Source: Planctomycetota bacterium
GTDB lineage: Bacteria > Planctomycetota > Phycisphaerae > Sedimentisphaerales > Anaerobacaceae
Length of the DNA: 64,000 nt
Direction: 5' to 3'
Assembly (NCBI GenBank): GCA_013349615.1
Contig: DUZJ01000004.1
Span: 1-64,000, forward strand
Shown: piece after piece, positions 1 to 64,000 of the stretch
Numbering within the stretch: the stretch's first letter is position 1
Layout: each line of letters begins with the position of its first letter
Made by a program: the position numbers and the translations under genes
The notes under the pieces: model-generated
Databases searched by the model: none
What the model saw: the letters and a program-made list of their open reading frames with translations, nothing else
Told to the model about the DNA's origin: nothing

Positions 1-326
1 AGGATATTCAACCAATTATTTTCTTCACAAAGTTGATTCCTACAGACCGAGATAAGCGGCGGGTGGTGAGGAATTAATAAGTGAAAGTCAATCGTTAGAG
101 AAATTAAAGTTGTCCGCCTGCCCTATATTGGGCTGTGGCTGATTGATAATTGATGAATGATTCCGTCAAAAGGCGCCGGATTTCGTTCCGTCCAAGGAAG
201 GCCGGATCTTCGACAAACAGATGCCGGATATGCGACTTCGATATTGATTATTTCTCTGCGTTCTCCGCGGTTAAATCTTTTCGTGCCAATTCGTGAAAAC
301 CTGTCCTGAGCGAACCTGTCCTGCCT

Positions 327-360
327 GCCCCGGCCCAAATAGCCTTTATTTGGTGCGGGG
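327..360. repeat. Palindromic hairpin, variant of the GCACCAAT family
   Basis: The arms GCCCCGGCCCAAATA and TATTTGGTGCGGGG pair with about two mismatches around a 4-nt loop. The right arm resembles the arms of the elements at 4611-4672 and 50876-50921, so this may be a diverged copy of the same family. Confidence 0.45.
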
Positions 361-515
361 AGTTCTATCGAACGGGTCGAATGGATCCGTGGTTATATCT
401 CTATGTGCCTTGTGCCTTTTCGCGGCGCACTTTCTCTGTGCTCACCACTTGCTTCATCTATCCTAATCCAATAATAAGTCTTCCCACAATGCCCCTCATA
501 AACCTCATGCGAGGG

Positions 516-543
516 TTGCCAACGTGGAACAATATGCTATAAT
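516..543 (+). promoter_or_regulatory. Sigma70-type promoter of rho
   Basis: TTGCCA (516-521) and a perfect TATAAT (538-543) are separated by 16 nt, and a TG one base upstream makes an extended -10. Transcription would start near 550, giving a leader of about 50 nt before the ATG at 600. Confidence 0.6.
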
Positions 544-599
544 ACAGGCGTTTTCTTGTTCACCATCAATCTTTATGGAATTTCACAGGGAATATTTCG

Positions 600-1706
600 A
601 TGGCCGATACAACAACTGGAATACTTAAATGTGTCAGCAAACGGCAGTTTGCGGTCAGGACGGCCGACCGGTCTTATCGGGCGGGCCTGGCCGAAGTGAT
701 GGTCCACCCGGATTTAAATCGCCGACTTTCCCTCACCGAAGGAGCAGCCGTCACAGGTCAGGTCGAGCGAAAGAGAGGCGAATCAAGGTTGGTGTCAATC
801 GAGTCCCTGGGCGGCATGCAGCCGGAGGACTTTCTCAAACGCCCGCGATTTTCCAATCTGGTGGCAATCGACCCGCACGAACGATTTGACCTCGGCGCTT
901 GCGGCCTTGACAGCATGCGTATCGTAGACCTCATCGCACCGATTGGCAAGGGCACTCGCCAACTGATTGTCTCGCCGCCCAAGGCGGGAAAGACCATCCT
1001 GCTGGAACAGACAATCCAGGCGATTCGCCATTGTTCGGCCCAAAGCCGCATCATCGTGCTGTTGGTGGATGAGCGGCCTGAGGAAGTCACCCACTTTCGA
1101 AGGGTTGTGGAGGGCACCGAAGTCGTCGCCAGCACCAACGACCACGATGCCGACGAACACGCCGAGCTCGCAGAGCTGATACTTGCCCATGTACAAACAG
1201 AACTGGAATGCGGCCGTGAGGTCGTTCTGTTGATAGATAGTCTCACGCGGCTGGGAAGAGCGTTCAACAGCAGGACCAGGCGCCGAGATGCAAAACGCCG
1301 CCAGACTATGAGCGGCGGACTGGAAGCCGGCATACTGGAAGTACCACGTCGTCTGTTCGGACTGGCACGTAACATCGAAAACGGAGGCTCGGTCACTATC
1401 ATCGCAACGTGCCTGATTGATACCGGGTCGCGAATGGATCAACTGATATTCGAAGAGTTCAAGGGAACGGGCAACAGCGAGATTGTACTCGACCAGTCCC
1501 TGGCTGAGGCCAGGATTTTTCCTGCGATCAACATCCCCGCCAGCGGTACACGAAAGGAGACCAGGCTATACAGCTCGGACCATGCCGGCGGTTTGGCCAC
1601 GCTCCGCCGCGTTTTGTCAAGCTACGGGGCAAGGGGGGCCATGGACTCTCTTTTCAAGTTACTCAGGAAGTACCCGACAAACGAGGAGTTTCTGGAAGAA
1701 ATGTAA
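600..1706 (+). CDS. rho: Transcription termination factor Rho
   Basis: Rho is a hexameric RNA-dependent ATPase that ends transcription on untranslated RNA. The protein has 368 residues. The N-terminal ~90 residues form a short, diverged RNA-binding part ending in the family's 'RPRFSNLVAIDPHERF' junction. The ATPase core follows, with P-loop PPKAGKT, 'LLVDERPEEVT', the Walker B region 'VVLLIDSLTRLGRAFN' and the R-loop region 'MSGGLEAG'. The C-terminal part carries 'EIVLDQSLAEARIFPAINI'. It is shorter than the ~420-residue enterobacterial form because the N-terminal helix bundle is missing. It has its own promoter and appears monocistronic; the next gene converges on it. Confidence 0.93.
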   Translation: MADTTTGILKCVSKRQFAVRTADRSYRAGLAEVMVHPDLNRRLSLTEGAAVTGQVERKRGESRLVSIESLGGMQPEDFLKRPRFSNLVAIDPHERFDLGACGLDSMRIVDLIAPIGKGTRQLIVSPPKAGKTILLEQTIQAIRHCSAQSRIIVLLVDERPEEVTHFRRVVEGTEVVASTNDHDADEHAELAELILAHVQTELECGREVVLLIDSLTRLGRAFNSRTRRRDAKRRQTMSGGLEAGILEVPRRLFGLARNIENGGSVTIIATCLIDTGSRMDQLIFEEFKGTGNSEIVLDQSLAEARIFPAINIPASGTRKETRLYSSDHAGGLATLRRVLSSYGARGAMDSLFKLLRKYPTNEEFLEEM

Positions 1707-1791
1707 GGTGTCTGCCTGCCCCGTTTGGGGTAGATTTTCTGGGTCGGTAAAGCGAGGACAACCACTTATTAAAGGATGGATGCCCAGCTAA

Positions 1792-1890
1792 ATGGTGCGG
1801 AATATCGCACCCTACATGCCTATTGATTGTTTCTCTGAGCCTTCTGTGGCTAATTTTTCTTCGTGCCTTTGTGTCTTAGTGGCAATACTC
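1792..1890. repeat. Interspersed repeat with GTGCG-AATA-CGCAC hairpin (copy 1)
   Basis: The segment starts with a short stem-loop (GTGCGG AATA TCGCAC) followed by 'TATTGATTGTTTCTCTG' and 'CTTCTGTGGC'. The same order of motifs recurs at 52409-52495. Partial copies are visible at 225-280 and near 7546-7565. It overlaps no real gene and lies just downstream of the HIT gene's stop. Confidence 0.6.
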
Positions 1891-1892
1891 TT

Positions 1893-2402
1893 TTACAGAT
1901 TGGGCAGGTTATGTTCTTTGCTTACCTGTTTTAATTGCTCAAGAAGCTCAGTCAAACTCTGGCTGATGACATCGGTATCGCTGCAAACGGCCATAAAATT
2001 TGTGTCGCCGTCCCAGCGTGGGACAAGATGGATGTGGAAATGGTCGGGCAGGCCGGCGCCGGCGCATCGGCCGAAGTTCATCCCGACATTAAAGCCGTGC
2101 GGCTTTATCACCAGCGACAGGGCCTTTTGCGATTCACGGACTAATTTCATCAGTTCCAATAGTTCATCGTCGCTTGACATTTGGAGGTCGGGAATGTGCC
2201 GGAGAGGCGCTATAAGTAGATGGCCGTTGTTGTAGGGGTAGCGGTTCAGTATTACGATGCTTTTGGACGAGCGCCACAGCACAAAGTTTTTATCATCGTC
2301 GCCGGGGCTTTTGCAGGCTTGGCAGATAAAGCAATCGCCGCCTTTGTCAAGGCCCTGAATGTAATTGATTCGCCACGGCGCCCATAGATTTTTATTTTCC
2401 AA
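1893..2402 (-). CDS. HIT-family nucleotide hydrolase/transferase
   Basis: HIT (histidine triad) proteins act on nucleotide phosphoanhydrides or phosphoramidates such as Ap4A. The 169-residue product has the triad motif HFHIHLVPRW near residue 122, preceded by 'NRYPYNNGHLLIAP' typical of the Ap4A phosphorylase-like branch. The N-terminal 'LWAPWRINYIQG' and a CxxC pair (FICQAC) are also typical of that branch and suggest a bound zinc. The only usable start is TTG at 2402, with GAGG about ten bases upstream. It is convergent with rho and probably monocistronic. The exact substrate cannot be told from sequence. Confidence 0.88.
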   Translation of the reverse strand: MENKNLWAPWRINYIQGLDKGGDCFICQACKSPGDDDKNFVLWRSSKSIVILNRYPYNNGHLLIAPLRHIPDLQMSSDDELLELMKLVRESQKALSLVIKPHGFNVGMNFGRCAGAGLPDHFHIHLVPRWDGDTNFMAVCSDTDVISQSLTELLEQLKQVSKEHNLPNL

Positions 2403-2428
2403 TCTCCAATTACCTCACCAGATACCAA

Positions 2429-3427
2429 TCAATTGATAAGCTGCATAGTAATTTTTTGTTCGATAGTTATTTGTGGACTTGGCCCAAGAGGACCCGGTAG
2501 AACGGCATTCAATCGAATCTGGTACTGCTGATTGTATTGCTCTGTTCGGCCGGCGTCCATATTAAACAGTTCCTCGCCTTGACCTTCCAGACCGAGGACC
2601 GGATAACCTCTGAAGAAGCCAAACGTACCGGCCATTTGGAAGCTGCCTGAATAAGGCATTGGCCAGCCAGGTGGAGGTGATTTGGCCAGAGAATAGGAGC
2701 TTTTTATCACCGCGAGCCGACCTTTTTCGGTTTCGCGAATCTCATCGAGCGTATAGGTAACATTTCTTGCCTGCTGCATCACCATCGGAGTAGGTACAAG
2801 GAGCTTGGAACTCCAGCTCTGCCCGACAGAAACGCCATCGGTGGGTTTTTCTATACTGGAAATCGAATCCCACAGGAACCGTTGGGTGGCGATAAAATCC
2901 GCTATCATATCAGGTTCTTTAATTCGACCTCCTCTTGTGCTTTTCCGGAAGGCTTGTTCACCAATCTGGCTGATTAAATCATCTAATTGCGAATAATCTT
3001 CAATTTTGCCCGTAGCGTTTATTTTTAGCGTGAAAGATTTGTTGGGAAGGTGTTCTACGGCGTCCTTCTTTGCAGCTCGTGCGCTTCGGCCTGTTCGCTT
3101 GACTTGTACTGATTCGCAGGTTGCCTTGATAGTTGTAAGACCGTAGGGGTCTATTTCAATTGGCGTGTACGTGACAACCATTTCCATTGACTCGGTGGTT
3201 TTGTCGACATTGTCCTGGCCGGGTTTGGACCTGCTTTTTGTCGGGTCCCAATCAAGGGCAATATCTCTGCTGGTTATAAACCTGTATCGCAGGCTCCGAC
3301 CTTCCTGGAAATCTACAGTTAACAGCTCTTTTCCCTTCTTTAGCCCTTCTTTTTGCTCAACAGGCTTTTCGCATCCTGCGAGAATACTCAGGACGACGGC
3401 TGTGACAATGATTAGTACAGTTCTCAT
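2429..3427 (-). CDS. Lipoprotein, DUF6263-like
   Basis: This is a predicted exported lipoprotein of 332 residues. It starts with a signal peptide ending in the lipobox LAGC, so it should be anchored to a membrane by the cysteine near residue 19. The rest is soluble and beta-rich. The ATG at 3427 is preferred over the in-frame TTG at 3442 because AAAGGAG lies five bases before it. The body resembles the DUF6263 family, whose function is unknown: measured-quantity-like strands such as 'GQSWSSKLLVP', 'LDEIRETEKGRLAVI' and 'FNMDAGRTEQYNQQY'. It shares this organisation with the next upstream gene, so the two look like paralogues. Confidence 0.75.
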   Translation of the reverse strand: MRTVLIIVTAVVLSILAGCEKPVEQKEGLKKGKELLTVDFQEGRSLRYRFITSRDIALDWDPTKSRSKPGQDNVDKTTESMEMVVTYTPIEIDPYGLTTIKATCESVQVKRTGRSARAAKKDAVEHLPNKSFTLKINATGKIEDYSQLDDLISQIGEQAFRKSTRGGRIKEPDMIADFIATQRFLWDSISSIEKPTDGVSVGQSWSSKLLVPTPMVMQQARNVTYTLDEIRETEKGRLAVIKSSYSLAKSPPPGWPMPYSGSFQMAGTFGFFRGYPVLGLEGQGEELFNMDAGRTEQYNQQYQIRLNAVLPGPLGPSPQITIEQKITMQLIN

Positions 3428-3495
3428 CTTTACTCCTTTCAAATGAGTTCGTAGATTGGTAATTGGTAACTATTTAACCAGTTACCAAACTGTTT

Positions 3496-4572
3496 TTAAT
3501 CAGTTTTTTCGAGACGGTAAAGGCGAACGGCGGTCATCTTCAAGACGGCAGGTTCTTTGTCGGTTTGCTGGCCGGCCATTGGTTCGACGGCAATCCATTC
3601 CGACTCCAGTTTTTCAAAACAATTCCCGACTTTGCCGGTATTCAAATCCAACTGTAGTTGGCCCGTAAATGTTTCGGTATTATCGAACATTTTCGAAAAG
3701 CTGCTTACTGTTTGTTGCTGGTGGAGCTGCTCTGCCATCTCTGTTGTGGGAGCAGCCTTCATCTCGACGACGGCAACGCGTCGACTACCTGCTTGTTTGA
3801 CTTCTTTTAGTGTATAAATTCTTTCGTATGATTTCGAACCCATCAGTCCGAATGAAAAGGTCTTTAAGCCGTTCCAGTTGTCACCCGTTCGTAATCGTTT
3901 TTTGTCGGCAGCGGGCATTGCCGGAATTGTGTGACGCTCCTTGATCGCATCCGGTGAAAGCAGCGCTAAAGCTGTTTTGTCGGCAGAGGAAACGCCCCTG
4001 AGCGCAGCTTGCGCCTGGCTTACGTCTATGACCTTTGAAACCTGCCCGGCAGGCGTGATTTCTATAGTATAACTTTGACCGATTAGCTTTGCTAAAAAGT
4101 GGCTTTGGTCCTTGGCTCTGGAACTGTCGAAGTCCAACGCAGGATTGTCCTTAATTATAGAGAGATACTTTAGGGCCTCGATTGTAATCTTTGCAACGGC
4201 ATTGCCATTGTCCTCGACGCTTTGTATCTGCCGGGCAAACGTTATTTCGACGCTGCTGCTGGTCTGCCCGCCCTTGAAGGCCCCCTCGTTCGGCAAAGGC
4301 CCCTCCCATCTAATGCTGCGCTGTGCCTGGATTGTGGACTTATAAGTTGTCGAATCCCCGGCCACAAACTTCAACGCCAGCTCCACGGCCGGCTTTTCTT
4401 TTCCCGGCTTGACTTCAGGTTTGGCTTCTTCTGCCACGACCTTTGGTTTTTCCTCTTCCGGCTTGATTTGTGGTTTGGCAGTTTCTTTTGCTTCGCGAGC
4501 ACAACCCGCCGTCAAGAGCATCGAACAAATCACAATAACTTCCAGGCATCTGAAAATTTTCTTTAGTATCAT
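3496..4572 (-). CDS. Lipoprotein, DUF6263-like paralogue
   Basis: The protein has 358 residues with a lipobox (LTAGC) at about residues 20-24. A charged Lys/Glu/Pro-rich linker (residues ~27-65, several 'KPEEEKPKV'-like units) follows and probably spans the periplasm or envelope. The C-terminal ~290 residues align in layout with the downstream gene: a central 'ITPAGQVSKVIDVSQ' matches 'INATGKIEDYSQ' there, and 'LNTGKVGNCFEKLESEW' is near the end. AAGGAG seven bases before the ATG supports the start. About 70 bp separate it from the downstream paralogue, consistent with one transcript. Function is unknown. Confidence 0.75.
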   Translation of the reverse strand: MILKKIFRCLEVIVICSMLLTAGCAREAKETAKPQIKPEEEKPKVVAEEAKPEVKPGKEKPAVELALKFVAGDSTTYKSTIQAQRSIRWEGPLPNEGAFKGGQTSSSVEITFARQIQSVEDNGNAVAKITIEALKYLSIIKDNPALDFDSSRAKDQSHFLAKLIGQSYTIEITPAGQVSKVIDVSQAQAALRGVSSADKTALALLSPDAIKERHTIPAMPAADKKRLRTGDNWNGLKTFSFGLMGSKSYERIYTLKEVKQAGSRRVAVVEMKAAPTTEMAEQLHQQQTVSSFSKMFDNTETFTGQLQLDLNTGKVGNCFEKLESEWIAVEPMAGQQTDKEPAVLKMTAVRLYRLEKTD

Positions 4573-5155
4573 CGTTTAGTCTCCTTAAAAAATCTTTAAT
4601 TTTGTCCCGCACCAATCGAGCTTAGGACTTCGACGGTGAGCTTAGTCGAACCGCTCACGCCTAATTGGTGCGGTATCGAACACTGAGAAACCAATCAGGC
4701 TGTAATTATACGTTCTGTCTCTGCCAAGACAACAAAATTTTCTTTATCCCGGATTTTGCCCCCATTATAGTGAGATAATGCTTTGCTATCCCACAGGGTA
4801 AACTCACGGAGTAAACAAATTTAACGGATTTTTTGCCACAGATTAGCACGTTTTTTGTCTTTGCCTTTTCCCTTCTTTTGTGGTATTTTCTGTGACTAAA
4901 TGCGTGATGTGGACATCTTGAAGAGTGCAGCGGAATATGAGATAGGAAAATTGTTTGGTGGTAATTGCGGATTTTGGGAATAATGGCGGGATATGAAAAA
5001 GACGTTGGCACATTTGCCGAATACGGTCAAAAACTGCACAAAGTTACAGAAAGAATTTTTAAACCTAAAATAGAAAGTTTTGTTTAATAATGTGTTAAAG
5101 TCAAGGAATCAATGGCAAAGAATTTAATTCAGCAGCAATCTTTAAAGGGCGTTAA
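4573..5155. other. Intergenic region, no convincing gene
   Basis: Apart from the palindromic element at 4611-4672, this region is AT-rich and I see no gene. A 101-codon minus-strand frame (4706-5011) has no ribosome-binding site and unusual composition, so it is not called. Confidence 0.6.
4611..4672. repeat. Palindromic element, GCACCAAT family (long copy)
   Basis: The outer arms 'GCACCAATCGAGCTTAG' and 'CCTAATTGGTGC' flank an internal segment of about 33 nt that is itself partly self-complementary. A shorter copy with the same ends lies at 50876-50921, and a diverged one at 327-360. Confidence 0.6.
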
Positions 5156-6037
5156 ATGAAAAATTTCACGGAACAACTTTTTGGTGGTAGCTGGACAGAG
5201 AAAAAACTCGAAATTCTAAAGAAATATCTCGATGCTTACAATACAGCGCTAAAAAAACAACCTTTCCTAAGGGTATACATAGATGCATTTGCAGGAACGG
5301 GATACCGCCAGCAACAAAAACGTCAATACAATATTCAGGGGATCTTCGAAGAGTTGGAGCAAGAAGAATCAAAGAATTTTCTTAAGGGATCGGCAAAATT
5401 GGCCCTCGAAGCGAGACCATCATTCCATAGATATATCTTCATTGAAAGTGATAAAAACAAAATCGATGAGTTGGAAAAATTGCAAAAGGAACATCCGGAA
5501 AAAGCACATAAAATTGAAATAGAACAAAGCGATGCCAATGAATTTATCCAAAATTATTGTGATAATGAGGATTGGACAAATACACGGGCAGTTTTATTTC
5601 TTGATCCCTTTGCTACAGAAGTCGAATGGCCAACAATTGAGGCTGTCGCAAAAACCCAATGTATTGATGTTTGGATACTTTTTCCACTTATGGCAGTCAA
5701 TAGACTATTAGCAAAAGACCCGAAAAAAATTTCATATGACCGCTTAAATAGAATCTTCGGAATAGAAGATTGGTTTGAGAATTTTTATAAAACTCGAACT
5801 TTAGATGACATCTTTGGTCAACCAGTTGATATAATAATTAAGGCCTGCAACTTCGATAGAATTGGAAATTTTTATAAAAACAGATTAAGAACTATATTCT
5901 CTGGAGTGGCAGAAAATACTAAGGTATTCTATAATAGTCGCAGAAGTGCTTTATTTCAATTGTTCTTTGCTGTTGGAAATACCAAGGGAGCGCCCATTGC
6001 CATTAGAATTGCAGAACACTTAATGAGGAATATCTAA
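5156..6037 (+). CDS. tcmP: Three-Cys-motif partner protein TcmP
   Basis: TcmP proteins are known as obligate neighbours of a three-Cys-motif protein; their biochemical role is not established. This 293-residue copy opens with the family's 'W..KL.ILKKYLDAYN' segment. Its fold looks like a SAM-dependent methyltransferase: 'YIDAFAGTG' at residues 41-49 (motif I-like), acidic 'FIESDK' at 95-100, 'QSDANEF' at 124-130 and 'LFLDPFATEVEW' at 147-158 (motif IV-like). The methyltransferase reading is my inference from these motifs. The stop codon directly abuts the next gene's ATG (TAAATG), so the pair should be co-translated. Codon use is clearly more AT-rich than in rho or ilvD, which points to acquisition by transfer. 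Confidence 0.82.
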   Translation: MKNFTEQLFGGSWTEKKLEILKKYLDAYNTALKKQPFLRVYIDAFAGTGYRQQQKRQYNIQGIFEELEQEESKNFLKGSAKLALEARPSFHRYIFIESDKNKIDELEKLQKEHPEKAHKIEIEQSDANEFIQNYCDNEDWTNTRAVLFLDPFATEVEWPTIEAVAKTQCIDVWILFPLMAVNRLLAKDPKKISYDRLNRIFGIEDWFENFYKTRTLDDIFGQPVDIIIKACNFDRIGNFYKNRLRTIFSGVAENTKVFYNSRRSALFQLFFAVGNTKGAPIAIRIAEHLMRNI

Positions 6038-6769
6038 ATGGGAATCGATTCCAAAATAGAATGGACTGAATCGACGTGGAATCCGGTAACGGGTTGTACA
6101 AAAATAAGCTCCGGCTGCCTTAATTGCTACGCCGAGCGGATGGCTTTGCGCTTAAAAGCAATGGGGCAAAAAAATTATCGTAATGGTTTTAAGGTCACAT
6201 GTCACCAGCATACACTTGATATCCCTCTGAAATGGAAAAAGCCGCAGATGGTTTTTGTTAATTCAATGAGCGACCTTTTTCATAAAGATGTACCGGATGA
6301 TTTTGTTCTGGACATTTTTTCCACGATGCGACAAGCACAACAACATCAATATCAAATTCTGACTAAAAGAGTTGAAAGATTAGCAGAATTGTCGCCTGAA
6401 CTATCCTGGCTGGAAAATATATGGATGGGTGTTACCGTTGAATCTGCGGATTATAAATGCCGGATTGATTACCTGAGGTACACGGGAGCTAATATTAAAT
6501 TCTTATCGCTTGAGCCGTTGTTAGGTGATTTAGGAGAACTTAATCTCGATGAGATTGACTGGGTAATTGTTGGTGGAGAATCTGGGCCTGGAGCAAGACC
6601 GATAGAAATCGGCTGGGTCAGGAATATAAGGGAACAATGCCTTGCCCAAAATGTACCTTTTTTCTTTAAGCAATGGGGTGGAGTCAATAAGAAGAAAAAC
6701 GGACGGATGCTTGATGGTCAAACTTGGGATAATATGCCTGAATTGGATAATAAGTTCTCTCTTGCCTGA
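6038..6769 (+). CDS. Three-Cys-motif protein, phage Gp37/Gp68 (DUF5131) family
   Basis: The 243-residue protein begins '[14 protein letters not shown]' and carries the three cysteines C20, C27 and C30 (Cx6CxxC). This arrangement is reminiscent of an iron-sulfur ligand set and is characteristic of the Gp37/Gp68 family found in phages and bacteria. Other family hallmarks are '[11 protein letters not shown]' (~69-79), 'LTKR' (~108), 'GVTVE' (~130), 'FLSLEPLLG' (~153) and '[14 protein letters not shown]' (~172). A radical-SAM-like TIM barrel is the usual interpretation, but the activity is unproven. It is paired with tcmP at zero spacing and shares its AT-rich composition. Confidence 0.85.
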
Positions 6770-6826
6770 TTTGATTTCCCACCTCTTCCCCGATCCCCGT
6801 CAAAAACAATTTCTCTTTAATCTGTT

Positions 6827-6870
6827 TACCCCGTTAGAAACGTGCCTTCTGTCTTCTAATGGGGCGTTAA
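6827..6870. repeat. CCCCGTTAGAAA inverted-repeat mini-element (copy 1)
   Basis: The left arm ACCCCGTTAGAAA and right arm CTTCTAATGGGGC pair with few mismatches around a loop of about 15 nt. The same arms occur at 34249-34313, 50544-50610 and, diverged, 30362-30402. Confidence 0.6.
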
Positions 6871-7116
6871 AATAGATAAAATGCGCAACCAAAAGCGCAC
6901 ATAGTAACCGGCCAAATCTGAAAAAAATAAAAAAATTTTATCTGCTTTCCTATCATCGAGTTACGAGAATCCGGCATCAAAAATCGGGGTGTTTTTTCGC
7001 ATCAAACGCGCACATTCGTGCATTTATAGAGGACCGTCTTTTTTTAAGCCGGCAAATACGCAAGGAGTTTACCCGCCGTTCGTGTGGCGAGAACTACGAA
7101 CTATGAACAATGAACT

Positions 7117-7420
7117 ACTCATGAGCATCGAGAATCCAACTTTAGCTCACTTTAGGCACTTTAGCTCACTTTTCACTAATTTCCCCTCTACAACTGTAGA
7201 GAGCGCACTACAAATCGCTCATTTTATGCAAAACAAACCCAATTTCCGAAATGCCCAAATGAACGTAAATATGGTATTATCAAAGGATTACGAAGATAAG
7301 ACACTTGGTGAACGTGGGAAAAACAAACCCAATTCAAAGCCAAAACAAACCCAATCAAACCCAATTAAAGCCAATAAAATGCCAAAACAAAGCCAAAACA
7401 AAGCCAAACAAACCCAATTT
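7117..7420. repeat. Long interspersed repeat (copy A), upstream of ilvD
   Basis: The element begins 'ACTCATGAGCATCGAGAATCC', followed by a 'TTTAGGCACTTTAGCTCACTTTTCACTAATTTC' block. A small stem-loop (CTCTACA-AC-TGTAGAG) and a conserved 'CGCTCATTTTATGC' segment come next. It ends in an A/C-rich tract of short 'AAACCCAAT'/'AAAGCCAA' units. Copy B at 52781-53119 is nearly identical over most of this length. Both lie on the same strand as, and shortly upstream of, a metabolic gene. Confidence 0.85.
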
Positions 7421-7677
7421 CAAAGGAAAAAAATGCTGCTGCGTTTGACGTTTAACGGCCGGCGTAACTCGTTTGGTTACTACGCCGACAAAATAGAAGC
7501 TCCCAGGGCAGGAGCCTGTCCGCCTACGGTGGAACCGGGCGGCTATGAAATATCGCACTCTACATTCTGTCTTTCCAAAGATAGCCAATTGTTCTTTATT
7601 TATCTTTGGTTATCAGCTAAAATCCAGGTTTTGGACTTTCAAGTTACTTCGAGAACCATTTTTGGAGAATTCAAATT

Positions 7678-9345
7678 ATGAGAAGTGATACGGTCAAAAA
7701 AGGATTTCAGCGTGCACCGCACAGAAGCCTACTTCATGCCTGCGGTCTTAATGACGGTGATATTAACAAGCCGTTTATCGGTATTGCCAACAGCTTCTGC
7801 GAGATAGTGCCGGGTCATGTTCACCTCAATTTGGTCGGCCGGGTTGTTAAGGAGGCCGTTCGCCAGGCGGGCGGGACCGCTTTTGAGTTTAATACCATAG
7901 CGGTCTGCGATGGGGTTGCTATGGGCCATACCGGTATGAAATATTCCCTGGCTTCTCGCGAAATTATCGCCGATTCGGTTGAGACTATGGTGCGGGCCCA
8001 TTGTTTTGACGGCCTTGTTTGTATTCCAAACTGCGACAAAATCATACCGGGGATGCTGATGGCGGCGGTCAGGCTAAATATCCCCACGATTTTTGTGTCC
8101 GGCGGACCTATGGCGGCAGGAAAAACAAAGGACGGAAAGGCGGTCGACCTTATCAGCGTATTCGAGGGTGTCGCCGAATTCAATGCCGGCAAAATCAGCG
8201 AAGAGCGGTTGCACGAACTTGAAAGCACCGGATGTCCGGGGCAGGGAAGCTGTTCGGGGATGTTCACCGCCAATTCAATGAACTGCCTGTGCGAGGCGAT
8301 TGGGATAGCTCTGCCCGGCAATGGAACAATCCTGGCAGTCAATCCGAAACGGGAGCAGCTTTACAAACAAGCGGGCAAACAGATTATGTCCCTGCTCGAA
8401 AAGGACGTCAAGCCGTTAGATATAATCAATGAAAAATCGCTGGATAACGCCATCGCTCTGGATGTGGCAATGGGCGGCTCGACAAATACGGTCCTGCACT
8501 CATTAGCGTTGGCCAGCGAGGCCGGTATTGAATATGACCTTGAAAGAATAAATGAAATAAGTGCGAAATGTCCGAATATCTGTAAGGTATCGCCATCGAG
8601 CAAATTTCACTTAGAGGATGTTGATGCTGCCGGGGGTATAAGCGCGATACTGAAAGAAATCGGTAAGGTCCCGGACCTTTTGAATACCGATTGTCTGACG
8701 GTAACCGGCAGGACAGTCGGCGAGAATGTGGCCGATGCCGAGATTAAAAATCCGGACGTCATCCGTACGCTCGAGAACGCATACTCGAAGACCGGGGGCC
8801 TGGCTATTCTTACCGGCAATCTCGCCCCCAAAGGCTGCGTCGTCAAGTCAGCCGGCGTGACAGAAGCGATGCTGACTCACACCGGCCCAGCCGTTATTTT
8901 CGAGAGCCAGGAGGATGCCTGCGAAGGTATTTTGGCCGGCAAAGTCAAAGAAGGTGATGTCGTGGTGATTCGTTATGAAGGGCCCAAGGGCGGGCCGGGT
9001 ATGCAGGAGATGCTGAGTCCCACAAGTTATATTATGGGCGCCGGATTAGGCGAATCTGTTGCACTGGTTACCGACGGCAGATTCAGCGGCGGAACAAGAG
9101 GGGCCTGCATCGGCCATATCAGTCCCGAGGCTGCCGTGGGCGGCCCCATAGGATTATTAAGAGATGGTGACATAATAGAAATTGACATTCCCAACAACAC
9201 TATAAACGTCAAGCTGTCTGATGAGCAGCTCGTCGAACGCAAAAAGGCCTGGAAGCCGCCGAAGCCGCGTATAACCCGTGGCTGCCTTGCAAAGTACGCC
9301 TCGATGGCCACCAGCGCCGACACAGGTGCAGTCCTGAAATGGTAA
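7678..9345 (+). CDS. ilvD: Dihydroxy-acid dehydratase
   Basis: IlvD dehydrates 2,3-dihydroxy-isovalerate and its isoleucine counterpart, the step before the last in branched-chain amino acid synthesis, in the cytoplasm. The 555-residue length is normal. Conserved Fe-S cysteines are seen in '[10 protein letters not shown]' (C41), '[10 protein letters not shown]' (C119) and '[15 protein letters not shown]' (C192). Other hallmarks are '[11 protein letters not shown]', '[11 protein letters not shown]', '[12 protein letters not shown]' and '[13 protein letters not shown]'. A GGAG site precedes the ATG. No other ilv gene is nearby, so it seems to be a stand-alone unit behind the interspersed repeat. 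Confidence 0.96.
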
Positions 9346-9408
9346 GTTGAATAAAAGCGGTTTGATAAAAGTGTAAAAATGTATTTTGATAAGGAGGCAT
9401 CGAAAATT

Positions 9409-10296
9409 ATGCAATCTTGTAATATTGGGTATATCAAACTTACTTACAAGTTGTATCTCCCATCATTGGCGCTTATATTTGCACTGATAATGCCAGTGTT
9501 CGCGCTTTACACGACCGATATGCCCAAGAATATCCAAACCAAAGTTCAAGAGCCGCGCGAGCGGACAATTTCTCTGAAGTTGCCCCTTCAGCAACCGAGG
9601 TTCCATTGGAGGTTTATGAGCCGCAAAGACTTTCTTTCAGGAAAGCTGCTTTTGCGTATCATCCGAGACGGCAAATCAACCGAGATTGTCATCTTCGAGA
9701 ATGGTCAATTCTCGGATGGCTGGGGGGAAATGGGTATTACACGGGACCCGAATAGAGGGGAGATTTACTTTGGATTCATATCAACACGCGGGTACCTGAC
9801 CGCACCGGCGGATAAGCTGGAACTGGAACTGACTGTGACCAAGGACCTCCGCGGAATCGGCGCTCTACAAACCGGCATCCTTCCCGCTGGAAAATACAAA
9901 TCCAAAGGGACTTACTCAGGCCTCATTGACGAATATGATACAACATTCTTGGCCGAAGAGTTTGCCAAGGAGGGTAAAGGGTCCCCCGACGAACAAAAAA
10001 CGTTATTGAAGAAGTGGCGTCAACAGGTCGAGCACAAAGCATTTCTGGAATCGTGGACGGAGCAATGGCCTCTGAAGATTACCAGTCAGAAGGGCTGGCT
10101 TTCCGAAGAGCGAGCATCTGCAGTAAAGCGTATGCGCGAGAAGTTAGACGCGGAAGTAAAACCTTCTTCGAGTTCTCCAGATTCTGCCGTAGCAGATGAA
10201 AACCCTTTTCGAGAGCATCTCTGGTTCTGGATAACTATACCACTGGTTGCGTTATTTATTGTAATATTCCTGCGGAGAGCTTTTGCCAGAAGATAA
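9409..10296 (+). CDS. Predicted membrane-anchored protein of unknown function
   Basis: The product has 295 residues. The ATG at 9409 is chosen because AAGGAGG lies about 11 bases before it; an in-frame ATG at 9379 has no such site. A hydrophobic segment near residues 12-33 is a signal peptide or anchor. A second transmembrane helix near the C-terminus ('LWFWITIPLVALFIVIFL') ends with a basic tail, so the ~220-residue middle is probably outside the cytoplasm. That middle is charged and mixed in structure, with 'KYKSKGTYSGLIDEYD' and a helical region after it. I do not recognise the family. It follows ilvD by 63 bp and may be co-transcribed. Confidence 0.65.
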   Translation: MQSCNIGYIKLTYKLYLPSLALIFALIMPVFALYTTDMPKNIQTKVQEPRERTISLKLPLQQPRFHWRFMSRKDFLSGKLLLRIIRDGKSTEIVIFENGQFSDGWGEMGITRDPNRGEIYFGFISTRGYLTAPADKLELELTVTKDLRGIGALQTGILPAGKYKSKGTYSGLIDEYDTTFLAEEFAKEGKGSPDEQKTLLKKWRQQVEHKAFLESWTEQWPLKITSQKGWLSEERASAVKRMREKLDAEVKPSSSSPDSAVADENPFREHLWFWITIPLVALFIVIFLRRAFARR

Positions 10297-10362
10297 CCCC
10301 AGTAAAGACCGTGGCCGAATATTTTTGGGAGTGCTTCGCTGCGCTCGCAATGACAAACGTAC

Positions 10363-10388
10363 TGGATTCCCGCTTGCGCGGGAATGAC
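10363..10388. repeat. REP-like hairpin repeat (TCATTCCCGC type)
   Basis: 'TGGATTCCCGC' and 'GCGGGAATGA' pair around a TT loop. The same element occurs at 21063-21090, 50963-50988, 51075-51100 (diverged) and 62400-62425. Confidence 0.7.
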
Positions 10389-10459
10389 ACTTTAGAATCT
10401 GTGATAAAAAATTCTTGTTATGTTAGCAGTCTGCATTTTGAATGTTAAAAGCAAGGCGG

Positions 10460-10488
10460 TTGCTAAAGCAGGCGGATTTTTGTATAAT
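10460..10488 (+). promoter_or_regulatory. Promoter of the MNT/HEPN pair
   Basis: TTGCTA (10460-10465) and a perfect TATAAT (10483-10488) are separated by 17 nt. The expected start is about 30 bases before the ATG at 10528. Confidence 0.6.
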
Positions 10489-10527
10489 TCAAGTAAATAG
10501 ACCAGATAGAATGCAGGTGGCTACACT

Positions 10528-10845
10528 ATGGAAATAGAACCAGTACTTAAAGAATTCAAACAGCAGATAGCCGAGCTTTATGGGCAGCGGCTTAGGAAGG
10601 TTGTGCTCTACGGCTCTTATGCAAGAGGTCAGGCCAATGATGAACATTCGGACATCGATCTGGCCGTTGTGCTGGCAGGGGTGGTTGATGCCTGCGAAGA
10701 GATCGACCGAATGGCCGATATATTTACAGATTTGAATCTTGAGCATAATGTTCTGATAGCAGTATATCCGGTCTCAGAGAGTAATTTCGAGAAAGTCGAA
10801 AGTCCCTTGCTTATAAATGTCCGTAAGGAAGGTATAACCGTATGA
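10528..10845 (+). CDS. MNT-type nucleotidyltransferase (antitoxin-like)
   Basis: The 105-residue protein is a minimal nucleotidyltransferase. It has the GS motif (G29-S30 in 'VLYGSYARGQ') and the paired aspartates D42/D44 in 'SDIDLAVV', which bind the catalytic metal. Proteins of this size next to a HEPN gene commonly act as antitoxins, some by adenylylating the HEPN partner. AGGTGG lies before the ATG. The gene overlaps the HEPN gene by four bases (ATGA), so the two are translationally coupled. It has its own promoter just upstream. Confidence 0.85.
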   Translation: MEIEPVLKEFKQQIAELYGQRLRKVVLYGSYARGQANDEHSDIDLAVVLAGVVDACEEIDRMADIFTDLNLEHNVLIAVYPVSESNFEKVESPLLINVRKEGITV

Positions 10846-11231
10846 GCCAGATTCAAGCGCTTATTGAAAAAGCCCGCAGATATTTGAGAAGTGCCGATTT
10901 ATTGATTCATGACGGTGATTATGACTCTGCCGTTTCGCGGTCATATTATGCGATGTTTTATTCGGCAGAAGCGGCGCTGCTTAAAAAGGAAATGACTTTT
11001 ACTTCGCACAAAGCTGTTATTTCTGCTTTTGGTCGGTATTTTGTGAAAACAGGGATTTTTGATAAACGGCTGGGTAGAGACCTGAATATAATTTTTGGTG
11101 AGAGACAATTGGGTGACTACGAGTCTAACTTTTCAATATCAAAAGATAATGCCCGTCATGCATTTGAAAGTGCCCGAGGATTTGTTGACCAAGTTGCAGA
11201 GTGGCTGAAATCAGATTTGTCGGATGATTGA
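10842..11231 (+). CDS. HEPN domain protein (partner of MNT)
   Basis: The protein is 129 residues and almost entirely helical. It has the HEPN signature 'DYDSAVSRSYYAMFYSAEAALL' around residues 26-47 and a later helix 'ARHAFESARGFVDQVAEWL'. HEPN proteins of toxin-antitoxin systems are often RNases using an Rx4-6H motif. I do not see a clear Rx4-6H here; the arginine of 'SRSYY' is not followed by a histidine at that distance. So it may be a non-RNase HEPN that binds nucleotide or the MNT protein. It is coupled to the upstream MNT gene and overlaps the next gene by eight bases. Confidence 0.82.
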   Translation: MSQIQALIEKARRYLRSADLLIHDGDYDSAVSRSYYAMFYSAEAALLKKEMTFTSHKAVISAFGRYFVKTGIFDKRLGRDLNIIFGERQLGDYESNFSISKDNARHAFESARGFVDQVAEWLKSDLSDD

Positions 11232-11679
11232 TGGTAATAGTATGCCATGGTATGTCGGTGGTCTGCATTTTGAATGCGTGCAGTGCGGCGGGTGCTGCGC
11301 CGGGCCTAACGAGGGTTATATCTGGGTTGCTAAAGCCGAGATTCGGATAATCGCTGATTTTCTTAAAATGACGCCCGGCGAGCTGCGGAGTAAGTTCTTG
11401 AAGCGCGTCGGGCTGAGGTCAACGATTATCGAACACCCGAATACCAAAGATTGTATTTTCCTGCAAGGAACCGGCAGCCAAAAAACCTGTACGATTTACC
11501 CTGTTCGGCCGAGCCAGTGCAGAAGCTGGCCTTTCTGGCCGGGCAATTTGGCCGGCCCCGATTCCTGGAACAAGGTCGCTCAAAAATGCCCCGGCATCAA
11601 CCGCGGAAAGCATTATAGCTACGAAGAAATAGAAAAAATCAAAAGTGAGAAAAAATGGTGGCAGGATACAGAACAGTAG
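11224..11679 (+). CDS. Cysteine-cluster protein, YkgJ-like
   Basis: The 151-residue protein has the family signature CVQCGGCC (C18, C21, C24, C25) close to the N-terminus. Further cysteines follow in 'KDCIFLQ', 'KTCTIYPVRPSQCRSWPFWPG' and 'KCPG'. The set looks like a metal- or Fe-S-binding site; the family is often annotated as a zinc/iron-chelating domain and its role is unknown. The ATG at 11224 overlaps the HEPN stop region. Another ATG at 11242 is possible, and neither has a strong ribosome-binding site. Co-transcription with the MNT/HEPN pair is likely from the overlap. Confidence 0.8.
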   Translation: MIDGNSMPWYVGGLHFECVQCGGCCAGPNEGYIWVAKAEIRIIADFLKMTPGELRSKFLKRVGLRSTIIEHPNTKDCIFLQGTGSQKTCTIYPVRPSQCRSWPFWPGNLAGPDSWNKVAQKCPGINRGKHYSYEEIEKIKSEKKWWQDTEQ

Positions 11680-11761
11680 ATATGTCTGTTATTTCGGTGG
11701 AGTGTCTTTTGTATAATAACATGTCAGAAACTCCCTATAAAAATTAAAAGGAGAAACAATC

Positions 11762-11911
11762 ATGGCAGTCGTTGCATTGGTGGTATTCGTTGCCTTTGGC
11801 CTCACATTTGGCCTCGGTCTTTTGGGTTTCATTTTTGGGCTATTGGCTTACAAAAAGGCTTCGGACCTGGAGAATCGCATAAAATCCTTAGAGTCATCCA
11901 ATGAAAAATAA
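11762..11911 (+). CDS. 49-residue single-span membrane protein
   Basis: A short gene encodes a protein that starts with one long hydrophobic segment (residues 2-30, Val/Phe/Gly/Leu-rich). The segment is followed by a short charged tail, 'KKASDLENRIKSLESS', that could form a small coiled coil. AAAAGGAG lies nine bases before the ATG, which supports translation. Its last codons overlap the start of the next gene by 11 bases in another frame, so the two are probably translationally coupled. A possible -10 (TATAAT at 11712-11717) lies upstream. The family is not recognised. Confidence 0.65.
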   Translation: MAVVALVVFVAFGLTFGLGLLGFIFGLLAYKKASDLENRIKSLESSNEK

Positions 11912-12350
11912 CAGCCGACTGCTAAAGAGGGTGGCTGAAATTTACGAATGGCTCGACCAGCAGGTTCGTAATAACGATGATATGTCCGGACATTGTGACG
12001 CCTGCGGTAAATGTTGTGATTTTGAGTCTTTCGACCATCACCTGTTTGTTACCCCGCCGGAGTTGATGTATTTAGCTGCAAATCTGGGTGACGAGAAGCT
12101 AAAGGCGATGCCTACCAGCCGTTGTCCCTATCAATTAGATGGTAAATGCACAGTTTACGAATATCGTTTTGCCGGCTGTAGAATTTTCTGCTGCAATGGG
12201 GACTCGGATTTTCAAAGCAGGTTGAGCGAATCGGTACTTAAGAAACTCAAATCGACCTGCACAGAGTTCCAAATCGCCTACCACTACACCGACCTGGCGA
12301 CCGCCCTGGGCAATCGTGACCTATGGCTAATGCGCAAACCGCACCGATAA
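11901..12350 (+). CDS. Second cysteine-cluster protein, YkgJ-like
   Basis: The 149-residue protein carries CDACGKCC at residues 32-39 and later cysteines in 'SRCPYQLDGKCTVYEYRFAGCRIFCC', the usual ligand layout of this family. It is related to, but clearly different from, the one at 11224. Its start lies inside the 3' end of the small membrane protein gene, so both should be made together, perhaps placing the metal-binding protein near the membrane (inference). Confidence 0.82.
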   Translation: MKNNSRLLKRVAEIYEWLDQQVRNNDDMSGHCDACGKCCDFESFDHHLFVTPPELMYLAANLGDEKLKAMPTSRCPYQLDGKCTVYEYRFAGCRIFCCNGDSDFQSRLSESVLKKLKSTCTEFQIAYHYTDLATALGNRDLWLMRKPHR

Positions 12351-12380
12351 AGCGAATATGGTCTTCCAGCAATGTTTCCA

Positions 12381-12409
12381 TTGAAAACCACGCTCAATTG
12401 TGGTATATT
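12381..12409 (+). promoter_or_regulatory. Promoter of the phytase gene
   Basis: TTGAAA (12381-12386), 17 nt, then TATATT (12404-12409) with a TGG just before it (extended -10). The phytase start lies about 75 bases downstream. Confidence 0.55.
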
Positions 12410-12489
12410 ATGTTCACCAAAAACTTGGTGGCGCAGATAACATCCCTTGGCGCCGTTTGGACAATACTGCTTCAATAGGAGGAGTGGAA

Positions 12490-13635
12490 ATGAACAAATT
12501 CATAGTCATCCAGGTATGTGCAGCACTAATAATGATAGTAATTCCTGCTCAGGTCCGTGCGGTAGTGGATGTTCAGCCGGTAGTGGAAACCGACCCCGCC
12601 AATGGCACCGACACCGACAATGCCGACGATGCATGCATCTGGATACATCCTACAGACGCAAACCTCAGTTTGATTATCGGCCAGAGCAAAGACAACAGCC
12701 ACGGCGGGATACACGTCTATGACCTCGGTGGTAACGAACTCCAATTTTACGAAGATGGAAAAATGAACGACACCGACGTCCGCTACAATTTTCCACTTGG
12801 CGGTGAGTTAGTGGACATAGTCGTAGCCAGCAATCGGACAACCGTCAGTGTCGATGTTTATAAAGTCAATCCATCCAACCGGCAGCTCGTGAAGGTTGGC
12901 AGAATCAGCACAGGTCGCACTGAAATCTATGGTCTTTGTATGTACCACAACCCAGTTACCGACAAATTTTACGCCATCCCCAATCACAAGGACGGTACCG
13001 TACAGCAGTGGGAGCTTTCTGATGACGGCACCGGCCACGTAACCGGCACCAAGGTGCGCGAATTCGATGTGGGTACTCAACCCGAAGGCTGTGTGGCCGA
13101 CGATGAGTTCGCCAAGCTCTACATCGGTGAAGAGAACTTCGGGATATGGAAATACGGTGTTGAGCCAACAGATGGAACATCCCGCATATCGGTAGACAAC
13201 GTCAGTAATGGTCGTCTTTCAGCTTGCGTAGAAGGACTCACAATATATTACACCACTGATGGAGCAGGTTATCTTATCGTGTCCAGTCAGGGAAACAACA
13301 CCTTCGTGATTTATCGGCGCGAAGGCGACAATGATTACATTGATACATTCCGGGTTGTCAGTAACGATACCCTCAGTATTGACGGCTGCACACAGACCGA
13401 CGGCATCGATGTCACCAACGTCAGCCTCGGCTCAGCCTTTCCCAGCGGCTTCTTCATAGCTCACGACCACGACAATACCGGCAGCGACAACGACAACTCG
13501 AACTTCAAGCTCGTGCCCTGGGATTCAATTGCCAACGCTGTAAGTCCTGCCCTGACCATAGGTACATCGTGGGACCCCCGCGCACCGCGACCAATTCGTC
13601 CCGGTGATTTCGATACTGACGGGGATATTGATTAG
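12490..13635 (+). CDS. Beta-propeller phytase, dockerin-like tail cut off by TAG
   Basis: Beta-propeller phytases release phosphate from phytate in a calcium-dependent way outside the cytoplasm. The protein starts with a signal peptide (residues 1-~22), and AGGAGGAG precedes the ATG. Family hallmarks include 'DTDNADDACIWIHP', 'IIGQSKDNSHGGIHVYDL', 'YNFPLGGELVDIVVASNR', 'STGRTEIYGLCMY', 'VEGLTIYYTTDGAGYLIVSSQG' and 'DGIDVTNVSLG', so all six blades seem present. At the end, 'GDFDTDGDID' begins a dockerin-type calcium motif, but the next codon is TAG. In the same frame the motif goes on for 49 codons (13636-13785: 'YDLSALVERWL', then 'VDFNDYAVLAGGW'). Confidence 0.85.
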   Translation: MNKFIVIQVCAALIMIVIPAQVRAVVDVQPVVETDPANGTDTDNADDACIWIHPTDANLSLIIGQSKDNSHGGIHVYDLGGNELQFYEDGKMNDTDVRYNFPLGGELVDIVVASNRTTVSVDVYKVNPSNRQLVKVGRISTGRTEIYGLCMYHNPVTDKFYAIPNHKDGTVQQWELSDDGTGHVTGTKVREFDVGTQPEGCVADDEFAKLYIGEENFGIWKYGVEPTDGTSRISVDNVSNGRLSACVEGLTIYYTTDGAGYLIVSSQGNNTFVIYRREGDNDYIDTFRVVSNDTLSIDGCTQTDGIDVTNVSLGSAFPSGFFIAHDHDNTGSDNDNSNFKLVPWDSIANAVSPALTIGTSWDPRAPRPIRPGDFDTDGDID

Positions 13636-13785
13636 TATGACTTGAGCGCTTTGGTTGAGCGGTGGCTGAACATTTGCCTCACTGACGAGTGGTGTGACGG
13701 TCGCGATATCGACCAAAGCACCATAGTGGATTTTAATGATTATGCTGTACTTGCAGGAGGTTGGACCGGTCCGCTCCAGTTTTAA
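13636..13785 (+). pseudogene. Severed dockerin-like tail of the phytase
   Basis: This is the in-frame continuation of the phytase beyond the TAG at 13633-13635. It encodes the rest of a duplicated EF-hand-like motif, 'YDLSALVERWL' and 'VDFNDYAVLAGGWTG', and ends at a TAA (13783-13785). It has no start codon or ribosome-binding site of its own. It would be part of the protein only if the TAG is read through or is a sequencing error. Confidence 0.75.
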
Positions 13786-13813
13786 CAAGAAGAAAGTAGG
13801 GCACAAATTCAAC

Positions 13814-14776
13814 TCAAAATTTGTCAATCGGCAGGGGTACGTTATCCTGCGGGTCGCGTAGATTGATATATTTTACACCACCCAATAGTGAGCCGTGTTT
13901 CTTGTAATAGCCGTAAAGCTTGGCCAGTTTCTCCTCATCGGTAGATTCGAGATGCTGCTGCCAGGCGTCGACCTCAGCTCCCCAGATAATTTCGGTGTTG
14001 TCCTTCGCATACAATACAATATGTGGGAACCGGGCATTTTCTCGGCCATTGAAATTGCTTACATTGATGCTGGCGATTTCGCTGAGTAATGGTTTTTGGG
14101 ACGCTTCAATATCTTTATCCCTTCGAGTGAGACTCTCCAGCACAGCAACGGCGGCAGCGAGGTCATCACGGTGCCACACTTTGCCCCGTGGTGGTCTTTC
14201 TATCAGGGGCAGGCCTTCGACCCTTACGATGGGAAGATTCGGCATCGGGACAAAATCGAGCACAACGAGGTCTGAATCCACATACCATTTTCGCAGGCCT
14301 GCTTTGACCAGAGCCAGAGGCCTTCGCCAGCGTGCTTCGATTTGGATACTATCGTGTGTGGTTTGCACTCTTACTTCATCCAGCCAGGCAGCTTCCTGAG
14401 TAAGATTGTTCTCGACCTGGCGGGCCGACTCTTCATCAGGTTTTAAGTCGCCATAGGCCGCAGCTTCGGCGTAAATCTTTTGTTTGAGCTGGTCGTTGAC
14501 CCATTCGGGGACATCTATCAATTTTAACGTTGCCGTTTTTTCCCAGATGGGGACGTTCTTTTTGACGTATTTGTCCAGTGACGTAAAGCCGAACCATACG
14601 ACTAATACGAAGCCAATACCCATGGCGGCAGAAACGCAACCCATAGCCAATATTTTGAACATGCGTGTCAAACTCGGATGATAGGTTGTTTTTCGCTTTT
14701 TCTTCCTTTTTGAAACGCCGCCCTTAAATGATATTCTTTTCGTCTTGCTTTTTTTTGTTCGTTTTCTTTTGACCAC
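13814..14776 (-). CDS. ftsQ: FtsQ-like cell division protein
   Basis: The 320-residue protein has a very basic cytoplasmic N-terminus (residues 1-35), one transmembrane helix (~44-66) and an extracytoplasmic domain. This is the FtsQ/DivIB topology. The sequence after the helix ('VPEWVNDQLKQKI', 'EARWRRPLALVKAG', 'WYVDSDLVVLDFVPMP', 'LPIVRVEGLP') fits the POTRA/beta part of FtsQ, but similarity is weak. Position supports the call: it is last in a minus-strand run murC-murB-ddl-ftsQ, the classic division/cell-wall order. The start is GTG at 14776 with only a weak GGGAC upstream, so it is uncertain. Confidence 0.68.
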   Translation of the reverse strand: MVKRKRTKKSKTKRISFKGGVSKRKKKRKTTYHPSLTRMFKILAMGCVSAAMGIGFVLVVWFGFTSLDKYVKKNVPIWEKTATLKLIDVPEWVNDQLKQKIYAEAAAYGDLKPDEESARQVENNLTQEAAWLDEVRVQTTHDSIQIEARWRRPLALVKAGLRKWYVDSDLVVLDFVPMPNLPIVRVEGLPLIERPPRGKVWHRDDLAAAVAVLESLTRRDKDIEASQKPLLSEIASINVSNFNGRENARFPHIVLYAKDNTEIIWGAEVDAWQQHLESTDEEKLAKLYGYYKKHGSLLGGVKYINLRDPQDNVPLPIDKF

Positions 14777-14816
14777 TATTGTCCCATATCTTGTGAAGCG
14801 TATCTCGTATTTGCTT

Positions 14817-15797
14817 TCATGCTTTTCGTCTGATGAGTGACGAGTATGCCGCCTCGATTATTTCTGTACACAGGTCGCTCATTGAAAGTCCTGTTTTTGC
14901 TGCCGCCATCGGCAAAAGTGAATGGTTTGTAAAGCCCGGAATGGTATTAATCTCCAGGACGTAAGGAATACCATTTTTACCCAGGATAAAATCAGCTCTT
15001 GCAAAATGCCGGCATCCGAGCGCATCGAAACAATCGAGCGCCGCTGCCGCAATTTTGTCTGCCAGTGCCGCGTCATCAATTGTATCGAAGAGAAACTCTG
15101 TTCGCTCGTCGATGTACTTTGCCTGGTAATCGTAAAAGCCGGTTTTACTTTTAATTTCGATAATCGGCAGCGCCTGTCTTTGGAGTATGCCGACGGTTAT
15201 TTCTCTACCGTCAATATATTCTTCAATCATACAATCGCCGAACTTTGCTGAGCATTCTCTGGCCGCGGCTACTGCCGACTTAGGGTCATCGACTATGCTG
15301 ACACCAATAGTGCTTCCCTGCCTGACGGGCTTTACTACAAACCTGTTACCGAGCTGGGGCAGCTCACTCTCTATTTCTGTTGCCTCTCTTTTCTCGTTAA
15401 ACCTGATTACCTTTGGGATTATCAGGCCGGCTTCGGCGAATGCCTTTTTGCTCGCCATTTTGTCAAACGCTAATTCGCTCGCATTTGGCCCGCTGCCCGT
15501 GTAGATAAGCGATTTTTCCTCAAGAATCCGTTGTAGCCGGCCGTCTTCACCGAATTTGCCGTGCAGTGCGATAAAGAACACGTCGATGCTGCCATCTTCC
15601 AGAATATCGGTATTGTCCGGGCCTATATCGGCGGTTACTGCATTGAAGTCGGCTTTTCTTAACGCTTCTGCAACACAGCTTCCGCTCTGGATGCTGATGT
15701 CACGCTCCTCGCCGATACCGCCCATAAGGACGGCTATTTTTGATGTGCTATTTACTATTTTCAATTTACTATTTGTTTTTTTGCCGCGAACCTTCAC
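14817..15797 (-). CDS. ddl: D-alanine-D-alanine ligase
   Basis: Ddl joins two D-alanines for peptidoglycan precursors. The 326-residue protein has the N-terminal 'IAVLMGGIGEERDISIQSG', the ATP-grasp domain with 'RFVVKPVRQGSTIGVSIV', 'MIEEYIDGREITVGIL', 'YDYQAKYI'-like 'FYDYQAKYIDERTEFLF', and the C-terminal metal/ATP site 'ARADFILGKNGIPYVLEINTIPGFT'. The first ~18 residues are lysine/asparagine-rich and may not be translated. A GTG at 15797 is used here for lack of a better start. It lies between murB and the ftsQ-like gene in the same operon. Confidence 0.92.
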   Translation of the reverse strand: MKVRGKKTNSKLKIVNSTSKIAVLMGGIGEERDISIQSGSCVAEALRKADFNAVTADIGPDNTDILEDGSIDVFFIALHGKFGEDGRLQRILEEKSLIYTGSGPNASELAFDKMASKKAFAEAGLIIPKVIRFNEKREATEIESELPQLGNRFVVKPVRQGSTIGVSIVDDPKSAVAAARECSAKFGDCMIEEYIDGREITVGILQRQALPIIEIKSKTGFYDYQAKYIDERTEFLFDTIDDAALADKIAAAALDCFDALGCRHFARADFILGKNGIPYVLEINTIPGFTNHSLLPMAAAKTGLSMSDLCTEIIEAAYSSLIRRKA

Positions 15798-15841
15798 AAA
15801 TTCTCACTAATTTTATTTCGTGTTAGTTCTCGGCTAATCCA

Positions 15842-16723
15842 TCAACTCCAGATTTCGATTTCCTGTTCCAGTTCGGTGTCGAACCGTTCTTGCACTCTTT
15901 GTTTCATGGCGTCTATCAGTCTCATAACGTCGCGGCTTGTGCATCCCTCCTGCGCGATTATGAAGTTTGCGTGTTTTTCACTGACGACGGCCCCACCGAT
16001 TTGTAGTCCCTTCAGGCCGGCCCTGTCAATCAAAGCTCCGGCGGAAAGGCCTCTCGGATTTTTGAATATACAGCCGGAATTTTTCGTATTTAACGGCTGA
16101 GTGTTCTTTTTATATATCCAGATTTCCTTGACTGTCTGCATGATTTGTTCAGGGTCGCCGGCGGCTAATTTTATCCGGGCGTTCAGAATAAATTTTGCAG
16201 TGATGTTTGTCCGGCGGTAGTCGAACATCAGCTCCGGCTTGCTCTTTTCAAAAACACTGCCTTGATTATCCATCAGCGTGACAGTTTCTACTGCGGCGCC
16301 GATATCCCCGAAGTTGCCTCCGGCATTCATTTTTACCGCTCCGCCAATTGAGCCGGGTATTCCTATTAGAGATTCGATGCCCGACAGTCCCTTTTTCACG
16401 CAGGTCAAAACGAGGTTGCTCAGCTCGGCGCCCGCCCACGCTGTGACCTTCTCGTCGTCAAATTGTGTCTGTTTGAATTGCTCTTCGTCAAGTGTTATCA
16501 CCGCAGCTCGCAGTCCGTCGTCACTGATTAGCAGGTTCGAGCCGAAGCCCATCACATAAATCCGGATTTGGTTTTCCCTGCATATCCTGACAACTTTTTT
16601 AAGCTGCTCGACGCTCTGGGGCCTGAGAAAATAATCAGCGGGCCCGCCTAAGCCGTACCAGGTGTGATTGGCCAACGGATAGTTTGTTTCAACTATTTTC
16701 TCTAAGCCACTGAATATATTCAT
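15842..16723 (-). CDS. murB: UDP-N-acetylenolpyruvoylglucosamine reductase
   Basis: MurB is the FAD-dependent reductase that makes UDP-N-acetylmuramate. The 293-residue product has the FAD-binding 'NHTWYGLGGPADYFLRP', 'VMGFGSNLLISDDGL' and 'GIPGSIGGAVKMNAG' motifs. It also has 'DYRRTN' and the C-terminal 'NSGCIFKNP', where the short-type enzymes place the catalytic residue. The ATG at 16723 with GGAAGG nine bases before it is preferred to an in-frame ATG at 16762. The start lies inside the 3' end of murC (35-bp overlap). Confidence 0.94.
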   Translation of the reverse strand: MNIFSGLEKIVETNYPLANHTWYGLGGPADYFLRPQSVEQLKKVVRICRENQIRIYVMGFGSNLLISDDGLRAAVITLDEEQFKQTQFDDEKVTAWAGAELSNLVLTCVKKGLSGIESLIGIPGSIGGAVKMNAGGNFGDIGAAVETVTLMDNQGSVFEKSKPELMFDYRRTNITAKFILNARIKLAAGDPEQIMQTVKEIWIYKKNTQPLNTKNSGCIFKNPRGLSAGALIDRAGLKGLQIGGAVVSEKHANFIIAQEGCTSRDVMRLIDAMKQRVQERFDTELEQEIEIWS

Positions 16724-18182
16724 CTGCAACCTTCCAAATATCGCCGGCACCCATTGTAACAACCAAATCGCCGGCAGTTACATTATCTTTTAGATATTCG
16801 CAAATCCGTCCGAATCCATCGATAAATATCGCATCTGTTCCTTTGGCCCGCATTCTTTCAACCAGTATCTGCGAATTAACTTTTTTCCTGGCCGCCTGCG
16901 AGTCCCGGACGAAATAAATCTGAGGTATAATAGTTACATCGGCAAGCTTAAAGCTTTCTGAAAAGTCATCAAGCAAAAATCTTGTTCTGCTGTACTGGTG
17001 CGGCTGAAAAACGCACCAAATCCGGCTCGGCTCATACCTTTGGCGTATCGCGGCCAGTGAAGCCTTGATTTCGGTTGGATGATGGGCGTAATCGTCAATG
17101 ACAGTGATTTGGCCGATACGGCCCTTCAGCATCAGGCGACGGTCGATGCCGGTAAAGCGCGGCAGCAGGGCAAGTACCCGGTCGGGGTCGAGTCCGACGT
17201 TAATCGCCATAGCCACCACCGCGAGGGCGTTGAGGATGTTGTGACTGCCGGGCAGGGAGATTCGGGTCGAACCTAACCATTTATCATTGTGGTAAACATC
17301 GAAGCTATAAAGTCCGTCATTTAACTGAGTATTCGCGGCGTAGAAATTGCACTTTTTATCAAGTCCGAATGTCTCGCAGCGTAAATCGGCCGGCAGCCTG
17401 CTAATGACTGTTGCCACATTTGAGTCTTGGCCATTGGCAATCAAAACACCATCCGGTTTGACGCCGAAGGCAAAATCTGCGAAGGCATTAACGATGTCTT
17501 CTTCATTTTTATAGTAATCGAGATGGTCCTGCTCGATATTTAATATACAGCCGATTCTGGGTTTGATGTTCAGAAAGCTTCGGTCGTATTCGCATGCTTC
17601 TGCGATGAAGTATTTACTGTCTCCGGTTCCGGAAGAGGCGTCCAACTGGATTACATCGGCCCCGATAATAAAGTTTGCGTCGATTCCGGCCTGTTTTAGA
17701 CAGTAGGTGAGCCGGGCGCTTGTTGTACTCTTGCCGTGGGTTCCGGTTACAGCTATTCCCTCATAACAATTGCACAATTGTCCTAACATCTGGGCGTATT
17801 TATAGATTTTGTATCTTTTTTCGCGGGCCAGTTTTAATTCGGGATTATCTTCTTTTATGGCAGCCGAGATAACGACCGCGTCCGTATCCGGGTCGAGATT
17901 GTCTGCGTTATGGCCGATTTTTATATCAGCCCCCATCTCGCAGAGCCTGTCGGTAACAGAAGTTTGGGTCTGGTCAGAGCCGGTAACAACGCCAGAGTTT
18001 TTTATCAAAAGCTGCGCCAGGCCACTCATCCCGACTCCGCCTGCGCCGATGAAGTGGAATCTTTTGCCCGCCACAGTTGCCGTGCCGGTTTCGATATTGG
18101 CCACGGAGACTACTGAATCCGCAGGTTTTTTTCTATTATTTGTGGCTGATTTTTTTAGTTTTGCTGTATTCGGCCGGCTCAT
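16689..18182 (-). CDS. murC: UDP-N-acetylmuramate-L-alanine ligase
   Basis: MurC adds the first amino acid to UDP-MurNAc in the cytoplasm. The 497-residue protein has the Rossmann motif 'FIGAGGVGMSGLAQLL' (~44-59) and the ATP loop 'VTGTHGKSTTSARL'. Further motifs are 'EACEYDRSFLNIKP', 'LNIEQDHLDYY', 'GSHNILNALA' and 'DDYAHHPTEIKASLAA'. A ~40-residue Lys/Asn-rich N-terminal extension precedes the fold. It is first in the run murC-murB-ddl-ftsQ-like. Confidence 0.95.
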   Translation of the reverse strand: MSRPNTAKLKKSATNNRKKPADSVVSVANIETGTATVAGKRFHFIGAGGVGMSGLAQLLIKNSGVVTGSDQTQTSVTDRLCEMGADIKIGHNADNLDPDTDAVVISAAIKEDNPELKLAREKRYKIYKYAQMLGQLCNCYEGIAVTGTHGKSTTSARLTYCLKQAGIDANFIIGADVIQLDASSGTGDSKYFIAEACEYDRSFLNIKPRIGCILNIEQDHLDYYKNEEDIVNAFADFAFGVKPDGVLIANGQDSNVATVISRLPADLRCETFGLDKKCNFYAANTQLNDGLYSFDVYHNDKWLGSTRISLPGSHNILNALAVVAMAINVGLDPDRVLALLPRFTGIDRRLMLKGRIGQITVIDDYAHHPTEIKASLAAIRQRYEPSRIWCVFQPHQYSRTRFLLDDFSESFKLADVTIIPQIYFVRDSQAARKKVNSQILVERMRAKGTDAIFIDGFGRICEYLKDNVTAGDLVVTMGAGDIWKVADEYIQWLRENS

Positions 18183-18252
18183 TATGTCGTCCTTGATAAT
18201 GCCTGAGGTTCCATTGGCCGGATATTAGCATAAAATCCAGGTAAAGAAAAGA

Positions 18253-18298
18253 AAAAAGGCAGCAAATTCCGACTTCATCGGAATCCACAGCCCTTTTT
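18253..18298 (-). terminator. Terminator of the dockerin protein gene
   Basis: A stem-loop (ATTCCGA-CTTCA-TCGGAAT) sits inside outer arms AAAAAAGGC / GCCCTTTTT. It lies between the 3' end of the gene at 18322 and the murC start on the same strand, and would isolate the mur operon from the upstream gene. Confidence 0.6.
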
Positions 18299-18321
18299 GA
18301 GATTAGATTTGTAATGTCTTT

Positions 18322-20925
18322 CTATTTAGCACCTGTCAGCCAGTAATTAGTAAAGACAGCGAGGTCCAGTTCGTTGATAATGTTATCTGTTGGACAGTAG
18401 ATATCGCAGTCAGGATTCCAATTAGTATGCCCAGGCTCAGTCGACCAGGCCAATGCGAATATGGCGAAGTCGACCAGGTCTACATCTTTGTCTTCGTCAA
18501 AACCATCAAAAATTCGTTCGACCACCTTCGCCTCGATTGTCACACGGTCAGCCGAACGTGATGACCAAGCGACCACAAGGTTGCCGTCAGCCACATCTAC
18601 TATTGGGTACCAAGCATCGGCTCCAGGACGAACGGTAAATTCCTGCTCAGCAGCCCATGCACCATCTTCGTATTTCCTCAGAACGGGAACGACTTGGGTG
18701 TCCACTTCTCTCTCCCACGCCAAATATATTGCATCTCCAATTCCTGCAACCATTCGTGGACAACATGCATAACCGCCGGCATCGAGCGTTTCTGCAGCCG
18801 ACCAGGAAGCCCCATTGTCTTCTGATGTCCGATGAAGCAGATTACCCCTGTCGTACACAGTAATACCCGGCCAGTAAACCATATGCAAAGTTCCAATTGA
18901 ATCGGTGAGAAGCTCTATACCACGTGTATTCGTAGTTTCTAAATCGGTTATGGTTCCCCATGAGCCGTCATAACGAAGCTGACGTATTACAGCGTCGTCG
19001 GTATACATATTCGGCTCGGCCCAGACAACAATGATATTGCCATTTCCCAAAACATCCACATCAAAGTAGTACCGGAGAAAGTCGCGATAAGCCCAACCTG
19101 GAGAGCCCGGCAGATAGTCCGTATAAGGGGCAATATTCTCTTCTGACTGCCAGGCAGAGCCCGTCCATCGTGTCCAGTAGATTCCGGTTTCATAGGGATG
19201 ACTGCTATTAGTTTTTTGTTCCAGCCAGAACACATGAATTTCATCTTCCGTTGTTGCAACGACCCTGCCCATGCGAATCGCCCGCACTCCTGTAGATGCC
19301 CGTGTGACATTATTAATCCGGCCTGTGACAGGGTCAAGCGTTCCGTGAAATGCACCCGGGGTGTAATCGGGCTTTCCCTTCCAGAGAAGGTGAATCGTTC
19401 CATCAGGTGCTTTGGATATGTCCAGCAACCGACTATACTGTGATGACAGCGTTAGCGGTGAACCTTCCGGGGGGTCAACAAACGGCAGAGCCGTTAGGTG
19501 GACATCGGTCGTACGTGACAAATCCTGCCGAGAGCGGTCAAAGAGTATCATCGGCGGCTTTACCGGTACGATCCTTGGGTTCCAAAGGTCAGGACGGTTG
19601 TCGGGCGTCTCTGTGGGCGTTGCCGGCTTCGTGAGAATCAGATCGTCGCTGTATTCCTCCAACGTACAACCTGTCTCATCTACGTAGAATTTTACCTTAA
19701 CAGAAGCAGAAAAGCCTCCACCTCCACCTGCGATGCCAGTGGGTGTCATGATCTTAATCGTCGCGCCATAAGGCATATCCCACATGCCCGGCTCTACATC
19801 ATCGTCAGTCTGTGGTTCGATAAACCGCCAGTCGTAGAAATTGAGAGGATTAGGATTAAATCCTACCAGTATACAATTGATGCCATGTCCATAGGAAGGT
19901 GCTGACACGGAGGTGTAGTACATCGGCACGTTGAACATCGTCTGTCCGCCATTGTAGAAGGTATGCATCAGCTCGCCGCGGTAGTAGGCGGCGTGAATAT
20001 ACGTCTGCACAGCAAAACTGAGACACTGAAACCAATAGCGCCCATAGTGCTGGTCTGTTTTGTCGATTTCCATAAGCCTGTCAATCCACAGATCGCGCTC
20101 AAATGGATATTTCAGGTGGTTCCACCAACCGGCAAGAATCCCGCCGCTTAGAGTACTGCTAATAAGAGAAACGTCATCATTGTCAACATCCTGGTCGCCA
20201 TCAACATCAGCTCTGGCAACCACAGATATCATTCCGTCGGCCATGTCCTGCGCCAGAAAAACATCCGCCGATGTTAAATTCCCATCGTTATCCACATCGC
20301 CGCTACCGTAGTAATCTGTGGTCTTGGCCGGTTGGTGAAAGGGATTATTTCCATCCCAGAGGAACGCACCGTATGGTGGAGTTAATAACAGTGTCTCTCC
20401 TTGAGATATGTGAGGTTTTGTCGGTGTAGCCAAAGGCCGGATGTCTCTTCCAATGCGCAGTCTTTTCGTAGTAGGTCTTGCATTGTCGGAAAATTCGAAG
20501 AGACCTGCAATACCGTGTACCGGTACCGATGTATCGCCCGCCAGCAGGGTGAAACCCTCGAAGATGCTTTCGGGTCCCTCATCGTTCAAAAATCGGACGA
20601 TGACTCCGTGCCCTTCGGCGTCTATAATTGTTTCGCGCATACAAGCATTATTCTCCGGCTCCAAGCTTCTAACAGTTATAGCTTTGGCGTTAAAGTCAAG
20701 GTTGTGGTTACCGTAGCCAGCATAGGTGCCGCGTTCAAGTACAACTTCATCGCCGGGATTTGCCGCGTTGATCGCTGCCTGGATAGTCGGATAATCACCT
20801 GTGCCGTCAGCCCGCACCGTAATCGTCGCAGCTTCGACAGGGACCACCATCACCACACAAGCGTACAAGATACATGCGACCAACAAGCCAATTCGCTTCA
20901 TCGTTCTACCTTCTTTCGGACTCAT
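18322..20925 (-). CDS. Large secreted multidomain protein with two dockerin-like segments
   Basis: The 867-residue product has a signal peptide (residues 1-~33) and a beta-helix opening ('ITVRADGTGDYPTIQAAINAANPGD'). A dockerin-type repeat pair follows ('GDVDNDGNLTSADVF' and 'ADVDGDQDVDNDDVSLI'). The next domain is possibly papain/transglutaminase-like, with C301 in 'QCLSFAVQ', H347 in 'YGHGINCILVG' and D365/E370 in 'DWRFIEPQ'. After that come sialidase-like strands and a C-terminal dockerin-like end ('DGFDEDKDVDLVDFAIFALAW'). AGGAGG before the ATG at 20925 sets the start; a longer frame to 21129 is only translated repeat. The beta-helix part is very short and looks spliced into the rest. Substrate unknown. 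Confidence 0.7.
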   Translation of the reverse strand: MSPKEGRTMKRIGLLVACILYACVVMVVPVEAATITVRADGTGDYPTIQAAINAANPGDEVVLERGTYAGYGNHNLDFNAKAITVRSLEPENNACMRETIIDAEGHGVIVRFLNDEGPESIFEGFTLLAGDTSVPVHGIAGLFEFSDNARPTTKRLRIGRDIRPLATPTKPHISQGETLLLTPPYGAFLWDGNNPFHQPAKTTDYYGSGDVDNDGNLTSADVFLAQDMADGMISVVARADVDGDQDVDNDDVSLISSTLSGGILAGWWNHLKYPFERDLWIDRLMEIDKTDQHYGRYWFQCLSFAVQTYIHAAYYRGELMHTFYNGGQTMFNVPMYYTSVSAPSYGHGINCILVGFNPNPLNFYDWRFIEPQTDDDVEPGMWDMPYGATIKIMTPTGIAGGGGGFSASVKVKFYVDETGCTLEEYSDDLILTKPATPTETPDNRPDLWNPRIVPVKPPMILFDRSRQDLSRTTDVHLTALPFVDPPEGSPLTLSSQYSRLLDISKAPDGTIHLLWKGKPDYTPGAFHGTLDPVTGRINNVTRASTGVRAIRMGRVVATTEDEIHVFWLEQKTNSSHPYETGIYWTRWTGSAWQSEENIAPYTDYLPGSPGWAYRDFLRYYFDVDVLGNGNIIVVWAEPNMYTDDAVIRQLRYDGSWGTITDLETTNTRGIELLTDSIGTLHMVYWPGITVYDRGNLLHRTSEDNGASWSAAETLDAGGYACCPRMVAGIGDAIYLAWEREVDTQVVPVLRKYEDGAWAAEQEFTVRPGADAWYPIVDVADGNLVVAWSSRSADRVTIEAKVVERIFDGFDEDKDVDLVDFAIFALAWSTEPGHTNWNPDCDIYCPTDNIINELDLAVFTNYWLTGAK

Positions 20926-21062
20926 CGTTTTCCTCCTAAAATTAGCTGAGCAGTTGATCGTGTTCTTGGAAAGAATAATTATACCATCTATCAAAACTAC
21001 AATCAACGCTTTTTTCGGTAAATCAAGAATCAAACCCAGTGTTGTTTTTGTAGAAAAGCTGC

Positions 21063-21129
21063 CTGGATTCCCGCTTTCGCGGGAATGACAGAAAGAACCG
21101 GGAATGACAGAAAGAACCGGGAATGACAT
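21063..21129. repeat. REP-like hairpin followed by 19-bp tandem units
   Basis: A TCATTCCCGC-type hairpin (21063-21090) runs into repeats of 'GGGAATGACAGAAAGAACC' (units starting at 21081 and 21100, partial third at 21119). It lies between ispD and the dockerin protein gene. Confidence 0.75.
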
Positions 21130-21179
21130 ACGTAATATGGCTTCCTATCCGCTAAACGCCACATGCTATACGCTAAAAT

Positions 21180-21920
21180 TTACCATTGGGCTTCGGCGTA
21201 GGGGCCGACATAACCTTTCGGCTTGAGTTTTTCCCGGGTTTTGAGAATGGCTTCGGCAATAGCGACGTCACTTTTTCGGGTAATCTTTATGTTCGAAGAG
21301 TCGGTCTCCACAATTGATACTTTGTGGCCAAGGGCCTCGATGAGCTGAGAATCATCGCTGATTTTGCCTGCATCCAGATTCTTTAGGTTTTCGTAGGCCT
21401 TTTTGAGCAATTCAGCTTCAAAGACCTGCGGAGTTTGTGCCTCATACAAGCTGGCTCTGTCGACGGTTTGCAGTATCACGTTATCCTTGACCTTTTTTAT
21501 GGTTGCCGCGACAGGGCAGGCCAGCATCGCCGCTCCCGTTTTAGCAGCAACGGCGAAACAATCATCAATCCATTTCTTCGTTATACAGCATCGCACGGCA
21601 TCGTGGACGGCTATAAGGTCAACATTATCTTTGATAAGCTCCATCGCCTTTTTGACGGTGTCAAAACGCTCGGCGCCGCCGAAGCAGATCTGCACATTGT
21701 AAAACTTTAGATTAGGGCCCCACTTAACATCTACCAGCTCCTGGTCTTCGGGCGCAATAGCTAAAAGAGTCTGTTTTACGTCATCGCGGTTTGCGAAAAG
21801 CTCGACGCTTCGCAGAAATGCGGCCCTGCCGGCCACATCAACGAACGGCTTTTTTCTCTTACCGCCGAACCGCCTGCTGGAGCCCGCCGCACATATAATT
21901 GCAGCAATATTTTTAGACAC
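21180..21920 (-). CDS. ispD: 2-C-methyl-D-erythritol 4-phosphate cytidylyltransferase
   Basis: IspD transfers CMP to methylerythritol phosphate in the non-mevalonate isoprenoid pathway. The 246-residue protein has the nucleotide-binding start 'AAIICAAGSSRRFGGKRKKPF' with its usual arginine/lysines. Other hallmarks are 'GGAERFDTVKKAM', 'AVHDAVRCCI', 'RASLYEAQTPQVF' and 'DDSQLIEALGHKVSIVETDSSNIKIT'. It starts at GTG with AGGGACGG upstream. It stands alone; no ispF is adjacent. Confidence 0.93.
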   Translation of the reverse strand: MSKNIAAIICAAGSSRRFGGKRKKPFVDVAGRAAFLRSVELFANRDDVKQTLLAIAPEDQELVDVKWGPNLKFYNVQICFGGAERFDTVKKAMELIKDNVDLIAVHDAVRCCITKKWIDDCFAVAAKTGAAMLACPVAATIKKVKDNVILQTVDRASLYEAQTPQVFEAELLKKAYENLKNLDAGKISDDSQLIEALGHKVSIVETDSSNIKITRKSDVAIAEAILKTREKLKPKGYVGPYAEAQW

Positions 21921-22104
21921 TGAAACCGTCCCTTAAACTAAAAACCAAAAATTTTGCGTCTTGTGCCTTAAGTCTTGTATCATACCAATTGTAATTAAAT
22001 GTTGCGCTTTACATAAAGAGGAATGAGCCATCCCCAAGCTGCGCTTGAGGCTGCCACCCGTTGGTGCCAAATACACGAAGCGCAATGATTTAACACAATT
22101 GGTC

Positions 22105-22986
22105 TCACACATCACAAATTCGTACGGCCTGCGCCAGAGAGGTCAGCGGGTCGCGGGCGGGTATAAACTCCTGGCCCACATAAGCCTTGAAGCCGGTCTT
22201 GACGATTGCACGCATAATGGCAGGGTAGTATAACTCCTGTGTTTCGTCGATTTCGTTCCGGCCCGGGTTGCCGCCCGTGTGGTAGTGGCCGATGTATTCC
22301 TCGAAGTCACGAATCGTGCGAATTATATCGCCTTCCATAATCTGAGCGTGATAGATGTCGTAAAGAATCTTCATTCGCTCGGAGCCAACTTTCTTGCACA
22401 GCTCTACACCCCATTTCATATTGTCGAACATATAGTCCTTATGGTCGACTTTGCTGTTTAGATATTCGACGCAGATTGTGACCTTTTTCTTCTCGGCGTA
22501 TCCGACGACCTGCTTTAAGGCAATCACGGAGTTCTCCAGTCCGACATCATCGGGCATGCCGGCCCGGTTGCCGGGGAAAGTGATAACATTGGGGAAGCCG
22601 TTATCTGCTGCTGCGTCGATGCCGGCGCGAATCTTAGCCAGACATTCGGCATGATTTTTTTTGTTGTTCACGCCGCGCGAGAGTCCGTGTGTGCTGACCA
22701 TCGCGCAAATCAGGCCGTATTTTTTTGCCGTGGGAAAGTCACGGGGTGAAAGCAATTCGACGGATTTGATGCCCATCTTCGCAGCAGCGGCACTCAGTTT
22801 GTCAAGCGATAGTTTGCCGTAACACCACCTGCAGACCGACTGGTTGATGCGTCCATTCTTGACGACCCGCTTGATGTCTGCGGGTGCAGCCATTGCCTTC
22901 GGAGCTGATGCGCCGGCAATCGTTCCGGCGGCCATCGCCGAGGCACAGCGGATAAAACTTCGTCTTGAAAGTTTATGGTTGTTCAT
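22105..22986 (-). CDS. Tat-exported TIM-barrel protein, hydroxypyruvate isomerase-like
   Basis: The 293-residue protein begins with a twin-arginine signal ('SRRSFIRCASAMAAG') and is therefore likely folded in the cytoplasm and exported. The rest looks like the xylose isomerase-like TIM barrel family: 'VCRWCYGKLSLDKLSAAAAKMGIKSVELL', 'VISTHG'-like 'MVSTHGLSRG', 'VTICVEYLNSKVDHKDY', 'MKILYDIYHAQIMEGDI' and 'GHYHTGGNPGRNEID'. These match hydroxypyruvate isomerase homologues with metal-binding Glu/His/Asp. AAAGGAG precedes the ATG. A role in processing exported sugar acids is plausible but not shown. Confidence 0.82.
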   Translation of the reverse strand: MNNHKLSRRSFIRCASAMAAGTIAGASAPKAMAAPADIKRVVKNGRINQSVCRWCYGKLSLDKLSAAAAKMGIKSVELLSPRDFPTAKKYGLICAMVSTHGLSRGVNNKKNHAECLAKIRAGIDAAADNGFPNVITFPGNRAGMPDDVGLENSVIALKQVVGYAEKKKVTICVEYLNSKVDHKDYMFDNMKWGVELCKKVGSERMKILYDIYHAQIMEGDIIRTIRDFEEYIGHYHTGGNPGRNEIDETQELYYPAIMRAIVKTGFKAYVGQEFIPARDPLTSLAQAVRICDV

Positions 22987-23109
22987 AGGTTTTCTCCTTT
23001 TTAAATTCTGGCTGGTTTCGAGATTGTCTCATTTACTAAACAACGATTTCCAAAATAGCGACTTAAGTTCGTTTTATAAGCAATCATCCTAATCCGTAAA
23101 TTCCATAGT

Positions 23110-23652
23110 TCAAAATTCAATGCCGCGTCTTGCCGATATCCCTTTTTCAAACGGGTGCTTTACATTTTTCATCTCTGTGACTAAATCCGCCAGGGCTATC
23201 AAATCATCGGTTGCGCCTCTGCCGGTTAAAACAATTTCAACAGCGGAGTCTCTTTTATCAATAATATTTTTGATATCTTCCAGTTTGGCCAGTCCCTTTG
23301 ACAGGCAAAATACAATCTCGTCGAGTATCAGCAGATCGTAAAATCTTTTCTCGCCGGTCGCGGCGATTCGCTCAAGAACCTCACTAATTGCTGTCTGCAT
23401 CTGCGAGACGGCTTTTTCGTCTTTTATGGATTGGGACATATCCCAGGGTACATCGAGCGATTCGACCCTGATTCTGACGGCGCCCAGTTGCAGGGCGAAG
23501 CGCTCGCCGATATCCAGCGAGGCCGGTTTTAAGAATTGATAAATTAGGACCTTATGCCCCTGTCCGGCTGCACGGAGGGCCAGGCCAAACGCAGCGGTGG
23601 TTTTGCCCTTACCATCTCCGGTGTAAATCTGGACGAGCCCTTTTTCCAACAT
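23110..23652 (-). CDS. cobO: Cob(I)alamin adenosyltransferase (CobO/BtuR type)
   Basis: This enzyme adenosylates corrinoids to make the B12 coenzyme. The 180-residue protein has the family P-loop 'YTGDGKGKTTAAFG' (~10-23), 'QFLKP', 'DLLILDEIVFCLSKGL' and 'IVLTGRGATDDLIALADLVTEM', all characteristic. No cobalamin synthesis operon or cobalamin riboswitch is visible nearby, so it may serve salvage. Confidence 0.93.
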   Translation of the reverse strand: MLEKGLVQIYTGDGKGKTTAAFGLALRAAGQGHKVLIYQFLKPASLDIGERFALQLGAVRIRVESLDVPWDMSQSIKDEKAVSQMQTAISEVLERIAATGEKRFYDLLILDEIVFCLSKGLAKLEDIKNIIDKRDSAVEIVLTGRGATDDLIALADLVTEMKNVKHPFEKGISARRGIEF

Positions 23653-23776
23653 AGCAGTATATTAAGACAATGACGGACAAATTGGAAATCAAAAATTGGA
23701 AAACCGGTCGCCATTGTTGGTATGAGCAGGTAGTAATCCTTGTCGCTGTGCACAAACGCTGCCTTTGAAACGGCGA

Positions 23777-25060
23777 TCAGGCTAATTTCTCCACAGCTTG
23801 AACGACTAATTTGCCGATAGGCAAACGCTGAGGGCAGCGAGCTTCTGCGGGGCTGTAATTGATGCTAAGCAGTCTGTTTCTTACCCTGCCCGGGATTTTA
23901 GCGAAAAGCTGTCTTGCTCTATTCCGGTCACCATAGCTGTTATAATACATCAAATATCGCATAATATCGCTGACATAAGGTGCATTCGGCAGGGCCGAGT
24001 CGCAGATGTGTGCGCAGCCGGCACAATAACTGTTGCAGGTTGCCTGTGCGTAAGTTTTGAAAACATTCAAATCCTTCCGGGTGAGCCTGGTTTTATCGAG
24101 CACCGCGGCGACGTTCTGGTCTAATATGCTGACGTCCTGCATCCCTACGCAGGCGGAGCTGATTCTTTTGTCCTGCAAAACCGCCTTTATTTTCGCCTGG
24201 CCTTCGGTAAAACCTTTCTGCAGGAAGTGGCCGGCAAGTTTTTTGTCCTCTTCGGTGTCGATTTTTTCCTGGGGACGTCCCTGAGTCTTCATAGCGATAA
24301 GACCTATGCCGGCTTTATGGCAGTCCTCGATGGCATCCGACAGTTCGGTGTCCTGCATTATTCGATAGCTGTAAGTTGTCATTGCCACGTCGATCCAGCC
24401 GAGCTTTGCGGCGGCGGCGAGGCACTTGGCCATATTCTTGTGAGTGCTGAAGCCAAAAAAGCGTATGAGCTTTCGCTTCTTTGCGCTATTGACCCACTGT
24501 CTTAAATCATCGGTCAGCTTTGCGGGGTCGGATAATCCGTGGCCTACGTAGCCGGAACCGGCCATTCCGTCCATGATGTAGTAGATGTCGATGTATTTTG
24601 TGTTCATTCTTTTCAGCGATGCTTGAAGGGCTTTTTCGACATCGTCGATGGTAACGGCATCCGATGCCTTGGTGACAAGGAGCAATTTCTTACGGGCCTC
24701 GGGGTGCCTCGAAATGAATTTACCTATGCCTCGCTCACTGTTTTCGCCGGCATAGTCAGGTGCGGTGTCCCAGAGATTAACGCCTGCCTGAAAGCACTTT
24801 TCCAATATGAGCTGGTTCTCAACGAGATTGAAGAGTGCACCGAGAGCAAGGGACGGTACTTCTACGCCAGTTTTTCCGAGCTTTCGTTTCGGCACCTGCG
24901 GCTGTTCGGGCCGTTTTGCTGTTGCCGGAGCATTGGGTTCGGTAGCGTTCGGCTCGCTTTCTTTCTTGCTTTCACATGCACCAAGGACAGAACCGAGGCC
25001 GGCTGCTCCAATGGTCTTTAAGAAATTCCTTCTACCGATTTTATTTTGTTTCTGTTTCAT
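23777..25060 (-). CDS. Tat-exported aldo/keto reductase with C-terminal cysteine cluster
   Basis: The 427-residue protein starts with a twin-arginine signal ('GRRNFLKTIGAAGLGSVLGAC') that ends in a possible lipobox cysteine. A linker follows, then the aldo/keto reductase barrel: 'VPSLALGALFN', 'NLWDTAPDYAGENSERGIGKFI', 'LLVTKASD', 'FFGFSTHKNMAKCL' and 'IGLIAMKTQG'. A C-terminal tail 'CNSYCAGCAHICDS' resembles a ferredoxin-type cluster site, seen in one branch of this family. TTGGAG before the ATG at 25060 is weak but present. It is the last gene of a minus-strand run with the polyferredoxin, DUF4832, DUF362 and DUF6599 genes. Confidence 0.85.
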   Translation of the reverse strand: MKQKQNKIGRRNFLKTIGAAGLGSVLGACESKKESEPNATEPNAPATAKRPEQPQVPKRKLGKTGVEVPSLALGALFNLVENQLILEKCFQAGVNLWDTAPDYAGENSERGIGKFISRHPEARKKLLLVTKASDAVTIDDVEKALQASLKRMNTKYIDIYYIMDGMAGSGYVGHGLSDPAKLTDDLRQWVNSAKKRKLIRFFGFSTHKNMAKCLAAAAKLGWIDVAMTTYSYRIMQDTELSDAIEDCHKAGIGLIAMKTQGRPQEKIDTEEDKKLAGHFLQKGFTEGQAKIKAVLQDKRISSACVGMQDVSILDQNVAAVLDKTRLTRKDLNVFKTYAQATCNSYCAGCAHICDSALPNAPYVSDIMRYLMYYNSYGDRNRARQLFAKIPGRVRNRLLSINYSPAEARCPQRLPIGKLVVQAVEKLA

Positions 25061-25079
25061 CGCGTCAAACTCCAAATTA

Positions 25080-26819
25080 TTAACGCTTTAACAATAACTT
25101 TCTGTCCATGCTTCTTGTCTCGCCTTCGGCGGAGACCCTTATCGCTTTCTTGCCGCTTACGGGACATTCGTGCTCGCAAACCCCGCAGCCAATACATTTC
25201 TCAATGTCAACATAAGGTCTTTGCAGGCGAACCTGAATCTCGATTTTGCTGCCGGCAGCGGGGATTTTTTCGAATTGCTCGTCAGGCGAAATTACAATTG
25301 TGTTTTCCGTGTTGGCTGTGATTTTCCTGCGTTCATTATCTTTAACAGCACAATAATAATCGCCGGTGGCGAATTTTTCGGGGGGGATTGTTGTTTCGAG
25401 TTCTATAGTATTATCGACAACTTTTTTTACCGTTACAACGCCATCTCTTACAGTGATAAATTCTTCTCGGGTATAGATTGCCTTTGGGCTGAGGGGGCAG
25501 TTTTCCTCGCAGACTATGCAGGGCTTATCCATCGCCCAGGGCAGACACCTGTTGTGGTCAATAAATGCGGTGCCGAGCCTGATTGGTCCGAGTTCTGCAA
25601 ACTCATCAGTTCCGAGCTTTTCAGCAAGCGTAATTGGTCTGATGGCTGATGTCGGACAGACCTGTCCGCAGGCCACGCAGTTTAACTGGCAGCCGCTTGA
25701 GCCGATTCGATTGTTAAGGACAGGGGTCCAGAGATTTTCCAGACCTCCCTCGATGCCGCCGGGCTGGAGCACATTTGTGGGACAGACGCGCATACACTGG
25801 CCGCACTTGATACATCTTTTCAAGAACTCGGTTTCTGACAGCGCTCCTGGCGGGCGAATAACTTTGTGATACCAGTTACTGCCCAATTTATTGCTGAGCC
25901 TGACCGCCGGTACTGCAAAGACGCCGCCGGCAAGTGAAAGTACAAAACCCCTGCGTGAAATGTCCGGGTTTGTGATTTCGCCGGCCAGTGACGGTGTCGT
26001 CTGATAACTGATTACTTCATCCTTGCAATCCTGGCGGCAATTGAAGCAAAGGACGCATTCGCTTATCCTTATATTGCCGCTCGGCTCGCAGCCGCCTTCG
26101 CAGGAGCGCTCGCACAGTTTGCAATCAGAGCATTCGCTCTGGTTCTTGCCGATTCGCCAGATGGCAAACCTTCCAAGGATGCCGAACAATGCACCGAGCG
26201 GACAAATGAATCTGCAGTAGAAGCGGGGGATGACGAGGTTGAGAAGGATGGCCGTGAAGAAAATCAGGAGTATCAGCCATCCGGCCTCGTAAAATCGCGG
26301 CGTTGCTGTAACAAAATTAACGCTTCTATCAGCAATGGACAATAATAACTGAAAAGAACGGGTTACGAGGGGTATGGGGTCGAGCAGGCCCGTTTGTAAG
26401 GTGGCGCCGATTGATGGGAAGGCGGCCATAAATAAGAATACAATGAGGATAATGTATTTTATGCGCTGGGCCTTTCGGTATTTGTTGAGCTGCATTTTTT
26501 TGGACAGCTTTTTTCTCCGATTTCCCAAAAATCCGACGAAGTGATGTAATGAGCCGAAGGGGCAGACCCAGCCGCAGAAGAACCGCCCGAAAATTATTGT
26601 CAAAATAACGGTAAGCAACGCCCACAAAAGTGCCCGGTATAGTGTATGTGTGGTCAATATTGTTCCGATTGCCACCAGCGGGTCGAGCTGCAAAAACCAG
26701 TTGATCGGCCAGGCCCGCAGCTGCCAGAATTTTTCGCCTATTGTGGTGACTATGCAGAACCAGGTGAAAAGTGTGAAGAAGAAGGCCTGGCTTATGCGTC
26801 TGACTGTTACAATTTTCAT
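25080..26819 (-). CDS. NapGH-like membrane polyferredoxin with internal Tat-type segment
   Basis: The 579-residue protein starts like NapH/CcoG proteins: several transmembrane helices, 'CGWVCPFGSLHHF' and 'CRFICPLGALFG', then cysteine-rich 'CSDCKLCERSCEGGC' and 'CVLCFNCRQDC'. Near residue 290 a twin-arginine segment 'SRRGFVLSLAGGVFAVPA' follows. After it comes a NapG-like ferredoxin part with 'CIKCGQCMRVCP', 'CQLNCVACGQVCP', 'CIVCEENCP' and 'CIGCGVCEHECP'. It is thus a NapH-NapG type fusion that could pass quinol electrons to clusters outside the membrane. The ATG at 26819 is used; a GTG at 26825 is also open. Confidence 0.87.
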   Translation of the reverse strand: MKIVTVRRISQAFFFTLFTWFCIVTTIGEKFWQLRAWPINWFLQLDPLVAIGTILTTHTLYRALLWALLTVILTIIFGRFFCGWVCPFGSLHHFVGFLGNRRKKLSKKMQLNKYRKAQRIKYIILIVFLFMAAFPSIGATLQTGLLDPIPLVTRSFQLLLSIADRSVNFVTATPRFYEAGWLILLIFFTAILLNLVIPRFYCRFICPLGALFGILGRFAIWRIGKNQSECSDCKLCERSCEGGCEPSGNIRISECVLCFNCRQDCKDEVISYQTTPSLAGEITNPDISRRGFVLSLAGGVFAVPAVRLSNKLGSNWYHKVIRPPGALSETEFLKRCIKCGQCMRVCPTNVLQPGGIEGGLENLWTPVLNNRIGSSGCQLNCVACGQVCPTSAIRPITLAEKLGTDEFAELGPIRLGTAFIDHNRCLPWAMDKPCIVCEENCPLSPKAIYTREEFITVRDGVVTVKKVVDNTIELETTIPPEKFATGDYYCAVKDNERRKITANTENTIVISPDEQFEKIPAAGSKIEIQVRLQRPYVDIEKCIGCGVCEHECPVSGKKAIRVSAEGETRSMDRKLLLKR

Positions 26820-26865
26820 AATCACACTTTCAAAGCTGTGAAGGTTTCCGATTTATTGTGTTCAA

Positions 26866-28278
26866 CTAATTTCCAATCTTTATTTTTCCAAGATGGTACC
26901 AGCCATCCGGCTGTTTTGAAGATATAGCGAGTTGAACTTTTGGCTTACTGGACAGGGTGTCGAGGATTCCGATTTGCAGGTCATATTGGCCCGGGGGCAT
27001 AGAGGATGGAACCAAAACGGAACCGTCATAAAGATTATCACCCGGCAGCCATGTTCTGATATCGGCACTTGTGACTAATATTTCAGTTTTTTCGCTGTTT
27101 TTCAGGCGAAGAGCGAGAGGGAATTTCTTATAACACAGTGCGACACCCTTGTTGTCCCACCAGGAAGTGAAAGCAAGTTTGCCGTTTGGTTTCAGCGCTG
27201 CCGGGTAGGTGAACTTGCGAAGGACAAATCTGTATCCCATTTTTCCAAGCCACCTGTTGACGGCAGGCCACCATTCTTTCGGGACCGGTGAGGACTTGGC
27301 GTTGAAAGAGGAGATGTGCCACTTGAGGGACTCGTCGATTATGTGGTCGACGTCCCAGCCCATATCCTTCCAGTGCTTCATCACCCAGCATACCTCAAGT
27401 GTTACCGGGGCTTTTTTCCAGGCGTCCTTTACGCCAAAGTTGATGATTGCCTGCGGATAATAATCGTTCATGTGCGACCAATTGGCACTGAATCCTCCCA
27501 TATCTCCGAGGCAATCGACCCTCCAGCCGACGTTGGCTTTGGAAAGGGCGTAGCTGTTTGTTTTCTTGTCCGTGAGGAGCATAACAAGATGTGTTTTCTT
27601 AAAGGAGTCGATATATGCGTCGACGAGCGCCTCTCTTGTTTTCTGTGTCAGTTGAGCAGAGCCTGCACCTTCACCCCATGCCCCGACAATTGAAACGTCG
27701 ACGCTTTCGAGGTCCGGGCGGCCGTCGTAGCGTTTGCCCATAGTTCTTATCATTTTTGTAAAATACCGGACGTAGCGGGGGTCTTCCGGGTCGACCTGCC
27801 ACTTCTTCACCGGCCAATCCTTTCGTTTGCCGACCATTGCACGATACCAATCCGGGACATCATTTTCCTTTCCTGTACCGTAGGGCGCGATTCGCAGCAT
27901 CAGAGTTTGTTGTCTCCGGCGGGCGGTTTCGAGGGCTTTGTCTATCAAGTCCCAACGATATTTGCCCATTTTCGGCTCGATGAATTTCCAATAAATGCGG
28001 AAATAGGCTATCGTCGTCATCGGATGGTCTTTGTTTTGCAGACTGCCGTCAAAGTCCTGATAAATAATAGGCTTGCCCTCGGTCCAACTTTTAGCTGCAT
28101 TTAACTCATCGCCGTTGAATCTCTGAAATGTCATAAAACCGATTCCGGGATTGGTGAGGATATCGTCGATTTCCTTTGGCCGAACGGTAATCGTTTCCTG
28201 CGCAAAGACCGGAGCAAAGGACGCTGAGGTTAATATGATTGCAGTTGAGAAGACTTTGATTAAGCGTGAGATGCTCAC
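26866..28278 (-). CDS. Secreted DUF4832-type protein with glycosidase-like barrel
   Basis: The 470-residue protein has a Sec-type signal peptide (residues 1-~26). The following ~270 residues look like a glycoside hydrolase-type barrel ('NPGIGFMTFQRF', 'IAYFRIYWKFIEPKMGKYRWDLIDKAL', 'MLRIAPYG', 'VDVSIVGAWGEG'). A beta-rich C-terminus ('LKPNGKLAFTSWWDNKGVALCYKKFPLALRL', 'LPGDNLYDGSVLVPSSMPPGQYDLQIGI') resembles DUF4832. The exact substrate is unknown. It starts with GTG behind AAAGGGAAA. It lies between the polyferredoxin and the DUF362 gene. Confidence 0.78.
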   Translation of the reverse strand: MSISRLIKVFSTAIILTSASFAPVFAQETITVRPKEIDDILTNPGIGFMTFQRFNGDELNAAKSWTEGKPIIYQDFDGSLQNKDHPMTTIAYFRIYWKFIEPKMGKYRWDLIDKALETARRRQQTLMLRIAPYGTGKENDVPDWYRAMVGKRKDWPVKKWQVDPEDPRYVRYFTKMIRTMGKRYDGRPDLESVDVSIVGAWGEGAGSAQLTQKTREALVDAYIDSFKKTHLVMLLTDKKTNSYALSKANVGWRVDCLGDMGGFSANWSHMNDYYPQAIINFGVKDAWKKAPVTLEVCWVMKHWKDMGWDVDHIIDESLKWHISSFNAKSSPVPKEWWPAVNRWLGKMGYRFVLRKFTYPAALKPNGKLAFTSWWDNKGVALCYKKFPLALRLKNSEKTEILVTSADIRTWLPGDNLYDGSVLVPSSMPPGQYDLQIGILDTLSSKPKVQLAISSKQPDGWYHLGKIKIGN

Positions 28279-28344
28279 AATAATTTTCCCTTTAGCTTTA
28301 TTTGAAATCGATATTCATATTCATCATAGTTACAAAAACAGGTT

Positions 28345-29340
28345 TTACGCAGTCCCAAGTATTGGCTTGAGTGCCTGGTAATCAGTATTTCCGGCGCCGG
28401 CGTTTTGTGCCTTTGCAAGATAAGGCAGGTCCGCGGCCTTCAGGTCCAAAAGGGTGCAGCCGTAAGAATCGGCAGCCACCATATCGCAGCTTGCAATCAG
28501 TGTATTTGCACGTTTCAAATCCGCAACGGAGCCTCCCGTCGGGCCATTGGTCATCATAACTTCGGTGCCGTCAAGTATAACCAATGTCGGCTTTACCATC
28601 ATAGACAGCTCGGCGATGATGGTATTGATGTCCTGATGGAAGATGTTGCGTCGTCCGCCCAAAAGACCGTACCAGTTTTTCATCGACATAGAAGCGCCGG
28701 CCCTGGCGTGGTGTTTGACCGGGGAGATTCCAATCAGTTTGTCGACCCTGGCAAACGGGGCAAAAAAGATAGGCCAATTTTTGATAAGTTTACCATCCGC
28801 CAGCGTAGTGTGCTTGAAATGATGTGCTTTTGGCAATATGACCCTGGCGCCGGCTGCGCTTGCCGCTTTGCGGATACCGCTTAATGTAAAGCAGCTTGCA
28901 GAGGCATCGATCGGATTGTCGGTAACGTAAACCAGCTTTGCTCCGGCTTTGCGGCATAGCTCTACCACCGCAGCAACCAGTTCAGGGTGGGCTGTAGCCC
29001 CAAGCATCGGCGGTCGCGCAAATGCAACGTTCGGCTTTATCGCGACCGTTTCGCCGGGCTTGACGAATCTTTCTATACCGCCGAGCAGTTCTATCGCCTT
29101 GGTAACGGTGTGTTTCCTGTCGGAACCCTGGACAATACTCATAGTTTGTCCGGTTACGGTCGGTACGGAGAAATCCGGCAGTGTTACAAGCTGCTCGGCT
29201 TTGACAGTTTGGCCCGGAGGCCCTTTGGCATCGTAAAGCAAACAGGAGGCTGTGCCCGCAGCGGCAATTGAAATTCCCGCTTTGCCCGCGCGAGTAAGGA
29301 ACTTTCTTCGCCCGAAGTTTTTTTCGTTTTGCTCATTCAT
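28345..29340 (-). CDS. Tat-exported DUF362 protein
   Basis: The 331-residue protein begins with a twin-arginine signal ('GRRKFLTRAGKAGISIAAAG'). The DUF362 part has 'VAIKPNVAFARPPMLGATAHPELVAAVVELCRKAGAK', 'ITDNP'-like 'VTDNPIDAS', 'IGISPVKHHARAGASMSMKNWYGLLGG', 'PTLVILDGTEVMMTNGPTGG' and 'ASCDMVAADSYGCTLL', all typical. Members are often found with ferredoxins and are of unknown activity. Its start overlaps the DUF6599 gene by eight bases, so it is co-translated with it. Confidence 0.85.
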   Translation of the reverse strand: MNEQNEKNFGRRKFLTRAGKAGISIAAAGTASCLLYDAKGPPGQTVKAEQLVTLPDFSVPTVTGQTMSIVQGSDRKHTVTKAIELLGGIERFVKPGETVAIKPNVAFARPPMLGATAHPELVAAVVELCRKAGAKLVYVTDNPIDASASCFTLSGIRKAASAAGARVILPKAHHFKHTTLADGKLIKNWPIFFAPFARVDKLIGISPVKHHARAGASMSMKNWYGLLGGRRNIFHQDINTIIAELSMMVKPTLVILDGTEVMMTNGPTGGSVADLKRANTLIASCDMVAADSYGCTLLDLKAADLPYLAKAQNAGAGNTDYQALKPILGTA

Positions 29341-30337
29341 TTTTTTTTGCTTCGTTGAGTTTGTTTAGGAGTATTGTGGCTAATTTTTCTGCAGACTGCT
29401 GGTTTTCGGCTTCGTGGATGCCGGCAATAAAAGGCCCGGTTGCATAGACGATTTCAGTCGTGCCATAGAAGTCGAACACTTTGGCTCCGAAGGTGTTAAG
29501 AGCTTCGTTGGTTGCGGCTTTTATTTCGGCGCCGTTTTCAATCAGGAATTTATGGTAGCTCTCGAACGCTGTGGTCGCTTCGACAGCGGAGGCTTTTTTG
29601 CTGAAAAAAGCAGTGATGGTCTCGTCGCCGGATTTGTATTGTGCGGTAAAGATGTTCGTGAATCCTTCAAAGCCAAAGGCGCTTTCCAGATATAGTTTGG
29701 GGCTGCCGACAACAAGGTCTTCTTGTGGGAATAGATCCAGCTCTGGTATGTGAGCGGCCTTATCCACGGGTAAATTCGTCTGAATCTTCTTAGCGGTTTC
29801 CATCATTGCTTCGAACAATTCGTCCGATTCGGAGGAGCCGATAAACTCGATATAATATTTGCCGTGGACAAAATATGGAGCGTCGCTGGTTCTATATCCA
29901 AATTGCATATCCGGCAAAATTTCAACATCGGCCCTCCTTTGTACGCTGTAAATCGAGAAGGCGTTTTTGAGAGCAGCCATATCAAAGACGAAAAGCTCCA
30001 TCCATAGATTTTCATCCTTTTTGTTTATAAATCTGCTGGTAAAGAGTTTCTCAAAGCCGGACTCGATGTAAAGCGGGGCTTTGCCGTCAATTTTTTCGTA
30101 AAGATTATCAGCAATATAGACTTCTTCTGAAAGCGTTTCAAAACCGGCAGGGGCCAGAGAGCTTAGAGGCACTTGCTCTGTCTTTAGGCTGGTTGTTTCT
30201 GTAGTCAGGCCAAACCGGCCCATATCATAGCCGGATTGCTTTACGAGTACGGCGATGGCGATGAGGACAAGAATCGACAGCAGGGAAATGCTCACAACAG
30301 ATTCAAGTTTTTTTGCCCGGCGCTGAACTGAATCCAT
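29333..30337 (-). CDS. Membrane-anchored DUF6599-type protein
   Basis: The 334-residue protein has one N-terminal transmembrane segment (~18-38) after a basic stretch; the rest is expected outside. 'VYIADNLYEKIDGKAPLYIESGFEKL' matches the start of DUF6599, followed by 'ELFVFDMAALKNAFSIYSVQRR'. The function is unknown. The ATG at 30337 with TTGGAG eight bases before it is preferred to a TTG at 30358. It is first in the minus-strand run that contains the DUF362, DUF4832, polyferredoxin and reductase genes. Confidence 0.75.
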   Translation of the reverse strand: MDSVQRRAKKLESVVSISLLSILVLIAIAVLVKQSGYDMGRFGLTTETTSLKTEQVPLSSLAPAGFETLSEEVYIADNLYEKIDGKAPLYIESGFEKLFTSRFINKKDENLWMELFVFDMAALKNAFSIYSVQRRADVEILPDMQFGYRTSDAPYFVHGKYYIEFIGSSESDELFEAMMETAKKIQTNLPVDKAAHIPELDLFPQEDLVVGSPKLYLESAFGFEGFTNIFTAQYKSGDETITAFFSKKASAVEATTAFESYHKFLIENGAEIKAATNEALNTFGAKVFDFYGTTEIVYATGPFIAGIHEAENQQSAEKLATILLNKLNEAKKNE

Positions 30338-30361
30338 AACCAGCTCCAATAATGGCAATTT

Positions 30362-30402
30362 GCACCGTTGGAAATTATACAGCGAAAAATTTCTAACGGG
30401 CT
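30362..30402. repeat. CCCCGTTAGAAA mini-element (diverged copy)
   Basis: 'CACCGTTGGAAAT' and 'AATTTCTAACGGGC' pair with a few mismatches around a loop of about 14 nt. The copy sits between the divergently placed DUF6599 and nitrilase genes. Confidence 0.5.
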
Positions 30403-30482
30403 TTGCTTGACCCTAAAGTTCGAGCAGATTATAGTTGGCGTCTGAGTCTTTGTCAATATTGAATTTAGCAGGTTCAGGCCAA

Positions 30483-31241
30483 ATGAGAATGAGCAAAATT
30501 GCTATGGCCCAGATATTCTCGCTTGACGGCGACCGCAGCGGCAATTTTGTCCGAGTAGAAAATGCGATTAGAGAGGCCAAAAACGGTGCGGCAGAGATAG
30601 TGTGTTTTCCTGAGATGGTCATATTGGGCTGGGTGAACTCCGATGCCCACGAAAGAGCGTGTCCAATTCCGGGTGAGGATTCGGGGCGGCTTTGTGAATT
30701 GGCTAAAAAATATGGAATTTGTCTCTGCGCCGGTCTTGCGGAAAAAGACGGAAAGAAGCTGTATGATTCGGCAGTTTTAATTGACGCGAAAGGCCGAATT
30801 CTTCTTAAACACCGTAAGATAAACATATTAACGGAACTGATGGAACCGCCGTACAGGCCGGGCGAAGAGGTGAATGCGGTGGAGACTAAATTCGGCAAAA
30901 CCGGCCTGCTGATATGTGCGGATACGCATAAAGATAAAATTTTGAAGCGGATGGCGGCCCTGAAACCGGACCTGCTGCTGGTTCCGTACGGATATGCAGA
31001 GCGGGAAAATAACTGGCCTGAACATGGTAAGCAGCTCGAGAAAGTGGTCAATAATGCGGCACGGAAAATTGGAGCACCCGTGATTGGGACCAACCTTGTA
31101 GGCGAAATAACAAAAGGGGCGTGGAAGGGTCGAATATTCGGCGGACACAGCGTTGCGGCCGATAAAAACGGCAAAACCCTTGCAAATGCCACAGACCGGG
31201 ACCGAGATATAAAGATTGTTTCCATCAGAACAGGGCGATAA
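30483..31241 (+). CDS. Carbon-nitrogen hydrolase (nitrilase family)
   Basis: The 252-residue protein has the nitrilase catalytic triad: E44 in 'VCFPEM', K112 in 'KHRK' and C145 in 'LLICAD'. It would hydrolyse an amide, carbamoyl or nitrile bond of a small molecule in the cytoplasm; the substrate is not evident. The ATG at 30483 is chosen because family homology starts there ('KIAMAQIFS'); the frame is open upstream. It is divergent from the DUF6599 gene. A long open frame on the opposite strand is a shadow. Confidence 0.85.
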   Translation: MRMSKIAMAQIFSLDGDRSGNFVRVENAIREAKNGAAEIVCFPEMVILGWVNSDAHERACPIPGEDSGRLCELAKKYGICLCAGLAEKDGKKLYDSAVLIDAKGRILLKHRKINILTELMEPPYRPGEEVNAVETKFGKTGLLICADTHKDKILKRMAALKPDLLLVPYGYAERENNWPEHGKQLEKVVNNAARKIGAPVIGTNLVGEITKGAWKGRIFGGHSVAADKNGKTLANATDRDRDIKIVSIRTGR

Positions 31242-31360
31242 TCACGTAATTGTCGATTAAAAGCAGTTTATTCTACGGTGTAAATACAAATCTTGCCGAT
31301 GCTCCCTTTGGAAATGCTGCTGGTGAAGAATATCTTCAAAAAAGAAGATTTCTAATGGGA

Positions 31361-31390
31361 TTGACAAAGCAGCCCCGATAGTGTTATAAT
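31361..31390 (+). promoter_or_regulatory. Strong sigma70-type promoter of tatA-tatC
   Basis: A perfect TTGACA (31361-31366) is separated by 18 nt from a perfect TATAAT (31385-31390), the best promoter match in the window. Transcription would start near 31397, about 22 bases before tatA. Confidence 0.75.
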
Positions 31391-31418
31391 ACTTCGATAG
31401 ATTAAAAAGGAGACTAAT

Positions 31419-31694
31419 ATGACTGGATATATCCAATATCTTGGATTTTGGACGCCGGGTCCGCTTGAGCTTGCAATTATTGCTATTGTCGCTCTGCTGA
31501 TATTCGGCAGACGGCTCCCGGAAATCGCCCGCAATGTCGGCAAGAGTATGACCGAATTCAAAAAGGGCATAAACGAAGCCAAAGAGACCAAAGACGAAAT
31601 CGTACAGGACGTCCGCAAGGTCAGTGACGACATAGTGGAGGAGGCCAAGGACGCAGCCGGGCTTAACGAAGACGATACGATGGGCGCAGATTAA
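31419..31694 (+). CDS. tatA: Twin-arginine translocase subunit TatA/E
   Basis: TatA proteins form the pore-like assembly of the Tat export system. The 91-residue protein has the short N-terminal transmembrane helix ('[16 protein letters not shown]'), the hinge '[15 protein letters not shown]', an amphipathic helix and an acidic tail. AAGGAG precedes the ATG. It is followed by tatC in the same operon, with an inverted repeat between them. Confidence 0.94.
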
Positions 31695-31737
31695 AATTCC
31701 GGGACAGTCATAAAAGACGTTGGCAGTCCCGAATTTT
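31693..31737 (+). promoter_or_regulatory. Intercistronic hairpin between tatA and tatC
   Basis: AAAATTCCGGGAC and GTCCCGAATTTT pair with a single bulge around a 20-nt loop, right after the tatA stop. The hairpin could act as a partial terminator or mRNA stabiliser that favours tatA over tatC. Confidence 0.5.
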
Positions 31738-31749
31738 ATCAATTTTGAT

Positions 31750-32784
31750 ATGGGCGAGAGCAATAAGAAAGACAAGCTTTTTGACTCCACAATGAGCCTG
31801 GGGGACCACCTCGAAGAATTGCGAATGCGGATGATACGCGCGCTTCTTGGGCTGGGTATATGTGCTATCATCTGCCTGGCTTTCGGCCGTGCCATAATAA
31901 GGTTTATGCAAGGACCTTATGATGATGCAACCGCCAAGCTTCTGTTCAATATTGACCTGGAGTTCCAGGTTGATTTAGACAAAGGCACGATGACGGAAGG
32001 CCTGCGGCAGAAATTCAGGGACAACGGGGTGGTATTGTCTGCCGATGTCAAGGTTAAACAGAAAGGGTATCTGTTCAGCGGCAGGAGATGGCTCGTCGAC
32101 GACGGTGAAGACAGCAGTTATTGTGTCAAGAAAGAGAAAGTTAAGGTCAAGAAAGAGGAGGATGAGGTCAAGAAAGAGGAGGACCAGCTCAACATTTATA
32201 AACTAAAGCCTCTGCAGGTAATTGCGGTAGCGGCGGGGTTTATCAGCTATATAAAGATTGCTTTACTTGCGGGCCTGTTACTCTCATCTCCGTGGGTTTT
32301 CTATCAGTTGTGGATGTTTGTTGCGGCGGGGCTCTATCCGCACGAGAAACGGTATGTTAACATCGCGGCGCCTTTTTCGGCGGCATTATTCGTTATCGGA
32401 GCACTTTTTTTTCTTATTGTCGTCGCGCCTCTGACCCTGAAATTCTTAGTGGCATTTAATCGAAAAATTCTTGACGTAAATTCGCAATTTACTTTTCAGC
32501 ACTACATTTCCTTTGTCAGTCAGCTTATGTTAGTTTTCGGGCTGGCTTTTCAAACGCCGACGGCCATTTTCTTTTTGAACAGGACGGGCCTGGTTTCAAT
32601 CGCGGCACTGAACAAATCGAGGAAATTTGTCGTGCTGGTTATTTTTATAGTAGCGGCTATGGCCACTCCGCCTGACGTAATCTCCCAGATAACGCTGGCG
32701 ATACCGCTGTATTTGCTGTTTGAATTAGGGATACTGCTGAGTTACATAGCAAGTCGGAGGAGAAAATCACAAAACGGGAAGTGA
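31750..32784 (+). CDS. tatC: Sec-independent protein translocase TatC
   Basis: TatC is the signal-peptide receptor of the Tat system in the cytoplasmic membrane. The 344-residue product has 'MSLGDHLEELRMRMIRAL' (~16), six hydrophobic segments and the conserved 'FYQLWMFVAAGLYPHEK'. An unusual ~90-residue insert (residues ~55-150) lies between helices 1 and 2, on the outer face. It ends in lysine/glutamate-rich units ('KKEKVKVKKEEDEVKKEED'). The ATG at 31750 is used; the TTG at 31720 lies in the hairpin. Confidence 0.93.
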   Translation: MGESNKKDKLFDSTMSLGDHLEELRMRMIRALLGLGICAIICLAFGRAIIRFMQGPYDDATAKLLFNIDLEFQVDLDKGTMTEGLRQKFRDNGVVLSADVKVKQKGYLFSGRRWLVDDGEDSSYCVKKEKVKVKKEEDEVKKEEDQLNIYKLKPLQVIAVAAGFISYIKIALLAGLLLSSPWVFYQLWMFVAAGLYPHEKRYVNIAAPFSAALFVIGALFFLIVVAPLTLKFLVAFNRKILDVNSQFTFQHYISFVSQLMLVFGLAFQTPTAIFFLNRTGLVSIAALNKSRKFVVLVIFIVAAMATPPDVISQITLAIPLYLLFELGILLSYIASRRRKSQNGK

Positions 32785-32836
32785 CAAGTCCGGCATCCCG
32801 AATTTGCTCAGTTCCGACTACATAATTGTGACGGAA

Positions 32837-34243
32837 CTAATCGAGGACAATCTGGTCCTGATATTGGGGGACGGAGACCTTCCAGCCGGTTTGCTTTCTG
32901 ACGTAGTTGCCAAAACTGTGTGCGCTTTCGGTCTCACCGTGTACGACGAACACGCCCCTTGGAGGGGCATCCAGCTCCTTTAGCCAATCGAGCAGCTCGT
33001 TTCTGTCGGCGTGTGCGGAAAAGCCGTGTATCCGGACTATTCTTGCCTTAATGGCGCGTTTCTCACCAAGTATCCGGACTTTTTTGATGCCATTGACAAT
33101 CGACCTGCCGAGTGTTCCGACTGCCTGATAGCCGACGAACATTATCGTGTTGTTCGCACGCGAGATGTTGTTGACGAGGTGAAACTTGACTCTGCCGCCG
33201 GTGCACATTCCGGAGCCGGCTATGACCATAACGGTCCCTTTTATACCGTTGATTGCCTTTGATTCGTTAGCGGTGCCTGCCATTTGCAGTCCCGGCAGGT
33301 CAAAAGGTGACTTATGTCGTTTGATAAATTCGGTCATCTCTTTATCAAACAATTCCGGGTGATGCTGAAAGACCTTCGTAATCCTTGAGGCCATTGGGCT
33401 GTCTAAAAAAACCTTCAATTCCGGAATCTGATTTTTCAGCCGCAGCTCGTTTATGTAATATAAGACCTCCTGTGAGCGTTCGAGTGCGAAGCTCGGGACG
33501 ATAATGTTGCCGCCGGCTTTTATGGTCGAGTTTATCACTTCACCGATGGATTTTTCTACATCCGCTACTTCCTCATGTACTCTATCGCCGTATGTGGACT
33601 CAATCAGAACATAATCTGCATAGTCGAAAACAGTTGGGTCGCACACGATGGGCCTGTCGGGGCGGCCAATGTCACCGGAGAACAAGATGAGCCTCTCCTG
33701 CCCATCCTGGCGTACCTTTACCCTTATTATCGAAGAGCCGAGGACGTGGCCGGCGTCGTAGAAAGTGGCTTCCACGCCGTCGCCGAGATTTACCGATTCT
33801 CTGTATTCAACATGGGAAAAAAGTGGAAAGCAGGCCTGGGCATCTTCGGTCGTATAAAGCGGGACGTCCGGATAAGGGCCTTTGCGACCTTGCCGTTCGT
33901 GTCTTTTGCGTTTGTGCTCGGCGTCCTCTTCCTGTATTTTAGCTGAATCCAACAATATAATCTTGGCAATTTCAGCAGTGGCGGCAGTACAGTAAATCTT
34001 TCCGCGGAATCCTTCCTTAATGAGCTTCGGCAATAAACCACAATGGTCGAGATGGGCGTGGGTTAGAAGGACGGCATCTATATTTTTTGGTTTTATAGGG
34101 AAGGGGTCCCAGTTTCTTTGGCGGAACTGGCGTTCCTGATAGAGTCCGCAATCTATCAGAACCTGTGTGCCATTGGCTTCGAGGAAGTGCCGAGAACCTG
34201 TAACATTCTGAGCGGCGCCGAGAAACTTTAATTTTATCTGCAT
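32837..34243 (-). CDS. Beta-CASP metallo-beta-lactamase-fold RNA exonuclease
   Basis: The 468-residue protein has the metal site 'THAHLDHCG' (H62, H64, D66, H67), followed by 'DAGHVLGSSIIRV', 'FSGDIGR' and 'IESTYGDR'. Later motifs 'ILDSPMA'-like 'FLDSPMASRIT', 'MVIAGSGMCTGGRVKFHL' and 'IHGFSAHADRNELLDWL' mark the beta-CASP and RNA-specificity parts. Such enzymes process or degrade RNA. It converges with tatC. A CCCCGTTAGAAA mini-element begins six bases upstream of its start codon. Confidence 0.9.
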   Translation of the reverse strand: MQIKLKFLGAAQNVTGSRHFLEANGTQVLIDCGLYQERQFRQRNWDPFPIKPKNIDAVLLTHAHLDHCGLLPKLIKEGFRGKIYCTAATAEIAKIILLDSAKIQEEDAEHKRKRHERQGRKGPYPDVPLYTTEDAQACFPLFSHVEYRESVNLGDGVEATFYDAGHVLGSSIIRVKVRQDGQERLILFSGDIGRPDRPIVCDPTVFDYADYVLIESTYGDRVHEEVADVEKSIGEVINSTIKAGGNIIVPSFALERSQEVLYYINELRLKNQIPELKVFLDSPMASRITKVFQHHPELFDKEMTEFIKRHKSPFDLPGLQMAGTANESKAINGIKGTVMVIAGSGMCTGGRVKFHLVNNISRANNTIMFVGYQAVGTLGRSIVNGIKKVRILGEKRAIKARIVRIHGFSAHADRNELLDWLKELDAPPRGVFVVHGETESAHSFGNYVRKQTGWKVSVPQYQDQIVLD

Positions 34244-34248
34244 ACTTG

Positions 34249-34313
34249 CCCCGTTAGAAATATTCCTTTTTGTACCTATGTTCTTATTATCCCCGCCGGA
34301 CTTTCTAACGGGG
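34249..34313. repeat. CCCCGTTAGAAA inverted-repeat mini-element (copy 2)
   Basis: The 65-bp copy has arms CCCCGTTAGAAA and TTTCTAACGGGG, perfect over 12 bp. It lies immediately before the exonuclease gene, where a ribosome-binding site would be expected. Confidence 0.75.
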
Positions 34314-34498
34314 TAAACAGCGATTTTGACATACGGATTCTACGGCCTTGTCGGGGCGGTGTCAAGCAGCAAGAGCGTCGCGCACATATTATGCGTGAGC
34401 GCTTCGGCTACAAGGGACTGCCACCCATTTTTGTTTTTTAAAATAGGTGGCTGTACCAGAAAAATTAAATAGGTGGCTGTACCAGGTCGAAAAATTCC

Positions 34499-34888
34499 TC
34501 ATTTTAACGGCCAGCCCGGCGGGCAGTAGCACAGCCAGTAGTCAACAAACACCTTCAAATCGAGCATGTTGATGATATTCTCCTCATCCTTGTACAGGTC
34601 AGCGGGCAAATCACCTCCGGTTACAAGCCACAATTCGGCGAATCTTGCGAAGCTCTCGAAATCGACGAAGCATAACGGCCCGCCCGGCCAGAAGCCGCCG
34701 AGCAGCTCATATTGACCACCGCTGCTCCAGGCCGCATCCGGCTGACCTATCGTGCCGGTGAGTGTATATGGCCCACCGCTGCTTCGCCCGCCCCCGCCGT
34801 CAATCGTGCTCCAGGTGGTACTATAATCAGCGTATCCTGTTGCAGCTATCGAAAGTAGAACAAATAATGAAATCCACCTGGTTCTCAT
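34499..34888 (-). CDS. Small secreted protein with dockerin-like end
   Basis: The 129-residue protein has a signal peptide (residues 1-~20). A glycine/serine-rich middle follows with the 'SGGPYTLTGTIGQPDAAWSSGGQYELLGGFWPG' pattern common in planctomycete secreted proteins. The last ~55 residues look like a diverged dockerin-type repeat ('FVDFESFARFAELWL' and 'INMLDLKVFVDYWL'). Its start overlaps the end of the upstream 917-residue gene by four bases, so the two are coupled. Role unknown; probably surface-associated. Confidence 0.7.
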   Translation of the reverse strand: MRTRWISLFVLLSIAATGYADYSTTWSTIDGGGGRSSGGPYTLTGTIGQPDAAWSSGGQYELLGGFWPGGPLCFVDFESFARFAELWLVTGGDLPADLYKDEENIINMLDLKVFVDYWLCYCPPGWPLK

Positions 34889-37638
34889 TCTATTTTTCCT
34901 TTCTGTGCGATACTCATCTGAGCAACAATCGCTTCCAGTTTTGCCAGCCTTGTTTCCAACGCTATATTTTGTTTGTGAAGCTGGTCAATATAAATATGTG
35001 CCTTCTCCAGTTCTTCAACAATTCCCCTGCGGTGTGCTCCGACTTCAACGATTTCCCGGCCATTCTCGTCGGTCATTGCTTTTGGAATCGCAGGAAGGTG
35101 CTTGTTCTGCCACATAAATTCTGAATGTTTATCAATAGATTCCAGCTCATATCCCGGCTTGAAGACATAATCAGCATGTAACACCACGCCTCTCTGCCAG
35201 ATTGGACCCCTGACATCCAACGTGCCGTTTATCTTTACAAGATCACTGGCAAAGTCACCGTAAATAAGAGGAGATGCTGTAATGGTATTGGCAATATACA
35301 GTTTGTTTGAACCGGCTTCATTTGCACCGGCGCTGTTACCAACAAAAACATTGCCGGAACCTGTGCTATAATTGCCCGCATATTGTCCCAAATAGGTATT
35401 TTTACTTCCTGTCGTGTTGTGGTTTCCTGCAAAATCTCCTATGAAAGTGTTATAGAAACCGGTGGTATTCGAAGGACCAGCACCCCTGCCTATGAAAGTG
35501 TTCTGGAAGCCTGTGGTGTTGTCGGAGCCGGTCAAATTTCCAACGAATGTGTTATTGTTACCGGCAGTGTTCTCATCGCCTGCTTGTGCTCCCAGAAAGG
35601 TGTTTCCCCCTCCCATGTCATTGTCTCTTCCCGCACTGTTTCCGAGGAAGGTGTTGGCGCCGCCGGTCGTATTCAACTGACCGGCAAAGGCACCAATAAA
35701 CGTGTTTCTAGTACCGGTAGTGTTTTGGGAACCGGATTCCATTCCTACGAACGCGTTTTCGAAGCCCGTGGTGGTGTCGCAGCCTGCATTGTACCCTAGG
35801 AAAGTGTTACTTCCGCCTGTACTGTTAGATTGGCCTGCATGCTGTCCTACGAATGTGTTGTGCCTGCCTGTTTTATTGGCTCCGGCCCCGGGACCGACTG
35901 ATAGGCTACCTGTACCGTAAACAGACAGCCCGTTTTGACCGCCAATCTCGTATGAAGCGGTGGTGTTGATGCTGCCTGTGACGTCAAGCTTGGTCGTTGG
36001 CGTGGTTGTCCCAATCCCGACATTGCCGGATGGGATTGAATACATATCATTCCCAGAGATGAGCCAGTCGCTATCGCCACCAATAGAGGGCGTCTGCCAG
36101 GTTGCAAGGCCGCCGGCATCTGACGTCAGGACCTTACCTGCTGCGGGCGAGCCGCCGGTAACTTTGACCTTGCCATTTACTTCTAATCTTGCACCTGGAC
36201 TTGCCGTGCCGATACCGACATCGCCGTTTGAATTCATTCGAAGCTTTTCAATATTATTAACATTGAATGTAATAGCATTTGCACCGCCAAAGACGTTGAG
36301 CCTCATACTGCCGGAACCTGTTGGTTCGGCCTGAATATCTACATTGCTGGTTGTGCTTTCTGTGGATAATTTTAATGCCTGGTTGGTAGGTGCTTTAACT
36401 TCTAATTTATAGTTTGGAGTCTCCGTGCCGATGCCGACGCTGTCACTGGCATAGACCCTTCCTTCAAAGTAACCTGCGTAGCCGGCAGCACTTTCCGTCC
36501 TGCCTCGGACGCCGTAGTTTGTACCCCCACCGGCGGTTGCCCAACCGAAGATGCCTGTACCGGTGCTATTGGTTTTGCCTTCCAGTGCAGCATTACTATT
36601 GCCCATGCTGGCAATCTGGAATAATCCGGCAACGCCGGTTCCGGTTGTGAAACCTTTAACCGCCGTCCCGCTATCACTCCATCCAAATACACCATAACCA
36701 CCCGTGTTGTTATTGGTGCCAAAGACGCCACTACTTCCCGCAGCAAAAGATTCTCCCTGCACTCCGTAGCCGTTTTGACCAGTTTCTTTTATTGCACTGC
36801 CTACACCGTTATTGGTAATTGAAACAACCGGGCCGCCACTGCCGGCAGCACTGTCGGCGTAAGGCAAAGTCAAGCCTGCGCTACTTAACGCATACGGTGT
36901 TGGCGTCAGCTCCTGCCGTGGACTCAGAGTAGTATATACATTTGGGTCGTTCAGCTCGCCCGGCCGCACGCCAATCTCCAGCCAGACTGCATTGCCGTCG
37001 AACACATCGCTGCCGAAGTCCAGTTCCACCGTAAAGTAGCCGTCGATGACATCAAGGTCGTTCACATCAATCGTGCTTCCCAATTGCCCTCCGGCAAATG
37101 GGGCGTCATAAAGTTCGAATTCAAAGTCATACTCCCCATCTGCCGCCGTGCTGCTGTCTATCAGACGTCCCTGGTATGTAAACGCCGTGCCCATTTCATC
37201 GGGCACAATCCTGATGTGTACTGAATCCAGTACTTTCAAAGACTTACCGTCTTTAAGTACCAGGTCGGTTTCTCCAGGCTCTTGCGCCTGATACTCGAAG
37301 ATGAAATGAGTACCTGGACTCGGCGGCGTAATAGAACCACTTGCGGTAACCTCGTACCCGTAAAAGTCATGCCTAATAATTGGAGTTACACGTGCACTGT
37401 CGCCAGCCTCCTTGGTGGTTTTGTAATGCAGGAAACTGCCCAGAACCACGGCATTTTCAAAGCCGATAACATCAGTGTAAACCCCGCTGTCATCCGATGC
37501 CACCTCAAAGGAACACGACTGGCCCACCTCAAGGATAATTGAATCCAGCGGTTGCTCACTCACTATCAGATATTGACGACCGCTTGCCATCGGGGCCAAA
37601 GCCAAAACCAAAATTACTAACATTTTTGTAGTTTTCAC
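34885..37638 (-). CDS. Large secreted repeat protein with tail-fibre-like C-terminus
   Basis: The 917-residue protein starts with a signal peptide (residues 1-~20, GTG start). A region with trimeric phage-fibre style motifs follows ('GVFGTNNNTGGYGVFGWSDSG', 'VGIGTETPNYKLEVKA', 'GDVGIGTASPGARLEV'). Roughly residues 590-770 hold about nine units of the 'NTFxGxxAGxxNTTG' pattern. The C-terminus has 'LVKINGTLDVRGPIW', a peptidase S74-like stretch and a final coiled coil ('AHIYIDQLHKQNIALETRLAKLEAIV'). Such proteins form trimeric surface fibres. It is coupled to the small dockerin-like gene downstream. Confidence 0.72.
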   Translation of the reverse strand: MKTTKMLVILVLALAPMASGRQYLIVSEQPLDSIILEVGQSCSFEVASDDSGVYTDVIGFENAVVLGSFLHYKTTKEAGDSARVTPIIRHDFYGYEVTASGSITPPSPGTHFIFEYQAQEPGETDLVLKDGKSLKVLDSVHIRIVPDEMGTAFTYQGRLIDSSTAADGEYDFEFELYDAPFAGGQLGSTIDVNDLDVIDGYFTVELDFGSDVFDGNAVWLEIGVRPGELNDPNVYTTLSPRQELTPTPYALSSAGLTLPYADSAAGSGGPVVSITNNGVGSAIKETGQNGYGVQGESFAAGSSGVFGTNNNTGGYGVFGWSDSGTAVKGFTTGTGVAGLFQIASMGNSNAALEGKTNSTGTGIFGWATAGGGTNYGVRGRTESAAGYAGYFEGRVYASDSVGIGTETPNYKLEVKAPTNQALKLSTESTTSNVDIQAEPTGSGSMRLNVFGGANAITFNVNNIEKLRMNSNGDVGIGTASPGARLEVNGKVKVTGGSPAAGKVLTSDAGGLATWQTPSIGGDSDWLISGNDMYSIPSGNVGIGTTTPTTKLDVTGSINTTASYEIGGQNGLSVYGTGSLSVGPGAGANKTGRHNTFVGQHAGQSNSTGGSNTFLGYNAGCDTTTGFENAFVGMESGSQNTTGTRNTFIGAFAGQLNTTGGANTFLGNSAGRDNDMGGGNTFLGAQAGDENTAGNNNTFVGNLTGSDNTTGFQNTFIGRGAGPSNTTGFYNTFIGDFAGNHNTTGSKNTYLGQYAGNYSTGSGNVFVGNSAGANEAGSNKLYIANTITASPLIYGDFASDLVKINGTLDVRGPIWQRGVVLHADYVFKPGYELESIDKHSEFMWQNKHLPAIPKAMTDENGREIVEVGAHRRGIVEELEKAHIYIDQLHKQNIALETRLAKLEAIVAQMSIAQKGKIE

Positions 37639-38023
37639 TGTTCCAACCTTTCAAAAAAATTGCTGAATTTGATGGTGCACACTGTGTGCAACGATATCTT
37701 TTTGCGAAATTTCACAGAGATGAGTAAATATGGTTAAATCCTCATTATCATCCATCGTCTCCTGTAAAGCTACTTAAAAAGATTAATTATACACATTTTG
37801 CCCCTCAGAGTCAAGGAATTTATGAGAAATCCTGGATTCGAAGTTCCGTGTTCGAGCCGAAATTCGCATCTTGTGAATCGTATCTTATTCGAGTGAGTTC
37901 CTTGGGCCGGATTCGAGATTCGATGTTTGGGGTCCGGCTGCACAGAGGATTACAGCTATTATCAGAATTGAATGATGAGCATCGGAAAGGCAGGCAGTTA
38001 AAAGTTCGAGCGTGAAAAGCAAC
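37639..38023. other. Intergenic region, nothing clear
   Basis: This AT-rich stretch holds no gene I can support. A short inverted repeat (GGTGCACA / TGTGTGC) lies near 37671. The rest is unremarkable up to the tRNA. Confidence 0.5.
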
Positions 38024-38097
38024 TGGGCGATACAGGACTTGAACCTGTGACTTCCTGCGTGTAAAGCAGGCGCTCTATCCAACTGAGCTAATCGCCC
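38024..38097 (-). tRNA. tRNA-Val (UAC)
   Basis: The 74-nt gene folds as a cloverleaf: acceptor GGGCGAT/ATCGCCC, D-arm GCTC...GAGC, anticodon stem CCTGC/GCAGG with anticodon TAC, T-arm ACAGG TTCAAGT CCTGT and discriminator A. The CCA end is not encoded. Confidence 0.95.
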
Positions 38098-38111
38098 CGA
38101 GCTCTGATTTA

Positions 38112-38140
38112 TAAATACATATTTTTAGCCCTTGCGTCAA
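38112..38140 (-). promoter_or_regulatory. Promoter of tRNA-Val
   Basis: On the minus strand, TTGACG (38140-38135) is separated by 17 nt from TATTTA (38117-38112), about 15 bases before the tRNA 5' end. Confidence 0.6.
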
Positions 38141-38221
38141 TATTTTTGATGTTTTATTATTAGCAGGGTAAGAATTTTGTTCATCCGGTCAGAAAAAAGA
38201 TTCGCAATTTGAGGTGTTCTT

Positions 38222-38734
38222 ATGACAGTACTTGAAGCCATAGGCAGGCGATATTCCTGCCGGGCGTACCAGGACAAGCCCATAGAGCAGGACAAGCTCG
38301 ACAGCGTTTTTGAGGCGGCCCGGCTGGCGCCATCAGCCAAGAATACACAGGATTGGCGCTTTGTGGTGGTAACCGATAAAGAAACCAAGCGTCGGGTTGC
38401 TGAGACTACCAACCGGCCGGAGGTCTTTGAGAAAGCCGGTGCTATCATAGCAGCGTGCAGCAATAGCGATGAGGTTATGCGGTGCGGCCAGGCAATCGGG
38501 CCTATTGATGTTGCTATCGCACTTGAACATATCGCGCTGCAGGCAGCGGAGTTAGGATTGGCAACATGCTGGATCGGCTCGTTCTTTACAGATAAGGCAA
38601 GAGAAATACTGGATATTCCAGCGGATGTTGCAATCATTGAGCTGATGGCGATTGGCTATCCAGCCGATAGCAAAAAAGAGCCGAAACGTGAGCCGATGGA
38701 GAAAATCGTTTGTTATGAGAAGTGGAAGTTCTAA
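38222..38734 (+). CDS. Nitroreductase-family oxidoreductase
   Basis: The 170-residue FMN-dependent reductase family member has the N-terminal 'AIGRRYSCRAYQDKPIEQDKLDSVFEAARLAPSAKNTQDWRFVVV', which forms the FMN-phosphate site. Later motifs are 'AIGPIDVAIALEHIALQAAELGLATCWIG' and 'IELMAIGYPAD'. GAGGTG lies eight bases before the ATG. The substrate is not predictable. The gene sits alone between the two tRNA genes. Confidence 0.88.
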   Translation: MTVLEAIGRRYSCRAYQDKPIEQDKLDSVFEAARLAPSAKNTQDWRFVVVTDKETKRRVAETTNRPEVFEKAGAIIAACSNSDEVMRCGQAIGPIDVAIALEHIALQAAELGLATCWIGSFFTDKAREILDIPADVAIIELMAIGYPADSKKEPKREPMEKIVCYEKWKF

Positions 38735-38763
38735 GTTTACGCTCAAGGTCAGTTAAGAGTATT

Positions 38764-38791
38764 TTGAATTCGTCAGGTTGTCGTATATAAT
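38764..38791 (+). promoter_or_regulatory. Promoter of tRNA-Ala
   Basis: TTGAAT (38764-38769), 16 nt, TATAAT (38786-38791), placed about 20 bases before the tRNA. Confidence 0.6.
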
Positions 38792-38811
38792 ATCTTTTGT
38801 GAGTGTAGGTT

Positions 38812-38882
38812 GGGGACGTAGTGTAACGGGAGCACACCGCGGTCGCATCGCGGAAATGAGGGTTCGATTCCCTTCGTCTCCA
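38812..38882 (+). tRNA. tRNA-Ala (CGC), short D-loop
   Basis: The 71-nt sequence folds with acceptor GGGGACG/CGTCTCC and a G3-U70 wobble, the alanine identity element. The D-arm is GTGT-AACGGGA-GCAC and the anticodon stem is CCGCG/CGCGG with loop GTCGCAT (anticodon CGC). The T-arm is GAGGG-TTCGATT-CCCTT. The D-loop is only seven nucleotides. No CCA end is encoded. Confidence 0.85.
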
Positions 38883-39002
38883 TTTGGTTTCTGACATTTC
38901 AAAACGGCTGCTTAAAATTTGGCGGATTTGCAGAAGTGAGAATGTGTAGAAGCTCGTATCGACAAAGAAGACCCAAGGCGCAAGACTCAAGACGAAAGCA
39001 CG

Positions 39003-39034
39003 GAGGACAGAAGACAGACGACGGAAGACAGAAG
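39003..39034. repeat. Short 'GAAGACAGA' minisatellite (copy 1)
   Basis: Units like 'GGACAGAAGACAGACGACGGAAGACAGAAG' make a purine-rich tract. Similar tracts lie at 39501-39535 and inside addA at 49942-49978. Confidence 0.55.
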
Positions 39035-39130
39035 GTGTCTTTCCCAGCTTCGCGGAATAAATTTGACGGTGGCGGTGGTTTTGGTTATTTTATGGGCTGA
39101 AAATTATGAACTTTTTTGGAGGTATTTATT

Positions 39131-39496
39131 ATGATTATGCAGTTAGTGTATAGGTTCCCGTTCTGGCCGATGGCGCCGATTTTCGGAGCCGGGGTGCTGG
39201 CGGCAATGTTAGCGATCGCGGGGGTTGTCTTTTCGATTGTTATGCTTGTCGACTGTTTGAAACGGCCGGCGTCGAAGTTTTATTACCCGCTTACAAAGGG
39301 AGCTGAGTATGACCGGCTGATATGGGCTGGTGCGATTTTGCTTTCGCTTGGGTTTTATTTCATAGGGGCGATAGTATATTTCGTTGTTGTAAAGAGAGCT
39401 AAGGCGGATGATAGCGAGAAGGGTCAATCAACAACTACGAGTGCAGGCCCGCCGGTTCCGAAGCCGGAAGGCGAAAGTCAAAAAGATAGTGAATAG
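39131..39496 (+). CDS. Small membrane protein of unknown function
   Basis: The 121-residue protein has two transmembrane helices (~15-38 and ~63-85) separated by 'LVDCLKRPASKFYYPLTKGAEYDRLIWAG', and a hydrophilic Ser/Pro/Glu-rich tail. The two-helix layout resembles small 'phospholipase D nuclease N-terminal'-type membrane proteins. That likeness is only general, so no function is assigned. TGGAGG eight bases before the ATG at 39131 sets the start. Confidence 0.7.
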   Translation: MIMQLVYRFPFWPMAPIFGAGVLAAMLAIAGVVFSIVMLVDCLKRPASKFYYPLTKGAEYDRLIWAGAILLSLGFYFIGAIVYFVVVKRAKADDSEKGQSTTTSAGPPVPKPEGESQKDSE

Positions 39497-39500
39497 CCAA

Positions 39501-39535
39501 CGACGGACGACAGAAGACAGACGCCAGAAGACGGA
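39501..39535. repeat. Short 'GAAGACAGA' minisatellite (copy 2)
   Basis: A tract of 'GACGGACGACAGAAGACAGACGCC' type follows the small membrane protein gene. It matches the tracts at 39003 and within addA. Confidence 0.5.
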
Positions 39536-39557
39536 ATTGAACAAATTTGGAGGGTAA

Positions 39558-40025
39558 TTATTTTTGGGTGTTGAGATGTCCGAAGATTTTTTTCTTGTAG
39601 TTTTGGTGTACCCTGACAGCGGTTGCAATCAGGCCCGATAGACCCTGGGCGATGATGGCGGAGAGGGCGGGAGTGAGCCCCAATTTCTGGAGGATATATT
39701 GACAGGGAATTCTAAAGGCGTACATAGCGAAGATGCCGCGTATGTTCGCTGTGAAAATCGATTTCATGTCACGGGGGAAATTGCGCTCCCTTCTGCGATA
39801 TTGCCAGATATGTAGTAAAGCATATATACCCGAAGTTCCTGCGAGAAAGCCCAGAGTCCCTCCAAGTGCAGAGACGACACTGATCGCTGCGTCAGAATCC
39901 GTGAGCTTGTCCATCAAGACGGCGGCAGCTACGGATAAAACAAGAGCGAGCAAAGAGGCTATGATTTCAGAAGAATAATACTTTGTATTTGTTCTCGAAA
40001 ATATTTTTCTAATAAGTTCTGTCAC
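39558..40025 (-). CDS. Predicted polytopic membrane protein
   Basis: The 155-residue protein has hydrophobic segments near residues 18-38, 48-73, 93-110 and 118-137, with basic loops between them ('YRRRERNFPRD') and a basic C-terminus ('RVHQNYKKKIFGH'). The size and four-helix layout recall GtrA-like proteins, but no signature is clear, so the function is unknown. It starts with GTG behind GGAAG. Confidence 0.6.
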   Translation of the reverse strand: MTELIRKIFSRTNTKYYSSEIIASLLALVLSVAAAVLMDKLTDSDAAISVVSALGGTLGFLAGTSGIYALLHIWQYRRRERNFPRDMKSIFTANIRGIFAMYAFRIPCQYILQKLGLTPALSAIIAQGLSGLIATAVRVHQNYKKKIFGHLNTQK

Positions 40026-40177
40026 TATCGTATCTTCCCATCAATCGTGATGAAAATATGCCTATTTTCATAGACTACAGTCTTTACGAGGAATCATCAA
40101 GAAATTGATTGATTTATGAGGGAAGTTGGAAGATAAATTGTTAAGAAGTGAGAATAAAAGGGTATATTGCTCTGCTG

Positions 40178-40200
40178 CTCCTTCGACCGCGCTCAGGACA
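40178..40200. repeat. 'CCTGTCCTGAGC' repeat (minus-strand copy)
   Basis: The reverse complement reads TGTCCTGAGCGCGGTCGAAG, the same short unit found at 301-320, 50498-50520 (inside addA) and 51011-51034. Confidence 0.6.
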
Positions 40201-40300
40201 AATTTTAGATTGACGGGAATTGCGGTTTTGGTTACTATAGTTTGTGGTTTTGAATTGAGCTGTTTCGGCTATTCTCTGGAAAAGGTTTTGAGTTGGGGAC

Positions 40301-40540
40301 GTGACGTTGGATGCAGGAATGTATGAGCTTGTGGAGGATATTTTACGTGGTGTGAGCTTTATCGCTGTCGGCGGGGCCGTGGCGATAATATTTTTCTTTA
40401 TCTTCGCGCCAAGTATCCTCGGCTCAAAAACCGTACATAAACGACTTGAGAACATGGGCAAGCAAATCGAAGAGATGAAAGAGCAGTTGAGGCAAATAGC
40501 GCAACATCTGGAAAAGAAGGACCGCAAAAAGGGACCGTAA
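40301..40540 (+). CDS. Small single-span membrane protein with coiled coil
   Basis: A protein of about 79 residues has one transmembrane segment (~18-40). An amphipathic, charged helix ('VHKRLENMGKQIEEMKEQLRQIAQHLEKKD') follows, which should form a coiled coil. The start is uncertain: GTG at 40301, TTG at 40307 (best spaced from GGGGA) or ATG at 40319. No family is recognised. Confidence 0.55.
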   Translation: MTLDAGMYELVEDILRGVSFIAVGGAVAIIFFFIFAPSILGSKTVHKRLENMGKQIEEMKEQLRQIAQHLEKKDRKKGP

Positions 40541-40610
40541 GTGCCGGTTGGCAGTTGGCAGGATATGGAGTCCATGCCAGGCATTTCATGTTATAAAGTC
40601 CGGCTCGTAG

Positions 40611-41483
40611 TTACTTGACTGAATCGTCGGGTGGTAATCCGAGCTTTTCATATAATTTCCGCCTTCCGGCTTTGTCGCCATCAAGGATTGCTCTTGAGTA
40701 TTCGGCGACTTCTTTGGCCTTTGCACGTGGGACCACGATGACGCCGTCCCCATCGGCGACGATGACATCGCCCGGCTCAACCAGGACGCCGCCACATACG
40801 ATAGGGCGGTTGACGGATTCGATTTCATTTCTGCCCGGCCGAATACCACGGCCGACTTTCCTGAAGTAAAGGGGGACTTTTTCGGCGGCGACCTCATCGG
40901 TATCGCGGGCAGTGGCATTGGTAACAACGCCGACACATCCTTTCAGGTGCCAGCCCATTATGTTGTTCGAGCCGATGGAACCGACGTCGCTTTCGGGGGC
41001 ATCGTCGAAGACAATGGTTGTACCCTTGCGAATGAGTGGAACAAACGGCTCACTTGAGAGCTTGCTGTACCACTGGCCAACCCAGCGTGCAAATGCATCA
41101 GTCTCCATAGGCGGTGCCGGGGGCTTGTTCGTGGGGACGTAGCGCACGGTAACAGCGATGCCGATAAAGCGATGCTTGAAATGTTTGGTGTCTTTCCAGG
41201 CGGCGTGGATTTCCGGGGACATCAGGCCTGTATTTGTCAGGCCGACTTTGTCCATACCGTCGGATACATCGGCGACTCGCAGGCCGGCGAAAAGCTTCAG
41301 GATTTGCTCGTCGTCTTCAGAGCTGTAGACCTTTGTTGGAATGAAGTTTTTGCCGCTCCTTAATTCTTCAATATTAGGCTTGGACTCTTGCTGGGCTGCT
41401 GAAGTGAACAGGGAACAGCTCATCAGTCCGATTGAAGCTATTAGAATTGCAGTTACTGTTGTTTTTGTGTTTCCGGTTTGCAT
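40611..41483 (-). CDS. Exported RraA-like protein
   Basis: The 290-residue protein has a signal peptide (residues 1-~30) and then the RraA/HMG-aldolase-type fold: 'LRVADVSDGMDKVG', 'GIAVTVRYVP', 'GSIGSNNIMGWHLKGCVGVVTNATARDTDEV' and 'VEPGDVIVADGDGVIVVPRAKAKEVAEYS'. The Arg-Asp pair of 'ATARD' corresponds to the aldolase active-site pair. Family members in the cytoplasm are aldolases or RNase E regulators. An exported copy suggests a secreted small-molecule aldolase role (inference). Confidence 0.85.
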   Translation of the reverse strand: MQTGNTKTTVTAILIASIGLMSCSLFTSAAQQESKPNIEELRSGKNFIPTKVYSSEDDEQILKLFAGLRVADVSDGMDKVGLTNTGLMSPEIHAAWKDTKHFKHRFIGIAVTVRYVPTNKPPAPPMETDAFARWVGQWYSKLSSEPFVPLIRKGTTIVFDDAPESDVGSIGSNNIMGWHLKGCVGVVTNATARDTDEVAAEKVPLYFRKVGRGIRPGRNEIESVNRPIVCGGVLVEPGDVIVADGDGVIVVPRAKAKEVAEYSRAILDGDKAGRRKLYEKLGLPPDDSVK

Positions 41484-41695
41484 TTTTTGTCTCCTGAATT
41501 GTTAATGCCATAATTTACAATTTACGCTGTTATACAGGTTCGTTAATACTATAAGGTTTTTTTGCTTTTGTTCAAGATAAAAAAGAAGGGTGATTTACAA
41601 GCTGCAATTTACGGTTTAGAATTGTTTGATTGAGATTCCTGGCCTTCTTGGAACAGAAAAGAAAGTATCTTCGGTCGGTAGTTGGTAGGTGATTA

Positions 41696-42121
41696 ATGAT
41701 GATTGAAATCACGGATGACATAGCTATTTGCGCCGATGAGTTTGTATTCAAGGCGTCCCGAAGCGGCGGGCCGGGGGGGCAGAATGTGAACAAGGTCAAT
41801 ACGCGGGTAACGCTGTTTTTTGACGTGGCAGGCTGCGAGGTTCTTTCCGATATACAAAAGCAGCGAATACTCAGGCGTCTCGCAACGCGGGCCGATAAAA
41901 ATGGCGTCGTAAGAGTTGTTTCGCAAAAATATCGCACCCAGAAGGCAAATCGCAGGGCCTCCGTGGAGCGATTGCAGGAGTTATTGAGGGAGGCGCTGAA
42001 GACTAAACCTGTACGGAAAAAAACAAAAGTGCCGGAGCGGGCGCACCGGCGGCGATTGGAGGAAAAAAAGCGGCGGAGTATGTTAAAGAGACAAAGGGCG
42101 GAGAAGGACTTTGAGTTTTAG
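41696..42121 (+). CDS. arfB: ArfB-type peptidyl-tRNA hydrolase (GGQ protein)
   Basis: ArfB-like proteins rescue stalled ribosomes by hydrolysing peptidyl-tRNA. The 141-residue protein has the catalytic GGQ in 'RSGGPGGQNVNKVNTRVTL' (~20-38) and 'SQKYRTQKANRRASVERL'. The C-terminal tail is very basic ('KKTKVPERAHRRRLEEKKRRSMLKRQRAEK') and would enter the mRNA channel. The length matches ArfB rather than a release factor. GGTAGGTGA precedes the start. Confidence 0.92.
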   Translation: MMIEITDDIAICADEFVFKASRSGGPGGQNVNKVNTRVTLFFDVAGCEVLSDIQKQRILRRLATRADKNGVVRVVSQKYRTQKANRRASVERLQELLREALKTKPVRKKTKVPERAHRRRLEEKKRRSMLKRQRAEKDFEF

Positions 42122-42204
42122 GTTGTTGGCTTTTGCTCAAGTAGCGGTTTGGGCGGATTAGAACGTGACTGGGGAGGAGGGGGGATTGGGATAAAGTATT
42201 ATAA

Positions 42205-43404
42205 TTATCTTCGCCTCCGAGTGGTTCTTTTTAGTTTGTCATAAGCGGCCTCGATGGAATTCAGCTCAATCTTGAAAGGCCAGGTGGAAAGATGTAAATC
42301 AGGGTACTTCCTGGCCAGTCTTATCAAGGTTTGTAAATCAGCTCTTTCGCTTCGCAGGATTTTGAGTATCTTGGCAGTAGGTTGCTCGTATTCGAGCTGC
42401 TGTTTTTTGAGGTCAAGAGATTTTCTTATTCTTGCTGCTTGTCCCTTTGCCCTTTTCAATTCCAATCGGGCATTTTGCAAATCTTTGTTTATTACAATTT
42501 GGGCGTTGTCGGCCTGCAAATGCCGGAGAAGGTCTCGCCTGGAATTGAAAACTTTGTCGGCAATTCCACATTTGACAGCGTCCTGTGCGGTTAGGGTCAG
42601 GAGTGTGCCTTTTTTGCTCCAGACGTGGACGAGGTCCTGTCGGGGATTTTTGTTGGCCGGGTCAATAAAGAGTCTTCTGTTGGCTTCTGATACCTCTATG
42701 ACTTCTATGTCCCTATCAGCCATTGCCATCGCGAGGATTCCGGGTCGGCCATGCTGCTCAGCCATTGACGCCAGATGGGCACGCCAGGATGAGATGAGCT
42801 TCTCGCCGAGTTCTTCGCCGAAGATTTTTTTGACTTCTTTCGGGCCGCTACCGGACCTGGCTACGAGCGAGGCTGCGCCTATGACGGAGTTATCGGCCAT
42901 ATAAATCTTATCGCAGGCAATGGCTATAACGGCGCCGCCTGATATAGCGCCTCTGTGTTTGCCGCCCCTGACAAAAGCCACGACCCGGCAGTAGTCGGTG
43001 TTCGTAATCGCGCCGCCAATCCGCTGAACCAGGTCGAGCTGTCCACCCGGCGTGCTTATCTCGAACACAATAAACAAAGGGCCTTCGTCTGCGGCCTTGA
43101 TTATCGCCTGAACCAGTGACTGAGTTTCAATCTCCAGTTCTATATGGTCATCGAGTGTAAGAATGATTACCTTGTTGTTCCTGCCCAGGTGGTCGGGCGT
43201 AATCTGCCACTGGGCCAGATTGAGTCTGAGCCTGCCTTTTTCCTGGGTGTGGACGATGGTCTCACTGCCTTTGGTCTGGCTGGTTGCGTAACCGTGCAGG
43301 ATTTCTTGTGTCTTGCGGTTTATAAATGTGTCGGCCAGGCAGGGTATAATAATGACGAGAATAAGCAGAGAAACTGTAAAAATCACTATATGTGGCTTTT
43401 TCAT
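42205..43404 (-). CDS. ClpP-fold membrane protease (NfeD/SppA-like)
   Basis: The 399-residue protein has an N-terminal transmembrane/signal segment (~5-23) and a ClpP-type serine protease domain: 'ISTPGGQLDLVQRIGGAI', 'VVAFVRGGKHRGAISGGAVIAIACDKIYMADNSVIGAAS' with the likely catalytic serine in 'AISGG', and 'LTAQDAVKCGIADKVF'. The C-terminal ~110 residues form a charged helical region ('LELKRAKGQAARIRKSLDLKKQQLEYEQ'), not an NfeD-type beta domain. The ATG at 43404 is chosen over an upstream in-frame start at 43446. It is convergent with the ArfB-like gene. Confidence 0.8.
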   Translation of the reverse strand: MKKPHIVIFTVSLLILVIIIPCLADTFINRKTQEILHGYATSQTKGSETIVHTQEKGRLRLNLAQWQITPDHLGRNNKVIILTLDDHIELEIETQSLVQAIIKAADEGPLFIVFEISTPGGQLDLVQRIGGAITNTDYCRVVAFVRGGKHRGAISGGAVIAIACDKIYMADNSVIGAASLVARSGSGPKEVKKIFGEELGEKLISSWRAHLASMAEQHGRPGILAMAMADRDIEVIEVSEANRRLFIDPANKNPRQDLVHVWSKKGTLLTLTAQDAVKCGIADKVFNSRRDLLRHLQADNAQIVINKDLQNARLELKRAKGQAARIRKSLDLKKQQLEYEQPTAKILKILRSERADLQTLIRLARKYPDLHLSTWPFKIELNSIEAAYDKLKRTTRRRR

Positions 43405-43539
43405 ATAACGTAGTTCCAATCTTCCCTTTATTTTATTATACCACATTTGCCTCGAAAATGGAATATCAAGTTTGAAAAAGCTCCTGATTTGTGGTAAAAA
43501 ACGTTCGAGTTCGCGTGGACCTGTCTTTAAGGTATTTGT

Positions 43540-46500
43540 ATGTCAGTTCAATTTATTCTTGGCAGAAGCGGCACGGGCAAGACGAGCTTTTGTATAAAAG
43601 CGATTGTCAATGCCTTGCTTAAAGCCGCCGGCGCGCAGCCGTTGATTCTGTTAGTTCCGGAGCAGGCGACCTATCAGGCTGAGCGTGCCATCCTGGCCGA
43701 CAAGAGGATAGCCGGCTACAACAGGCTTCAGGTGCTTTCGTTTGACCGTCTGCAGTTTTTGTTGTCAGGTAAAAATACAGCGAGGCCGGCCCTTTCGCGC
43801 ATCGGCAGACAAATGATGGTCCACCGGATTTTGCGGGATAATAAAAGTAAATTGAAGGTCTTCGGCTCGTCGGCGACCTTGCCCGGCTTGGGTCGGCAGA
43901 CGGCACAGACTATTGCCGAGCTGCACCAGTATGCAAAGACGCCCGACGATATTGACGAGTTGCTGAGCGAATTAAAGAAGGACGAACGCAACAATTTAGC
44001 TGCATTGAAATTTGCCGATATCGGCCTGATTCTAAGAGAATATCTGGAGTTTATCGAGGGTAAGTTTATTGATCCTGATATTCAGTTGGCTCGTTCGTGC
44101 AAGGCGGTGGGGACAGCGGCTTTTGTTAAGGGCGCAAAATTATGGGTTGATGGTTTTGCCGGTTTTACAACGGCCGAAATTGCAATCTTAACTGAGCTGC
44201 TGAAGGCGGTCACAGATGCACAAATTGCACTTTGTCTGGACCCATCGAATATAGATTTGGCGAATCCCGATGCCGGCGGACTTGACCCGGTTGGCATATT
44301 CGGCCCGACTGAACGAACGTATGCTGAGCTTGTCGAAACAATAAAAAAATGCAAACTTCGATTGGACGAGCCGATAATTCTTGATGAGGCGGTCAGATTC
44401 TCTTCGTGTCGGCCGCTCGCTCATATCGAGCGAAATATGTTCGTGCTGGAACCGGCCAGGATACCCGCGTCGGATAATATTCGCGTCATATCGGCGCCAA
44501 ATGCCCGGGCTGAAATCCGGTTTGTTGCAAGGCAGATACTCCGATTGGTCAAGGAAACCGATTTCCGATACCGTGACATTGCGGTTATTGCATCAGATAT
44601 CGACCGCTATGAACACTATATACGGGCGTATTTTGATGACTATGGCGTGCCGTTTTTTATTGATAAGCGAAAATCATTGAACCAGCATCCGATGGTTCAG
44701 CTTATCAGCTCGGTGCTGCAGGTTGTGACGGGCGGCTTTTCTAACAGTGATATTTTCACATATCTTAAAACGGACCTTGTGCCAATAGAGCGAAGTGATA
44801 TAGACGTACTGGAAAATTACTGTCTTGCGTATGGAGTAAATGCCGGCGACTGGCAAAGCGGGCAAGTGTGGCATTTTGCCGGTGACGGTAATTATGACGA
44901 GCAGCGGATAAACGAAATCCGGCAAAAGGCCATTGGGCCGTTGCTTGAGCTTCGAGACAGGCTCCGTCCGGGTGGCAATGCGGTAAATAAGATGAGCGCA
45001 GATGAGTTTGTGCGGGCTGTTTCTGATTTTCTCAGGGTACTGAAGGTCAGGCAAACAATCAGGGATTGGATTAAAGAAGCTGAGAAAAGCAAAGATGAAA
45101 CAGGTGCCAATGTTCATCGGCAGCTTTACGGTAAGCTCGTGGATATATTTGACGAGCTTGTCGAGGTCTTTGCCGGACGCCGGATGAGCTGTGAGGATTA
45201 TGTTGCGATTCTGGATTCTGCGTTTTCGCAGTTGACGTTAGCTTTCATTCCGCCGACACTGGACCAGGTCCTTGTGGGCTCTATTGAGCGCAGCCGACAC
45301 CCGGATTTGAAAGCGGTTTTTCTAATAGGCGCGACGCAAAGACAGTTTCCCGTGCCGGTACGTTCGGACAGCATATTGACCGATGATGACCGCAGGGCAG
45401 CCGACGAGGCCAAATTTACGCTGGCGGCAACAGAAACTCAGAAGCTTGCCGAGCGCCAATACCTGGCTTACATCGCATTTACACGTCCATCAGAATTTCT
45501 GTGTGTTACATACCCTGTTACTGATGATAGCGGCGGTGCCGTGCCTCGCTCCCAATTTATAGACAATCTTGAATCGTTGTTTGAAAATCTGAAAGAAGAG
45601 TCAATTGCGGCCGAACAGATTGCGATTGAAGAGGTTCACAATAAGAGCGAACTGGCCGATTTGCTTTGCAGCTCGCTTGGCAAAGATAGGGCTCGATACT
45701 CGCTTGAAGTTTCTAACGAGCAGTTTAGTGGATTATTGGATGATATGTGCGCCGATGAGGAACTTGCTGAGGCAGGTGCGAATGTGCTGTCAGCGGTAAA
45801 TTATGAGAATCGTGCGGAGCTGGATAAAGAGGTAGTTGAGAAGCTCTTTGGTGAGCGGATAGGCAGCTCTGCAACAAGACTGGGCACTTTTGCTGCGTGT
45901 CCGTATCAGTATTTCGCCCGCTATGTGCTGAAATTGAAAGAGCGAGACGAGTTTAAACTTGAGCCGCTGGACTTGGGCAATTTTTATCATCGAGTTCTGG
46001 ATGCACTGCTGAAGAAACTTGGCGAAGAAAAAAAAGATTTTGCGACGGTTGAGAACGAGGAGTTATTGGGGCTTCTGAGCGAACAGATAACGAGAATTAT
46101 TCAGACGGACTCGTTTATATCCAACTTTGCTCGTCGCAGTGGTCATAACCTGTTTATCATCAATTCCGCCGCTGAGGTTCTCGAGGATTGCGTTCGTGCT
46201 ATAGGGCAAATGGTACGTGCAGGCAGCTTCAGACCTGCGCTGTCCGAAGTTTCGTTCGGCCAGGTACGGCAAGCAAAGGATACGCTTGACGAATATGAGC
46301 TTTCGCTTGCAGGTGGTCGCCTGTTGTCTTTGAACGGCAAGGTTGACCGAATTGATATTGCGGAACTGGACGGCAAAAAATTTGCGGCCGTTTTCGACTA
46401 TAAGCGTCGAGGCGCATCCTTTAGCTGGTCAAAGTTTTACTATGGTCTGGATATGCAGCTTCCGATTTATATGCTCGCCGTCAAGAATGCAGACAAGCCG

Positions 46501-46983
46501 AAGGTAGAAAGTGTTGTTGGTGCGTTTTATATGCCGGTGGAAACGGGAATTGAACAGGCTGCTCTCGATGAATTATCAGCCAAAGCGGGAAAATTTGATT
46601 ATAAGGCAAAGGGAATATTGAATGGTGAATTTTTCCAGCAGCTTGACTCTTCTGCCACTTCCGGCTGGGACAAATTTTATAATTTCCGTATCAGCTCAAA
46701 AGATGGTCAGTATGGCGACTACGGCAGAAGTGGAGCATTGAAGCCGGGTGATTTCGAGAAAGTTCTTGAGTTTACCGAGAAAAAAATAGTTGAGATGGCA
46801 AAAGAGATTCTCGCAGGCAGGATTGATATCAGGCCGTATAGACTTGGCACGGTGTCCCCGTGCAGCTACTGCAAATACAAGCCGGTTTGCCGATTCGATT
46901 GGCAGGTAAATGATTATAACGTCCTGGCGCCGCTTAAAAAGGTGCAGGTTCTCGAAGAGATGAAGAAGGCTGATGGCCGATAA
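43540..46983 (+). CDS. addB: ATP-dependent nuclease subunit AddB
   Basis: AddAB resects double-strand breaks to start recombination. The 1147-residue AddB opens with the P-loop 'LGRSGTGKTSFC' (~7-18). It has helicase-like parts through ~700 ('RSRHPDLKAVFLIGATQRQFPVPV') and ends in a PD-(D/E)XK nuclease domain: 'GNFYHRVLDALLKKL', 'GKVDRIDIAEL' and 'AVFDYKRRG'. Four cysteines (C787 in 'FAACPYQYFARY' and C1108, C1111, C1117 in 'CSYCKYKPVC') match the Fe-S site of AddB. It overlaps addA by 11 bases, so the two are co-translated. Confidence 0.95.
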   Translation: MSVQFILGRSGTGKTSFCIKAIVNALLKAAGAQPLILLVPEQATYQAERAILADKRIAGYNRLQVLSFDRLQFLLSGKNTARPALSRIGRQMMVHRILRDNKSKLKVFGSSATLPGLGRQTAQTIAELHQYAKTPDDIDELLSELKKDERNNLAALKFADIGLILREYLEFIEGKFIDPDIQLARSCKAVGTAAFVKGAKLWVDGFAGFTTAEIAILTELLKAVTDAQIALCLDPSNIDLANPDAGGLDPVGIFGPTERTYAELVETIKKCKLRLDEPIILDEAVRFSSCRPLAHIERNMFVLEPARIPASDNIRVISAPNARAEIRFVARQILRLVKETDFRYRDIAVIASDIDRYEHYIRAYFDDYGVPFFIDKRKSLNQHPMVQLISSVLQVVTGGFSNSDIFTYLKTDLVPIERSDIDVLENYCLAYGVNAGDWQSGQVWHFAGDGNYDEQRINEIRQKAIGPLLELRDRLRPGGNAVNKMSADEFVRAVSDFLRVLKVRQTIRDWIKEAEKSKDETGANVHRQLYGKLVDIFDELVEVFAGRRMSCEDYVAILDSAFSQLTLAFIPPTLDQVLVGSIERSRHPDLKAVFLIGATQRQFPVPVRSDSILTDDDRRAADEAKFTLAATETQKLAERQYLAYIAFTRPSEFLCVTYPVTDDSGGAVPRSQFIDNLESLFENLKEESIAAEQIAIEEVHNKSELADLLCSSLGKDRARYSLEVSNEQFSGLLDDMCADEELAEAGANVLSAVNYENRAELDKEVVEKLFGERIGSSATRLGTFAACPYQYFARYVLKLKERDEFKLEPLDLGNFYHRVLDALLKKLGEEKKDFATVENEELLGLLSEQITRIIQTDSFISNFARRSGHNLFIINSAAEVLEDCVRAIGQMVRAGSFRPALSEVSFGQVRQAKDTLDEYELSLAGGRLLSLNGKVDRIDIAELDGKKFAAVFDYKRRGASFSWSKFYYGLDMQLPIYMLAVKNADKPKVESVVGAFYMPVETGIEQAALDELSAKAGKFDYKAKGILNGEFFQQLDSSATSGWDKFYNFRISSKDGQYGDYGRSGALKPGDFEKVLEFTEKKIVEMAKEILAGRIDIRPYRLGTVSPCSYCKYKPVCRFDWQVNDYNVLAPLKKVQVLEEMKKADGR

Positions 46984-49900
46984 GAAGATAAAATGGACTA
47001 AGCAGCAGAAACGGGCGATTACCGCACGGGGAAGTGACGTTCTGGTGACCGCCTCAGCGGGGACCGGAAAGACGGCGGTATTGTCCGGTCGCTGCGTCGA
47101 TATCGTACGTGACAAAACCCTATGTCCTGACGTTTTCAGTATGCTTGTGTTGACCTTTACGGAGATGGCCGCCGAGCAAATGCGATGGCGGATTGCCGAG
47201 CAGCTTCGGGCTGCGTTCCTGGAAAGCAGGGACACTCATCTTCGCCGCCAGCTTATATTGCTGCAAGGTGCTGATGTCAGTACGATACATTCGTTTTGCA
47301 AACGGCTTATCACTGAGTATTTCTACAAGCTCACCCTTGACCCGACTTTTAGGGTAATCGACGCCGACGAAGCGAGATTACTCAAGGCAGAGGTGTTGGA
47401 AAAGACAATCGACTGGGCGTGGGAGCAGAGCAACTTAATACCGGCCCTTCAGCAGCTTTTGTCGCGGCGCGACCTTCGCACAAATGATGGTTTTCTCACA
47501 AGGGTAATCGAGTTGAGCAATTTTCTGGATGGTGTTGTTTCACGAGAAAACTGGTACGAGCGAGCGACACGGCTTGCAGAGGCGGCCAATCCATTCACGA
47601 CCGAGCTGGGTGAGAAACAAAAGCAGATTATTGGTGAGAAATTTCAATACATTCTTAATCAGCTTCGGTATGCCGGGAATTTATATCGGAATGAAAATCC
47701 TGATGGTGACTGGGGCCCAGAGTGTGAAGATACTTTTATAAAGCCCGTTCTACAATGTGTTGAGCTTTTGAAAGCAGGCGATTGGGACAGGTGCGCAGAG
47801 AAAATAAGAAACTTTGAAAAGCCCACGGTAAGAAAGCCCAAAGGACCGGCGGCAGCGACTGCTGAGCTTATACAAAAAACAGTAAAAAAGGCAGTAGATT
47901 CCTTTGAGAGACTTTCGGAGCTTGCGGTAGTGAATCCTGAGTATCTGGACAGGGTCGGCAGGGCGGCAAGCCTGCAGACGAAGGTGCTCATCGAGCTTGT
48001 TAAAAAATTCGACCGGTTATACAGTGACGCCAAACGAGCGGTGAGCTGCCTCGATTTTGCCGACCTCGAACATTATGCTCTAAAACTGCTGTCCGAACAG
48101 GATTCTTCAGAGGAAAAGCTGGCGCCATCCGAAACGGCCCTGGCGCTTCGGCGCAGGTTCAAATACATATTTGTCGATGAATATCAGGACATTAATCCCG
48201 TCCAGCAGGCGATACTCGATTTGCTTAGCTCCGGCGGAAATGTCTTTGTTGTCGGCGATGTCAAACAAAGTATTTACGCCTGGCGGGGGGCCGAACCGGA
48301 GATTTTTATCAGGCGTCTTGGCCCTGCATCGGTCGATTCAGCGAAAACACCAAACGGATTGCGGGTCGACCTGAATGCCAATTTCCGCTCGGCTAAAAGT
48401 ATTCTCGATTTTGTCAACACAATATTTGGACGCATAATGACCACATCCTTTGCGAAGATTGATTACGATGACTCTGCAAAATTGACACCTGCAATTGAAG
48501 ACGAAACCAAATCACAAGCGCCGGGTGACAGCAGACCGGTGGTTGAATTCCACATCCTCGATGAAATAGAGCCGGACAAGGATTCGGAAAAAGAGCAGAG
48601 CAGCCAAATAGCTGGCGGGGAAGAAATAAATATTATCAGTTCCCGGCAGCGTCAGGCGGCGATGATTGCCGAGCGTATCAGGCAAATGGTCGGGGCCGAA
48701 ACCGGGAGCCCGGAATTTCAAATATATGATAAGCGGCGGCAGTGCCTGCGTGACGTTGAATATCGTGACATTGTGGTATTGATGCGCTCACTGGCCAAAA
48801 AGGCCAATGATTATGTGGAGGTGTTTCAGTTGGCCGGTGTGCCTGTGAGCTGTCAGGCTACGGCGGGCTATTTCGAAGCAACTGAAATTACCGATATGTT
48901 GAGTTTGCTCAAGGTCCTGGATAATCCTCAGCGCGATATAGAATTGGCTGCTGTGCTGCGGAGCCCGTTCTTCAGGATTAGTGATACTGAATTGGCGGCG
49001 CTCAAAATCCACACTGAAAAAGGTGAGAATAGCAGAAACTTTTATAGTTGTGTGGTTCAATACTGTAATAGTGAGCAGGATACGGAGCTGGTAAAGAAGC
49101 TCAAGGGGATACTAACTTTGATTGAGCAGTGGCGGACACTTGCCCGGCGGGGCAATTTAGCGGATTTGCTCTGGCATATCTATCGTCAAACCGGCTTTCT
49201 GTCATTTGTTTCCGCTTTGCCGAATGGCCGGACGCGAAGGGCCAATCTTCTTAAACTGCACGACAGGGCAATACAGTTTGAGGGTTTTGCCAGCAGTGCC
49301 GGAGGCGTTTCACTTACGCGCTTTGTTGAGTTTATCGAGAAGCTTCAGGAAGTGGGCCAGGATTGGGCGCCTGCTGAGCCGGAAGCCGCGGCCGGTAATG
49401 CCGTCCGCATCTTAAGCGTGCATAAGAGCAAAGGACTCGAATTCCCGGTCGTCTTTTTGGCTGAGCTGAGTAGTAAGTTTAATAAACAGGACGTTTACGC
49501 GGACTGCCTTGCCGACGATGATAATACGGTAGGGCTGCAAATAATCGACCGCGAGTCGAATAGCAGGCTGCGTTCGCTTGCATACCAGGTCATCGCCGAG
49601 CAGAAACTTTCGCAGTCCCTGGCCGAAGAGATGCGTATCCTTTACGTCGCAACCACGCGGGCAAGGCAGCGCCTTGTCCTGACCGCCTGCGGGAAGAAAA
49701 AGCATTGCCGCGATATTGTCCGCAGCGGATTTTATTTTGGCGCCGAGCCTATTGCCGATTGGCAGCTTCGCCGGTGCCGCAGTCCCCTTGAATGGATTCT
49801 CTATGGTCTTTCCGACCGGAGAAACTTACATAATGTTTTTGAAACCGGCTTGTCGGAACAGGCGATTGACGATGATTTATTCAGCCTGAAACTGTACAGC

Positions 49901-50851
49901 CAGGCCGAACTACAACGACTCTCCGAGTTTGTCGTCAGATTAACAGAAAACAGAAGACAGAAGACAGAAGACAGAAGTAGGGGCGGTTCGCGAACCGCCC
50001 TCGATCCTGCGGCCGGGGGCAAAAGACTTGCACAGCTAAAGAAGTCGTTTGCCTGGCGGTATGCATTCGGCGATGCGCCGGTACTTGCCGCCAAACAATC
50101 GGTAACGGAGTTGACACATCACAGTGATGAACACACAAGAATCGATTATTCAAGGGTGTTGGAACGTGAGCCAATCGCGGCTGCTGAAACTGGTTTGGCT
50201 GGACCTGTGGAAGGCCGACTAATCGGCACGGCTGCGCACCTTGTAATCGCCCACCTTGATTTGAGTAAGGTGATAAACAAAGGAGCAATCGAAAAGACGA
50301 AGGAAAAACTTTTGGCTGATGGAGCTATAACCGAAGCCGTCGCCGGGCATATCGACACAGATTCGATAATGGGTTTTTTTGAAAGCAAACTGGGCCGGAT
50401 GGCCCTTGCTCGTGAGAATACTCTTTGGCGTGAATGGCCGTTCACCTTCGCTCTGCCTGTTGTGGCACGGGCTTCCAGCCCGTGGTCCACGGCCAGGCCT
50501 GTCCCGAGCGAAGTCGAGGGGATGGCCACGCCACTATCGACGAGCCCCGTTAGAAATCCTACAATGAGAACAGACAATATGATGGAAAAGGGAAAAATTT
50601 CTAACGGGGCGAGCGACGAAACTATTATCGTTCAGGGCATAATCGATATGTTGGTTCAAACACCAAAGGGCCTGCTTGTAATAGATTTCAAGACCGACCG
50701 GATAACTATCGACGAAGTTTCAGAGCGTGCCGAGCTTTATCGTCGGCAGTTGGAGCTTTACGGCAGGGCGGCAGGTGCTATCTTGAAGGAAAAACTCCTC
50801 GCCAAATGGCTGTATTTCCTGACACCGGCCACCGGGTTTGAGTTCAAATGA
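46973..50851 (+). CDS. addA: ATP-dependent helicase/nuclease subunit AddA with in-frame repeat inserts
   Basis: AddA is the helicase-nuclease partner of AddB. The 1292-residue protein has the UvrD-type motifs 'VTASAGTGKTAVLSGR' (~23), 'STIHSFCKRLI', 'FVDEYQDINPVQQAIL', 'VGDVKQSIYAWRGAEPEIF', 'VHKSKGLEFPVVFL' and 'EEMRILYVATTRARQRLVLTA'. The nuclease domain has 'GTAAHLVIAHLDL' (~1085) and 'VQGIIDMLV...LLVIDFKTDR' (~1220-1240). Three stretches (about residues 990-1010, 1164-1185 and 1191-1213) are translated copies of repeats found between genes elsewhere in this window. All keep the frame open and fall in linkers, not in motifs, so the protein is probably still functional. Confidence 0.93.
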   Translation: MADKKIKWTKQQKRAITARGSDVLVTASAGTGKTAVLSGRCVDIVRDKTLCPDVFSMLVLTFTEMAAEQMRWRIAEQLRAAFLESRDTHLRRQLILLQGADVSTIHSFCKRLITEYFYKLTLDPTFRVIDADEARLLKAEVLEKTIDWAWEQSNLIPALQQLLSRRDLRTNDGFLTRVIELSNFLDGVVSRENWYERATRLAEAANPFTTELGEKQKQIIGEKFQYILNQLRYAGNLYRNENPDGDWGPECEDTFIKPVLQCVELLKAGDWDRCAEKIRNFEKPTVRKPKGPAAATAELIQKTVKKAVDSFERLSELAVVNPEYLDRVGRAASLQTKVLIELVKKFDRLYSDAKRAVSCLDFADLEHYALKLLSEQDSSEEKLAPSETALALRRRFKYIFVDEYQDINPVQQAILDLLSSGGNVFVVGDVKQSIYAWRGAEPEIFIRRLGPASVDSAKTPNGLRVDLNANFRSAKSILDFVNTIFGRIMTTSFAKIDYDDSAKLTPAIEDETKSQAPGDSRPVVEFHILDEIEPDKDSEKEQSSQIAGGEEINIISSRQRQAAMIAERIRQMVGAETGSPEFQIYDKRRQCLRDVEYRDIVVLMRSLAKKANDYVEVFQLAGVPVSCQATAGYFEATEITDMLSLLKVLDNPQRDIELAAVLRSPFFRISDTELAALKIHTEKGENSRNFYSCVVQYCNSEQDTELVKKLKGILTLIEQWRTLARRGNLADLLWHIYRQTGFLSFVSALPNGRTRRANLLKLHDRAIQFEGFASSAGGVSLTRFVEFIEKLQEVGQDWAPAEPEAAAGNAVRILSVHKSKGLEFPVVFLAELSSKFNKQDVYADCLADDDNTVGLQIIDRESNSRLRSLAYQVIAEQKLSQSLAEEMRILYVATTRARQRLVLTACGKKKHCRDIVRSGFYFGAEPIADWQLRRCRSPLEWILYGLSDRRNLHNVFETGLSEQAIDDDLFSLKLYSQAELQRLSEFVVRLTENRRQKTEDRSRGGSRTALDPAAGGKRLAQLKKSFAWRYAFGDAPVLAAKQSVTELTHHSDEHTRIDYSRVLEREPIAAAETGLAGPVEGRLIGTAAHLVIAHLDLSKVINKGAIEKTKEKLLADGAITEAVAGHIDTDSIMGFFESKLGRMALARENTLWREWPFTFALPVVARASSPWSTARPVPSEVEGMATPLSTSPVRNPTMRTDNMMEKGKISNGASDETIIVQGIIDMLVQTPKGLLVIDFKTDRITIDEVSERAELYRRQLELYGRAAGAILKEKLLAKWLYFLTPATGFEFK
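49942..50000. repeat. Repeat insert i in addA: minisatellite plus perfect palindrome
   Basis: A 'GAAGACAGAAGACAGA' tract (49942-49978) is followed by a perfect 20-bp palindrome GGGCGGTTCGCGAACCGCCC (49981-50000). The tract matches intergenic ones at 39003 and 39501. Confidence 0.75.
50463..50525. repeat. Repeat insert ii in addA: hairpin plus 'CCTGTCC(T/C)GAGC' unit
   Basis: CACGGGCT-TCC-AGCCCGTG forms an 8-bp stem (50466-50484). It is followed by the 'CCTGTCCCGAGCGAAGTCGAGGG' unit (50498-50520), which has intergenic copies at 40178, 51011 and 301. Confidence 0.7.
50544..50610. repeat. CCCCGTTAGAAA mini-element inside addA (insert iii)
   Basis: Arms GCCCCGTTAGAAAT and ATTTCTAACGGGGC are perfectly complementary over 14 bp with a ~39-nt centre. 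This is a full copy of the element seen at 34249. It is read in frame as residues ~1191-1213. Confidence 0.85.
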
Positions 50852-50875
50852 TTTTTCATCATTTCGACCGAAGTC

Positions 50876-50921
50876 CCGAACCAATTAGGCGTAAGCCTAA
50901 GCTCAATTGGTGCGGGGCGAA
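50876..50921. repeat. Palindromic element, GCACCAAT family (short copy)
   Basis: 'ACCAATTAGGCGTAAGCCTAAGCTCAATTGGTGCGG' has inverted ends like those at 4611-4672 but lacks the 33-nt centre. Confidence 0.6.
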
Positions 50922-50962
50922 GCGGAGAAATCTGCTCATACCATGTAAACGCTCCTACGTTT

Positions 50963-50988
50963 GTCATTCCCGCGCAGGCGGGAATCCA
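50963..50988. repeat. REP-like hairpin repeat
   Basis: GTCATTCCCGC and GCGGGAATCCA arms, same family as 10363-10388. A diverged copy follows at 51075-51100. Confidence 0.7.
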
Positions 50989-51109
50989 CTAACCTTTCAT
51001 ACCGAGCGCACCTGTCCTGAGCGGAGTCGAAGGAGTGAAGGCTCTATCATTCGTCGCTCATGTATTGTTGAATTGTCATTCCCGCGGAAGCAGGAAACCA
51101 GATATTTAG

Positions 51110-51131
51110 CCCCCGATTCTTGAATCGGGGG
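51110..51131. terminator. GC-rich hairpin, possible terminator
   Basis: CCCCCGATTC-TT-GAATCGGGGG is a perfect 10-bp stem. No clear T-run follows, so termination is uncertain. Confidence 0.4.
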
Positions 51132-51260
51132 TCTCGTTCATAAGCATCACACTTCACGAAATATGATTTTCTTCTTGCAAATCCCTCTTAAATAGTGTAA
51201 ATTTACCATCAGCGAACGGTAAAGTCGGACATCCTGGATTTATACTTTTCAATAACGGCT

Positions 51261-51497
51261 TTGGATAAAAAGCGGTGGATTGAACTTTGCGAAACGATTA
51301 ACGCCAAAGATAATGACACGCGTACGTCTTATAGAGATGAGCAACGTGCTTGGTATGACACTTTGAGAGATTTTCTCCCATCAGTAAAAGGCATTAAACC
51401 TACTATCAGACTATTTAGCAAAGATTTCGTGTGGTGTAGTTTGGATCCTAATAACCCGTTAGATGTTCAAAAATTTAAGAGGTATTTGAAAGGTTAG
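51261..51497 (+). CDS. Small AT-rich gene of unknown function
   Basis: The 78-residue protein is helical at the N-terminus ('DKKRWIELCETINAKDNDTRTSYRDEQRAWYDTLRDFLP') and mixed afterwards ('RLFSKDFVWCSLDP'). It starts at TTG; no ATG exists in the frame and the ribosome-binding site is poor, so translation is uncertain. Only four bases separate it from the next gene, and it shares that gene's AT-rich codon use. I recognise no family. Confidence 0.5.
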   Translation: MDKKRWIELCETINAKDNDTRTSYRDEQRAWYDTLRDFLPSVKGIKPTIRLFSKDFVWCSLDPNNPLDVQKFKRYLKG

Positions 51498-51501
51498 ACT
51501 T

Positions 51502-52392
51502 ATGAAATGGCAAATTAAAGTTAGAAAAGACCCTGCCCCGTTTTTAGCAAGGGTAATCATTACTGGCAAAAAATGGGACGCAAATCCAGAAGAAGCCAAA
51601 AAGCTCCTTATGCATATTTGTGAAAAGAGGCCGACGGACAAGAAAGTTAAATTCCTTATGACGTGTGGTGGCTTTATCCAATTTGATTGGCCAGAATCTG
51701 TAAGCGACGTAGGTAATAATAAATATCCAAACAAGAAGGCACTGGAGGAGTTGGTTGCGAAAGCTAAAGAATGTGCGATATTTATCCTGAGAGACGGTTT
51801 GGATAAGAAATTAAGAAAGTTCACTGATTACATAACATTAGGTATAGACTCATTTATGGCCGAGGATAATCTCAGTCGCCCACATATTGAATTTGTTCTT
51901 TTGGTCAATTTAGAAAACTATAAAATCTATTGGACAGGTAAATCATATCCAACATCTAACCAGCAAAAGGGATTAATCCGAATACCTGACTTAGAGACTC
52001 ATTTTTTAAACTTAAAAGATTCTGGGAAAATTATGATTCTGGGGTGCCATGACCTTAAAATGTTTGATCCAAGGCACTACAAAAGAGAAAACTTGTGTGA
52101 TTGGCGTAAAAATACAATCAAAAAATTTCACGAAAGGGCTAAGAAGGAACGACCAAGTATAGTGCTGCATCATCCCCATGAAACAGATTGCGTAGAAGGG
52201 GCTAAAATTACCGATCGTAAATATTCACCAGGTACGTGGGATAGAGCATGGAGAGATCTTAATAAAATAGTACCAACGGTAGAGAAATATGCCGGTGCAG
52301 GAAGATACTACAAGTGCGAGGGAGAACGTTCTCAATTAAGCGAAGTGCTTGAAAAAACAAAATCTGGCGATACAATAGATTTCATTGTTTGA
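51502..52392 (+). CDS. AT-rich gene of unknown function, possibly horizontally acquired
   Basis: The 296-residue protein has no signal peptide or transmembrane segment. Notable segments are 'VKFLMTCGGFIQFDWPESV', 'ECAIFILRDGLDKKLRKFTDYITLGIDSF', 'IMILGCHDLKMFDPRHY' and 'SIVLHHPHETDCVEG'. The histidine/aspartate-rich patches ('GCHDLKMFDPRH', 'HHPHETD') could form a metal or catalytic site (inference). GAAAGG lies about nine bases before the ATG. Codon use is more AT-rich than in addA or the phosphofructokinase gene, and repeats flank the pair on both sides. I do not recognise the family. Confidence 0.65.
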   Translation: MKWQIKVRKDPAPFLARVIITGKKWDANPEEAKKLLMHICEKRPTDKKVKFLMTCGGFIQFDWPESVSDVGNNKYPNKKALEELVAKAKECAIFILRDGLDKKLRKFTDYITLGIDSFMAEDNLSRPHIEFVLLVNLENYKIYWTGKSYPTSNQQKGLIRIPDLETHFLNLKDSGKIMILGCHDLKMFDPRHYKRENLCDWRKNTIKKFHERAKKERPSIVLHHPHETDCVEGAKITDRKYSPGTWDRAWRDLNKIVPTVEKYAGAGRYYKCEGERSQLSEVLEKTKSGDTIDFIV

Positions 52393-52408
52393 ATGAGGAG
52401 TAGTGCGA

Positions 52409-52495
52409 ATGGTGCGAAATATCGCACTCTACAAGCCAATTGATTATTTCTCTGCGACCTCTGTGCTCTCTGTGGCAAAAATTCTTTTTATTAAC
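52409..52495. repeat. Interspersed repeat with GTGCGA-AATA-TCGCAC hairpin (copy 2)
   Basis: A perfect 6-bp stem with AATA loop is followed by 'CTCTACAAGCCAATTGATTATTTCTCTG' and 'CCTCTGTG'. It parallels 1792-1890. Confidence 0.65.
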
Positions 52496-52780
52496 GAATT
52501 AAACGTGTCCGCCTGCCCCCGCCTTCAAATGATTAAGGATGATTTATTATTGTGGGGAATTTAGAATTGGCTGCCAAAAAAAATTTAATTTTTGGCCATT
52601 TTTTTGTTGACTGTTGTTTGATAATATATTAATGTATTCGTATGTTTACCTGATGGTAAACGGCAGACGCTGGCAGGCGATAGATAACTTGGAGTCAATG
52701 GTGAATATTTTTGGAGCGAAGCCTGACCCCTAACCGATTGTGGGGGGCCGAAAACCCTTATGAGAATTACCCATTTTACC

Positions 52781-53119
52781 ACTCATGAGCATCGAGAATC
52801 CAGTAGCCGCCATTGGGCGACCCGTGGAGAGAATCAAACTTTAGCTAACTTTAGGCACTTTAGCTCACTTTTCACTAATTTCTCCTCTACAACTGTAGAG
52901 AGCGCACTACAAATCGCTCATTTTATGCAAAACAAACCCAATTTCCAAAATGCCCAAATGAACGTAAGCCGAGTTTCAACAGAGGATTATGCAAAATGGA
53001 CACTTGGTCAACGTGGGAAAAACAAACCCAATTCAAAGCCAATTCAAACCCAATCAAACCCAATTAAAGCCAAAACAAACCCAATACAAAGCCAATACAA
53101 ACCCAAACAAAGCCAATTT
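52781..53119. repeat. Long interspersed repeat (copy B), upstream of the phosphofructokinase gene
   Basis: It has the same order of blocks as copy A (7117-7420): 'ACTCATGAGCATCGAGAATCC', the TTTAGGCACTTTAGCTCAC block, the CTCTACA-AC-TGTAGAG hairpin, 'CGCTCATTTTATGC' and the A/C-rich 'AAACCCAAT/AAAGCCAAT' tract. Copy B has a ~35-nt insert after the first block. It ends 84 bp before the kinase start. Confidence 0.85.
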
Positions 53120-53203
53120 CCGATTATCCTTGTGTCTTTGAATGGCTTCTGTATAATCTCCTTCTACATAATACCTGACAACTTTTTATGGAGAGTATAT
53201 GAA

Positions 53204-54415
53204 ATGGCAGAAGCGCCAAGAGCAAACGCGGTAGTAGCACAGTCGGGCGGGCCGACCGCTGTAATAAATGCGTCCTTAGTGGGTGTAATCGAAGAGGCAA
53301 ACAAGCATCCGGAAATCCAGGACCTTTACGGCTCTCTGCACGCCGTAGTCGGAATGGCCAAAGACCAGTTCATCGATTTGAAAAAAGTGTCGGCAAACGA
53401 GTTAGAGAAAGTGGCTGCTTCGCCTTGTTCGGCACTTGGTTCGAGCAGGGATAAGCCGGACGAGGAATACTGTGCGAGGATTCTGGAGGTCTTCAGGAAG
53501 CGCAATATCCGGTACTTCTTCTATATCGGCGGCAACGACTCGGCCAATACGGCCCATATTCTCAACAGGATGGCCGATGACATAGACTTTGATATACGGG
53601 CATTTCATATTCCCAAGACGGTGGATAACGACTTGCTGGTTACCGACCATTGTCCGGGCTTTGGGACGGCTGCAAAATTCGAGGCCTGCGCCCTGATGGG
53701 CGACGATTTGGATAACCGGACACTGCCGGGCGTCAAAGTCGATGTGATTATGGGCAGACATGCGGGCTTTTTGACCGCGGCCACCGTGTTGGGCAAGCAA
53801 AGGGATGATGATGGCCCGCACCTGGTATATCTTCCGGAAAGAGGTGTTTCGATAGACAAATTCCTTGGCGATGTCGAGGGTGTCTTGAAGAAGCTGGGCC
53901 GATGCGTTGTTACAGCCAGCGAGGGAATCTGTGATGCCGATGGTGTTACCTGGGCCAAAAAACTGGCCGAAGCGGCCGAGACGGATGCGCACGGTAATAT
54001 TTAATTTTCCGGCACAGGCGCCCTGGCTGACTTTCTGGCAGGGCAGGTAAAGAGCGAACTTGGCGCAAAGCGGGTCCGGGCTGACACGTTTGGCTATCTG
54101 CAAAGGAGCTTTGCGGGATTGCAGTCGGAAGTGGATGCGCGTGAGGCAAGGTGGTGCGGACGTCATGCCGTTCAGTATGCTATGGAGGAGGACAACGGTT
54201 CGGTTGCAATCAGACGGCTTGGCAATGGAGCGGATTATAAAGTTGAGCTGTTCCGCACCGAGCTTAAGAACGTCGCTGAGAAGACGAAATCTATGCCCGA
54301 CGAATTCATTAACGCCGAGGGCAATGGCGTTACCGATGCCTTTATCGAATACGCGCTGCCGCTGACAGGCGGTCTGCCCAAGACCCACTTTCTGGGCAAT
54401 TATCCGAAAATTTAA
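53204..54415 (+). pseudogene. pfp: PPi-type 6-phosphofructokinase interrupted by an in-frame TAA
   Basis: The gene would encode a 403-residue diphosphate-fructose-6-phosphate phosphotransferase. Hallmarks are 'VAQSGGPTAVINASLVG', 'FYIGGNDSANTAHIL' (GGNDS points to PPi use), the catalytic 'PKTVDND' and 'MGRHAGFLTAATVLG'. Codon 267 is TAA (54002-54004), directly after 'TDAHGNI' and before 'FSGTGALADFL', where homologues usually have glutamine; CAA to TAA is one change. The reading frame then continues to 54415 with 'TFGYLQRSFAGLQSEVDAREARWCGRHAV', including the substrate-binding arginine region. The first part (53204-54004) could be made alone but would lack this site. GGAG (53190) precedes the ATG. 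Confidence 0.85.
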
Positions 54416-54457
54416 GCATATTTGATAAACTCCGCATTAAAAGGAGGAACATATCCA

Positions 54458-55930
54458 ATGATACTGCGCAAAAATCTGACCGTTGTAAGTTTGTTTTTTC
54501 TAACCACCACTGCGTTTGCTGATGTGCCATCGAGTCAGACAGCTTCGGTAAATACAGCATTGGAAGCCGTTGTTGCACGAAGCGTGAAAGGCTATGGGGC
54601 TGTCGGTGATGGTAAGGCCGATGATACTGCGGCCATTGAAGCGGCCGTCAAAGCCGGTGGGGGGGTTGTATACTTTCCAGGGGGCAATTATCGTATCACC
54701 GGTACCGTTGTCGTGGACCTGAATGCCCGTGGTAAGACATCTCTGGTCGGGACCGGCGGGGCTTGTATTATCATGGCAGGTGCGGGGCCGGCGTTTCATT
54801 TTATTGGCACTCACAATGGAACCGCCGCTCCGGATAGTGTTCGTGACCAGATCTGGGAACAGGAGCGTTTGCCAATCATCACTGGCTTCGAGATACGTGG
54901 GGCTCACCCGGAATCGGTCGGCCTGCGACTGGAGAAAACGATGCAGGCCACCCTGACTAACCTGTTGATTCGCCGTTGCAAGGTCGGCGTCCATCTCGTG
55001 CGACGCAACCGCAATCTAATAATCGACCACTGTCATATCTATCACAACAGGCAGGTTGGAATAGACTTTGACCATGTGAATCTACATCAGGCAATCATTT
55101 CCGACAGTCACATCAGTTACAATCCGGTTGCGGGAATCCGGTTAGTGGGCGGCGAAATGCGCAACTTTCAGATTGTAGGCAATGACATCGAGTATAACCA
55201 CGATGTTAAAAAGGAAGGCTCAGCAGATGTACTGATAGATATGAGGCCGAAGGGCAGCACGTTTAGAGAGGGGACAATCGTTGGCAATACCATCCAGGCA
55301 AGGCCCAGCCCCAACGGAGCCAATATCCGGTTTCTGGGCGGGGAAAATCTCAGGACCGGCGGTCTTCTTGCTATAACGGGAAACCTCATCGGCAGTCAAA
55401 CGCACAACATTCATCTGGTCAACTGCCGTGGCGCGACGGTTTCCGGCAACTCCATATACAGTGCCGCAGAACACAGCCTCTGGCTGAAAAATTGTGCTAA
55501 CGTTGTGGCTGGCAACAACGCGATGGATTGGAATCCGGACCACAAGAAAAAACAGCTGGTCGATGGCATTTTGATTGAGAGCTGTAAGGGAGTTATCCTG
55601 TCGAACACGATTATCGAAAAGAGTTTCCAGGGGTCTGTGGAGTCTGGCGGTGCCATTGACGTCAAGACGAGCGAGGATGTCGCGATTGTGAACTGCCAGG
55701 TTTTGGACTTCATGTTTCGTGGCATTACGCTGACCGGTGCGGTGCGGTGCCGCGTGGTCGGCTGTTCGGTGATTGACCGACGAGAGAAACCATTAATGCG
55801 AGCGTCCATAGAAATAAAAGGCGGCCGTGACAATCTAATTGCTGGTAACATTGTAAATCGCGGCAGTCTTTCCATCGCCGATGGCACGGCAACTATCCGC
55901 GGCAATCTGGAAATAGGAATCGCCAAGTAA
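54458..55930 (+). CDS. Secreted right-handed beta-helix protein
   Basis: The 490-residue protein has a signal peptide (residues 1-~21) and the pectate lyase-type start 'SVKGYGAVGDGKADDTAAIEAAVKAGGGVVYFPGGNYRITGTVVV' (~43-87). Many short beta-helix turns follow ('NLIIDHCHIYHNRQVGIDF', 'ISDSHISYNPVAGIRL', 'IVGNDIEYNHD', 'GATVSGNSIY'). Such proteins bind or cleave acidic polysaccharides. No catalytic residue can be assigned. AAGGAGG before the ATG fixes the start. Its 3' end overlaps the convergent gene's 3' end by 96 bp. Confidence 0.8.
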   Translation: MILRKNLTVVSLFFLTTTAFADVPSSQTASVNTALEAVVARSVKGYGAVGDGKADDTAAIEAAVKAGGGVVYFPGGNYRITGTVVVDLNARGKTSLVGTGGACIIMAGAGPAFHFIGTHNGTAAPDSVRDQIWEQERLPIITGFEIRGAHPESVGLRLEKTMQATLTNLLIRRCKVGVHLVRRNRNLIIDHCHIYHNRQVGIDFDHVNLHQAIISDSHISYNPVAGIRLVGGEMRNFQIVGNDIEYNHDVKKEGSADVLIDMRPKGSTFREGTIVGNTIQARPSPNGANIRFLGGENLRTGGLLAITGNLIGSQTHNIHLVNCRGATVSGNSIYSAAEHSLWLKNCANVVAGNNAMDWNPDHKKKQLVDGILIESCKGVILSNTIIEKSFQGSVESGGAIDVKTSEDVAIVNCQVLDFMFRGITLTGAVRCRVVGCSVIDRREKPLMRASIEIKGGRDNLIAGNIVNRGSLSIADGTATIRGNLEIGIAK

Positions 55931-56893
55931 CTTCGTTGAACGAATTTGCGTAAACCGCTTCCACTTTGCTTCGATAGCATCCTTTACTTTTCTATCGCTA
56001 TGAATATATAGTGCGTAGCGGAGATGTAGAGGTTTATTTGGCTGAATTGTCCTTGGCCCATCGTGAGTTAAAGAAGCGCCCATCCAGCCGTCGTTGCGGA
56101 CATGAAAATAAGAGGGGAAGTTCGGGTTGTCCGGGTGGTCAAAGAGCGTGATGCCTTCTATTTTTTCATTTGTAATAGGGCCGGAATAATCGACCCATCT
56201 GGCGCGCTTCCAGAAAACTTTTTTTTCGTTGACGGCTCCTTCTGAATTGCGAATTGTTCCGCCGCCGTCATTGACGCCAATGGTTTTGGCCATTCTGACG
56301 CCAATCATTCCGAAAGGGGTTTTGCCAAGTATAACCGGTGTGTTGTCGGCCTTGAATTCCATATTGATAATCATAAGCCATTCGGAGTCGTCGAGCGGCA
56401 AGGCTGTTACCCGGCGTGTTTCGTGAAGAAGTAATTTGCCTTTATTGGATACCCACTGGTTTTCTGTGATTATAGAGCAAGCTTGGCTGCCGTCTTCAAA
56501 TTTAACAATCCGTTTGTGGCGGATTTTTCCACTGCCGCCATCGCTCCAGAAACTTATGCCGCCGACGTCATTGTGTGAAATCCAGACCGAATTGTGATGG
56601 CTGTGCGATTCCGGGTCGTGAGGGTGGCCCATGCGTGTAAGGCTGCGGCCCGAAGGGCCGATCACGGGAAAGATAAAAGGACGATTGAGGTCGGGGCCGA
56701 AATGATAGCGTGCAATCTCTGTACCATCCCGCTGAAACGAAGCCTGATGGTAGGGCAGCGGTACGACCTGCATATAAGGAACCGGTTTTGGCGCGGAAGA
56801 TGCAATTTGTGGGTATATGTTTGCAGTTATCAAAACTGACAAAATAAGATACGCGAAAATCGGTTTATTTAACGAAATGTTGAGAGAAAACAT
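55835..56893 (-). CDS. Secreted DUF6807 (PmoA-like) protein
   Basis: The 352-residue protein has a signal peptide (residues 1-~33). The family's 'FGPDLNRPFIFPVIGPSGRSLTRMGHPHDPESHSHHNSVWISHNDVGGISFWSD' region follows, with clustered histidines, then 'NMEFKADNTPVILGKTPFGMIGVRM' and 'WVDYSGPI'. These are typical of DUF6807 proteins found in planctomycete carbohydrate gene sets. The function is unknown. AGGAAAGG precedes the ATG. It is followed on the same strand, upstream, by the 589-residue gene. Confidence 0.85.
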   Translation of the reverse strand: MFSLNISLNKPIFAYLILSVLITANIYPQIASSAPKPVPYMQVVPLPYHQASFQRDGTEIARYHFGPDLNRPFIFPVIGPSGRSLTRMGHPHDPESHSHHNSVWISHNDVGGISFWSDGGSGKIRHKRIVKFEDGSQACSIITENQWVSNKGKLLLHETRRVTALPLDDSEWLMIINMEFKADNTPVILGKTPFGMIGVRMAKTIGVNDGGGTIRNSEGAVNEKKVFWKRARWVDYSGPITNEKIEGITLFDHPDNPNFPSYFHVRNDGWMGASLTHDGPRTIQPNKPLHLRYALYIHSDRKVKDAIEAKWKRFTQIRSTKLLGDSYFQIAADSCRAIGDGKTAAIYNVTSN

Positions 56894-56911
56894 TGATCAG
56901 ACCTTTCCTTA

Positions 56912-58681
56912 TCACTCCTCGGCGCTGAAAACTGCGATTTCAGCTAAGCCGATATTCTGCGTTTGGGGCTTGACGGCGGTAACAACAAACTTGAGCCAGG
57001 TAACTTTTTTGGGCGGGAAGGTGATTTCTTTGGCTGCCGAGGCGTCGTCTGGCAGTTGGCCTACGGTTATCGTGCTGTCGTCACTGAAGATGAGCGTGCC
57101 GGCAGTAACCTGGTCGGCGTGTGTGTTAGGCCGGTCAAAGAGCCAGACGCGGTCAATAATTTGTGGGTTGTCCCAGCTTAATCGCAGCATAGCCGATGCT
57201 TTTTCGTCATCAGCGGCCCATTCAGCCGATATATCTTCCGGGTATCCGCCAACTACTCCATCAATCGCTGCCTTGGCTGTGTAGCCTTTGTAAGTCGAAC
57301 TGACGGTGACTTTGGCTTTACGGGCAACGTTGTTCTTGCTTTTCAGCGGATCGTGCTGCTTTTGTGCCTGGAGTTTCTTTTTGTACTCACGATGCATCTT
57401 TGGCTCGAGCAGTTTGACCTGTTGGAGGACGAGGCCGTAGCGACTGCCCGGCGGTATGGCCTTGAATCGGATGTTGTTCCAGCCCTGACTGAAGTTGCCT
57501 GAATAGCACAGCCAAAGCGTTAGTCCGTCCTTGCTGATGAATTTTGAGGGGAAATTGAGGAAATAACCCTGTTCGCCAAACTCCTTCATATACGTTACGA
57601 GTTTCCACGGCCCTGTGATTATATCGGATTCGAGAATGTAGGAATTCATTTTGGCGACCGTTGGCCAGCCATCGGTTACACACATCAAGTATTTCTTCAA
57701 CGGCGCGTTGTAGGTAATCGTAACGCAGCCCATATCGTTGTTCCATTCCAGCAGCGGCTTGATGTCTTTGAAGTTGTGCGACCAGATGGATTTGCCTTTC
57801 TTATCGTGTCCTGCAAAATATTCATACTTTGACTCATTGTTGATGTTTTCGATGCTCGGGACGACTCGCGTAAGGTAAATCTGGTCGCCGGATATCCAGC
57901 TCAGGTTGGCGTATCGCGGCTTGGGGTCGTTTTCTTCGGCTCCGTAACCGACCAGGTAAGCTTTGCCGTCAGGTGAATGCTCCATATTTTTGCCGAAGTC
58001 GACGAATTTTGGTGAGCCGATTTTTAGCGGGCCCATAAATTTGGCAGGTTCAGGAAAAAGTGGTCTGGCCGGCGTGTGCGGAGAGTCTGTCCAGGTTTTG
58101 CCGTAGTCGGTTGAGATGCGAAAGCCCGGAATCGGCCCCAATACCGGCCAGTTCCATCTCATACCATCGTGCATAACACTTCCGGCGGGGCCTAAACAGT
58201 AGGTGCCGTAGTACCAGACGCCGTTGTGAACGAGGCTTCCGCACGGATAGCGTCCCTGGTAGGGATGCGGGTCGCCCTTGGTTATGCCGAGGGCCTTGAT
58301 TTTCAGATGGAGCGGGTCGTCGCCAATCATTACCGCCTGGCCGGTGGTCGCATTGCGTCCGCCGGAGCCGGAACTCATTCCGTCGGTTTGTCCGTCGGTC
58401 CAGGGAGAATACAGGTTGTCGTCTGATGCCCAGGAAGGATACCAGGTGTCCGCTGCTCGATAGTCGCTATGGACGCCGGTAAATAATATGCCGACCAGCT
58501 CTTTGGATTGCTCGAATGGAATGTCTTCCGGCGGCTGCGAGGGCCAAAGCAATGGTCCGGACCTTGGCTGATATTTCACGATTCTTTCTTCGGCAAAGGT
58601 GGTGCTGGATAAAACTGTTATCAGTAAGCCGGCCAGCAGTAATGTGCTTGTTTTTGTTGCTGTGATTGCTGATGCTTTCAT
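56912..58681 (-). CDS. Secreted glycosidase-like protein with F5/8-type C-terminal domain
   Basis: The 589-residue protein has a signal peptide (residues 1-~30) and a beta-propeller-type body ('GVHSDYRAADTWYPSWASDDNLYSPWTDGQTDG', 'GFRISTDYGKTWTDSPHTPARPLFP', 'YLVGYGAEENDPKPRYANLSWISGDQIYLTRV', 'GCVTITYNAPLKKYLMCVTDG'). The C-terminal domain (~460-589: 'KVTVSSTYKGYTAKAAIDGVVGG', 'LRLSWDNPQIIDRVWLFDRPNTHADQV') resembles F5/8 type C sugar-binding domains. GGAGGAG precedes the ATG. It is 18 bp from the DUF6807 gene and probably in one operon with it. Confidence 0.78.
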   Translation of the reverse strand: MKASAITATKTSTLLLAGLLITVLSSTTFAEERIVKYQPRSGPLLWPSQPPEDIPFEQSKELVGILFTGVHSDYRAADTWYPSWASDDNLYSPWTDGQTDGMSSGSGGRNATTGQAVMIGDDPLHLKIKALGITKGDPHPYQGRYPCGSLVHNGVWYYGTYCLGPAGSVMHDGMRWNWPVLGPIPGFRISTDYGKTWTDSPHTPARPLFPEPAKFMGPLKIGSPKFVDFGKNMEHSPDGKAYLVGYGAEENDPKPRYANLSWISGDQIYLTRVVPSIENINNESKYEYFAGHDKKGKSIWSHNFKDIKPLLEWNNDMGCVTITYNAPLKKYLMCVTDGWPTVAKMNSYILESDIITGPWKLVTYMKEFGEQGYFLNFPSKFISKDGLTLWLCYSGNFSQGWNNIRFKAIPPGSRYGLVLQQVKLLEPKMHREYKKKLQAQKQHDPLKSKNNVARKAKVTVSSTYKGYTAKAAIDGVVGGYPEDISAEWAADDEKASAMLRLSWDNPQIIDRVWLFDRPNTHADQVTAGTLIFSDDSTITVGQLPDDASAAKEITFPPKKVTWLKFVVTAVKPQTQNIGLAEIAVFSAEE

Positions 58682-58704
58682 TATTTTGCTCCTCCGAAAA
58701 AGGG

Positions 58705-59628
58705 TTAATTAAACAATGCCTCTACGAATGTCTCTGGGTTGAATTCAGCGATGTCTTCTGGTTTTTCGCCGAGGCCGACGAATTTTACCGGTATGTCGAG
58801 CTGGTCTTTAATGGCGATTACGATTCCGCCGTGTGCGGTGCCGTCAAGCTTTGCCAGGAATATTCCTGTAACGTCAATTGCCTCCGTGAAAATCTTTGCC
58901 TGGGCGATTGCATTCTGGCCGGTTGTGGCATCGAGAACCAGCAGTACTTCATTCGGGGCACCTGGGATTTTTCGGGCCACAACGTCGCGAATCTTGGTCA
59001 GTTGCTGCATCAAGTCCTTTTTCGTGTGCAGTCGGCCGGCTGTGTCGAGAATCAGGATATCTGTCTCTCTTGCGACGGCCGCTTCACAGGCATCGAAAGC
59101 GACCGCTGCGGGGTCTGCGCCGGATTTGTGTTTTACGATTTGGACGCCGATGCGTTCGGCCCAGATGCTTAACTGTTCTACGGCGGCGGCACGGAACGTA
59201 TCGCAGGCAGCGACGATGACCTTTTTGTTGTTTTGGGTAAATATATAGGCGAGTTTGGCGATACTCGTGGTTTTTCCGGTGCCGTTGACGCCGGCGACGA
59301 GGATGACGGTCGGGCCGGGGTGGGCGAGACACAATTGCCTGTCGCGGCCGGGCCAGTAGCTTTTGATGTGTTCTTTCAGAAACGGCAGTATTTCGTCGGT
59401 GGTTGAGATTTGTCTGCTGCGGTAAGCATCACGCAAGCCGGATATCAGATTGTCCGTCGTTTCTAAGCCGATATCGTCGCTTATCAGCGTTTCTTCCAGC
59501 TCGTCGAGAAGGCTTTCATCGATATTTCTGACCAGGGTGAGTACCGACGACAGTGAAGAGCTGATTTTGTCACGCGTTTTGCCTAAACGGTCTTTGAAAT
59601 ATCCTGCCGTCTTAGTGAAAATTCCCAT
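58705..59628 (-). CDS. ftsY: Signal recognition particle receptor FtsY
   Basis: FtsY is the GTPase receptor that brings ribosome-SRP complexes to the membrane. The 307-residue protein has the N domain ('NIDESLLDELEETLISDDIG'), P-loop 'GVNGTGKTTSIAKLA', 'DTFRAAAVEQLSIWAERIG', 'ILDTAGRLHTKKDLMQQL', 'TKLDGTAHGG' and 'KFVGLGEKPEDI'. It lacks the acidic A domain of the E. coli protein. The ATG at 59628 with AAGGAAG upstream is preferred to an in-frame start at 59895. It is divergent from dnaA. Confidence 0.96.
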   Translation of the reverse strand: MGIFTKTAGYFKDRLGKTRDKISSSLSSVLTLVRNIDESLLDELEETLISDDIGLETTDNLISGLRDAYRSRQISTTDEILPFLKEHIKSYWPGRDRQLCLAHPGPTVILVAGVNGTGKTTSIAKLAYIFTQNNKKVIVAACDTFRAAAVEQLSIWAERIGVQIVKHKSGADPAAVAFDACEAAVARETDILILDTAGRLHTKKDLMQQLTKIRDVVARKIPGAPNEVLLVLDATTGQNAIAQAKIFTEAIDVTGIFLAKLDGTAHGGIVIAIKDQLDIPVKFVGLGEKPEDIAEFNPETFVEALFN

Positions 59629-60010
59629 AACTGCTTCCTTATGGATAAACAATTTTTCCGACACAGTTTCGCAGATATTGACAATCATTTCAAGTGGATT
59701 CCAGCTCCTTCGGCTACTTCGATTTAACTCAGTATAAATTTTCCCGGCACAGGTTTCACGCCAAAGAGAGGATGATTTATCCGAACTGTCTATCGGGCGG
59801 GAAAAAATTTGCATTTTTTTGTTTTTTTCGCAAGTTTGTTTTTGACAAATCAAGCGATTCGAATTAGATTTCGATTGCCGGATTTGTTCAGGCACAGGGG
59901 GCAGCCTGTTCTCGACCTTGGAGAGTTTTTTAACAGGGATGTTTTTTAATGGTCAGTTATTGTTTGCATAGAGCACGGATTAGGTAGGTCTTTCACAAAG
60001 GAGGGTGGTC
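59629..60010. other. Divergent ftsY-dnaA intergenic region
   Basis: No gene is seen. The spacer holds a likely dnaA promoter (59842-59870), one DnaA-box-like site on the minus strand at 59640-59648 (TTATCCATA, one mismatch from TTATCCACA) and a poorer one at 59777-59785 (TTATCCGAA). This is not enough to call an origin. Confidence 0.4.
59842..59870 (+). promoter_or_regulatory. Promoter of dnaA
   Basis: Perfect TTGACA (59842-59847), 17 nt, TAGATT (59865-59870). The leader would be about 130 bases. Confidence 0.5.
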
Positions 60011-61330
60011 TTGGCGGTTCGGGAAGTAGAAGATATTTTTGCTGATATTCTTGACCGTGCAAAAGCACTTGACCCGGACAATGTCCGGAGGTGGTTCGAG
60101 AAGTTAGATATTGCACACTTGAGCGGCGGTTCACTCGAAATCGGGTGTCCGGACGAGGTGACCGCTCAATTCTTACGCGACAACTGCAAAAACAGCTTCA
60201 CGCGTGCTGCTCAGCAAATAACCGGCCATCTTGTTACTGTGGATTTCAACGTTGTTGCCCGCGAGCAGGCCGGTCGCCGCAGCCAGCGAAGCATGCCCAC
60301 GCTTAAGCTTCATCCCGATTATACCTTTGATAGTTTTGTAGTGGGGCCGAGCAACCGCCTTGCACACGCCAGTTGTGTGGCGGTAAGTCATTCGCCCGGC
60401 GATACTTATAATCCGCTCTTTCTTTACGGAAATGTCGGGCTGGGCAAGACACACCTTTTGCACGCGGTTTGTTATGAAGCCGGAAAAAAATTCGATGGGG
60501 AAGTCGTCCAATTCTTGAGTTGTGAAGGATTTGTCAACCGCTTTATCAGGGCCATTGAGCAAGGCAATTTGGCCGGATTTCAAAGCCAGTTTCGCACCGT
60601 CGATATGCTGGTAATCGACGACATTCAGTTCTTGAGGGAACATGAGCATAGTCAGGAAGAATTCTTCCACACCTTTAATGCACTTTACAACAGCGGAAAA
60701 CAAATCATCCTCAGCGCCGACAGCCCACCAGGCAAGATACCTTCGCTCGAAGAGCGTCTTATCAGCAGATTTAACTGGGGACTCGTCGCAAGAATCGACC
60801 CACCGAGCTACGAGACGAGGGTCGCAATCGTGCAGAAGAAGGCACACCTTCGCGGAATAAGCATATCCGATGATATAGCTGAGTACATTGCCCGTAAAGT
60901 ACATGCAAATATCAGGGAATTGGAAGGTGCTTTGACAACGCTCTATGCTGTAGCGATGACTACGGGTGAGGCAATCAGCCTTGAATTGGCCCAGACGGCC
61001 CTGGGGGGGCAGATTAGCCTGGCGGCCAGACATATAAACATCACCAATATTATCGACGTGGTCACCAGGCATTTTGACGTTCGGCTTGCGGATTTGCAGA
61101 GCAAAAGGCGCAGTCAAAGCATCACTATGCCCCGACAGATTTGCATGTATTTAGCGAGTAATCTGACCAAACACAGCCTCGAAGAGATTGGCGGCCACCT
61201 GGGCGGCAGAGACCATACGACCGTTATGCACGCCTGCAGCAAGATTGGCCAGGCCGATCGCTCCGACCCCGAAATGCACGAATTACTGGCAGAGCTGACA
61301 AAACAAATCACGCAAGTCCCAAAAGCTTAA
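60011..61330 (+). CDS. dnaA: Chromosomal replication initiator DnaA
   Basis: DnaA opens the replication origin. The 439-residue protein has the domain I start, the AAA+ core with Walker A 'LYGNVGLGKTHLLHA', Walker B 'VDMLVIDDIQFL', 'SRFNWGLVARIDPPSYETR' and 'ANIRELEGALTTL'. Domain IV carries the DnaA signature 'GGRDHTTVMHACSKI'. The start is TTG at 60011, chosen because AAAGGAGG (59997-60004) lies six bases before it; the GTG at 60005 would sit directly on that site. It is followed by a bidirectional terminator. Confidence 0.96.
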   Translation: MAVREVEDIFADILDRAKALDPDNVRRWFEKLDIAHLSGGSLEIGCPDEVTAQFLRDNCKNSFTRAAQQITGHLVTVDFNVVAREQAGRRSQRSMPTLKLHPDYTFDSFVVGPSNRLAHASCVAVSHSPGDTYNPLFLYGNVGLGKTHLLHAVCYEAGKKFDGEVVQFLSCEGFVNRFIRAIEQGNLAGFQSQFRTVDMLVIDDIQFLREHEHSQEEFFHTFNALYNSGKQIILSADSPPGKIPSLEERLISRFNWGLVARIDPPSYETRVAIVQKKAHLRGISISDDIAEYIARKVHANIRELEGALTTLYAVAMTTGEAISLELAQTALGGQISLAARHINITNIIDVVTRHFDVRLADLQSKRRSQSITMPRQICMYLASNLTKHSLEEIGGHLGGRDHTTVMHACSKIGQADRSDPEMHELLAELTKQITQVPKA

Positions 61331-61361
61331 ATCCACAACCGTGGCTAAGTAGCGGCAAACA

Positions 61362-61391
61362 AAAAAGGCTGTGAAAAAACTCACAGCCTTT
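61362..61391. terminator. Bidirectional terminator, AAAAAGGCTGTGA type (copy 1)
   Basis: AAAAAGGCTGTGA and TCACAGCCTTT form an 11-bp stem with A- and T-runs on the sides. It lies between convergent dnaA and the PEP-CTERM gene. Near-identical hairpins lie at 62611-62640 and 63561-63590. Confidence 0.85.
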
Positions 61392-61436
61392 CAATTCGTG
61401 TATGCAAATAAAGTCGTGTATGGAAATAAAGACCTA

Positions 61437-62093
61437 TTATCTGCGTTTTCTCAGCAAACATAACGTACCTAAACCAAGCAGGAGTATGGTGGCCGGCTCT
61501 GGTACGTAGGCACCTTTGGCGCTTAAGTTCTCTGGTCCGCCTCCCCAAAACTTTGCGGCACCGTATGAAAGCCACTTGCAATCAGTATGCCACTCACTCA
61601 GGTCATAGAAATCGGTATCTGTATATGACGAAGCGTCCCCCTCGATCGTCATCTTGAACGAAACAGTATCTCCCGGATCGATCCATTCAACGTTGTGCCC
61701 GGCGCTTATAATACTTATATCGAAAAGGCCGTACGGACCGACCAGGATATTATCCATGTCGAGTGTGAGACCCCAATTATTTATGTTACCACCCATGACT
61801 TCATCGAGCGTCAGGTTCGTTATAGGCGCACTGGTACTGAAAAAGAGCTCGCTAATCTTAAAAGCAATGTCTTCTCCTTCGACTTCAGGGGTCAGGTTTG
61901 TTACGGCAAGAGTTAGCTCCCAATCCTCACCGGCCTGGTTAACAGACAGCTTCATACTGGCGTCCAGCCAACTTGCCGGAACGTTTACGTCAGAGGTGTG
62001 ACTACTGAGCGGAATGACCACACCCTGAGCTGAGGTTGACAGAATAAGGGTTAAAACACATACAGCAGTTGTTAGAGTCACGTGCGTTTTCAC
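61437..62093 (-). CDS. PEP-CTERM sorting domain protein 1
   Basis: The 218-residue protein has a signal peptide (residues 1-~23). A beta-rich body follows ('WELTLAVTNLTPEVEGEDIAFKISELFF', 'LDMDNILVGPYGLFDISII'). The C-terminus is the PEP-CTERM signal: 'VPEPATILLLGLGTLCLLRKRR' (PEP, hydrophobic helix, basic tail), expected to be processed by an exosortase. The GTG at 62093, with AAAGGAGG five bases before it, is preferred to upstream ATGs. The body's role is unknown. Confidence 0.85.
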   Translation of the reverse strand: MKTHVTLTTAVCVLTLILSTSAQGVVIPLSSHTSDVNVPASWLDASMKLSVNQAGEDWELTLAVTNLTPEVEGEDIAFKISELFFSTSAPITNLTLDEVMGGNINNWGLTLDMDNILVGPYGLFDISIISAGHNVEWIDPGDTVSFKMTIEGDASSYTDTDFYDLSEWHTDCKWLSYGAAKFWGGGPENLSAKGAYVPEPATILLLGLGTLCLLRKRR

Positions 62094-62139
62094 GTTCTCC
62101 TCCTTTGTTTCCATACACTCTCCATACATTATGAACGGG

Positions 62140-62157
62140 CTCTCTCACGCGAGAGAG
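62140..62157 (-). promoter_or_regulatory. Leader hairpin of PEP-CTERM gene 1
   Basis: CTCTCTC-ACGC-GAGAGAG is a perfect 7-bp stem between the promoter and the start codon. Confidence 0.45.
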
Positions 62158-62193
62158 ACACTCAACCGTTATTTTAGAACTTCTTATATTTGC

Positions 62194-62223
62194 ATTCTAC
62201 TTGGTTAGGTGCAATGAAGTCAA
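62194..62223 (-). promoter_or_regulatory. Promoter of PEP-CTERM gene 1
   Basis: On the minus strand, TTGACT (62223-62218), 18 nt, TAGAAT (62199-62194). Confidence 0.55.
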
Positions 62224-62610
62224 TAAAAAAAACAAAAAAAAATACAAAAAATTTAATTTTTTTCAATTTTTTTCCGAAAAAAAAGTAATTTTCCCTCAAA
62301 ACCCTACTATTTGGCACAAAACACAGCATCGGCCTTGAGTCTTAAGCGGATTTTGCCTCAAAGCTGGCTTTCTCTGTTAATAACGCCAACTACACCGCTG
62401 TCATTCCCGCGAAAGCGGGAATCCACAGTTTCCAGGAACCACCCATGTAACCCTGCAAGTAAAAGAAGCGGGTTTTTACCTACAAAGATGACGTGCTCCC
62501 GTTAGGTTGCCGAGTTGGTAGTTAGATTCGATTCTAACTTCAGTAGGTATGTTGATGATATAAAGAAGAGACCAAAAAAGCTTATGGGACTTTCGCTAAG
62601 GGGGCAAATG
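62224..62610. other. Spacer with long A/T tracts and REP-like repeat
   Basis: No gene is seen. A run of A- and T-tracts covers 62224-62293 and may bend the DNA. A REP-like hairpin lies at 62400-62425, and a small hairpin (AGTTAGA-TTCGAT-TCTAACT) lies near 62522. Confidence 0.6.
62400..62425. repeat. REP-like hairpin repeat
   Basis: GTCATTCCCGC-GAAA-GCGGGAATCCA, same family as 10363-10388. Confidence 0.7.
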
Positions 62611-62640
62611 AAAAAGGCTGTGAGAAAGCTCACAGCCTTT
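62611..62640 (-). terminator. Terminator of PEP-CTERM gene 2 (AAAAAGGCTGTGA copy 2)
   Basis: AAAAAGGCTGTGAG-AAAG-CTCACAGCCTTT. Identical to the hairpin at 63561-63590, including part of the flank ('GGCAAATG'). Confidence 0.85.
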
Positions 62641-62665
62641 CAATTCATAAACTAAATCACAAAAT

Positions 62666-63295
62666 CTATGCTCTGCGTTTTCTTAACAAAGCCAATGCAC
62701 CCAAGCCGAGCAGAAATAATGTAGTAGGCTCAGGAGTTGTGATGGCCGATTCGCCTGAACCTTTGGGTAAACCAACCACATGTACGCCGATTCGCAAAGC
62801 GCCGGTGTTCAATTCATCAACCAAATTTAGAAATGTGCCGCCGTTAATTAAGTCAAAAGTAGTCATGACCCATTCGCCGGGGTTTATGCCATTTTTAGGT
62901 GCTGGCGGATCGCTATCAAAAGAAAGTTCGTGGGTTGTCACAAATGATGGTTCAAGCAGATTACCGGCCGGCAAATTACTTGGTTTTGCAGACTGACTAA
63001 AGGATGTTCCGGGCCCTCCAATTATGTCCGCAATGCTCAAAAACGGCCCGCCTTCAAAATAAATTCTTGCGATAGAAGAATCTATCAGGCTTTCATTATG
63101 GAATGTGAAATCAACGTGGCTGTCTCTATCGGCAACTTCCACATACAAATCCATATCCGGACTGTCATAATAACTGCCGTTGTCTGTAAATATCTCCAAT
63201 TGATGGACCACGACAGCGTGCAGCGAATCAACCGGCAAGCTTAGTACGAGGACTAAGGCCACCAGGAAAACAGCGGATAGATGCGTCCTCCCCAT
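62666..63295 (-). CDS. PEP-CTERM sorting domain protein 2
   Basis: The 209-residue protein has a signal peptide (residues 1-~26), a beta-rich body ('DLYVEVADRDSHVDFTFHNESLIDSSIARIYFEGG') and the PEP-CTERM tail 'TTPEPTTLFLLGLGALALLRKRRA'. The ATG at 63295 follows GGGGGAAAAAG. It resembles its neighbour at 61437 in layout but not in body sequence. Extracytoplasmic, role unknown. Confidence 0.85.
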   Translation of the reverse strand: MGRTHLSAVFLVALVLVLSLPVDSLHAVVVHQLEIFTDNGSYYDSPDMDLYVEVADRDSHVDFTFHNESLIDSSIARIYFEGGPFLSIADIIGGPGTSFSQSAKPSNLPAGNLLEPSFVTTHELSFDSDPPAPKNGINPGEWVMTTFDLINGGTFLNLVDELNTGALRIGVHVVGLPKGSGESAITTPEPTTLFLLGLGALALLRKRRA

Positions 63296-63373
63296 TTCTT
63301 TTTCCCCCAGAGCCTTTTGCACGATGCCGTTGAATCTGCATTCGTACAAACAAAATCTTTAGTTTGTGACTAT

Positions 63374-63393
63374 GATGTGTACTTTTACACATC
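63374..63393 (-). promoter_or_regulatory. Perfect inverted repeat in the leader of PEP-CTERM gene 2
   Basis: GATGTGTA-CTTT-TACACATC, an exact 8-bp inverted repeat about 15-35 bases downstream of the -10. It could be an operator or an mRNA hairpin. Confidence 0.5.
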
Positions 63394-63408
63394 TATTCTT
63401 TAAACACT

Positions 63409-63437
63409 ATTATATACGGAGAGGGGGGCAAAGTCAA
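63409..63437 (-). promoter_or_regulatory. Promoter of PEP-CTERM gene 2
   Basis: On the minus strand, TTGACT (63437-63432), 17 nt, a perfect TATAAT (63414-63409). Confidence 0.7.
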
Positions 63438-63560
63438 GGAAAAACTTGCCTGTGTTGTGACAGCCTTTTTTTATCTTGACCAGCTCGCTGGCGGTGCCGT
63501 GAGGATGAAAGAGATGGTCCGAAAAAGGATTGCATAGGTGTTAGTGAGGGCCGGCAAATG

Positions 63561-63590
63561 AAAAAGGCTGTGAGAAAGCTCACAGCCTTT
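63561..63590 (-). terminator. Terminator of PEP-CTERM gene 3 (AAAAAGGCTGTGA copy 3)
   Basis: Same sequence as 62611-62640, 27 bases after the stop of the third PEP-CTERM gene. Confidence 0.85.
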
Positions 63591-63616
63591 TGAGTTTCAT
63601 AAATTTGGATTGACAT

Positions 63617-64000
63617 CTACGGTCTGCGCATTCTCACCAAAGCTAACGCACCTAAACCGAGCATCATTATTGTGGCCGGCTCAGGGACCTGGCTGTAGAG
63701 CATGAAGACTTCGTGAAGGCCGGCAGAACCATTAGTGCCACCCTGGACAAGCACACCTGTGCGGACCCAGATTTCTTTCATCTGTACCATATTGGTATGT
63801 AAGCATAAGTCGCCGCTATCCATTAGAAACGCGCCGTAGTCATCATCTTCTGCGGATGCCGCCAGAGCAAGAAGAGAGTTTCCCATAAAATCAGCATCAT
63901 AGATGTTTTCAGATGCTTGGACCAGGCCCGTGCCGGCGGAACTGGCTGTTGCAAGCCACAATGTAGCGTCAGTAATAAAATACGGATCGTAACCGGAAAG
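63617..64000 (-). CDS. PEP-CTERM sorting domain protein 3, partial
   Basis: The frame is open to the window edge, so the N-terminus is missing; 127 residues are visible. The end is the PEP-CTERM signal 'VPEPATIMMLGLGALALVRMRRP'. The visible body is 'DPYFITDATLWLATASSAG', 'YDADFMGNSLLALAASAEDDDYGAFL' and 'IWVRTGVLVQGG'. It is the third of three tandem genes with this tail and the same terminator. Confidence 0.82.
   Translation of the reverse strand, partial: LSGYDPYFITDATLWLATASSAGTGLVQASENIYDADFMGNSLLALAASAEDDDYGAFLMDSGDLCLHTNMVQMKEIWVRTGVLVQGGTNGSAGLHEVFMLYSQVPEPATIMMLGLGALALVRMRRP

Follow-up and report, generated by a model that had tools for sequence, protein, structure and literature searches.

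The window, by which we mean the whole 64-kb stretch of DNA analysed here, carries addA and its partner gene addB. The addA frame is uninterrupted over 1292 codons, and the three stretches of repeat sequence that the original prediction had placed in addA all lie, as claimed, inside this one frame. The first is found in a linker that we call loop A (DDLF to WRY), and the second and third in loop B of the nuclease domain, between WPFTFALP and VQGIID. AddA was present in every one of the 41 genomes searched, of which 40 were relatives, and 29 of the proteins were aligned. Positions of the features in the window are as follows.

43540..46983, forward strand: addB, partner subunit, overlapping the start of addA (Pfam ADDB_N and PDDEXK_1)
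46973..50851, forward strand: addA, helicase-nuclease subunit A, 1292 aa (Pfam UvrD-helicase, UvrD_C and PDDEXK_1; match to B. subtilis AddA 3u44)
49945..49975, forward strand: insert 1a, 7-bp AGAAGAC tandem tract in loop A; a related tract lies in the same loop of G003
49981..50000, forward strand: insert 1b, perfect 20-bp palindrome GGGCGGTTCGCGAACCGCCC in loop A, translated SRGGSRTAL
50462..50534, forward strand: insert 2, composite hairpin repeat GTGGCACGG...GCCAC in loop B (VARASSPWSTARPVPSEVEGMATP); 49-bp core common to G001 and G004
50464-50484: hairpin within insert 2
50498..50521, forward strand: 24-bp CCTGTCCCGAGCGAAGTCGAGGGG (CTGTCC) unit in insert 2, 8 codons, PVPSEVEG; G001 and G004 are without it
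50541..50544, forward strand: left copy of the 4-bp target duplication CGAG; relatives with the empty site have a single CGAG
50545..50609, forward strand: insert 3, 65-bp mobile element CCCCGTTAGAAA...TTTCTAACGGGG in loop B, translated SPVRNPTMRTDNMMEKGKISNGA, exact 12-bp inverted ends
50610..50613, forward strand: right copy of the 4-bp target duplication CGAG
51012..51032, forward strand: further CTGTCC-GAGC unit, between genes downstream of addA
34249..34313, reverse strand: second copy of the 65-bp element, 5 bp upstream of the ATG of ORF 32837-34243 (reverse strand)
6829..6864, forward strand: 36-bp variant CCCCGTTAGAAACGTGCC...CTAATGGGG, between ORFs, not frame-neutral

Repeats in two loops of AddA

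Insert 3 is a textbook transposition footprint, with inverted ends, a 4-bp duplication and an empty site in relatives. The DNA at the site reads CCACTATCGACGAGCGAAGAAACT in G001 and CCACTATCGACGAG-[65 bp]-CGAGCGACGAAACT in the genome studied here (G000), a net insertion of 69 bp, or 23 codons, once the CGAG duplication is included. The content of loop B differs from genome to genome and records a stepwise history. It is bare in G003, a member of the same genus with only ASEFRDSSDELIV between WPFTFALP and VQGIID; it holds the 49-bp hairpin repeat in G001 and G004, the hairpin, the 24-bp unit and the 65-bp element in G000, and other repeats in G002 and G022. In B. subtilis AddA about 9 residues occupy this position, and the matches to relatives' AddA proteins stop at residues 1163-1176 and restart at 1212. 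The hairpin core of insert 2 also occurs in G001 and G004, two of the four same-genus genomes, and is therefore older than the G000 genome; the 24-bp unit is specific to G000. Hairpin and unit belong to a single composite repeat, which is found whole between genes at L289, L293 and L298. The expectation that relatives would lack residues ~1164-1213 was borne out in G003 and in more distant AddA proteins, the exception being the hairpin core in G001 and G004. Conservation of these residues in distant AddA, which would have refuted the prediction, was not observed.

Insert 1 (49945-50000) has a different character. Among the same-genus genomes compared, loop A measures 60-69 residues with or without repeat matches, and the net gain over repeat-free relatives is only ~4 residues. 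Since the length of the loop barely varies, we interpret insert 1 as a partial replacement of linker sequence; a clean insertion is ruled out by the same lengths. Repeats are present at residues ~990-1010, where an insertion had been predicted, but they add little to the protein. Several different repeats occupy loop A (about residue 995-1013) among same-genus genomes, and because these genomes have different repeats in both loops, we conclude that repeats enter AddA loops in frame. Loops A and B are hot spots of repeat tolerance.

All three stretches had been said to match repeats elsewhere in the window, and this proved correct for the AGAAGAC tract, the CTGTCC unit and the CCCCGTTAGAAA element, but not for the palindrome and the hairpin, which have no second copy there at up to 3 mismatches. 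The tract gives 8 overlapping matches in the 64-kb window against 0.01 expected, with further copies between ORFs at 39002-39032 and 39505-39528; the CCCCGTTAGAAA ends give 6 matches against 0.29 expected, and the CTGTCC unit has a copy at 40181. In the whole of G000 (3.77 Mb, 157 contigs) the repeats are multicopy, with 60 copies of the palindrome, 53 of the CTGTCC unit, about 20 of the hairpin and 96 of the CCCCGTTAGAAA end, against 0-2 for the reversed control. In principle, the loops could be normal, rapidly evolving linkers whose likeness to repeats is due to chance or low complexity, and the near-constant length of loop A partly fits such an origin for insert 1. However, an exact 20-bp palindrome, 12-bp inverted ends, a 4-bp duplication and 60 and 96 genomic sites against 0-2 in the control make coincidence highly improbable, and for inserts 2 and 3 it is refuted by the empty sites in relatives. 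A 36-bp intergenic variant of the element, CCCCGTTAGAAACRTGCCTTCTGTCTTCTAATGGGG, again not frame-neutral, also occurs at L002, L077 and L099 in G000.

The palindrome GGGCGGTTCGCGAACCGCCC is also found in frame in AroA (L270 614-1960, G000:C2), where it adds 7 residues (RGGSRTAR) that are missing from most relatives, and most of the copies sampled sit in long open frames; it may represent a second protein-coding palindrome family. The AroA of G004 has a different insertion at this place.

In an AlphaFold2 model of residues 850-1292, built from 27 homologues, pLDDT falls below 50 in the two repeat loops (residues 1001-1032 and 1171-1213) and is mostly above 90 in the nuclease strands flanking loop B (residues 1150-1162 and 1217-1229); because the model rests on 27 sequences, the low loop confidence partly reflects the small number of homologues. 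In the family alignment, the invariant residues surrounding the PD-(D/E)XK motif are intact. With the strands well modelled and these residues kept, the inserted peptides most likely form surface loops in what would be a working enzyme. Several insertions within one gene might also be expected if addA were decaying, with repeats piling up since AddA is unneeded. We reject this idea, which has hardly any probability, on the grounds that the 1292-codon frame is unbroken, the adjoining addB is intact, the invariant nuclease residues are retained and the same pattern is found in dxs and aroA, which are usually essential. We favor, at a probability of roughly 0.84, the reading that dispersed genome repeats entered two surface loops of AddA that tolerate them and persisted since the frame was preserved, insert 3 being a non-autonomous MITE-like element.

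A family of short mobile elements

Copies of the family to which insert 3 belongs have inverted ends of 12-13 bp and lengths mostly of ~44-77 bp, all below 110 bp. An exact 4-bp target duplication accompanies 134 of 212 copies, and 133 of these 134 duplications conform to YNNR. Near-constant ends enclose a hypervariable core that shows no relation between phyla. The census combines pattern searches with retrieved stretches, and its exact-end searches miss diverged copies. That they undercount is evident from dxs of G000 (L015 437-2533; G000:C6:40101-42197), which contains two in-frame copies, each accompanied by an exact 4-bp duplication and neither present in 11 relatives; the ends of the second copy have diverged (CCCCGTTAGAAG...CTTCTAAAGGGG), and its duplication is CCAG.

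Searched as a pair pattern, the element was found in 20 of 119 genomes (G000 and relatives), with at most 24 perfect copies per genome. When 84,980 species genomes were scanned, the matches listed placed the element in at least seven phyla; they name Planctomycetota, Omnitrophota, Patescibacteria, Nitrospirota, Elusimicrobiota, Desulfobacterota, Nitrospinota and WOR-3. The records listed are all metagenome assemblies, and many of the genomes are draft. The element has no match in Rfam and no copy in the viral contigs searched, and a literature search for its end sequence returned no match, which does not prove the family undescribed.

The end structure and the constant duplication suggest that the element is moved in trans by a DDE-type transposase, and the YNNR target site is presumably reminiscent of IS5-like enzymes. 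No autonomous transposon with element ends was found in the 1.48 Mb of sequence examined, and none of the DDE_Tnp_1 and Y1_Tnp genes retrieved from six high-copy genomes is flanked by element ends. Pairs of inverted ends 600-3500 bp apart were considered as candidates for such a transposon and rejected, as only unrelated genes lie between them.

At one orthologous insertion (L071 1880-4060 and L146) the element is identical in two species with flanks that are 13% different, and the UbiA pair (L061/L130) shows a similar picture. Conversion, recent exchange or constraint could each account for the identity of the L071/L146 pair.

Frame neutrality and host proteins

Because the target duplication adds 4 bp, an element of length 3n+2 is frame-neutral. 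Such lengths are found in 25 of 29 perfect copies in G000, 48 of 59 copies in relatives, 58 of 82 across phyla among the matches listed, and 152 of 212 copies pooled, counts that are not fully independent since copies share descent; after clustering at 80% identity the figure is 100 of 157 (p=1e-14). Lengths differ by lineage but nearly all fall in the 3n+2 class, being mostly 47-53 bp in Omnitrophota, 59-68 bp in Planctomycetota and mostly 71/74 bp in one Elusimicrobiota genome, and Patescibacteria are the weakest case for frame neutrality (10 of 20, among the matches listed). Among copies bordered on one side by at least 150 open codons, selected regardless of whether the frame runs on through the element, 106 of 126 (84%) are frame-neutral, as against 46 of 86 (53%) elsewhere.

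The element is readable as well as frame-neutral. Two of the three frames through its ends are free of stops (PVRN...ISNG and PLEI...FLTG), and the core is stop-depleted, with the PVRN frame open in 125 of 152 copies, where shuffled cores would give 76.7. Of 99 long-frame copies, 83 have a purine-rich coding strand, and as a consequence the peptides are hydrophilic: the reading used is the more hydrophilic one in 71 of 95 copies (mean GRAVY -0.76, versus -0.02 for the other orientation). Insertion occurs at YNNR with a 4-bp duplication, the 3n+2 length bringing the total to a multiple of three. Because the ends are stop-free in two frames and the core is stop-depleted, insertion into a gene would usually add ~15-25 hydrophilic, probably disordered residues and spare the gene.

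A frame-keeping length thus explains why the element often lies inside conserved, even essential, proteins. Hosts of in-frame copies assigned by Pfam are DXS and PrmC (in G000), LipA (in three other genomes), Gfo/Idh, ProB, HypE, ETF, RACo, Tex, TGT and PolA; KdtA and UbiA were assigned by Pfam and sequence context, and Apt, PheT, MurB and MnmA by context only. Some insertions are common to different genera, the frame being kept across flanks that are 76-93% identical. The proposal that proteins evolve here by repeat insertion is accordingly supported well beyond addA, in many conserved proteins and several phyla.

Two related copies lie 3 kb apart at L067 (1955-2013 and 4741-4799) in different genes and different frames, the first in a Gfo/Idh gene in the PVRN frame and the second in another ORF in the PLEI frame. 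The second resembles the Gfo/Idh copy of G042, and on sequence resemblance the pair suggests gene-to-gene transposition. In many prepilin-like genes (L122, L131, L132, L138, L169, L200, L222 and L073 604-1392) the PLEI..FLTG frame directly precedes FTLVELLVV and forms the leader, possibly through repeated targeting or gene duplication.

Has the element been domesticated, its peptide (PVRN..KISNG) or RNA hairpin being selected as a tag, a linker or a translation control? The strong orientation bias (83/99 purine-rich, 71/95 more hydrophilic) would agree with this, but it would also arise if hydrophobic or stop-containing readings are selected against. Copies in UbiA and C43 are conserved above their flanks, and several copies are N-terminal, ahead of pilin, Tat or lipoprotein-type signals; however, at the orthologous LipA, Gfo/Idh and HypE sites the element evolves at the flank rate, the hypervariable cores are unrelated between phyla, and relatives live without the element. 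We consider domestication improbable. Survival accounts best for frame neutrality: frame-shifting copies would be lost and genic copies would seed new ones, a scheme that does not require selection for peptide function, although such selection retains a small probability. We also lean, with somewhat better than even confidence, towards a broader proposal: that the family spread across many phyla by being readable, that lineages independently settled on frame-neutral lengths of 47/50/53, 59/62/65, 68 and 71/74 bp, and that genes are its main habitat and copy source, with disordered loops being steadily added to conserved enzymes.

Relation to known palindromic elements

The family is frame-neutral, cross-phylum, protein-coding and MITE-like. 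It has perfect terminal inverted repeats of 12 bp, a target duplication and many copies without a transposase of their own, which is what defines a MITE apart from a known autonomous partner. With REP/REPIN sequences, which are mobilised by Y1/RAYT, the element shares short palindromes and many copies, and Y1_Tnp genes are present in 6 of 6 high-copy genomes tested. However, it has target duplications, which to our knowledge REPINs do not make, and no retrieved Y1_Tnp gene is flanked by its ends; it thus falls outside REP/REPIN.

Closer in structure are the Correia (107-bp), ERIC, YPAL and QMITE1 MITEs, which are likewise non-autonomous, with inverted ends, target duplications and occasional in-frame fusions (PMC2229807, PMC5896051). 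Unlike the present element they lie mostly between genes, are larger and are each restricted to a single clade, and these two papers contain no report of a frame-neutral length for them.

The closest known kind are the Rickettsia palindromic elements (RPEs; Ogata et al. 2000, 2002), short palindromes that are described as lying between and inside genes, in frame in unrelated conserved proteins (PMC10969869, PMC2229807); the RPE host enzyme Gmk is reported to be made and active (PMC2229807). The likeness lies in this in-frame insertion into unrelated conserved proteins. As described, RPEs are 105-146 bp long and belong to Rickettsia, with the target duplication listed as unknown (PMC2229807), whereas our element is 44-77 bp long, shows a YNNR 4-bp duplication and empty sites, and occurs in at least seven phyla among the matches listed. 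Its lengths are lineage-specific and mostly 3n+2, and its hypervariable core lies between near-constant ends. By these descriptions of RPEs, the element is set apart from them on size and host range.

For annotators, loops of the PVRN..KISNG type can be recognised as transposon-derived, and the transposon origin of new protein loops becomes testable with insertions that are dated, with empty sites and with orthologous pairs. In-frame mobile palindromes were earlier treated as peculiar to Rickettsia and a few others, and in the words of a 2024 review such protein evolution in other prokaryotes was only conceivable (PMC10969869); here the process spans phyla, bears a clear signature of transposition and follows a length rule that matches the reading frame.
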